From Candidatus Magasanikiibacteriota bacterium (GTDB taxonomy: Bacteria > Patescibacteriota > Patescibacteriia > Magasanikbacterales > UBA922), in assembly GCA_012800155.1 (NCBI GenBank), contig JAAZJX010000012.1, positions 1 through 32,089 of the forward strand: DNA of 32,089 nucleotides. The letters run 5' to 3'. The notes beneath the pieces are model-generated. The model saw nothing but the letters and a program-made list of their open reading frames with translations, made no database searches and was not told the origin of the DNA. Shown one piece after another: positions 1 to 32,089 of the stretch (its first letter is position 1; each line of letters starts with the position of its first letter). The translations under genes were made by a program, and so were the position numbers.

Positions 1-53
1 TATAAAAAGCCCGAGTGCCTGCCTGCCGGTAGGCAGGGCGGAATTATTCCGCC
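1..53. repeat. Partial copy of the tRNA-Leu 5' region split by a 20-bp palindrome
   Basis: Bases 1-17 and 38-45 together are identical, 25 of 25, to bases 111-135, which cover the upstream flank, acceptor 5' strand and start of the D-arm of the tRNA-Leu gene. The copy is interrupted at 18-37 by CCTGCCTGCCGGTAGGCAGG, a near-perfect palindrome (one G.T pair). The copy ends in a second hairpin, GGCGGAAT/ATTCCGCC at 37-53, and does not continue into the anticodon arm. It is therefore a tRNA fragment, not a gene. Confidence 0.8.
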
Positions 54-118
54 TCTTAAAAATAAAAACCTATTTTCTTGAAAAAGAAATAATATAAATA
101 AACAAAAAATTATAAAAA

Positions 119-199
119 GCCCGAGTGGCGGAATTGGTAGACGCGCACGACTCAAAATCGTGTTCCTCTGGAGTGAGAGTTCAATTCTCTCCTCGGGCA
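119..199 (+). tRNA. tRNA-Leu (anticodon CAA)
   Basis: The acceptor strands GCCCGAG (119-125) and CTCGGGC (192-198) pair perfectly, with discriminator A at 199. The anticodon stem CACGA/TCGTG encloses loop CTCAAAA, giving anticodon CAA, which reads UUG. The T-stem is GAGAG/CTCTC with loop TTCAATT. The variable arm is extended, as expected for a class II leucine tRNA. The 3' CCA is not encoded and must be added by a nucleotidyltransferase. A metallophosphoesterase gene starts 23 nt downstream on the same strand. Confidence 0.95.
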
Positions 200-221
200 C
201 TCTTTCTCTGCAAAATTATCT

Positions 222-1187
222 ATGAATATATTTTTTGATATTCAAATTGCAATTCTTGTTATAATAACTGCTTTACCTGCGGTTATTTTATTATTAAATA
301 AACATAAAAAAAATACTTGGGAAAATAAACATAAAAAATTTATTTCCTTTTTAGTTACTCTTCTTTTATTAGGAACTTTAATTATAATCTACGGTAGTTT
401 CATAGAACCAAGATTAATTATTATAAATCAACAAAAAATAAACTTAGCTAAAATTACTGAACCAATAAAAATTGTTTTTATAGCTGATTATCAAGTAGGA
501 AAATATAAACAAGAAAAGTTTGTTGAAAAAACAGTAGAAAAAATAATTGCCCAAAATCCTGATCTTATTTTATTTGGTGGAGATATGATTGATAATGAAA
601 TTTATAATGAAAAGGAAATAAATTTTTTAAAACCCTTAGAAAAATTAACTGCTAAATATCCAGTTTATGCTATACAAGGTAATCATGAATATGGTATTGG
701 TGGAGGTAAAAGTTTAAGAGACTCAAATTATCGTGTCGCTGATATGAGTTTAGAAACAAAAAATTATTTAGAAAATATTGGAATAAATTTTTTAGAAAAT
801 CAACTAACAGAAATAAATATAAAAAATCAATCATTCTATCTTTTTGGTGGAGATGATTTTTGGGCTAATAAACTTAATTTAGAACCTTTAAAAAATAGAG
901 AAAAAGATCTTGCTACAATTGCTTTAATTCACAATCCTCTAGCTGCTTATGCAGTAGCCAAAGAAAATGTTGATTTAATGCTTTCGGGACACACTCATGG
1001 TGGACAAATTCGTTTACCCTTTATTGGTCCTCTTGGTAAAGTTGATAGCATCACTCCAAAAACTTGGTATCAAGGTTGGAATAATATTGATGAAATGAAA
1101 TTATTTGTAACCAGCGGAATTGGTGAATCTGGAACAAGAGCTCGTCTTTTTAATCCACCAGAAATAGTAATTTTAACTCTAGAATAA
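222..1187 (+). CDS. Membrane-anchored metallophosphoesterase (YkuE-like)
   Basis: This protein belongs to the calcineurin-like metallophosphoesterase family, whose members hydrolyse phosphoesters with two metal ions. Two hydrophobic segments at about residues 7-25 and 41-60 anchor it. The catalytic domain follows, with GGDMID (119-124), GNHE (153-156), H237 and GHTHGG (256-261). The first motif, normally D-x-H, reads D89-Y-Q91, so one usual metal-ligand histidine is replaced by glutamine. The 321-residue length and the N-terminal helices resemble the YkuE group, in which some members act on lipid-linked substrates; the substrate here is unknown. No Shine-Dalgarno precedes the ATG. It lies just downstream of tRNA-Leu and could share its transcript. 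Confidence 0.85.
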   Translation: MNIFFDIQIAILVIITALPAVILLLNKHKKNTWENKHKKFISFLVTLLLLGTLIIIYGSFIEPRLIIINQQKINLAKITEPIKIVFIADYQVGKYKQEKFVEKTVEKIIAQNPDLILFGGDMIDNEIYNEKEINFLKPLEKLTAKYPVYAIQGNHEYGIGGGKSLRDSNYRVADMSLETKNYLENIGINFLENQLTEINIKNQSFYLFGGDDFWANKLNLEPLKNREKDLATIALIHNPLAAYAVAKENVDLMLSGHTHGGQIRLPFIGPLGKVDSITPKTWYQGWNNIDEMKLFVTSGIGESGTRARLFNPPEIVILTLE

Positions 1188-1190
1188 TTA

Positions 1191-1220
1191 AAAAACCACT
1201 AAACAAAATTAGTGGTTTTT
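1191..1220. terminator. Bidirectional intrinsic terminator
   Basis: A 10-bp stem, AAAAACCACT (1191-1200) with AGTGGTTTTT (1211-1220), has T-rich sequence on both sides. It lies between the convergent metallophosphoesterase and alpha/beta hydrolase genes and can stop transcription from either direction. Confidence 0.85.
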
Positions 1221-1308
1221 TATTTTAAATACATTTTTAATAAAACATGAATTTAACCAACTAAACAAATTTAAAAGAATTTTTGTTTTAATTCGTAAAA
1301 TTTATATT

Positions 1309-1926
1309 CTATTTCTTAATATCATTTTTAATCATTTTTATAATCTCTGGAAATTCAGCTATTTTAAAATGTCCATTTTTACTTGGATAAATTATTATAA
1401 TAGCTTTTTTTAGTTTTTTTCTATATTTTTCAGCATGAGCAACAGGAGTAACATCATCATCTTTTGAAAATAATAAATATAAATTTTTTGTGTTTTCTTC
1501 CAAAAGAGATAAATCTGATTTTAGTTTAAATCCTCCCACTAAATCTTCTTCAAAACAAGTATTATCAAAAGGTGGACAAACTAAATAAACTGATAATATT
1601 TTTTTAGGAAACTTATGTTCAGATAAATATTTAGCAAGAAAAGTTCCACCTAAAGATACACCAATCAAAATAATATTATTTTTCAAAAAAGGAATATATC
1701 TTTCAAAATTAATCTTCCATTCTTTATATTTAGCATTATCAGACAAAGGCATTCGTGGTCTAATAATATCAAAATCTTTACCTAATTTTTTATTTATAAA
1801 TTCATTTGACCATCTTTTTTTTGATTCAATGGATATTTCTCGAGTTTTCAAAAAATTTAAATAATCTTTTTTATTTTTAAAAGTCATCCCTCCATGAACT
1901 ATAAATATTTGTCTTTTGTTTTTCAT
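1309..1926 (-). CDS. Alpha/beta hydrolase, RBBP9/YdeN-like
   Basis: This is a small cytoplasmic serine hydrolase of the alpha/beta fold. The N-terminal strand leads to HGG (11-13), an oxyanion-hole type motif. The nucleophile elbow is G-V-S91-L-G-G. The acid is probably within D156-D158 in SKDDDVTP, and the histidine is H186 in NGHFK. The order Ser, Asp, His and the length of 205 residues match the RBBP9/YdeN group. The substrate cannot be inferred. It starts 7 nt after the stop of the upstream membrane protein gene, so both are probably co-transcribed. It is the last gene before the bidirectional terminator. Confidence 0.8.
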   Translation of the reverse strand: MKNKRQIFIVHGGMTFKNKKDYLNFLKTREISIESKKRWSNEFINKKLGKDFDIIRPRMPLSDNAKYKEWKINFERYIPFLKNNIILIGVSLGGTFLAKYLSEHKFPKKILSVYLVCPPFDNTCFEEDLVGGFKLKSDLSLLEENTKNLYLLFSKDDDVTPVAHAEKYRKKLKKAIIIIYPSKNGHFKIAEFPEIIKMIKNDIKK

Positions 1927-1933
1927 ATATTAT

Positions 1934-2437
1934 TTATATTAACCATCTTATTGTTCCTCCGGCAAATAAAGTAATAAAAGTAACAATAGTCGCTGCTAAA
2001 CAAACTCCTGCCAAAATAAGAGGAGCAGATTTACGAAAAGGAATATTAAAAATAAAAGCAACTAAAGCTCCTGTCCAAGCGCCCGTTAAAGGCAAAGGAA
2101 TCCCAATAAAAATTATCAAAGCAATCGCTCCATATTTAGCATACTGACCAGAAAATTTTTTTTCCGCTAATTCCATTTTTTTTCGTAAAAAACTACCAAT
2201 AAATTTTTTCTTTATCAACCAATCATGAAAAATTGGAAACAAATATAAAATAAAAAAAATAGGCAACATATTACCCGCTACGGCAATCAACCATGTCTGC
2301 CAAACAGACATTTTATAAACTTCTAAAGCAATTGGAATTGAAGCTCGTAATTCTGTCAAAGGAATCATTGAAATAAAAAAAGTTGCCCATTCAGGTGATA
2401 AATCTGTAAACCATTGAATTGGATTTAAATCAAACAT
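1934..2437 (-). CDS. Small multidrug-export family membrane protein (COG2426)
   Basis: The 167-residue hydrophobic protein has about four membrane segments. Its family signature is the segment near residues 24-37, where ISMIPLTELRASIPIA enters the membrane, followed by a later GIPLPLTGAWTGALVA segment (about 111-126). These repeated Pro- and Glu/Thr-containing half-helices are typical of COG2426, annotated as putative small multidrug export proteins. The transport function of this family is poorly tested, so the substrate remains open. The start lies 2 nt from the stop of the carboxypeptidase gene, indicating an operon. Confidence 0.82.
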   Translation of the reverse strand: MFDLNPIQWFTDLSPEWATFFISMIPLTELRASIPIALEVYKMSVWQTWLIAVAGNMLPIFFILYLFPIFHDWLIKKKFIGSFLRKKMELAEKKFSGQYAKYGAIALIIFIGIPLPLTGAWTGALVAFIFNIPFRKSAPLILAGVCLAATIVTFITLFAGGTIRWLI

Positions 2438-2439
2438 AA

Positions 2440-3546
2440 TTAATCTGTTATAGCCAAACTATTTGAAGCTATTGAAAAATTATTATTTATATTATTATCA
2501 ATTGTAGAAGTTGTAGTGTTTTCATCACCAGGCCATTTATAATTAGCAAAAACCCAATTAGCTACATCACGCGCTTCAGTAAATCTTTTTTCATGTTCTT
2601 TTGCGCCCAAAATTACTACATTTAATAAATGATTATTTTTACCAACTTGCATTACAAAATTATATCCAGAAGCAGTAATAAATCCAGTTTTACCTCCATT
2701 CAAAATTTCAAAATCATTGGGAATCCAACCAAGTAATAACCAATTAGTATTCCAAAGATGATGTTTTAATTTTCTTTCTACTGAATATAAATTTAATTCT
2801 GGAGTTAAAACAGCTAATTTTATCTTAGATTGTTTCAAAGCTTCTTCTAAGAGAATAGCTAAATCAGAAGGTGTAGAAATATTAGTATCATTTAAACCTG
2901 AAGGATCAGTAAAAAAAGTATCTATCATTCCTAATTCTAAAGCCTTTTGATTCATACGCTCAACAAAAGCTTCTATTGGCCAATCCAAAGCATTGGCTAA
3001 ACTAATAATAGCCTTATTGGAAGAACCAATCAAAGTAGCCTGCCATAATTGTTCCAAAGTATAAGTATCCCCAGCATAAACATGAGTATCCAATGAATCT
3101 GCTCCAATAACTGTAGTAGTAGAAGACCAATCTGGATTTTTTTCTAATAATACCAAAGCACTCATTAATTTAGTCACACTAGCAATAGGTCTTTTTTCAT
3201 ATTCATTTTTGGCATACAAAACTGAACCAGTTTCCTTATCTTTGACAATTATTCCTTGAGCAGTAAAAATATTTGAATCCAACATTTCTCCTTGTAATTT
3301 TGGTAATAATGGTTTGGAAATTTCTGGTGGATTTATTTCAATATCCCCTCCTATTTGAGGAATAAAAGATTCTACTATTTTAATTGGAGTAATAACTTTA
3401 GTAATAAAATAATCAGTTTTATTTTTATTGAAATTTAAAAAAATAAAAAATCCACCAAAAATAATTACAAAAATTAAAATCAAACTGCGTAAAATATTTG
3501 CTTTATCATCTTTTAATGGATCTGGTGGTAAAAAATTATTGGTCAT
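2440..3546 (-). CDS. D-alanyl-D-alanine carboxypeptidase (peptidase S11)
   Basis: This penicillin-binding-protein-type enzyme trims the terminal D-Ala of peptidoglycan stem peptides outside the membrane. A cytoplasmic N-terminus of about 20 residues precedes one membrane anchor (about 20-38) and a linker to residue 95. The catalytic motifs are S123-V-T-K126, S175-S-N177 and K286-T-G288, all intact and in the usual spacing. The protein is 368 residues long with a Thr/Asn-rich C-terminal tail. Its first 11 nt overlap the end of scpB, so translation is probably coupled. Anchoring by an N-terminal rather than a C-terminal helix differs from E. coli DacA. Confidence 0.92.
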   Translation of the reverse strand: MTNNFLPPDPLKDDKANILRSLILIFVIIFGGFFIFLNFNKNKTDYFITKVITPIKIVESFIPQIGGDIEINPPEISKPLLPKLQGEMLDSNIFTAQGIIVKDKETGSVLYAKNEYEKRPIASVTKLMSALVLLEKNPDWSSTTTVIGADSLDTHVYAGDTYTLEQLWQATLIGSSNKAIISLANALDWPIEAFVERMNQKALELGMIDTFFTDPSGLNDTNISTPSDLAILLEEALKQSKIKLAVLTPELNLYSVERKLKHHLWNTNWLLLGWIPNDFEILNGGKTGFITASGYNFVMQVGKNNHLLNVVILGAKEHEKRFTEARDVANWVFANYKWPGDENTTTSTIDNNINNNFSIASNSLAITD

Positions 3547-4084
3547 TTTCTTTATTATTTAAAATATTTTCAATATATTCATGTTTATGAATTATTTCAT
3601 AGTCTGGCAAATTTTCCACTGAATCAATACCTAAATGTCGTAAAGCTTCCAAAGATACAAAATACAAAGGCAATATTTTATTTTCTTCTTCTTTTTCTTC
3701 TATCAATCCTCGCACTAATAAATTACGAATAATCAAAGAACAATTAACTCCACGAATTTGTTCTAATTCTGGACGAGTGATTGGTCCCCGATAAGCTATT
3801 ACTGTCAAAGTTTCCAATTGAGCTTTGGTCAATTCTCCACTAACTTCATCTTTAATAAATAAATCAACATATTCAACATTTTCTGGAGCAGTAGACATTT
3901 GTATTAATTCTTCAGAAAAAAGAATCCTAATACCAGAATTATCCTGATTATATTTCATTTTCAAAGTTTCCAAAGCCTCCCTAACATCTATTTCTTTAAC
4001 AGAAATTGTTTTAACAATTTGTTTTATTGACAACGGTTTAGAAGCAACAAACAAAATTGATTCGATTTTTGAAATTATAGACAT
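3536..4084 (-). CDS. scpB: Segregation and condensation protein B
   Basis: ScpB dimers bind ScpA and, with SMC, form the bacterial condensin that compacts and segregates chromosomes. The 182 residues contain two winged-helix domains: residues 1-80 begin with KIESILFVASKPLSIKQI, and 85-165 include LTVIAYRGPITRPELEQIRGV, the most conserved stretch of the family. It follows scpA with a 24-nt gap and overlaps the carboxypeptidase gene by 11 nt. The start ATG at 4084 fits the family's N-terminus. Confidence 0.95.
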   Translation of the reverse strand: MSIISKIESILFVASKPLSIKQIVKTISVKEIDVREALETLKMKYNQDNSGIRILFSEELIQMSTAPENVEYVDLFIKDEVSGELTKAQLETLTVIAYRGPITRPELEQIRGVNCSLIIRNLLVRGLIEEKEEENKILPLYFVSLEALRHLGIDSVENLPDYEIIHKHEYIENILNNKENDQ

Positions 4085-4108
4085 AATTTATATAGAATAA
4101 CAAAATTT

Positions 4109-4801
4109 TTAAATTTTTTCAATTAAAATATCAGAAAAATTATTATTTTGTTTTAAAGATAAATTTTTTATTTTAACTAATTCCAACAAAGACAAAAAAG
4201 TTACAATTACTTCTGTTTTATTTTGAGAATCATTGAGAATTTGTGATAAAGTAAAACTTTTTTTCTCTTTCAACCAAGCGCGAATTTGATTTATTTTTTC
4301 TTTCATTAATATTGCCTTATCAATATGAGTCTTAGGCAATGGTTTAGGCGGTTTTATTCGATGAAGTAATTTTTCAATAGATTTTTGTAAATTAGAAATA
4401 GAAAGATTGGTTGGTGGATAAAATTCATTTCTTTTTCTTGTTGGCTCAATACGAAAAACTCCCCGTTTATCTTCAAGCCAATTTTTATTTAATTTTTTAG
4501 CTACTTCAATAAATTTTTTATATAATCGCAATTGTTCTTCTAAACTAGGACCTTCATCTTCTTCTGAAGAAAATTGAGGTAAAAGTTGTTTAGATTTGAG
4601 TAATAATAATCTAGTCGCCACTACTAAAAAATCTGCCATTTCTTCTGATTCTTTTTCTTCCATCTTATCTAAATAATCTAAATATTGCTCAGTTACTTGT
4701 GATAAAGCTAATTCGCTCAAAGATAATTTTTGTTCATCAACCAAAGATAAAAGCAAGTCCAAAGGACCGCTAAATTGTGCTAATTTAAACTCCGTTTTCA
4801 T
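4109..4801 (-). CDS. scpA: Segregation and condensation protein A
   Basis: ScpA is the kleisin subunit that bridges SMC heads and binds ScpB. I place the start at the ATG at 4801 rather than at the longer in-frame start at 4897, because the protein then begins MKTEFKLAQFSGPLDLLL, the family N-terminus, and no longer overlaps the upstream gene. Residues 10-80 hold the SMC-neck binding helices (ADFLVVATRLLLLKSKQLLP), a charged linker follows, and the C-terminal winged helix is at about 165-230. The length of 230 residues is normal for the family. Confidence 0.93.
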   Translation of the reverse strand: MKTEFKLAQFSGPLDLLLSLVDEQKLSLSELALSQVTEQYLDYLDKMEEKESEEMADFLVVATRLLLLKSKQLLPQFSSEEDEGPSLEEQLRLYKKFIEVAKKLNKNWLEDKRGVFRIEPTRKRNEFYPPTNLSISNLQKSIEKLLHRIKPPKPLPKTHIDKAILMKEKINQIRAWLKEKKSFTLSQILNDSQNKTEVIVTFLSLLELVKIKNLSLKQNNNFSDILIEKI

Positions 4802-4803
4802 AA

Positions 4804-5100
4804 TTATTTTAAAGGTAATTTTCTTTGTCTTTCTAATAAAATTTGCTCTGCCAATTTTAATCCATTTTTGGTAAGCTGAACATGAGTAATAAACCATTTA
4901 TGCGTTGTTCTTTTGCCAAAACCAATCATAAATTCTCGATCAATTAATCTTTCTAAACTTTTGGTAATAATACTTTCATGATATTTCTTTTTGGTTTTTT
5001 TAATTTGTTTTTTATAAAACTGATGAAAGATTTTTCTATCCACTTTCATTTTCCCTAAACAAGTTACTATAATAAATTTTTGTAAGGGACTTAATTTCAT
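4804..5100 (-). CDS. Small winged-helix-like protein next to scpAB
   Basis: I do not recognise a named family. The 98-residue basic protein starts LSPLQKFIIVTCLG, has a central helix-rich part containing KSLERLIDREFMIGFG, and ends VQLTKNGLKLAEQIL. The last segment resembles the end of MarR/PadR-type winged helices, where the wing is followed by LTxxG and a helix. It ends 2 nt before the scpA start, so the two are likely translated together. It may bind DNA or be an accessory of condensin; neither is shown by the sequence. Confidence 0.6.
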   Translation of the reverse strand: MKLSPLQKFIIVTCLGKMKVDRKIFHQFYKKQIKKTKKKYHESIITKSLERLIDREFMIGFGKRTTHKWFITHVQLTKNGLKLAEQILLERQRKLPLK

Positions 5101-5179
5101 AATATCTAATCATCAATCTATTTAATAACTAATAAAATATCTAATATCAAATTATAAATTTGACTTTTTCTTTTTATTT

Positions 5180-6937
5180 TTATTCTAAAATTTTTATCTT
5201 TAATTCTGCTAATTGTTTTTGTTCAACTTCACTTGGACTACCCATCATTGGTTCTTCAGCTTTTTGATTCTTAGGAAATGGAATTACAGAACGAATATTT
5301 TTTTCTCCCAATAAAACCATCATCAATCTTTCAATTCCTGGAGCAAATCCACAATGTGGCGGCGCTCCAAATTCAAAAGCCTTTATCATGTGACCAAATT
5401 TATTATCTACTACTTGTTTATCATAACCAGCAATTTCAAAAGCTTTATACATAATTTCAGGATTCATATTACGTACTGCTCCTGAAGATAATTCCAAACC
5501 ATTACCAATAATATCATATTGATAAGCTAAAATATCCAAAGGATTTTTAGTTTGTAAAGCTTCCATACCTCCTTGAGGCATAGAAAATGGATTATGACCA
5601 AAATCTATTTTATTTTCTCGTTCATTAAATTCATACATTGGAAAATCTACAATCCAAGCCCAAGCAATTAAATTTGGATCTTTTAAATTTAATTTTTCCC
5701 CTGCTAAATCACGCACTGCTCCAAGAGCTAGACAAGATACTCGCCAATTATCAGCGGAAAAAAATATAATTCCATTTTTATCAATTGCTAATAAATTTTT
5801 TAATTCTGCTAATTGTTCTGAAGTAAAAAACTTAGTCACTCCACCTTCAAAAGTATTATTTTCAAATTTAATCCAAGCCAAACCTTTGGCTCCAATTCGT
5901 TTAGCTTTATCAGTAAATTCCTCATCAATTTCTTTACGAGTAAAAACTTCTCCACCTGGTACAAATAAAGCTCTAATAAATTCTGCTTCTACAAAAACTT
6001 TAAAATCTGTTTTCTTTGCCCAAGTGCTAACCTCAATCATTTTTAAATCAAAACGCAAATCTGGACGATCAGAACCATAATCTTCAAAAACTTGCTTGAA
6101 AGGAATTCTTGGAAAAGGTTTTTGCCAAACTTTTTTATTAGCTATTTTTTCTGTTAATTCAATAAAAAGAGGTTCCATTTCTTGAAAAAATTCTTCTGGT
6201 TCCAAAAAACTAGTTTCTACATCAAGCTGATAAAATTCGCCCGGACTACGATCAGCTCGAGGATCTTCATCACGCATACAAACAGCAATTTGATAATAAC
6301 GATCAAAACCAGCTACCATCAAAAGTTGTTTATATTGTTGTGGAGCTTGTGGTAAAGCATAAAATTTTCCTGGATGAATCCTACTAGGAACAAGAAAATC
6401 ACGAGCGCCTTCTGGTGAAGAAACAGTTAAAACAGGAGTAGCAATATCTACAAAACCTCGCTTATCCATAAAATCACGAATATGACGAATCATTTTTGCG
6501 CGAAACAAAATATTATTTTTCAATTTTTCACGACGCAATTCTAAATAACGATGTTTCAAACGCAATTCTTCATCTTCTTCCTCTTTATGAGCATCAAAAA
6601 TTTCAAAAGGTAAAGTTTTGGCTTTGCTCAAAATAGTTATTTCTTCAGCAATAACTTCTATTTCACCAGTTGAAATATTTTTATTAAAATTTTCTTCTTT
6701 TCTCTTTTCTACTTTTCCTTTTATTCTAATAACATATTCATATTTCAAACTTTCAACAATTGAAAAATCTTTTACTTGATCTGGACTAAAAACTACTTGA
6801 GTCAAACCATAACGATCACGCAAATCAATAAAAATTAAATTCCCCATCTTACGATGCTTGTGAACCCAACCAGACAAAACTACTTCTTGTCCTATAAAAG
6901 ATTTGTTCAATTCCCCACAAGTATTTGTTCTGTACAT
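5180..6937 (-). CDS. aspS: Aspartyl-tRNA synthetase
   Basis: This class II synthetase charges tRNA-Asp. The 585 residues follow the bacterial plan: an OB-fold anticodon-binding domain (about 15-110), the catalytic core with motif 2 around YYQIAVCMRDEDPRADR, an inserted GAD domain in the middle, and motif 3 FAPGIERLMMVLLG near the C-terminus. At the position where His marks non-discriminating enzymes such as that of Pseudomonas, and Leu the discriminating E. coli enzyme, it has M31. A dedicated AsnRS is also encoded in the window. Together these suggest an Asp-specific enzyme. The spacing to its neighbours (about 80-105 nt) suggests its own transcription. Confidence 0.97.
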   Translation of the reverse strand: MYRTNTCGELNKSFIGQEVVLSGWVHKHRKMGNLIFIDLRDRYGLTQVVFSPDQVKDFSIVESLKYEYVIRIKGKVEKRKEENFNKNISTGEIEVIAEEITILSKAKTLPFEIFDAHKEEEDEELRLKHRYLELRREKLKNNILFRAKMIRHIRDFMDKRGFVDIATPVLTVSSPEGARDFLVPSRIHPGKFYALPQAPQQYKQLLMVAGFDRYYQIAVCMRDEDPRADRSPGEFYQLDVETSFLEPEEFFQEMEPLFIELTEKIANKKVWQKPFPRIPFKQVFEDYGSDRPDLRFDLKMIEVSTWAKKTDFKVFVEAEFIRALFVPGGEVFTRKEIDEEFTDKAKRIGAKGLAWIKFENNTFEGGVTKFFTSEQLAELKNLLAIDKNGIIFFSADNWRVSCLALGAVRDLAGEKLNLKDPNLIAWAWIVDFPMYEFNERENKIDFGHNPFSMPQGGMEALQTKNPLDILAYQYDIIGNGLELSSGAVRNMNPEIMYKAFEIAGYDKQVVDNKFGHMIKAFEFGAPPHCGFAPGIERLMMVLLGEKNIRSVIPFPKNQKAEEPMMGSPSEVEQKQLAELKIKILE

Positions 6938-7043
6938 ATAATGATTTTAATCTAAATAATATACTTATTTTAGCAAAAAAAATAACAAATATCAAATAAA
7001 TAATTATACTTTAAAAAATAGCTTAAATTAGCAACTTTTATAA

Positions 7044-8126
7044 TTATTCTAAAAATTTTTTTCTCATCTTTACTACAAAAAATCCTTCTATTTCCTTAGT
7101 AGGCATTATTCGTAAAGATTTTTTAATAACCTCTTTATTAATCTCTTTTTCATTCCAATTTTTTAAAATTGGCAAACATTTAAAATCTAATAAATCAATA
7201 TCCATTATTTCACAATCTTCTATTCTATCCATAAATCTAGTAATTTGTAATTCATTTTCTTCTGGAGAAAAAGTACAAGTAGAATAAACTAAAATTCCTC
7301 CCGGTTTCAAAGCCTTCCATGCAGATAATAATAATTGTCTTTGTTTATAGGCCATTTCTTTTATTTTTTGTTCTTTCCAATAACCATATGTTTTTGGTTC
7401 ACCTTCTATAAATCTAGCTTCTGCGCTACATGGAGCATCAAGTAAAATCTTATCAAAATATTCAGGATATTCCCGAGTCAAAACTGCACCATGTTCCATA
7501 CGCAATATAAATTTCCAATCATTATTTTGAACAAATTCATTTTTGGTTGAAACAGTCAAAGAATCTTTTTTATTTTTTAAAAGATCTTCTGTTTCTATTT
7601 TTCCAAAATTTTTCTCAGGATAACATAATACTCCTAATACTTCCATATTATGTTTAAGTTTAAAAAAACGAATTTTATTATTATCATTAGCTACTAATTC
7701 ACCTTGTTTATTCATCAAAGCCGCAATCTGAGAAGTCTTACTACCTGGCGCAGCTGTTAAATCCAAAACTTTTTCTCCTGATTTAAGATCCAAAACTAAT
7801 GGTGGCACCATACTAGCTAAACTTTGTATATATATTTTTCCTTCTTTATAAATATCAAGATCAGTCAAATCCCGCTTACTTTTATTTTTCAAAATAAAAG
7901 CTTCTTTATACCAAGATATTCTTTCAAATTTAAAACCATTTTGTTTCAATATCTCAATTACTTCAGTTTGATTAGCTTTTATAGTATTAATTCTAAAAGT
8001 AGTAGGGCGTTTTATAAAAGTAATTTTTATTTGATTAAATAAAGAAACGCCAAACATATTTGTTAGACGTTTTAAAAATTTTTCTGGAAGTCCTTGTAAT
8101 TGTTTTTTATTTTTGTTTTTCCCCAT
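7044..8126 (-). CDS. RsmB/NSUN-family RNA cytosine-C5 methyltransferase
   Basis: This enzyme transfers methyl from S-adenosylmethionine to C5 of a cytosine, probably in 16S rRNA. The SAM-binding motif VLDLTAAPGSKTSQ lies at 120-133. The two cysteines of the mechanism are C233 in DAPCS (releasing cysteine) and C284 in YSTCTFSPEEN (nucleophile). The N-terminal RsmF/NSUN-like region includes RINTIKAN. A poorly conserved insertion at about 178-215 separates the cofactor site from motif IV. There is no NusB-like N-terminal domain, so it is closer to RsmF/NSUN than to full-length RsmB. The exact target base is not deducible. Confidence 0.88.
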   Translation of the reverse strand: MGKNKNKKQLQGLPEKFLKRLTNMFGVSLFNQIKITFIKRPTTFRINTIKANQTEVIEILKQNGFKFERISWYKEAFILKNKSKRDLTDLDIYKEGKIYIQSLASMVPPLVLDLKSGEKVLDLTAAPGSKTSQIAALMNKQGELVANDNNKIRFFKLKHNMEVLGVLCYPEKNFGKIETEDLLKNKKDSLTVSTKNEFVQNNDWKFILRMEHGAVLTREYPEYFDKILLDAPCSAEARFIEGEPKTYGYWKEQKIKEMAYKQRQLLLSAWKALKPGGILVYSTCTFSPEENELQITRFMDRIEDCEIMDIDLLDFKCLPILKNWNEKEINKEVIKKSLRIMPTKEIEGFFVVKMRKKFLE

Positions 8127-8310
8127 AAATTAACAAAGTCTGATAATTTAATTTAATTTACTCAATCAACTACTTTCTCATTTCTAAATATTCATTATAT
8201 TCTAAATGCTCTTTATAATTATAGATAATTATCTTCCTTATTTTAAATTTATATTTTTAAAAAAAATAATCTTATTATCAATCTAAAATTATTACTAATA
8301 TTAAAGACAA

Positions 8311-9609
8311 TTAAGGTTTTAATCTATTAATCGTTCTAGGAAAAGGAATGCACTCACGAATATGTTCTACACCAGTCATCCAGCGTACCATTCTCTCTAC
8401 ACCAATTCCAAAACCAGAATGTGGAACAGAACCATATTTTCGTAAATCTAAATACCAAGAATATTCTTTTTCACTCATACCACTTTGTTTAATTCTAGAA
8501 AGAAGTAAATCAAAATCATCTTCACGCTGAGATCCACCAATTATTTCTCCAGCACCTTCAATTCCAATTAAATCATCATTCAAAACTCTTGAATCATCTT
8601 CTGGATCAATCTTCATATAAAATGGTTTGATATTTTTATCCCATTTTTCAATAAATACTGGCACTTCAGAATCTTGAGTCAATAATCCTTCATCATCATT
8701 ACCTAAATCTTCACCGTATTTAATATCTGAACCCAAACTTTGCAATTTATTAATTGCTTCTTTGTAAGTTAATCTAGTAAAAGACTTTTCCAAAACTTTT
8801 TTAAGTGGTTCAGTATTTCTCTCCAAAATTCCAAACTCAACTGTACATTCAACTAAACATTTTTTAATAATATATTTTATCAAACCCTCTTGAATTTTTA
8901 AATTTTCCTCATGTTCAATAAAAGCTCCCTCAGCATCCATCATCCAAAATTCTGATAAATGGCGCTTAGTTTTTGATTTTTCAGCTCTAAAGACTGGTCC
9001 AAAATCATAACAACGGCCTACACTTGCAATCGCTGCCTCAATATATAATTGACCAGATTGAGATAAATAAGCTATTCCTTCGTCAAAATATGGTACGGGA
9101 AACAAAGTAGTAGTCCCTTCACAAGCATTAGGAGTAAAAATTGGTGCATCTACTTTTATAAAACCTTCTTGATGTAAATACTCATTAATAGCAGTAATTA
9201 TTACATCACGCACTCGTAAAATTGCCCATTGTTTTTTGGATCGTAACCATAAATGACGATTATCCATAAGAAATTCTGGACCATGTTCTTTTGGACTAAT
9301 TGGATAATCTATTGCTTGTTGAATTAATTTAAAATTTTTAACTTGTAACTCAAAAACTCCTTCTTGTTTTGGATGTTTACTTACTATTCCAGAAATTTCA
9401 ACTGAAGATTCTTGAGTGGTTTTTTCTACCTGTTCCCACATTTCTTCAGAAATATCATTTTTAGAAACTACACATTGAATAAATCCTGATCCATCGCGTA
9501 ACTCTAAAAAAGTGATTGAGCCACTAGAGCGTTTATGATTAAGCCAACCTTTTAAAATCACTTCTTGATTAACAAATTGAGTTAAATCTTTAATAAATGT
9601 TTGTGACAT
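8311..9609 (-). CDS. asnS: Asparaginyl-tRNA synthetase
   Basis: This class IIb synthetase charges tRNA-Asn directly. The 432 residues comprise an OB-fold (1-105), the linker signature HGPEFLMDNRHLWLRS, motif 2 FRAEKSKTKRHLSEFW and motif 3 GFGIGVERMVRWMTG. The combination of DNRHLWLRS and EKSKTKRHL separates AsnRS from archaeal-type AspRS. The partner tRNA-Asn(GUU) lies about 0.66 kb upstream on the same strand. A candidate promoter 26-54 nt before the ATG, and the terminator at 10055-10085, indicate that asnS is transcribed separately from that tRNA. Confidence 0.95.
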   Translation of the reverse strand: MSQTFIKDLTQFVNQEVILKGWLNHKRSSGSITFLELRDGSGFIQCVVSKNDISEEMWEQVEKTTQESSVEISGIVSKHPKQEGVFELQVKNFKLIQQAIDYPISPKEHGPEFLMDNRHLWLRSKKQWAILRVRDVIITAINEYLHQEGFIKVDAPIFTPNACEGTTTLFPVPYFDEGIAYLSQSGQLYIEAAIASVGRCYDFGPVFRAEKSKTKRHLSEFWMMDAEGAFIEHEENLKIQEGLIKYIIKKCLVECTVEFGILERNTEPLKKVLEKSFTRLTYKEAINKLQSLGSDIKYGEDLGNDDEGLLTQDSEVPVFIEKWDKNIKPFYMKIDPEDDSRVLNDDLIGIEGAGEIIGGSQREDDFDLLLSRIKQSGMSEKEYSWYLDLRKYGSVPHSGFGIGVERMVRWMTGVEHIRECIPFPRTINRLKP

Positions 9610-9634
9610 AAAATTTTTATTAAAACTTAGTTAA

Positions 9635-9663
9635 ATAATATCAAATTTAGCTAAAATATACAA
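9635..9663 (-). promoter_or_regulatory. Candidate asnS promoter
   Basis: On the minus strand TTGTAT (9663-9658) and TATTAT (9640-9635) are 17 nt apart. Transcription would start about 20 nt before the asnS ATG. It is back to back with the plus-strand promoter at 9697, leaving about 33 nt between the two -35 boxes. Confidence 0.5.
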
Positions 9664-9696
9664 GTTTTAAGACTTTTGGCATTGATCTTAAAAGTA

Positions 9697-9725
9697 TTGA
9701 CAAAATTCAAAAAATGTAATATATT
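9697..9725 (+). promoter_or_regulatory. sigma70-type promoter of the 52-residue gene
   Basis: A perfect -35 TTGACA (9697-9702) and -10 TATATT (9720-9725) are separated by exactly 17 nt. The palindrome TTTTATATAAAA (9733-9744) sits just at the expected start of transcription. A 10-bp hairpin (ATTATAAAAT at 9753-9762 with ATTTTATAAT at 9768-9777) lies in the leader before the ribosome site. These could be an operator and a translational control element; that is inference. Confidence 0.75.
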
Positions 9726-9802
9726 AAACTTGTTTTATATAAAATACCTAACATTATAAAATAACATATTTTATAATATTGGCTATTTTATAGGAGAAAA
9801 AA

Positions 9803-9961
9803 ATGAGCCAAACTGGATTGATTATTTTATCCTTTACAATCCTAATATTATTAATAACTTACAAAATAAAGCCATTGATATTAAAAATGGTCATTCAATT
9901 CGGAGTCCTTGCCTTAATATTAGGATTAACACTCTTTTTCTACTTTCAGTCATTAAAGTAG
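9803..9961 (+). CDS. 52-residue two-helix membrane protein, unknown function
   Basis: I do not recognise this protein. It starts at an ATG preceded by AGGAG (9792-9796, spacing 6 nt), the only strong Shine-Dalgarno found in the window, and has a consensus promoter about 80 nt upstream. The peptide begins MSQTGLIIL and is almost wholly hydrophobic: segments at about residues 5-20 and 29-49 are separated by a short basic turn (KIKP), and it ends FQSLK. It is the only plus-strand gene between 1.2 kb and the window end. Codons ending in C (ATC, TCC, GTC, CTC, TTC, TAC) are more frequent than in neighbouring genes, which could mean foreign origin. Size and topology would fit a toxin of a type I-like system, a small membrane regulator or a holin-like peptide; nothing distinguishes these. 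Confidence 0.72.
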   Translation: MSQTGLIILSFTILILLITYKIKPLILKMVIQFGVLALILGLTLFFYFQSLK

Positions 9962-9968
9962 TAGCCAA

Positions 9969-9993
9969 GGGGGAGGAATGGAGAACCTCCCCC
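9969..9993 (+). other. GC-rich hairpin in the 3' untranslated region
   Basis: GGGGGAGG (9969-9976) pairs with CCTCCCCC (9986-9993) around a 9-nt loop, 7 nt after the stop codon of the 52-residue gene. There is no T-run after it, so it is not a normal terminator. Such a G/C-only stem stands out sharply in this AT-rich surrounding. Confidence 0.7.
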
Positions 9994-10054
9994 AAACCCC
10001 ATCATAAAAAGTGAATTAAATCACTCTTTCAAATTATTAAAATAATTAAAAATA

Positions 10055-10085
10055 TATAAACCTGTATTGTTAATACAGGTTTATA
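10055..10085. terminator. Bidirectional intrinsic terminator
   Basis: A 14-bp perfect stem, TATAAACCTGTATT (10055-10068) with AATACAGGTTTATA (10072-10085), has a 3-nt loop and T-rich sequence on both outer sides. It ends the transcript of the 52-residue gene from one side and that of tRNA-Asn from the other. Confidence 0.88.
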
Positions 10086-10124
10086 TTTTATTTTATCAAT
10101 TATTCCTTTTATTAATTATTAAAA

Positions 10125-10178
10125 TCAAACCTACAACTTTATATTAACAATATATTGTTCTTGCAATTATTAGTTCAA
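10125..10178 (-). pseudogene. Decayed tRNA-Asn-like remnant (distal)
   Basis: Read in plus orientation, blocks TCAAACCTACAAC, ATTAACA, GTTCT and CAATT occur in the same order and nearly the same spacing as in the intact tRNA-Asn gene (TCGAACCTACAAC, ATTAACA, GTTCT, CAATT). These are the T-arm, the anticodon loop with GTT, and the D-arm. The T-stem and acceptor stem are lost, so it cannot be a functional tRNA. Confidence 0.65.
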
Positions 10179-10222
10179 AGTTAATTCATCTTAAACAAAA
10201 ATTACTTTAACTACCAAAATAA

Positions 10223-10265
10223 ACTCAAACCTACAATAACCGCGTTAACCTGTCTACCAATCGCC
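10223..10265 (-). pseudogene. Decayed tRNA-Asn-like remnant (proximal)
   Basis: CTCAAACCTACAA, then GTTAAC, then TCTACCAAT match the T-arm, anticodon loop and D-arm of the neighbouring tRNA-Asn. About 7 nt of the anticodon arm are deleted and the 5' acceptor strand is missing. It directly abuts the 3' end of the intact gene (3 nt between them), as expected for a partial tandem duplicate. Confidence 0.65.
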
Positions 10266-10268
10266 TTG

Positions 10269-10341
10269 CTCTCCCGGTAGGGCTCGAACCTACAACATCT
10301 GCATTAACAGTGCAGTGTTCTACCAATTGAACTACAGGAGA
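10269..10341 (-). tRNA. tRNA-Asn (anticodon GUU)
   Basis: Acceptor strands TCTCCTG and CGGGAGA pair (one G.T), with discriminator G73, an identity element of tRNA-Asn. The anticodon stem CTGCA/TGCAG encloses loop CTGTTAA, giving GTT. The T-stem is GTAGG/CCTAC with loop TTCGAGC, and the D-loop contains TTGGTAGA. CCA is not encoded. The gene lies 51 nt downstream of the leader terminator at 10393-10416, so it would be expressed only on read-through unless another promoter lies in that gap; I see none. Confidence 0.96.
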
Positions 10342-10392
10342 GCATGACGGACAGACAGCGCATTATTACACCAACTCAACTACTCAAAATAA

Positions 10393-10416
10393 AATACCCA
10401 CCGATCGGTGGGTATT
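10393..10416 (-). terminator. Attenuator terminator upstream of tRNA-Asn
   Basis: A perfect 24-nt palindrome forms a 10-bp stem (AATACCCACC with GGTGGGTATT) around loop GATC, followed on the minus strand by TTTTATTTTG. It comes 17 nt after the stop codon of the Asn-rich leader ORF. Its 5' arm and loop (10415-10401) can instead pair with leader bases 10450-10436. Confidence 0.9.
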
Positions 10417-10433
10417 ATCTAAAAAAATAAAAA

Positions 10434-10511
10434 CTATACCACACCATCGGGAGATAACAAATTATTATTGTTATTTAATTGTCGCAAAGACAATTTTGAA
10501 TATAGTTTCAT
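10434..10511 (-). CDS. Leader peptide with five consecutive Asn codons
   Basis: The 25-codon ORF starts MKLYSKLSL, carries asparagine at codons 13-17 (AAT AAC AAT AAT AAT) and ends SPDGVV before TAG. The ATG is only 8 nt after the -10 box, so the mRNA is leaderless or nearly so, and there is no Shine-Dalgarno. The Asn codons lie in the 5' arm and loop of a hairpin (ATAACAA at 10474-10468, TTGTTAT at 10460-10454); another hairpin, AATTGTC/GACAATT, precedes it (10495-10477). AAACTATA (10508-10501) can pair with TATAGTTT (10438-10431), closing a three-way structure that would mask the antiterminator strand when untranslated. I infer a regulatory peptide sensing charged tRNA-Asn. Confidence 0.78.
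   Translation of the reverse strand: MKLYSKLSLRQLNNNNNLLSPDGVV
10436..10450 (-). promoter_or_regulatory. Antiterminator strand (region 2) of the Asn attenuator
   Basis: Minus-strand CCGATGGTGTGGTAT (10450-10436) pairs with ATACCCACCGATCGG (10415-10401) in 14 Watson-Crick pairs. The bulges are one T (10441) and one G (10406). This excludes the terminator. The strand covers codons 21-25 and the first base of the stop codon of the leader ORF, so a ribosome at the stop would mask it, while one held at the Asn codons (10475-10461) would leave it free. Confidence 0.8.
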
Positions 10512-10519
10512 ATATTTTT

Positions 10520-10547
10520 ATTTTAGCACTTAAATTTTAATTGTCAA
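10520..10547 (-). promoter_or_regulatory. sigma70-type promoter of the Asn leader / tRNA-Asn unit
   Basis: Minus-strand TTGACA (10547-10542) and TAAAAT (10525-10520) are 16 nt apart, with an extended -10 TGC directly before the -10 box. The expected start of transcription falls at or within 2 nt of the leader ATG at 10511. Confidence 0.8.
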
Positions 10548-10601
10548 ATATAACTGTTGATAAATAAAAATTACAAAAAAATATTATTATAAAATAAAAA
10601 A

Positions 10602-11225
10602 TCAAGAAAAAACAAAAGAACCCCAATCATTAATTTTTTTTCCAATTTGAAACACTAAAAATTTATAAATTAATCTATGCAATTTTTCATACTCTCCTTT
10701 TTCAAATTTCAAATTAAAAATCAATTGCCAATCTCCTTCTAATAAAATAGTCAAATCTTTTTTCAACTCCCTACTCGTTTTTTCTACAGAAACAATATCT
10801 AAACCAAGATAAAATAATAATTTCACCACAAAACCATCCACCATAACTAATTTTATCTCTGAACAATTATTCACAAATTTCAACCAACTTTTTAATAATA
10901 TAAAAATTCTTTTATCTTTTTCTTCTATTTCCAATATTTTATTTAATAAACTTACTATAAACCCAGCTATCAAACTTTTTTGTAAATCTTGTCTAATATT
11001 TATAAAATAATCTATACTCTGCACTGCACCTAAATGATTCAATTCTTTACCTTTAATAATTTCTAATTCAACATAGGAAAACGGCTCTAAATGAGCCGAA
11101 TTTTTACTAATTATTTTTTTTACTCCCTTAGCCAAAACTTCCATTTTTCCTTTTTCTAAAGTTAAAAAAGAAATAATTTGATCTGATTCACGAAAATCAC
11201 GGCGTGCTAAAATTATCGCTTGCAT
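10602..11225 (-). CDS. recO: DNA repair protein RecO
   Basis: RecO anneals single-stranded DNA and helps RecR load RecA at gaps. The 207 residues start with the family signature AIILARRDFRESDQIISFLT inside an N-terminal OB-fold (1-75), followed by a helical C-terminal domain. It is shorter than the 242-residue E. coli protein, and the Cys4 zinc-binding motif of many RecO proteins is absent (I see only isolated cysteines). It starts 4 nt after the ruvX stop and ends the adk-map-ruvX-recO run. Confidence 0.9.
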   Translation of the reverse strand: MQAIILARRDFRESDQIISFLTLEKGKMEVLAKGVKKIISKNSAHLEPFSYVELEIIKGKELNHLGAVQSIDYFINIRQDLQKSLIAGFIVSLLNKILEIEEKDKRIFILLKSWLKFVNNCSEIKLVMVDGFVVKLLFYLGLDIVSVEKTSRELKKDLTILLEGDWQLIFNLKFEKGEYEKLHRLIYKFLVFQIGKKINDWGSFVFS

Positions 11226-11229
11226 ATAT

Positions 11230-11592
11230 TTATTTGTCTAAATAAGTTTGCAAAATAAGCATGGCAGCTTTTTCATCCAAACTAACTTCTCCTCCCATTT
11301 CCATCGCTTCTGCCGTAGTCAATCTCTCATCCGCAAAATCAACTTCTACCTCTGTTTGTTTTTTTAATTCCTCAGCAAATTTTCTAATTCGTTTAGTATT
11401 TTCATTTTCTCCCATATTTTCTAAACCAAGAGGAAGACCAAAAATAACTTTATCTATTTTTTCTTTCTTGATAAGTTTTACTAATTGATCCAAAGAATCT
11501 ACTAAACCATAAGGTAAAATAATATCCAATCCAGTTTGCATCCAAGCTAAACCAATTCTTTTTTTTCCATAATCAACTCCAAGTATATTCAT
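11230..11592 (-). CDS. ruvX: RuvX/YqgF family nuclease
   Basis: This RNase H-fold protein acts in 16S rRNA 5' maturation in E. coli and is also called a putative Holliday junction resolvase. The start at 11592 is chosen because the protein then opens with MNILGVDYGKKRIGLA, the family N-terminus, and sits 1 nt after the map stop; a longer frame to 11709 would run inside map. The catalytic acids are D7, E89 in DERLTT and D106 in DEKAA. The 120-residue length is normal. Confidence 0.93.
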   Translation of the reverse strand: MNILGVDYGKKRIGLAWMQTGLDIILPYGLVDSLDQLVKLIKKEKIDKVIFGLPLGLENMGENENTKRIRKFAEELKKQTEVEVDFADERLTTAEAMEMGGEVSLDEKAAMLILQTYLDK

Positions 11593-11593
11593 A

Positions 11594-12409
11594 TTAAAAT
11601 TTTTCTGATGGTCTTCTCGTGGCAACAATTGGACCATTCTTAGTAATAACAACTGTATGTTCAAAATGAGCTGATAAACTCTTGTCCACAGTAGAAATAC
11701 TCCAACCATCAGCAGCAGTTTCTACATTATAATCCCCCATAGTTACCATTGGTTCAATAGCAATCACCACTCCTTCATGTAAATCCCATTTTTGCAATTG
11801 CTGATCATAATAATTTGGCACTTTTGGATCTTCATGAACAGAATGTCCTACCCCATGACCTACTAAATCTCTCACAATTCCATAACCTTGTGGTTTAATA
11901 TAATCTTCTATTGTTTTACCAATATCAGCAATATTATTACCAACTACAGCAGCAGCAATCCCCTTTTCCAAAGACTCCTGAGTTACTGATAATAATTGTT
12001 TTATTTTTTGAGAAACTTCACCAACTGGAATTGTAATAGCTGTATCTGTAAAAAAACCATTGCCATTTTCTCCTAAACCAGAATTGACTGGCCATTGCAT
12101 ACCAATATCAATACTAAAAATATCTCCTTCTTTTAATATCTTCTCTTTAGAAGCAATTCCATGTACAACTTCTTCATTTACTGAAGCGCAAATTGTAGAA
12201 GGAAATGGCGGTTCACCTCTATAACTACGATAATTTTTGAAAGCTGGTCGTCCACCTGCCTCACGAATCAACTTTTCAGCTTCTTGATCTATTTCCCAAG
12301 CTGAAATACCCGGTTTAACCATTAAAGAAATTTTTTCTAAAATTTCCCCAATTATTTTTCCTCCTTCAATTATTTTGTTCACCTCTTCTGGTGATTTTAT
12401 ATATGCCAT
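11594..12409 (-). CDS. map: Methionine aminopeptidase type I
   Basis: This enzyme removes the initiator methionine from nascent proteins. The start at 12409 (MAYIKSPEEV) fits the family and follows the adk stop by 1 nt; a longer frame would overlap adk. The metal ligands are D101, D122, H185, E219 and E250, and substrate-side H83 is present. D101 and D122 are 21 residues apart instead of the usual 11, because about ten residues (PVNSGLGENG) are inserted between the strands. The gene keeps its ancient place after secY and adk, coupling N-terminal processing with ribosome and translocon synthesis. Confidence 0.95.
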   Translation of the reverse strand: MAYIKSPEEVNKIIEGGKIIGEILEKISLMVKPGISAWEIDQEAEKLIREAGGRPAFKNYRSYRGEPPFPSTICASVNEEVVHGIASKEKILKEGDIFSIDIGMQWPVNSGLGENGNGFFTDTAITIPVGEVSQKIKQLLSVTQESLEKGIAAAVVGNNIADIGKTIEDYIKPQGYGIVRDLVGHGVGHSVHEDPKVPNYYDQQLQKWDLHEGVVIAIEPMVTMGDYNVETAADGWSISTVDKSLSAHFEHTVVITKNGPIVATRRPSEKF

Positions 12410-12410
12410 A

Positions 12411-13073
12411 TTATGAAAGTAAAATTTTACAAACTTCTTCATCTACTTTGTCTATATTTTTTTCTCCATCCACATTTACCAAAAGACCTAATTCTTGATA
12501 ATAATTTAAAATTGGTTCAATTGCTTTATTACCTTGATCTTCAATTCTTTTTTTAATAGTATCAGGATTATCGTCTTTTCTAATAATTAATTTATCACCA
12601 CATTCTGGACAATCAATTTTTAATTCATTTTCTAATGAATAAGGTAAAATAAAACCACAACTTGGACAAACTTTTCTTTTTGTTAAACGATTCCAACTTG
12701 TTTCATCAGACAATTTTATTTCAATAACAATCACTTCATCTGCTACATTTTTTTTAATAAAAAACTTTTGATATTCTTTGGCTTGATCAACATTTCTAAT
12801 TGCTCCATCCAAAACAATTCCTTGATTATTATTTAAATATTTTTCAATTTCTTTAAATGCTAATTTGTAAATTAAATCATCAGCAACCAATTTGCCAGCT
12901 TTCATATCAGCTAACATTTTTTTATCTTCTAAATCGCCATCTGGATCAGCATCCAAAGCCCGCAATAAATCACCAGTTGAAATATGACCATAATTAAATT
13001 TTTGTTTTAATATTCGAGCTTGAGTTCCTTTTCCACTCCCTGGCACTCCCATTAATATTATAATTTTTTTCAT
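12411..13073 (-). CDS. adk: Adenylate kinase with zinc-binding lid
   Basis: The enzyme interconverts ATP plus AMP with two ADP. The P-loop GVPGSGKGT is at 9-17. The lid carries a Cys4 zinc site, C136-x2-C139 and C155-x2-C158, as in Gram-positive enzymes. The AMP-binding motif, usually LDGFPR, reads LDGAIRN here (88-94), so the Phe-Pro is changed. The length of 220 residues is typical of the long form. A candidate promoter lies 28-56 nt upstream, after the terminator of the ribosomal cluster, so adk starts a new unit adk-map-ruvX-recO. Confidence 0.95.
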   Translation of the reverse strand: MKKIIILMGVPGSGKGTQARILKQKFNYGHISTGDLLRALDADPDGDLEDKKMLADMKAGKLVADDLIYKLAFKEIEKYLNNNQGIVLDGAIRNVDQAKEYQKFFIKKNVADEVIVIEIKLSDETSWNRLTKRKVCPSCGFILPYSLENELKIDCPECGDKLIIRKDDNPDTIKKRIEDQGNKAIEPILNYYQELGLLVNVDGEKNIDKVDEEVCKILLS

Positions 13074-13100
13074 AAAACTTAGCTTAAATTAGCCAAGATT

Positions 13101-13129
13101 ATGATAACATAATTATTTCTCTTTGACAA
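13101..13129 (-). promoter_or_regulatory. Candidate promoter of the adk unit
   Basis: Minus-strand TTGTCA (13129-13124) and TATCAT (13106-13101) are 17 nt apart, each one base from consensus. They lie between the secY terminator and the adk start. Confidence 0.6.
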
Positions 13130-13187
13130 GGTTATAATTAAAATTTATTCAAAAAAAATAATTTTTAACCTTTAAATTTAATAAAAA

Positions 13188-13213
13188 AATAACCGATATT
13201 TAAATCGATTATT
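13188..13213 (-). terminator. Terminator after secY
   Basis: On the minus strand AATAATCGAT (13213-13204) pairs with ATCGGTTATT (13197-13188), 10 bp with one G.T, followed by seven T (13187-13181). It closes the long ribosomal protein-secY transcript. Confidence 0.85.
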
Positions 13214-13244
13214 TTAATTTATAAAATTTATTATTTACTATTTT

Positions 13245-14516
13245 TTACATTCTATCATATTCATGAATCTCAATTTGAGAATCAATTTGTTTAGCTGTCT
13301 CAATAGCTACGGCAACAACAATCAATAAACTTGTACCTCCAATCACTAATGATTGAGAACCAGTAAAAGCTTTCAAAATTAATGGCAAAATAGCAATCAA
13401 ACCAAGAAATGTAGCACCAAGAAAAATCAATTTACTCATAGTTTTAGCTAAATATTCTTCAGTCTGTTTACCAGGACGAATACCTGGAATAAAACCACCT
13501 TGTCTTTGTAAATTTTCAGCAATCTTTTGAGGATGGAAAATAACTGCAGTATAAAAATAAGTAAAACCAAAAACTAATAAAAAATATAATATTGCGTAAA
13601 ATAATTGATTATTAAATAAATTAATAACTCCCAAAGATAATTTAGCCATTATTCCAGATCCATTAACAAAAAACTGAGCAATCATTGGTGGAAATAATAC
13701 TAATGAAATAGCAAAAATGATTGGAATTACCCCTGTCATATTTACTCTCAAAGGTAAATGAGTAGAACTACCACCATAAACTTTATTACCACGAATTTGT
13801 TTAGCATAACTTACTGGAATATTACGCTGTCCTTCAGAAATTATTACTACACCAACTATGGTAATTACTGCTACACCTAAAAATAATAAATAAGTATATA
13901 AATCAGCTGGATTATAATTGACTATTACATTTTGAACAACCTGTGGCAAACTAGAAACAATACCAGCAAAAATCAAAAGAGAAAGACCATTGCCAATCCC
14001 TTTTTCAGTAATCAATTCACCAATCCACATCAAAAATATCGTACCAGCAGTAATAGTAAGCATCACAGCAATCAAGTTAAATGTATTCAGATCTGGTAAA
14101 ATTCTATTTTGTGATTGTCCTAAAAGTTTTATCATTGCATAAGCTTGTAAAAAAGCTAGAGGTACAGTAGCCAAACGAGTATACATATTTATTTTTTGTC
14201 TTCCAGATTCACCTTCTTTTTGCATTTCTTCTAATCTAGGAACTACCATAGTTAAAAGTTGGAAAATAATAGAAGCTGTAATATATGGTGAAACACCAAG
14301 CATTACTACAGAAAAATTTTGCATAGTACCACCAGAAAAAATATTCATCAAACCTAAAATTTGATTACTAGCAAAATATTCTTTTAGAGCAAGAGAATCT
14401 ACTCCTGGAATAGGAATATGGGCAGCCAAGCGAAAAATTACCAACATACCTAAAACAAAAAGAATATTCCTACGAAGATCTTTTATATTCCAAATTTTTC
14501 TAATTTTTTCCCACAT
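13245..14516 (-). CDS. secY: Protein translocase subunit SecY
   Basis: SecY is the pore of the Sec translocon, receiving nascent and preprotein chains. The 423 residues contain ten hydrophobic segments. The first is preceded by the usual basic N-terminus (IRKIWNIKDLRRNILF), the plug region IPIPGVDSLAL follows, and the cytoplasmic loop before TM7 has SYAKQIRGNKVYGGSSTHLPLRVN. The late loop contains RQGGFIPGIRPGKQTEEYL, the ribosome and SecA contact. It is the last gene of the spc cluster, before a strong terminator, with 71 nt separating it from rplO. Confidence 0.97.
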   Translation of the reverse strand: MWEKIRKIWNIKDLRRNILFVLGMLVIFRLAAHIPIPGVDSLALKEYFASNQILGLMNIFSGGTMQNFSVVMLGVSPYITASIIFQLLTMVVPRLEEMQKEGESGRQKINMYTRLATVPLAFLQAYAMIKLLGQSQNRILPDLNTFNLIAVMLTITAGTIFLMWIGELITEKGIGNGLSLLIFAGIVSSLPQVVQNVIVNYNPADLYTYLLFLGVAVITIVGVVIISEGQRNIPVSYAKQIRGNKVYGGSSTHLPLRVNMTGVIPIIFAISLVLFPPMIAQFFVNGSGIMAKLSLGVINLFNNQLFYAILYFLLVFGFTYFYTAVIFHPQKIAENLQRQGGFIPGIRPGKQTEEYLAKTMSKLIFLGATFLGLIAILPLILKAFTGSQSLVIGGTSLLIVVAVAIETAKQIDSQIEIHEYDRM

Positions 14517-14587
14517 AAATTAACCAATATAGAATTTATGATTTTATTAATTTACAAAATTATAAATAAAAATCTATATACTCGTAA

Positions 14588-15031
14588 TTAGAATTTTATT
14601 GAACCACCCACTTTTTCAATCATTTCTACAGCTTTTTTACTAGCCAAACAACCATTAATTTCTACTTTCTTTTTTAATTCACCACTAGACACAATTTTTA
14701 CACCATTTTTAGCAGAAGAAATTACACCTTTTTTTTCTAAAAAAATTGGAGTAATAATTTTATTATCTTCAGCCACTTTTTCTAACATAGCCAAAGTAAC
14801 AGTTTCTTTTGTTTTTTGTAAAGTTTTGAAACCTCTCAATTTAGGTACTTTTTGTAAAGAAGCCTTGAAGGCTCTAATTTGTCGTCTACTTTTCCCTCCA
14901 GAACGAGCTTTTTGTCCTTTTGTACCACGCGCAGCAGTTGTACCTTTTCCAGAACCAATTCCCCTACCAAGACGCTTACTTTTTCTCTTAGCGCCTTTTG
15001 CTGGTTTAATTGTATTTGGAGATAAACTCAT
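14588..15031 (-). CDS. rplO: 50S ribosomal protein L15 (uL15)
   Basis: uL15 binds 23S rRNA late in large-subunit assembly. The N-terminus is Gly/Lys/Arg-rich, with LGRGIGSGKGTTAARG and GQKARSG at about residues 21-44, the rRNA-threading tail of the family. The 147 residues match the usual length. It starts only 8 nt after the rpsE stop; the rpmD gene that normally lies between them is absent. Confidence 0.96.
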   Translation of the reverse strand: MSLSPNTIKPAKGAKRKSKRLGRGIGSGKGTTAARGTKGQKARSGGKSRRQIRAFKASLQKVPKLRGFKTLQKTKETVTLAMLEKVAEDNKIITPIFLEKKGVISSAKNGVKIVSSGELKKKVEINGCLASKKAVEMIEKVGGSIKF

Positions 15032-15039
15032 ATTAAAAA

Positions 15040-15639
15040 TTATTTACTTTCTTTCTTAGTAGTTTTTATTTTTGTTTCAGTTTTAACTTTTTTGATAACT
15101 TTTTTTTCTTCTTTTTTAGGAGTAGTTACAATATCAGACTTTTTGTCAACTTTTTTAATTGCTTTTACTTTAAATTTTTTCAAAGCAGCAAAAGTAGCTT
15201 TGATATTATTCATTTTATTATTTGTTTTACCAAGTATTTTGGCAGATATATTTTGTATACCCGCCATTTCCAAAACTGCTCTAACTGAACCTCCAGCAAT
15301 AACTCCAGAACCTTGTGGAGCTGGTCTTAATAATACTTTTGCAGCTCCAAATTTAGCTTCAGACATATGAGGAATAGTACCATAAGTTGTAGGAATAGTA
15401 ATCAAATTTTTCTTAGCATGATTAACTGCTTTTTCAACTGCAATTTGCACATCTTTACCTTTTTCTACACCATAACCAACACGACCCTTATGATCACCTA
15501 TCAAAACAACAGCTCGAAAACTAAGTTGTTTTCCACCTTTGGTAACACGAGTAACACGAGCTAAGTCCACAATCTGTTGATCAAATTCTGGCTTTTCTTT
15601 AGGCATTTTTTTCTTTCTAAATTTATTATTGATAGCCAT
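15040..15639 (-). CDS. rpsE: 30S ribosomal protein S5 (uS5)
   Basis: uS5 lies at the mRNA entry side and affects decoding fidelity and helicase action on mRNA. The dsRBD-like N-terminal domain contains RVTRVTKGGKQLSFRAVV, and the second domain carries GSGVIAGGSVRAVLEMAGI. The core ends near residue 160. A Lys/Thr-rich tail of about 38 residues follows, making the protein 199 residues versus 167 in E. coli. Start ATG at 15639, without Shine-Dalgarno. Confidence 0.96.
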   Translation of the reverse strand: MAINNKFRKKKMPKEKPEFDQQIVDLARVTRVTKGGKQLSFRAVVLIGDHKGRVGYGVEKGKDVQIAVEKAVNHAKKNLITIPTTYGTIPHMSEAKFGAAKVLLRPAPQGSGVIAGGSVRAVLEMAGIQNISAKILGKTNNKMNNIKATFAALKKFKVKAIKKVDKKSDIVTTPKKEEKKVIKKVKTETKIKTTKKESK

Positions 15640-15676
15640 AACAACTTATTATTATAAACAAAATAAAAATTTAAAA

Positions 15677-16039
15677 TTAAAATATTAAACCATTTTCACG
15701 AGCACCTTCTGCCAAAGCAGCAATTCTACCATGATATTTATTTCCTGCTCGGTCAAATACTATTTTAGTAATTCCTTTAGCTTTAGCTTGAGTAGCAATT
15801 TCTTTACCTACTAAATAAGCCAAAGCTGTTTTACCTTTATATTCTTTTGCTTCACCTGGTTTAATTTTTTTACTATGTACTGAAACAAGAGTCTTTCCTG
15901 CAACATCATCAATTAATTGAGCAAAAATATTTGTTAAACTACGATGAACATTTAATCTAGGTTTTTCAGCAGTACCAGAAATTTTTGCTCTAATTCTGTT
16001 TTTGCGTCTTTCTAATTTTAAACTTTTCTTATTAAGCAT
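15677..16039 (-). CDS. rplR: 50S ribosomal protein L18 (uL18)
   Basis: uL18 carries 5S rRNA to the large subunit together with uL5. The 120 residues start with a basic segment [18 protein letters not shown] and contain [18 protein letters not shown] and [20 protein letters not shown], both family signatures. It sits in the standard rplF-rplR-rpsE order, with 28 nt to rplF and 37 nt to rpsE. Confidence 0.96.
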
Positions 16040-16067
16040 ATTTTTAAAGAATTATTCCAAATGATTA

Positions 16068-16616
16068 TTATTCACCTTTACCAGCAGTCTTTCCAGCTTT
16101 ACGACGAATTACTTCTTCAACATACTTTATACCCTTACCTTTATAAGGTTCTGGTTTACGAACTGCTCTTAATTCAGAAGCTGTCTGTCCAACCAATTCT
16201 TTATTCACTCCTTCTAAAGTAATCACATTTTTTTCCACAGATGCTTGAACACCTTCAGGTATATTGAAAATAACTGGATGAGAAAATCCAACTTCTAATT
16301 TTAAATCTTTACCTTGCATTGCTACTTTATAACCAACACCATTAATTTCTAATTGTTTTTTAAATCCTTGAGAAACACCTAAAATCATATTTTTTAAATG
16401 TGAAGAATAAGTGCCCCAAAGTGATACTTCGTCTTTTTTTTCTTTATTTTTAATATCTACTCCAACAACATTATCTTCTTTAATCAAAATAACACGAGAA
16501 TCAAAAACACGTTCATTTTGACCTTTTGGTCCTTTTACCAAGATAGTATTATTCTCTTTAACTTCTACAGTAACACCAGCTGGTAATTCAATTTTTTGTT
16601 TTCCTATACGTGACAT
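16068..16616 (-). CDS. rplF: 50S ribosomal protein L6 (uL6)
   Basis: uL6 supports the factor-binding site near the sarcin-ricin loop. I use the ATG at 16616 (MSRIGKQKIELPAGV), the family N-terminus; an upstream start would overlap rpsH. Two repeated domains are visible, the second ending with KPEPYKGKGIKYVEEVIRRK, the L6 signature. At 182 residues it is near the E. coli length of 177. Confidence 0.96.
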   Translation of the reverse strand: MSRIGKQKIELPAGVTVEVKENNTILVKGPKGQNERVFDSRVILIKEDNVVGVDIKNKEKKDEVSLWGTYSSHLKNMILGVSQGFKKQLEINGVGYKVAMQGKDLKLEVGFSHPVIFNIPEGVQASVEKNVITLEGVNKELVGQTASELRAVRKPEPYKGKGIKYVEEVIRRKAGKTAGKGE

Positions 16617-16627
16617 AAAACAATTAA

Positions 16628-17017
16628 TTAGTAAACAGAACAAATAATTTCACCGCCAATTCCTTGAGCTCTAGCTTCTTTATTAGTCATAATGCCTTTG
16701 GAAGTAGAAATAATAGCAATTCCATAATCATTAAGAATTTTTGGTAAATCATTTTTTTGTAAATAAACACGATGTCCTGGCTTACTTTCACGTTTGAGAG
16801 ATTGAATCACAGGTTTTTTTCCATTATATTTCAATTCCACTATTAAAACAGGGTGAGTCTCTCCACTCTCTTCTACTTTTCCCACATAACCTTCTCTACT
16901 TAATAACTCAACAATTACCTTTTTTAATTTTGAAAAAGGAATTTCCACTGTTTTCTTGTGGCTTAATTGAGCATTTCGTATGCGAGTTAACATGTCAGCA
17001 ATTGGATCAGTCATCAT
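16628..17017 (-). CDS. rpsH: 30S ribosomal protein S8 (uS8)
   Basis: uS8 binds helix 21 of 16S rRNA early in assembly and in E. coli represses the spc operon. The protein starts MTDPIADMLTRIRNAQ (two adjacent ATG codons, 17017 or 17014) and ends with STSKGIMTNKEARAQGIGGE, the C-terminal RNA-binding signature. It has 129 residues and precedes rplF by 11 nt. Confidence 0.96.
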   Translation of the reverse strand: MMTDPIADMLTRIRNAQLSHKKTVEIPFSKLKKVIVELLSREGYVGKVEESGETHPVLIVELKYNGKKPVIQSLKRESKPGHRVYLQKNDLPKILNDYGIAIISTSKGIMTNKEARAQGIGGEIICSVY

Positions 17018-17053
17018 ATTATATATTTGATATTTATCATTAAATTATTAAAA

Positions 17054-17239
17054 TTACCAACTGGATTTTCTAATTCCAGGCAATTTGCCATTATTAGCAA
17101 GTTCACGAAAACAAATACGACATAAACCAAACTTTCTCATAAACCCGCGTTTACGCCCACATCTCCAACAGCGTCTTACTATTCGTGTACTATATTTTGG
17201 TGTCTTATTTGATTTTGCTTTTTGTGATTGTGTAGCCAT
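17054..17239 (-). CDS. rpsN: 30S ribosomal protein S14, zinc type (uS14)
   Basis: uS14 sits in the 30S head. This is the short zinc-binding form, with C24-x2-C27 and C40-x2-C43 and 61 residues. The ATG at 17239 is used; a TTG three codons upstream would only add MEA. The C-terminus LPGIRKSSW is the family ending. It occupies the normal place between rplE and rpsH. Confidence 0.95.
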
Positions 17240-17250
17240 AGCTTCCAAAA

Positions 17251-17802
17251 TTATTTATCATCTTTTTTAAATGGAAAACCCATTTTTTCTAATAAAGAAT
17301 AACCTTCTTTTTTATTTTTTGCAGTAGTATTGATCACCACTTGTAAACTATGAATCTGATCAATCGCATCACTTTTTATCTCTGGAAAAGCAATATTCTC
17401 TTTAAAACCAATAGAATAATTTCCATTAATATCAAATGATTTTGGATTTATTCCTCGAAAATCTCTTACTCGAGGCATAGTAACATTAATCAATTTATCA
17501 ATAAAATCATACATTTTTTTACCACGCAAAGTAACTGAAGCACCAATATTCATACCTTCTCTAATTTTAAAATTTGAAATTGATTTAGTAGCTTTATTAT
17601 GAACTGGTTTTTGTCCAGAAATAGCAGATAAAGTTCTTTCAACATTTTCTATAAAATTATTTTCTTTAGCATGCTTGCCATAACCAACATTCAAAGTTAC
17701 TTTAACAATTTTTGGCACTTGCATAGTATTTTTATAACCAAACTCTTCCTGCAAAGCTGGAACTACTTCTTCTTTATATTTTTTATACAATCTTGATTCC
17801 AT
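17251..17802 (-). CDS. rplE: 50S ribosomal protein L5 (uL5)
   Basis: uL5 binds 5S rRNA and contacts the P-site tRNA and 30S head. The start at 17802 ([17 protein letters not shown]) fits the family; a longer frame would overlap rplX. Signatures include [14 protein letters not shown], the loop [11 protein letters not shown]-like stretch ([15 protein letters not shown]) and the C-terminal [22 protein letters not shown]. The length is 183 residues, against 179 in E. coli. Confidence 0.96.
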
Positions 17803-17824
17803 ATATAATATTTGAAAGTAATTA

Positions 17825-18145
17825 TTAATCAATATATTCTCCACTTACTTTGGCTACTCTTTTCTTTTCTTTGCCTTCAAATTTATAACCGATTCTAGTA
17901 GGTTTATTTGACTTAGGATCAATCAACATAACATTACTAATATTAATTGGAGCTGGCAATTCAATAATTCTACCTTTTTCACCTTCTCTACGAGGACGCA
18001 TATTTTTTTTCAAAATATTAACATTCTCTACTACAACATAACTTTGTCCTTTTTTATCATTAATAAAAACTTGAATTACTTTTCCAGTCTTTCCTTTATC
18101 TTTTCCTACTAATACTTTTACTTTGTCACCGGTTTTTATTTTCAT
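17825..18145 (-). CDS. rplX: 50S ribosomal protein L24 (uL24)
   Basis: uL24 is an assembly-initiating protein near the exit tunnel. The KOW motif is at the N-terminus (GDKVKVLVGKDKGKTGKVIQ), followed by a VENVNILKKNMRP segment typical of bacterial L24. It has 106 residues. A 97-nt AT-rich gap separates it from rplN, larger than most gaps in this cluster; I see no clear promoter or terminator in it. Confidence 0.95.
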   Translation of the reverse strand: MKIKTGDKVKVLVGKDKGKTGKVIQVFINDKKGQSYVVVENVNILKKNMRPRREGEKGRIIELPAPINISNVMLIDPKSNKPTRIGYKFEGKEKKRVAKVSGEYID

Positions 18146-18242
18146 AATATTGATTTAAACTTATTTATACTGATTTTGCAAATTAATTTAACTTTTTAAT
18201 TACTCAATTAATTTATTATTTAATCTATAAATTATTAATTTT

Positions 18243-18614
18243 TTATAAAACTTCTGGAGCCAATGAAGCAATCTTCTGAAAACCCTTGTTTCTTAATTCT
18301 CTAGCAATCGGTCCAAAAACTCGTGTACCTTTCATTTCTTTATTCTTTTTATCTACTACCACAGCAGCATTATCATCAAAACGAATATAAGTACCATCTG
18401 GACGACGTTTTTCTTTTCTTTGTCTAACAATCACAGCATGAACAATATCACCTTTTTTGATAGCCGCTCTTGGCACAGCTTCTTTTACAGTACAAGTAAT
18501 TATATCACCAATTACAGCGTAACGCTTTTTATAACCACCTAAAACACGAATGCATTGTAATTTTTTAGCACCACTATTATCGGCAACTTTTAACATTGAT
18601 CTATGCTGAATCAT
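18243..18614 (-). CDS. rplN: 50S ribosomal protein L14 (uL14)
   Basis: uL14 lies at the subunit interface and binds the silencing factor RsfS in bacteria. The sequence starts [18 protein letters not shown] and contains [19 protein letters not shown] and [13 protein letters not shown], all family signatures. It has 123 residues and starts 6 nt after the rpsQ stop. Confidence 0.97.
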
Positions 18615-18620
18615 ATTTTT

Positions 18621-18893
18621 TTATTTAACAGCTTTCTTTAAAATTTTTATCAATCTCCATTTTTTTGTTTTACTAATTGGACGACATTCTTGAAATAAAA
18701 CTATATCTCCTAATTGAGCTTCATTCTTTTCATCATGAACTGCATACTTACGAGAAGTAACATATTGTTTTTTATATTTTTCATGAAGCTTTGTTGTTTT
18801 AACCAAAACATGGATTGTTTTATTTTCCTTCACACTTACCACTTCACCTTCAAATTGAAAATGTATAGCTTCTTTTTTTTCTGTTTTAGTCAT
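18621..18893 (-). CDS. rpsQ: 30S ribosomal protein S17 (uS17)
   Basis: uS17 binds the lower body of 16S rRNA through its OB-fold. The 90 residues contain FEGEVVSVKENKTIHVLVKT and end with PISKTKKWRLIKIL, the S17 signature. It follows rpmC by 5 nt. Confidence 0.95.
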   Translation of the reverse strand: MTKTEKKEAIHFQFEGEVVSVKENKTIHVLVKTTKLHEKYKKQYVTSRKYAVHDEKNEAQLGDIVLFQECRPISKTKKWRLIKILKKAVK

Positions 18894-18898
18894 AACAT

Positions 18899-19102
18899 TT
18901 ATTTATTAGTTTGCTCTTCTTTTTTCTGATTTAATAAAGTCAAAATACGAGCAACTATTTTTTTATTCTTTTTAACCTCAGATAAATTTTTCATTTGCTT
19001 ACCACTAATCTTAAACTTCATTTCTCGTAGTTCATTTCTTTTTTCAGAAAGTAATTCATGTAAATCTCTTTCATTTTTATTTTTTAAATCCTTAAAATCC
19101 AT
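18899..19102 (-). CDS. rpmC: 50S ribosomal protein L29 (uL29)
   Basis: uL29 is a two-helix protein at the tunnel exit that contributes to the docking site for trigger factor and SRP. The 67 residues show MDFKDLKNKNERDLHELL and a second helix ending KKNKKIVARILTLLNQK. It follows rplP by 4 nt in the usual order. Confidence 0.93.
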   Translation of the reverse strand: MDFKDLKNKNERDLHELLSEKRNELREMKFKISGKQMKNLSEVKKNKKIVARILTLLNQKKEEQTNK

Positions 19103-19106
19103 AGAA

Positions 19107-19520
19107 TTAATTTTTCTTAATAAATTTCGCCTTAACTGGTAATTTATAAATTGCCAAATTTATTGCTTCCCTTGCTTTATTTTCTGGAATACCTTCCATC
19201 TCAAACATTACAGTTCCTGGCTTAATAGTAGCAACATAATGATCAGGAGAACCTTTACCACCACCCATTGGAACCTCATTGCCTTTTTTGGTAACTGGAC
19301 GATCAGGAAATATTCTAATCCAAATCTTACCTCCACGTCTTACATAACGAGTTAAAACTTTTCTAACTGATTCTATTTGACGAGAAGTAACCCAACCATG
19401 TGTTTGTGAAACTAAACCAAAACTACCAAAATCTATTTTATTTGTTCTACTAGCAACTCCCTTATTTGCTCTTCTTGGCTTATGCCATTTTCTATGTTTT
19501 ACTTTTTTTGGTAATAACAT
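19107..19520 (-). CDS. rplP: 50S ribosomal protein L16 (uL16)
   Basis: uL16 helps position the A-site tRNA and is needed late in large-subunit assembly. The sequence starts [17 protein letters not shown] and contains [16 protein letters not shown] and [19 protein letters not shown], the family signatures. It has 137 residues, against 136 in E. coli. Confidence 0.97.
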
Positions 19521-19543
19521 ATTTCTAGATTACTTTCTTCAAA

Positions 19544-20251
19544 TTATTTATTAATATTTTTAGTTTCTTTCTTTTCAAGATTTTCATTTTTATCCATTTC
19601 AGTAAACTTATCTTTACGCCCAAATACTTCACCATGACAAATCCAAACTTTTACACCTATTTTTCCATAAATAGTATTAGCTTCTGAAAAAGCATAATCA
19701 ACATCTGAACGCAAAGTTATCAAAGGTACTGTACCAGCGGATAATTTTTCAGTTCGAGCAATTTCTACTCCATTTAAACGACCAGACATACAAATCTTTA
19801 CTCCCTTAGCTCCAGCTTTCATAGCTCTCTCAATACCTTGTTTCATAACTCTTCGAAAAGGCATACGGCGTTCAATATCAGCCACAAGAGTCTGAGACAA
19901 TACTTGAGCAGATAATGCTGGTGAAGAAACTTCTTTTATATTTAATTTTACTCGTAATGACATTTGTAAAAATTTTCTTTCAATTTCTTTTCGTAAATCA
20001 TCCAAACCTTTACCACCACGACCAATAATTAAACCTGGTTTTGCAGCCAAAATAGTGATAGTCATATCCTTTGGACTTCTTTCAATACTAAGAGAATCAA
20101 TATGAGCATCTTTAAATTTCTTTTTGAGATACTCACGTATTTTGATATCAGTTTCAATCATTTTAGGATAATTATTTTTCCCAAACCATTTGGAATCCCA
20201 AGTGTAAATGACTTGTATACGATGAATTTTTGGATGAACTTTATGACCCAT
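19544..20251 (-). CDS. rpsC: 30S ribosomal protein S3 (uS3)
   Basis: uS3 forms part of the mRNA entry channel and has helicase activity with uS4 and uS5. A KH domain contains LIIGRGGKGLDDLRKEIE, and the C-terminal domain has RMPFRRVMKQGIERAMKAGA and GRLNGVEIARTE. The 235 residues end with a charged, low-complexity tail of about 20. It precedes rplP by 23 nt. Confidence 0.97.
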   Translation of the reverse strand: MGHKVHPKIHRIQVIYTWDSKWFGKNNYPKMIETDIKIREYLKKKFKDAHIDSLSIERSPKDMTITILAAKPGLIIGRGGKGLDDLRKEIERKFLQMSLRVKLNIKEVSSPALSAQVLSQTLVADIERRMPFRRVMKQGIERAMKAGAKGVKICMSGRLNGVEIARTEKLSAGTVPLITLRSDVDYAFSEANTIYGKIGVKVWICHGEVFGRKDKFTEMDKNENLEKKETKNINK

Positions 20252-20261
20252 AAAATATTAA

Positions 20262-20732
20262 TTATTTTTTACTTTCCTTCTTAATAGTCTTTTTGACCGT
20301 TGTCTTTTTTACATTTTTTTTATTTTCATTTTTAACTTCTTTATTTTCTTCTACTTTTACTTTTTCTTTTTTAATTTTCTTTTTACCTTCTTTCACTTCT
20401 CCTTCTAATATTAGAGTAACATGTGAAGTGTGTTTATGTATAGCTGAAGCTCTTCCCATAGCTCTTGGCATCCAACGCTTTAACATTGGTCCTTTATCAA
20501 CAAAAGTTGTTTTAACAATTAAAGTATTTTCATCTAAACCATCATTATGTACAGCATTGGCAACAGCTGATTTTAATAACTTTAATACTGGTCTAGAAGC
20601 ATCTTTTTGAGAATTTTCTAATTGAGCAATAGCTTCTTCAACTTTCAAACCACGAATCAAATCAATCAACAATCTCACCTTACGAGGAGATGTTCTCAAA
20701 TATCTAAGTTTTGCAATAGCTTGAGCTTTCAT
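20262..20732 (-). CDS. rplV: 50S ribosomal protein L22 (uL22)
   Basis: uL22 lines the exit tunnel with its long beta hairpin. The core, residues 1-110, contains YLRTSPRKVRLLIDLIRG and the hairpin segment PMLKRWMPRAMGRASAIHK. A Lys-rich tail of about 45 residues follows, so the protein has 156 residues versus 110 in E. coli. The start is 3 nt after the rpsS stop. Confidence 0.96.
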   Translation of the reverse strand: MKAQAIAKLRYLRTSPRKVRLLIDLIRGLKVEEAIAQLENSQKDASRPVLKLLKSAVANAVHNDGLDENTLIVKTTFVDKGPMLKRWMPRAMGRASAIHKHTSHVTLILEGEVKEGKKKIKKEKVKVEENKEVKNENKKNVKKTTVKKTIKKESKK

Positions 20733-20735
20733 ATA

Positions 20736-21023
20736 TTATTTTGCTTTCTTTTGTTCTTTTGCCATTTTACCACCATGGCTTATAAATTTACGAGTTGGAG
20801 AAAATTCTCCCATTTTATGACCTACCATATTTTCATCTACATATACTGGTAAAAAATCTTTTCCATTATGAACAGAAAAAGTCATGCCTACCATTTCAGG
20901 AGTGATAGTACAAGCACGAGCCCAAGTTTTAATAGGCTTTCGTTCACCAGTTTTTATTGCATTCATGACCTTTTTTAAAAGTTTTTCATCTACATAAGGT
21001 CCTTTTTTCAAACTTCTTGACAT
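20736..21023 (-). CDS. rpsS: 30S ribosomal protein S19 (uS19)
   Basis: uS19 is a head protein contacting uS13 and the A-site finger. The sequence [19 protein letters not shown] and the block [19 protein letters not shown] are diagnostic. It has 95 residues and lies in the standard order between rplB and rplV. Confidence 0.97.
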
Positions 21024-21051
21024 AACTTTTATTTAAACTATTTTTTAATTA

Positions 21052-21894
21052 TTATGTTTTTCTTTTTCTTCTTTGAACAATAAATTTATTACTCCACTTA
21101 TTTGGTTTTCTACTCTTAACACCGCGAGCCAATTTACCCCATTTTGTTTTTGGACCGCTCTTTAAACCAATTGGATTGCGTCCTTCACCACCACCATGAG
21201 GGTGATCGCAAGGATTCATACTCTTTCCTTTTACAGTAGGCTTAATACCTCTGTGTCTCATTCTTCCAGCTTTGCCCCATCTTACTAAAGAATAATCAGG
21301 ATTACTCACTTGTCCAATAGTAGCAAAACAATTTTTTAAAATTTTTCTTACTTCTCCAGAAGGTAATTTAATCTGAGCATAATCTCCTTCAATTACTTGT
21401 AACTGAGCAGAATTACCAGCACCACGAACTATTTGTCCACCTTTTCCAGGAGTTAATTCAATATTATGTACAAATAAACCAACTGGAATATTTTCCAAAG
21501 TTGTTCTATTACCAATCTTGGCTTCAATCTTTTTAGCACTAGATATTATTTTGTCACCTACTTTTATTCCATTTGGAGCCAAAAAATAAGCTTTTTTACC
21601 ATTAGTATATTCCACTAAGATTATTCTTGCTCCTCTATTTGGATCATATTCAATAGCTTTTACTTCAGCTTCAACATCAAAAATATTTCTTTTGAAATCA
21701 ACTTTTCTATACATTTTTTTAGCTCCACCGCCCTGATGACGAACAGTAATTCTTCCAGTATTATTTCTTCCAGCTTTCTTTTTTAATGGTTCAATCAATG
21801 ATTTTTCTGGAGTAGTTTTGGTAATATCAGAAAAATCTTGAACACTTGATTTGCGTCTGCCCGGTGTAGTTGGTTTGTGTAATTTAATAGTCAT
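21052..21894 (-). CDS. rplB: 50S ribosomal protein L2 (uL2)
   Basis: uL2 is close to the peptidyl transferase centre and needed for subunit association. The OB-fold region includes [21 protein letters not shown], and the C-terminal part has the signature [15 protein letters not shown] with the conserved histidine. It has 280 residues and starts 5 nt after rplW. Confidence 0.97.
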
Positions 21895-21899
21895 AAATA

Positions 21900-22322
21900 T
21901 TATACTCCTTCATGGATACTTATTGATTGTCCTGCAGGTAAGGTAACAATTGCTTTTTTCCATTCTTTTCTTTTACCTTTATTTCTGCCATGACGAACTT
22001 TTTTTCCTTCTACATTAATCATTCTTACATCTTTTGGTTTTATTCCATAAACTTCTTCAATAGCTTTTTTTACTTCTATTTTATTAGTTTTAGCATCAAC
22101 TACAAATACATAAGTCCCCTTACTTTCAGCAATAGCTGATTTTTCACTAATTAAAGGATTGATCAAAATAGAATATGAAATATTTTTTGTTTTTTTATTA
22201 GTAGAAACTTTTTTTACATTTTCTTCTTCTTTTTTATTAACTTTTTTGGCAATCTTAACATCAGTATCTTTGCTAACTGCTTTTTTATTATCTTTTTTTG
22301 TAATTTTATTTAATAAACCCAT
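21900..22322 (-). CDS. rplW: 50S ribosomal protein L23 (uL23) with basic N-terminal extension
   Basis: uL23 is the tunnel-exit protein that docks trigger factor. The core begins near residue 48 ([17 protein letters not shown]) and continues through [18 protein letters not shown] to VTLPAGQSI. Before it lies a Lys-rich extension of about 47 residues, giving 140 residues in total versus 100 in E. coli. No internal ATG in a better position is visible, and the 1-nt gap to rplD supports the long start. Confidence 0.94.
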
Positions 22323-22323
22323 A

Positions 22324-22953
22324 TTATTTTGCTAAACGTTTTTCCAAAATTTCTATTCCTTTTTTAGTAATAATTATAAACTGATGATTAAGTAAATCTG
22401 CAACATTAACATCTTTTGCTTGTTGCATATTTAAATTTTTAATATTTCGTGTAGCTAAATTTAATTTTTGATTCACTTCATTAGCTAATAAAATTGTAGT
22501 TTTTCCAGCACCCGGTAATTTTGAACGTAAATCAGCTATTGGTTTTACTTTCCCTTCTACAGAAAAATCTTCAATAACAATCATTTTATTTTCAGCAACC
22601 TTATCACTTAAACACATTTTTACTGCCAAAGAATTCATTTTTTTATTAATTTTTTGTTTATAATTTCTAATGCTTAAAGGACCAAAAGTCACACCACCAC
22701 CAACCCACAAAGGTGAACGAATAGAACCATGACGAGCTCTACCTGTTCCCTTTTGTTTCCAAGGTTTTTTACCACCACCTCTTACCTCACTTCTATTTTT
22801 GGTATCAGCCCATGGTTCTCTAGAATTAGCAATAATTGCATTATACACTTGATAAACAACAGATAATTTTGGTTTAACACCAAAAATTGATTCATTCAAA
22901 TCTAAACTTCCACTTTCTTTACCTTCTTGATTGTAAACTTTTACTTTTAACAT
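22324..22953 (-). CDS. rplD: 50S ribosomal protein L4 (uL4)
   Basis: uL4 reaches into the exit tunnel and, in E. coli, represses the S10 operon by acting on its leader. The internal loop signature RSEVRGGGKKPWKQKGTGRA is present, followed by RHGSIRSPLWVGGGVTFGP. It has 209 residues. The gene follows rplC by 5 nt. Whether it acts on the rplC leader hairpin at 23763-23802 is open. Confidence 0.96.
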   Translation of the reverse strand: MLKVKVYNQEGKESGSLDLNESIFGVKPKLSVVYQVYNAIIANSREPWADTKNRSEVRGGGKKPWKQKGTGRARHGSIRSPLWVGGGVTFGPLSIRNYKQKINKKMNSLAVKMCLSDKVAENKMIVIEDFSVEGKVKPIADLRSKLPGAGKTTILLANEVNQKLNLATRNIKNLNMQQAKDVNVADLLNHQFIIITKKGIEILEKRLAK

Positions 22954-22958
22954 AACAA

Positions 22959-23732
22959 TTAATTTTGTTTATCTTCTGTAACTAAATTTGTCTCAGATTT
23001 TTCTTCTTTTTCTTCTACAACATCTGCAGGTTCTTCAATATTTTTTACTTCTGAAACAGTTTCTTTCTTAGCTTCTTCATTATTTTCATTTTCTACAATT
23101 ATTTCTCCATCATTACAACTAATCAAAATTAAACTATTTTTTGCACCTGGAACAGCTCCTTTTATTAAAATATCATTTGTTTCAGGTAAAACTTCTATAA
23201 TTTCTAAATTTTTAATAGTTACTTGTTCATCACCCATATGTCCACCCATTCTAGTACCCTTTAATACACGCTGATTGTCAATTGCACCAATAGAACCAGG
23301 CATGCGTAATTGATCTTTGTGACCATGAGTAGCCAAAGAACCTTTAAAACGATGTCTTTTAACTACACCTTGAAAACCTTTTCCTTTGGAAGTACCGGTA
23401 ACTTGTACTTTTTCACCAGGTGTAAAAATTTTAACAGTAAAAATATCGCCTTTTTTTAAATTATGTTTTTCTACTTTTATTTCTTGTAAATTTCTTGGAC
23501 TTTCTTTTTCATTCCAAGCCACATCTTTTAGATGACCTTGTAAAGCTTTTGATAAACGAAAATTTTTTTGTTTACCAAAACCAAATTGGACAGCATTTAC
23601 TCCATCTTTTTCTTTAGTTTTTACTTGAGTGACAACACAAGGACCGGCTTGAATACGAGTAACTGGAATTACAATTCCATCTTCTCTAAAAACTTGAGTC
23701 ATTCCCTGTTTTTTACCTAAAATAAATTTCAT
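22959..23732 (-). CDS. rplC: 50S ribosomal protein L3 (uL3) with acidic C-terminal tail
   Basis: uL3 starts large-subunit assembly near the peptidyl transferase centre. The core, residues 1-208, contains MKFILGKKQGMTQVF, VTGTSKGKGFQGVVKRHRF and a methylatable-glutamine type loop around GSIGAIDNQRVLKGTRMGGHMG. A Glu/Lys/Val-rich acidic tail of about 48 residues follows, giving 257 residues versus 209 in E. coli. The gene has its own promoter about 240 nt upstream and begins the S10-spc transcript in this genome. Confidence 0.96.
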   Translation of the reverse strand: MKFILGKKQGMTQVFREDGIVIPVTRIQAGPCVVTQVKTKEKDGVNAVQFGFGKQKNFRLSKALQGHLKDVAWNEKESPRNLQEIKVEKHNLKKGDIFTVKIFTPGEKVQVTGTSKGKGFQGVVKRHRFKGSLATHGHKDQLRMPGSIGAIDNQRVLKGTRMGGHMGDEQVTIKNLEIIEVLPETNDILIKGAVPGAKNSLILISCNDGEIIVENENNEEAKKETVSEVKNIEEPADVVEEKEEKSETNLVTEDKQN

Positions 23733-23762
23733 ATATATTTTTAAGCTTCGGGTAACAAAAAA

Positions 23763-23802
23763 CTAGAAGCAAAATTTCAATAAATTAAAACTATGCTTCT
23801 AG
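23763..23802 (-). terminator. Attenuator-like hairpin in the rplC leader
   Basis: On the minus strand CTAGAAGCA (23802-23794) pairs with TGCTTCTAG (23771-23763), 9 bp around a 22-nt loop, followed at once by TTTTTTGTT. It lies about 150 nt downstream of the rplC promoter and 30 nt before the rplC start, so it could stop transcription before the whole ribosomal cluster. Other small structures in the leader are the palindromes at 23848-23859 and 23896-23906. Confidence 0.6.
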
Positions 23803-23948
23803 CCTCTATTTTCACACAGAAATATAATGGCTTATTTTAAAAATTTCAATTTGCAAATTACCTCACTATTTTCATTATCTTTGACCCAGATGTTTTCCTA
23901 TTAGGATCTTATCTGATTTAAATAAATGAAACCTTCTAAAGTGGCTAT

Positions 23949-23977
23949 ATTTTAGTCTAATTTAATATCATTGTCAA
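23949..23977 (-). promoter_or_regulatory. sigma70-type promoter of the rplC-secY cluster
   Basis: Minus-strand TTGACA (23977-23972) and TAAAAT (23954-23949) are 17 nt apart. The predicted leader of about 210 nt contains no gene over a few codons. Confidence 0.78.
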
Positions 23978-24012
23978 GAGTGTATTTTCTTTCTTATCCA
24001 CAACTAGAAATT

Positions 24013-24351
24013 CTAATTCATCTTTATTTCAATATCAACACCACTTGGTAAATTTAAATTCATCAAAGCATCAATTGTTTTTGGATTTGGATCCAAAATA
24101 TCAATTAATCTTTTGTGAGTTCGCATTTCATATTGTTCAGAAGCTGTCTTATGAACAAAAGTAGAACGATTCACACTAAATTTATTCTTTTCAGTTGGTA
24201 ATGGTACTGGACCAACAACTTTGGCATTATTTCTTTCAGCTGTGTCAATGATAGTTTTAGTAGCTTTATCAATAATTTTATTATCGTAAGCTCTAATTTT
24301 GATACGAATTCTTTGACTATTTTCACTTTTACTCTTAACTGTATTATCCAT
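24013..24351 (-). CDS. rpsJ: 30S ribosomal protein S10 (uS10)
   Basis: uS10 is a head protein and the partner of NusB in rRNA antitermination. The sequence has RIRIKIRAYDNKIIDKATKT, VVGPVPLPTEKNKFSVNRS and HKTASEQYEMRTHKRLIDI, all family signatures. It has 112 residues, against 103 in E. coli, with a short N-terminal extension. It is next to tuf, not fused to the rplC transcript: 280 nt with a new promoter separate it from rplC. Confidence 0.97.
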   Translation of the reverse strand: MDNTVKSKSENSQRIRIKIRAYDNKIIDKATKTIIDTAERNNAKVVGPVPLPTEKNKFSVNRSTFVHKTASEQYEMRTHKRLIDILDPNPKTIDALMNLNLPSGVDIEIKMN

Positions 24352-24387
24352 ATTAAAAAAATAAATGAACGTAATTAAGATAGAACA

Positions 24388-24414
24388 AGGAGGGTCTTTA
24401 ATTTAGACCCTCCT
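24388..24414. terminator. Hairpin between tuf and rpsJ
   Basis: AGGAGGGTCT (24388-24397) pairs perfectly with AGACCCTCCT (24405-24414) around a 7-nt loop. On the minus strand it is followed by TGTTCTATCTT, only partly T-rich, so it may be a partial terminator or an RNA-processing/stability element setting the ratio of EF-Tu to S10. Confidence 0.55.
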
Positions 24415-24425
24415 CAATTCCATTA

Positions 24426-25616
24426 TTAAACAATAATTTTAGTTACTACACCAGCACCAACAGTGCGTCCACCTTCACGAATAGCAAAACGCATTTTTTC
24501 TTCCATAGCAACTGGTACAATCAATTTAACTTTAAAATTAACAGTATCACCAGGCATTACCATTTCAGTACCAGCTGGCAAAGTAACTTCACCAGTTACA
24601 TCAGTTGTACGAATATAAAATTGTGGTTTATAACCAGTGAAAAATGGTTTATGACGACCACCTTCTTCTTTTGTTAAAGCAATTACTTCAGCTTCAAATT
24701 CAGTATGAGGAGTAATAGTTCCTGGTTTAGCTAAAACTTGACCTCTTTCAACTTCATCTTTTTTGGTACTACGAAGCAAAATTCCAGCATTATCACCTGC
24801 TTCACCTTGTTGTAAACTTTTGTTAAACATTTCTACACCAGTAACAGTAGTTTTAGTAACTTCTGCACCCATACCAACAATTTCAACTTCATCACCAACT
24901 TTTATTAAACCTCTTTCAATACGTCCAGTAACTACAGTACCACGACCATCAATTGAAAAAACATCTTCAATTGGCATTAAAAAATCTTTATCTAAAGGTC
25001 TTTCTGGAGTTGGAATATATTCATCCATACTCTTCAAAAGATCCAAAATTGGTTTAGAAGCAGCTTCATCACTAGGATTTTCCAAAGCTTTCAAAGCTGA
25101 ACCACGAATAATAGGAGTCTTATCACCAGGAAAATTATATTTATTCAATAAATCTCTAACTTCTTCTTCAACCAAATCAATTAATTCTGGATCAGAAACT
25201 TGATCAACTTTATTTAAAAATACCACAATATAAGGCACACCTACTTGACGAGCAAGCAAAATATGTTCTCGAGTCTGTGGCATTGGACCATCAGCAGCAG
25301 AAACTACTAAAATAGCACCATCCATTTGAGCAGCACCAGTAATCATGTTTTTAACATAGTCAGCATGACCTGGACAATCTACATGAGCATAATGTCTAGC
25401 TTCAGACTCATATTCTACGTGAGTAGTGGAAATAGTAATACCACGAGCCTTCTCTTCTGGCGCAGCATCAATCTCATCAACATTTTTAGATTGAGCAAAC
25501 AAACCATGAGCAGCAGCTACTTTTAAAATAGAAGCTGTAAGAGTAGTCTTGCCGTGATCTACATGACCAATAGTACCCACATTAACGTGTGGCTTTGATC
25601 TTAAAAATTCTGCCAT
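24426..25616 (-). CDS. tuf: Elongation factor Tu
   Basis: EF-Tu delivers aminoacyl-tRNA to the ribosome with GTP. The G1 motif GHVDHGKT is at 17-24; DCPGH and NKVD follow, and the effector region has RGITIS. Domains 2 and 3 are complete, ending [13 protein letters not shown]. It has 396 residues, as usual. A consensus-like promoter lies 126-154 nt upstream, with a structured leader. The str operon partners (rpsL, rpsG, fusA) are not next to it. Confidence 0.98.
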
Positions 25617-25635
25617 ACGTACATTATTTTACCGC

Positions 25636-25660
25636 ATCAATTCGAGTGGTCGAAATTGAT
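25636..25660 (-). promoter_or_regulatory. Hairpin in the tuf leader
   Basis: ATCAATTCGA (25636-25645) and TCGAAATTGAT (25650-25660) pair with one bulged base around a 4-nt loop, 20 nt before the tuf start. It could influence translation or mRNA stability. Confidence 0.5.
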
Positions 25661-25741
25661 TTTGTTATCCAGCGGTGTATGTAATTTAAAAAATATATAA
25701 CATTTGGGATATTAAAAAATGCCCAAAATTAGACGGCTGTA

Positions 25742-25770
25742 ATTATAACTAAAATATTATAGAACGTCAA
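25742..25770 (-). promoter_or_regulatory. sigma70-type promoter of tuf
   Basis: Minus-strand TTGACG (25770-25765) and a perfect TATAAT (25747-25742) are 17 nt apart. The leader to the tuf ATG is about 120 nt. Confidence 0.8.
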
Positions 25771-25836
25771 GAGCATAAACTGGGGACAAAACATAAATAT
25801 AAATTATAAAACATAAATCAAAAAAATAAAATAATA

Positions 25837-25861
25837 AAATCACCCTACTTCAGGATGATTT
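25837..25861 (-). terminator. Terminator after the PHD-like gene
   Basis: AAATCA/TGATTT and CCT/AGG pair with one mismatch around a 5-nt loop. On the minus strand the stem is followed by a T-rich stretch (TATTATTTTATTTTTTT). It lies 16 nt downstream of the stop at 25878. Confidence 0.7.
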
Positions 25862-25877
25862 ATTTTTTATTTCTTCA

Positions 25878-26423
25878 TTAAACTGGTTCTTCATAAAAAA
25901 CTGGCTCCTCATCATTCACTAAATTATTTTCATTCCAATTAATCTCTGATTCTTCCTGTTTAAAAGGAACATTTTTTACTCCTTCATTTAAAAATTCTTC
26001 TCCTGTAATAGAAGAATAATTTTGATCATTTTCTTTTTTTGTTAATGAAATATTTTTAAATTTATCTTCCAAAATATCACCTGCTGTATGCCATTCTGTA
26101 GGATGATAATCAACTTCCGAAAAAGGATCAAAAGGCACAAGATCATCATATTCATCTTCTAAGATCATTTCATTTTCCCATTTTTCATCTAACTCTTTAT
26201 CTGCTCGCCAAATTGCAATATCACGATTAATTTGATCCAAAAGTTGTTCACTAGTCAAACCTCGAACATTACTATTTCTATAATTAATACTATTATTTTC
26301 TATTATTTTTTCATATTCCCCTACACTCATAATAACTATATCCCGATCTTCAAATGAATCATGGATAATAAGACGATCTCCTGTTCTTTTGGCTAAATTT
26401 ATTAAACGATCTAATGATGACAT
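25878..26423 (-). CDS. Hypothetical protein with PHD/antitoxin-like N-terminus
   Basis: I do not recognise a named function. Residues 1-42 (SLDRLINLAKRTGDRLIIHD, then RDIVIMSVGEYEKII) resemble the Phd/YefM fold, where a strand pair is followed by a helix starting with a Tyr-Glu motif. A helical segment LLDQINRDIAIWRADKEL (about 61-78) follows, then an acidic, low-complexity C-terminal half ending FYEEPV. No toxin gene is next to it, so an antitoxin role is not supported. It has its own promoter and terminator, and is a single-gene unit between tuf and 16S rRNA. Confidence 0.7.
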   Translation of the reverse strand: MSSLDRLINLAKRTGDRLIIHDSFEDRDIVIMSVGEYEKIIENNSINYRNSNVRGLTSEQLLDQINRDIAIWRADKELDEKWENEMILEDEYDDLVPFDPFSEVDYHPTEWHTAGDILEDKFKNISLTKKENDQNYSSITGEEFLNEGVKNVPFKQEESEINWNENNLVNDEEPVFYEEPV

Positions 26424-26456
26424 ATTTTTTTAATTATTGATTTATTTTATTATAGA

Positions 26457-26485
26457 ATTATAACGAGAATATTAAATGGAGTCAA
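26457..26485 (-). promoter_or_regulatory. sigma70-type promoter of the PHD-like gene
   Basis: Minus-strand TTGACT (26485-26480) and a perfect TATAAT (26462-26457) are 17 nt apart, about 34 nt before the ATG at 26423. Confidence 0.78.
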
Positions 26486-26507
26486 GAAAAAAATATTAAC
26501 AAAAATA

Positions 26508-26529
26508 AAATCACCCTTTTAGGTGATTA
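26508..26529 (-). terminator. Terminator of the 16S rRNA unit
   Basis: AATCACC (26509-26515) pairs with GGTGATT (26522-26528). On the minus strand the stem is followed by TTATTTTTGTT. It lies about 120 nt beyond the 16S 3' end, just past the processing stem, so the 16S transcript can end here without a 23S gene. Confidence 0.75.
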
Positions 26530-26543
26530 TTTTATTTTCACGG

Positions 26544-26560
26544 CAAGAATGTGACAAAGA
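26544..26560 (-). other. 3' arm of the 16S rRNA processing stem
   Basis: These 17 nt are exactly complementary to 28229-28245 on the other side of the 16S gene. The helix extends on the outside with GTGAA against TTCAC after a 2x2 internal loop, and on the inside with TAGACGT against ACGTCTA. It is the RNase III-type precursor helix. Confidence 0.85.
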
Positions 26561-26647
26561 TTTTTAACGTCTACTCTGACAATTTGATCCCGATCAAGAT
26601 CGGAACCAACTTATGGATATGTTCTGTTTTCACAGAAATTTCTCCAG

Positions 26648-28151
<1,504 letters not shown>

Positions 28152-28228
28152 GAGTTTTAATCCTTCAAAATGAAGGTATATAATTCATTGTACGAAATAG
28201 ACGTCTTGTTTCAATAAATTGAAACTTG

Positions 28229-28245
28229 TCTTTGTCACATTCTTG
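28229..28245 (-). other. 5' arm of the 16S rRNA processing stem
   Basis: This is perfectly complementary to 26544-26560. A small hairpin (GTTTC/GAAAC) is inserted on the 5' side between this arm and the inner ACGTCTA helix. It marks the RNase III-type site of the 16S precursor. Confidence 0.85.
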
Positions 28246-28259
28246 ATGTGAATTTTTAT

Positions 28260-28289
28260 ACTATAATTATTGGAAGAAATAATTATAGT
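28260..28289 (-). other. 12-bp hairpin in the 16S leader
   Basis: ACTATAATTATT (28260-28271) and AATAATTATAGT (28278-28289) pair perfectly around a 6-nt loop between boxA and the processing stem. Further upstream in the leader are an 18-nt palindrome (28327-28344) and a long-range 12-bp stem (28348-28359 with 28401-28412). Confidence 0.6.
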
Positions 28290-28300
28290 TTTGTGGTTGT

Positions 28301-28315
28301 TAAATTGTTAAAGTT
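28301..28315 (-). promoter_or_regulatory. boxA-like antitermination element
   Basis: Minus-strand GAACTTTAACAATTTA matches the E. coli rrn boxA core and its 3' continuation (CTTTAACAATTTA, 13 of 13). It is in the 16S leader, where NusB-S10 would bind to protect the untranslated transcript from termination. Confidence 0.65.
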
Positions 28316-28515
28316 CATTTCTAATTTAGTAAAATATTTTACTAGTAAAGAAAAAAGAGAAACCCATTATTTTCCTTCAATATACCGAGGACAAGAGTTG
28401 CTCTTTTTTCTTCCCAGTTTAGTTTGCTAAAACTTTAATAAAAATAATTATCTAACTTAAATACTCTAACTACTTAAGAAAATTTAAATTGTAAATATTT
28501 TTTACTTGCTTGATA

Positions 28516-28544
28516 ATTTTATATTAAATCAAAAAACTTGTCAA
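28516..28544 (-). promoter_or_regulatory. sigma70-type promoter of 16S rRNA
   Basis: Minus-strand TTGACA (28544-28539) and TAAAAT (28521-28516) are 17 nt apart. The predicted leader to the mature 16S 5' end is about 360 nt. The stretch from here to 28152 holds no gene; it holds the leader structures listed separately. Confidence 0.78.
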
Positions 28545-28619
28545 GAGAAAGATATGCACAGTTTTGGGGATAAAATAAAAAAATCTAAAAACAAAGACTA
28601 AACTACCTAAATATTTATT

Positions 28620-29387
28620 TTATTTTTTAATTTGATTTTTCCTCCATTCTGCAATCTTTTTATGATCACCGCTTAACAAAATTTCTGGAACTTTCCAACC
28701 TTTAAAATCAGCTGGCTTAGTATATTGAGGATATTCTTTTAAAAATTCCCAATCTAAATTTTCAATTTCTAATTTATTATTTTGATTTTTCAAATTTAAA
28801 TTTATTTTATTATTCCCACCAAAAGTTTCTTCTAATAATGAATCTTCATTACCAAGTACTCCCGGTATTAAACGAGAAATACTTTCAATCATAACTAAAG
28901 CAGGTAATTCTCCTCCGGCCAACACATAAGGACCAACCGAAACTTCTTCATCTACCATATAATCAACTACTCGCTGATCAATACCTTCATAACGGCCACA
29001 CACAAAAGTAATTTCATCTAATTTACTTAAACGTTCTGCCATTCGCTGATCAAATTGTTGACCACGAGGTGATAATAAAATTGTGCGTTTTTTCTTTTGT
29101 AAATCACCAGTAAAAATTTTCTTTACTTTTATTAAACTATCATCTTTGCTAAAAGGAATTGCTCCTAAACTTTTCAAAGCTTTGTAAAATGGTTCAGGTT
29201 TCATTACCATTCCTGCTCCTCCACCATATGGTGTATCATCAACTGTTTGTCTTTTATCATCAGTAAAATCGCGCAAATTAACAGGATTGATTTGAAGCAA
29301 ATTATTTTTTTGAGCACGATCAAGAATAGTTTCTGAACAATAAGAACTTATAATTTTAGGAAAGATGGTTATAATATTAAAACGCAT
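28620..29387 (-). CDS. trmD: tRNA (guanine-37-N1)-methyltransferase
   Basis: TrmD methylates G37 next to the anticodon and prevents +1 frameshifting. It is a SPOUT enzyme; the trefoil-knot segments LLSPRGQ (104-110), CGRYEGID (130-137) and VGPYVLAGGE (151-160) form the cofactor site. The catalytic aspartate is probably D182 in the linker after GVLGNE. A low-complexity Asn/Lys-rich insertion lies at about 190-210, before the C-terminal domain with YPQYTKPADFKGWKVPEILLSG. It has 255 residues. rplS, rpsP or rimM, its usual partners, are not adjacent. Confidence 0.96.
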   Translation of the reverse strand: MRFNIITIFPKIISSYCSETILDRAQKNNLLQINPVNLRDFTDDKRQTVDDTPYGGGAGMVMKPEPFYKALKSLGAIPFSKDDSLIKVKKIFTGDLQKKKRTILLSPRGQQFDQRMAERLSKLDEITFVCGRYEGIDQRVVDYMVDEEVSVGPYVLAGGELPALVMIESISRLIPGVLGNEDSLLEETFGGNNKINLNLKNQNNKLEIENLDWEFLKEYPQYTKPADFKGWKVPEILLSGDHKKIAEWRKNQIKK

Positions 29388-29511
29388 AATATTTATTAAA
29401 AAATATTTAATAATTCCAAAATTTAAATTTCTAATATTAAATTAAATTCAAAATAATAATTTTAAATTTATTTTAAAAATCTTAATACTTAATGTAAAAC
29501 TAAAATAAATT

Positions 29512-30780
<1,269 letters not shown>

Positions 30781-30817
30781 TTAAATTTGTGTTCTTAAAC
30801 ACAATTTATTAAATAAA

Positions 30818-32071
30818 TTAATTATACTTAAAAAGTATAGAATATTTAGCAATTGGTTTCTTACTTAAAAAATAATAAGTTTCACCTACTCCACCATGAA
30901 CACTTGATACTGCTTTTTGATTTTTATAATTATACAATTTTTTAATTGTTAAAATAAGTTCTTCATTTTTTGGTTGTATAATTCTAACTTTATCTCCCAC
31001 TCGCAAAGCATTATGCGGTATAATACAAACTTTTTCATTTTCATAATTCACTACTTCACCAACAAATTTTTCTTCACTAAGAAGATGGCTAAACTCTGTA
31101 TTTTGTTCAACAGTCTCTCTACCAAACAAAAAGCCAGTAGTATAACCGCGAGTCATTAAATTATCTAAATATTTTTTCTTCAATTGTTTTAATTTTTTCT
31201 TTTTTTCAACAAGAGAAATTTTACTCTTAACAATGTCTAATCCCAAACGATAAGTTTTTACAATAGTAGATAAATAAGCTACACTCTTAGCTCGACCTTC
31301 TATTTTAAAACTTATTACTCCAGCTTCAATCAATTCATTCAAATATTCAATCATACATATATCTTTGGAATTAAAAATATAAGTACCATTTTTATCTTCT
31401 TCAACTGGTATTTTTATTCCTAAATGATTTTGATCTTCAATTTCTACATTTATGTTATTTATATTATATTTCCAACGACAAGGTTGAGAACAATCACCTA
31501 AATTAGCTGAACGACCAGACAACCAAGCGCTCAACATACATCTTCCTGAATAACTCATACACATCGCCCCATGAGCAAAATATTCTAATTCTACTTTTGG
31601 CACTCGTTTATGAATTTCTTTTATTTCTTCAAGAGTTACTTCTCTACCTAAAACTACTCGTTTCACTCCCTGTTCATACCAAAATTTTACAGCTTGCCAA
31701 TTAGTCGCATTAGCTTGAGTGGAAAGATGAATAATTAAATTTGGAGCATATTTTTTTACCATTTGTAAAATTCCTGGATCAGAAACTAATAATCCATCTG
31801 GTTTCCAATCATTTAATTTTTTTAAATAAATTGGTAATTTTTCTAAATGTTGATTATGGGCATAAATATTTACTGTCACATAAATTTTCTTTTTTAATTT
31901 ATGTGCTTCTTCTATAGCTTGTCTAACATCATCCAAAGTAAATTTATTTATACGCACACGCAAACTAAAATCTGGAATGCCCATATATACAGCATCAGCA
32001 CCATAAGCAAAAGCATAACGCATTTTTTCCAGACTACCCGCTGGAGCTAAAAGTTCTATTTTCTTAATCAT
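30818..32071 (-). CDS. U32-family protein, TrhP-like tRNA hydroxylation factor
   Basis: Proteins of the peptidase U32 family such as TrhP (YegQ) are needed for 5-hydroxyuridine at position 34 of tRNA, and RlhA for 23S rRNA hydroxylation; protease activity is doubtful for most. The N-terminus IELLAPAGSLEKMRYAFAYG and the block SFKIEGRAKS are family signatures. Four cysteines, C171, C178, C194 and C198, in CMSYSGRCMLS and GDCSQPCRW, are the conserved set. A C-terminal OB-like segment (about 335-415) is present, as in TrhP. It has 417 residues. TrhP is the closest guess by layout. Confidence 0.85.
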   Translation of the reverse strand: MIKKIELLAPAGSLEKMRYAFAYGADAVYMGIPDFSLRVRINKFTLDDVRQAIEEAHKLKKKIYVTVNIYAHNQHLEKLPIYLKKLNDWKPDGLLVSDPGILQMVKKYAPNLIIHLSTQANATNWQAVKFWYEQGVKRVVLGREVTLEEIKEIHKRVPKVELEYFAHGAMCMSYSGRCMLSAWLSGRSANLGDCSQPCRWKYNINNINVEIEDQNHLGIKIPVEEDKNGTYIFNSKDICMIEYLNELIEAGVISFKIEGRAKSVAYLSTIVKTYRLGLDIVKSKISLVEKKKKLKQLKKKYLDNLMTRGYTTGFLFGRETVEQNTEFSHLLSEEKFVGEVVNYENEKVCIIPHNALRVGDKVRIIQPKNEELILTIKKLYNYKNQKAVSSVHGGVGETYYFLSKKPIAKYSILFKYN

Positions 32072-32089
32072 AATATATTTAATATATAA

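Follow-up and report, generated by a model that had tools for sequence, protein, structure and literature searches.

Can the transcription of a tRNA gene be governed by a ribosome translating the codons that this same tRNA reads? The question is raised by a locus in a 32,089-nt stretch of DNA (the window; GCA_012800155.1, contig JAAZJX010000012.1) from a Candidatus Magasanikiibacteriota bacterium. Leader-peptide attenuators are known for the trp, his, phe, leu, thr and ilv operons, and attenuators of this design are well known for enzyme genes. tRNA genes are usually viewed as being set by growth rate, promoters, copy number and decay, and the Patescibacteria have reduced genomes that are often considered sparsely regulated. 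The original prediction for this locus was a leader ORF rich in Asn codons, followed by a terminator and then by the gene for tRNA-Asn(GUU), with the tRNA itself as the attenuated gene. The elements of the locus are as follows.

10602–11225, minus strand: recO (Pfam), the gene preceding the leader promoter
10547–10520, minus strand: promoter TTGACA-16-TAAAAT with a TG before the -10 hexamer (11/12 in a consensus scan; same layout in relatives)
10511–10434, minus strand: leaderless leader-peptide ORF, MKLYSKLSLRQLNNNNNLLSPDGVV, 25 codons, ending in a TAG stop (ORF reading and comparison with relatives)
10475–10461, minus strand: five consecutive regulatory Asn codons, AAT AAC AAT AAT AAT, within the leader ORF
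10431–10445, minus strand: 5' strand of the antiterminator, GGUG-U-GGUAU, overlapping the UAG stop codon (pairing calculation; first paired base 15 nt past the last Asn codon)
10416–10393, minus strand: intrinsic terminator AATACCCACCGATCGGTGGGTATT followed by TTATTTT (perfect palindrome with U-run), the 5' arm of which doubles as the 3' strand of the antiterminator
10341–10268, minus strand: tRNA-Asn(GUU) of the D-stem type GTTC:GAAC, i.e. U11-A24 (ARAGORN; Rfam RF00005)

The predicted arrangement is real in that the promoter, ORF, codon run, terminator and a competing antiterminator could all be located. The leader ATG at 10511 lies only 8 nt past the -10 hexamer, so the leader mRNA is leaderless or nearly so. 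The sequence around the leader stop codon, GGUGUGGUAU, is able to pair with AUACCCACC, which is the 5' arm of the terminator. Terminator-like sites in this part of the window number five, against 0.7 expected from shuffles of the region, and the RNA from 10520 to 10385 folds more strongly than its shuffles (z = -4.3). Just two leaderless short ORFs with both a promoter and a terminator were found in the 912-kb genome, and since the Asn leader is the sole one with a codon run, its arrangement goes beyond chance. The other such ORF, MRDKSLKFVSHF (L373, position 1949 on the plus strand of contig C85), carries no codon run; it is possibly an attenuator of another kind, or a small RNA. No leaders rich in cognate codons precede the other tRNA genes of this genome, in which leader control is specific to Asn.

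Outside its own genome, searches for the leader by DNA similarity gave nothing but chance matches, as it diverges too fast for such a search, and relatives were therefore gathered via the tRNA. A leader was scored where an ORF of 5–45 codons, four or more of them Asn within a span of eight, lay within 220 nt upstream of the tRNA. By this measure an in-frame Asn-codon leader is present at 45 of 51 tRNA-Asn loci, chosen by tRNA similarity only, from the same order (sampled as the family/order whose named members are Candidatus Magasanikbacteria). None was found at 64 tRNA-Asn loci outside the class, a sample likewise chosen by tRNA alone (maximum two Asn in eight), nor upstream of 63 non-Asn tRNAs (maximum three in eight). 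Clusters of the same density made from six other two-codon sets (Lys, Ile, Phe, Tyr, Asp and part of Thr) occur at only 0–5 of the 51 loci. The succession of leader, terminator and tRNA-Asn also recurs in other orders of the class. A three-codon pattern applied within the class matched 16/34 genomes of the order and 26/346 of other orders; the reversed pattern matched none. In a broad scan of about 85,000 species genomes, a four-codon Asn run placed 72–102 nt before the tRNA-Asn core, a narrow pattern that under-counts, returned 37 records. Uncultured or metagenome-derived bacteria account for 36 of these, and almost all of them are named as Patescibacteria (Magasanik-, Kuenen-, Komeili- and Kerfeldbacteria together with unnamed relatives). 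A Klebsiella record (L146) has no leader ORF and was set aside as a chance match. A phylum-wide scan for the leader plus a narrow tRNA core gave nothing outside the class, and carries no weight because a control with the tRNA core alone reached only 13 of 379 genomes; the 64 loci picked by tRNA alone replace it as the proper out-of-class control.

The collected tRNA-Asn(GUU) genes (L031–L125, L136–L285 and L399–L428) fall into two types according to the D-stem, and the leader goes with one of them. Genes with U11-A24 (GTT:AAC) carry it in 72 of 83 cases, a group partly chosen by leader-containing patterns, except for its 51 order loci (45 with leader); those with C11-G24 (GC:GC) carry it in 0 of 96. 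The 72 distinct leaders share a compact design. The -10 hexamer ends 5–10 nt before the ATG in 60 of them (mode 8–9), a distance so short that the mRNA begins at or beside the AUG. The peptides are 13–29 residues long with 4–9 Asn codons each, and every leader is followed by a terminator, which begins 17–37 nt past the stop codon in 70/72.

To examine the antiterminator, the sequence downstream of the Asn run and ahead of the terminator was paired in each genome with the terminator 5' arm of that genome and, for comparison, with those of every other genome. The native pairings average -15.7 kcal/mol and the swapped ones -9.8 (z = -16.8), and none of 5000 permutations fell below -11.2 kcal/mol. 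As the own arm pairs far better than swapped arms, leader and terminator evidently co-evolve; the 72 include leaders of close relatives, and any effect of this should be to improve the swapped pairings. The antiterminator segment starts a median of 10 nt past the last Asn codon (at least 9 nt in 49/72, at least 6 nt in 67/72), and in all 72 leaders the strand lies within the footprint of a ribosome positioned at the stop codon. Folding was carried out on the RNA as it stands before the terminator 3' arm is made. When a ribosome occupies the last Asn codon, the terminator 5' arm is captured by upstream RNA in 65/72 leaders; when it occupies the stop codon, the arm is captured in 1/72, a value that follows in part from the footprint setting. 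With no ribosome at all the arm is captured in 63/72, i.e. the untranslated leader is predicted to be antiterminated, and a trp-type 1:2 hairpin that would terminate it, a feature that not all attenuators share, is mostly not predicted. The leader of the window folds likewise in the three ribosome states.

These loci thus combine a putatively translated ORF with an Asn run, an intrinsic terminator, a co-varying and mutually exclusive antiterminator, its placement over the stop codon, and an Asn-related target gene. The leader is very probably a ribosome-mediated transcription attenuator that senses Asn-tRNA and has a tRNA gene as its first target. RNA polymerase would start at or beside the AUG, and a ribosome would begin the leaderless 25-codon peptide. 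When charged Asn-tRNA(Asn) is ample, the ribosome would pass the five Asn codons, reach the UAG and mask GGUGUGGUAU; with this segment masked, the terminator hairpin would form and transcription would stop before the tRNA. When charged Asn-tRNA is scarce, the ribosome would stall within the Asn run and leave GGUGUGGUAU free to pair with AUACCCACC, so that no terminator would form and tRNA-Asn would be transcribed. That ribosomes stall, which way the response goes and what it means for the cell are inferred, and the same applies to the feedback loop, in which a shortage of Asn-tRNA would raise the supply of tRNA-Asn. Because the product reads the very codons that are sensed, the loop would tend to keep Asn-decoding capacity constant by negative feedback. 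More tRNA does not by itself cure a shortage of asparagine, and the benefit under starvation is therefore less obvious than for a biosynthetic operon.

The attenuation originally proposed stands as regards an Asn-codon leader before tRNA-Asn, and has to be amended as regards its resting state, since the untranslated leader is predicted to be mostly antiterminated, unlike that of the trp attenuator. According to the folding model the gene would be on by default, an untranslated leader mostly being read through, which would be fitting for an essential RNA. The modelled switch departs in this from the trp scheme and could be a sensor of general translation.

The second question is whether the tRNA is the true target of the attenuator. 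Downstream of the tRNA the window contains the following.

10086–10054, minus strand: hairpin with U/A-rich flanks on both strands, a terminator downstream of the tRNA that is readable on both strands (terminator scan)
9803–9961, plus strand: ORF of a 52-aa hydrophobic protein, with a GGAGA motif before its ATG, between tRNA-Asn and asnS
9609–8311, minus strand: asnS, asparaginyl-tRNA synthetase (Pfam PF00152/PF01336)

The asnS gene was predicted to lie about 0.66 kb further on, behind a two-strand hairpin, and it does: it starts 658 nt past the tRNA and beyond the hairpin at 10086–10054, and looks separate from the leader-tRNA unit. At seven other leader loci, which belong to several families and orders, the tRNA is followed directly by asnS, co-directional and at +42 to +136, and the AsnRS encoded there are 57–75% identical to that of the window. 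Glutamine synthetase is next at six (L080, L090, L091, L102, L104 and L114), about 20–50 nt past tRNA-Asn, which suggests that amide nitrogen supply is part of the regulon in some lineages. Together, asnS or glutamine synthetase follows in 13 loci, and aspS is the next gene at one. The idea of the tRNA as sole attenuated gene appears to hold in the window, but not in the relatives that add asnS or glutamine synthetase.

These neighbours could mean that the attenuator arose for asnS, or for an operon of Asn supply, and that tRNA-Asn is a passenger, which would have stayed on alone after break-up of the operon in cases such as the window. This history is the most serious alternative, and we regard it as possible but rather unlikely. 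The leader accompanies tRNA-Asn at all collected leader loci, while asnS is present in a minority (the loci having been gathered via the tRNA, a leader before asnS alone would escape). At many other loci a terminator lies within about 10 nt past the tRNA, making it monocistronic, and the restriction of the leader to one tRNA-Asn isodecoder type also argues against an origin in asnS. The constant element of the attenuated unit is tRNA-Asn; asnS and glutamine synthetase are its occasional partners, with an evident tie to Asn-tRNA supply.

A further possibility is that the leader and its terminator form an independent short transcript, and that tRNA-Asn is expressed constitutively from a promoter of its own. 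The original prediction had depended on there being no promoter between the terminator (10393) and the tRNA (10341), and a consensus scan recognised none there. The window genome differs from most relatives in that the gap, at 52 nt, offers space enough for a weak promoter, and the one candidate within it is an extended -10-like motif, TGTAATAAT, at 10370–10362, with no properly spaced -35. Five loci of the order have no leader at all. At L106 and L110, where it has been lost, a promoter-like sequence stands immediately before tRNA-Asn, as expected if these genes reverted to constitutive expression. In 54 of the 72 leaders, however, the terminator stem ends no more than 22 nt before the tRNA, and part of this gap is the U-run; no promoter fits there, so that in most relatives the tRNA must come from read-through. 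A separate promoter would also leave the antiterminator unexplained, and we consider such an arrangement improbable. Transcription of tRNA-Asn through the attenuator, as predicted, thus has strong comparative support: the leader recurs across the order, its antiterminators co-evolve with the terminators, and there is mostly no room for another promoter.

The AAY run might instead be an RNA element, a binding site or an unstructured spacer, from which no peptide is made. The genome is AT-rich and contains chance short Asn-rich ORFs elsewhere. Yet when clusters were sought in all frames at the order loci, with no ATG required, every one of the 45 found shared its frame with an ATG and a stop codon. 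Both codons are used (338 AAT and 104 AAC across the 72 leaders), the runs are interrupted by varied whole codons, and the ATG is placed at the predicted transcription start. An untranslated element is accordingly very improbable. A T-box-like element that binds uncharged tRNA-Asn directly would follow the same logic for the same kind of target amino acid system, but can hardly be entertained, as an Rfam scan of the whole window at the gathering threshold gave rRNA and tRNAs only, and the ORF has a run of 4–9 codons in place of a single specifier codon.

With a peptide attenuator as the preferred reading, the genomic setting of the tRNA can be considered. The window gene is the sole tRNA-Asn detected among 43 tRNAs in the whole assembly (G000; 912 kb, 100 contigs), where only the leader type was found. 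tRNA-His is absent from the assembly, suggesting small gaps, so the tRNA set is incomplete and a second tRNA-Asn gene may conceivably have escaped. The search for a second gene had a different outcome among the relatives, which often hold a further tRNA-Asn gene without a leader. The C11-G24 type is present in 36 of 86 genomes of the order, several of which also have the leader type, and both types seem to occur in many genomes of the class (17, judged from the variable region). Taken together, we think it likely that here a tRNA regulates, via a peptide attenuator, the gene from which it is itself transcribed, and that this closed loop is conserved across much of one class of Patescibacteria and linked to one of the two isodecoder types. 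Where a lineage has both types, one gene would be constitutive and the other inducible; in the lineage of the window the inducible one is apparently the sole copy.

No asparagine synthetase scored above the curated cut-off in the window genome or in most relatives, and no GatB did so in the assembly of the former. These absences suggest that asparagine may need to be imported, which would be a possible reason for Asn-specific control. Use of tRNA-Asn as a substrate of GatCAB (indirect Asn-tRNA synthesis) was considered and rejected as a general explanation, as GatB turned up in 18 of the 20 genomes examined for it and was not found in the window genome.

After tRNA-Asn, the window has a decayed tRNA-like stretch at 10265–10211 (ggtagttcag...ggtagaa). 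Similar stretches are found between terminator and tRNA at L037, L085, L087, L099, L114, L117 and L121, and several contain an inserted palindromic repeat, e.g. cagcccaaggctga. Their appearance is that of repeats that either derive from tRNA or target it.

The locus resembles the attenuators of the trp, his, phe, leu, thr and ilv operons in its short ORF with a run of regulatory codons, its intrinsic terminator, and an antiterminator that overlaps the region of the stop codon. It differs from them in having a tRNA gene as target, Asn as the regulatory amino acid and a leaderless ORF, and in the predicted behaviour of the untranslated RNA, which lacks the 1:2 protector hairpin in most cases and is antiterminated. 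Attenuated aminoacyl-tRNA synthetase genes are exemplified by pheST with pheM in E. coli. Candidate attenuators precede trpS2 and leuS of Streptomyces (PMC1262725). There too the charging of one tRNA is sensed and the charging machinery is controlled, and asnS shares the operon in seven of the present relatives; the target in those systems, however, is the synthetase and not the tRNA. T-boxes place synthetase and amino acid genes under antitermination (PMC2494555) and likewise serve a steady level of charged tRNA, but they bind uncharged tRNA directly, by means of a specifier codon, and lack a translated leader. A parallel in form is offered by the leaderless cysteine-rich upstream ORFs of mycobacteria, short ORFs with a run of a single codon which were also proposed as attenuators (PMC4633059). 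Those precede protein genes of cysteine metabolism, and no conserved intrinsic terminators were reported for them (PMC1262725). In the open-access literature, no earlier report was found of a peptide attenuator before a tRNA gene, of Asn as the regulatory amino acid, or of either in Patescibacteria.

For peptide attenuation, both the kind of target (a tRNA gene) and the amino acid (Asn) would be new. The finding raises the question of why tRNA-Asn alone is controlled in this way, and why the control is confined to the isodecoder that has the U11-A24 D-stem. For the organisms themselves, the level of one tRNA is seemingly governed by the speed of ribosomes on that tRNA's own codons, and this would give the Patescibacteria a concrete regulatory circuit.
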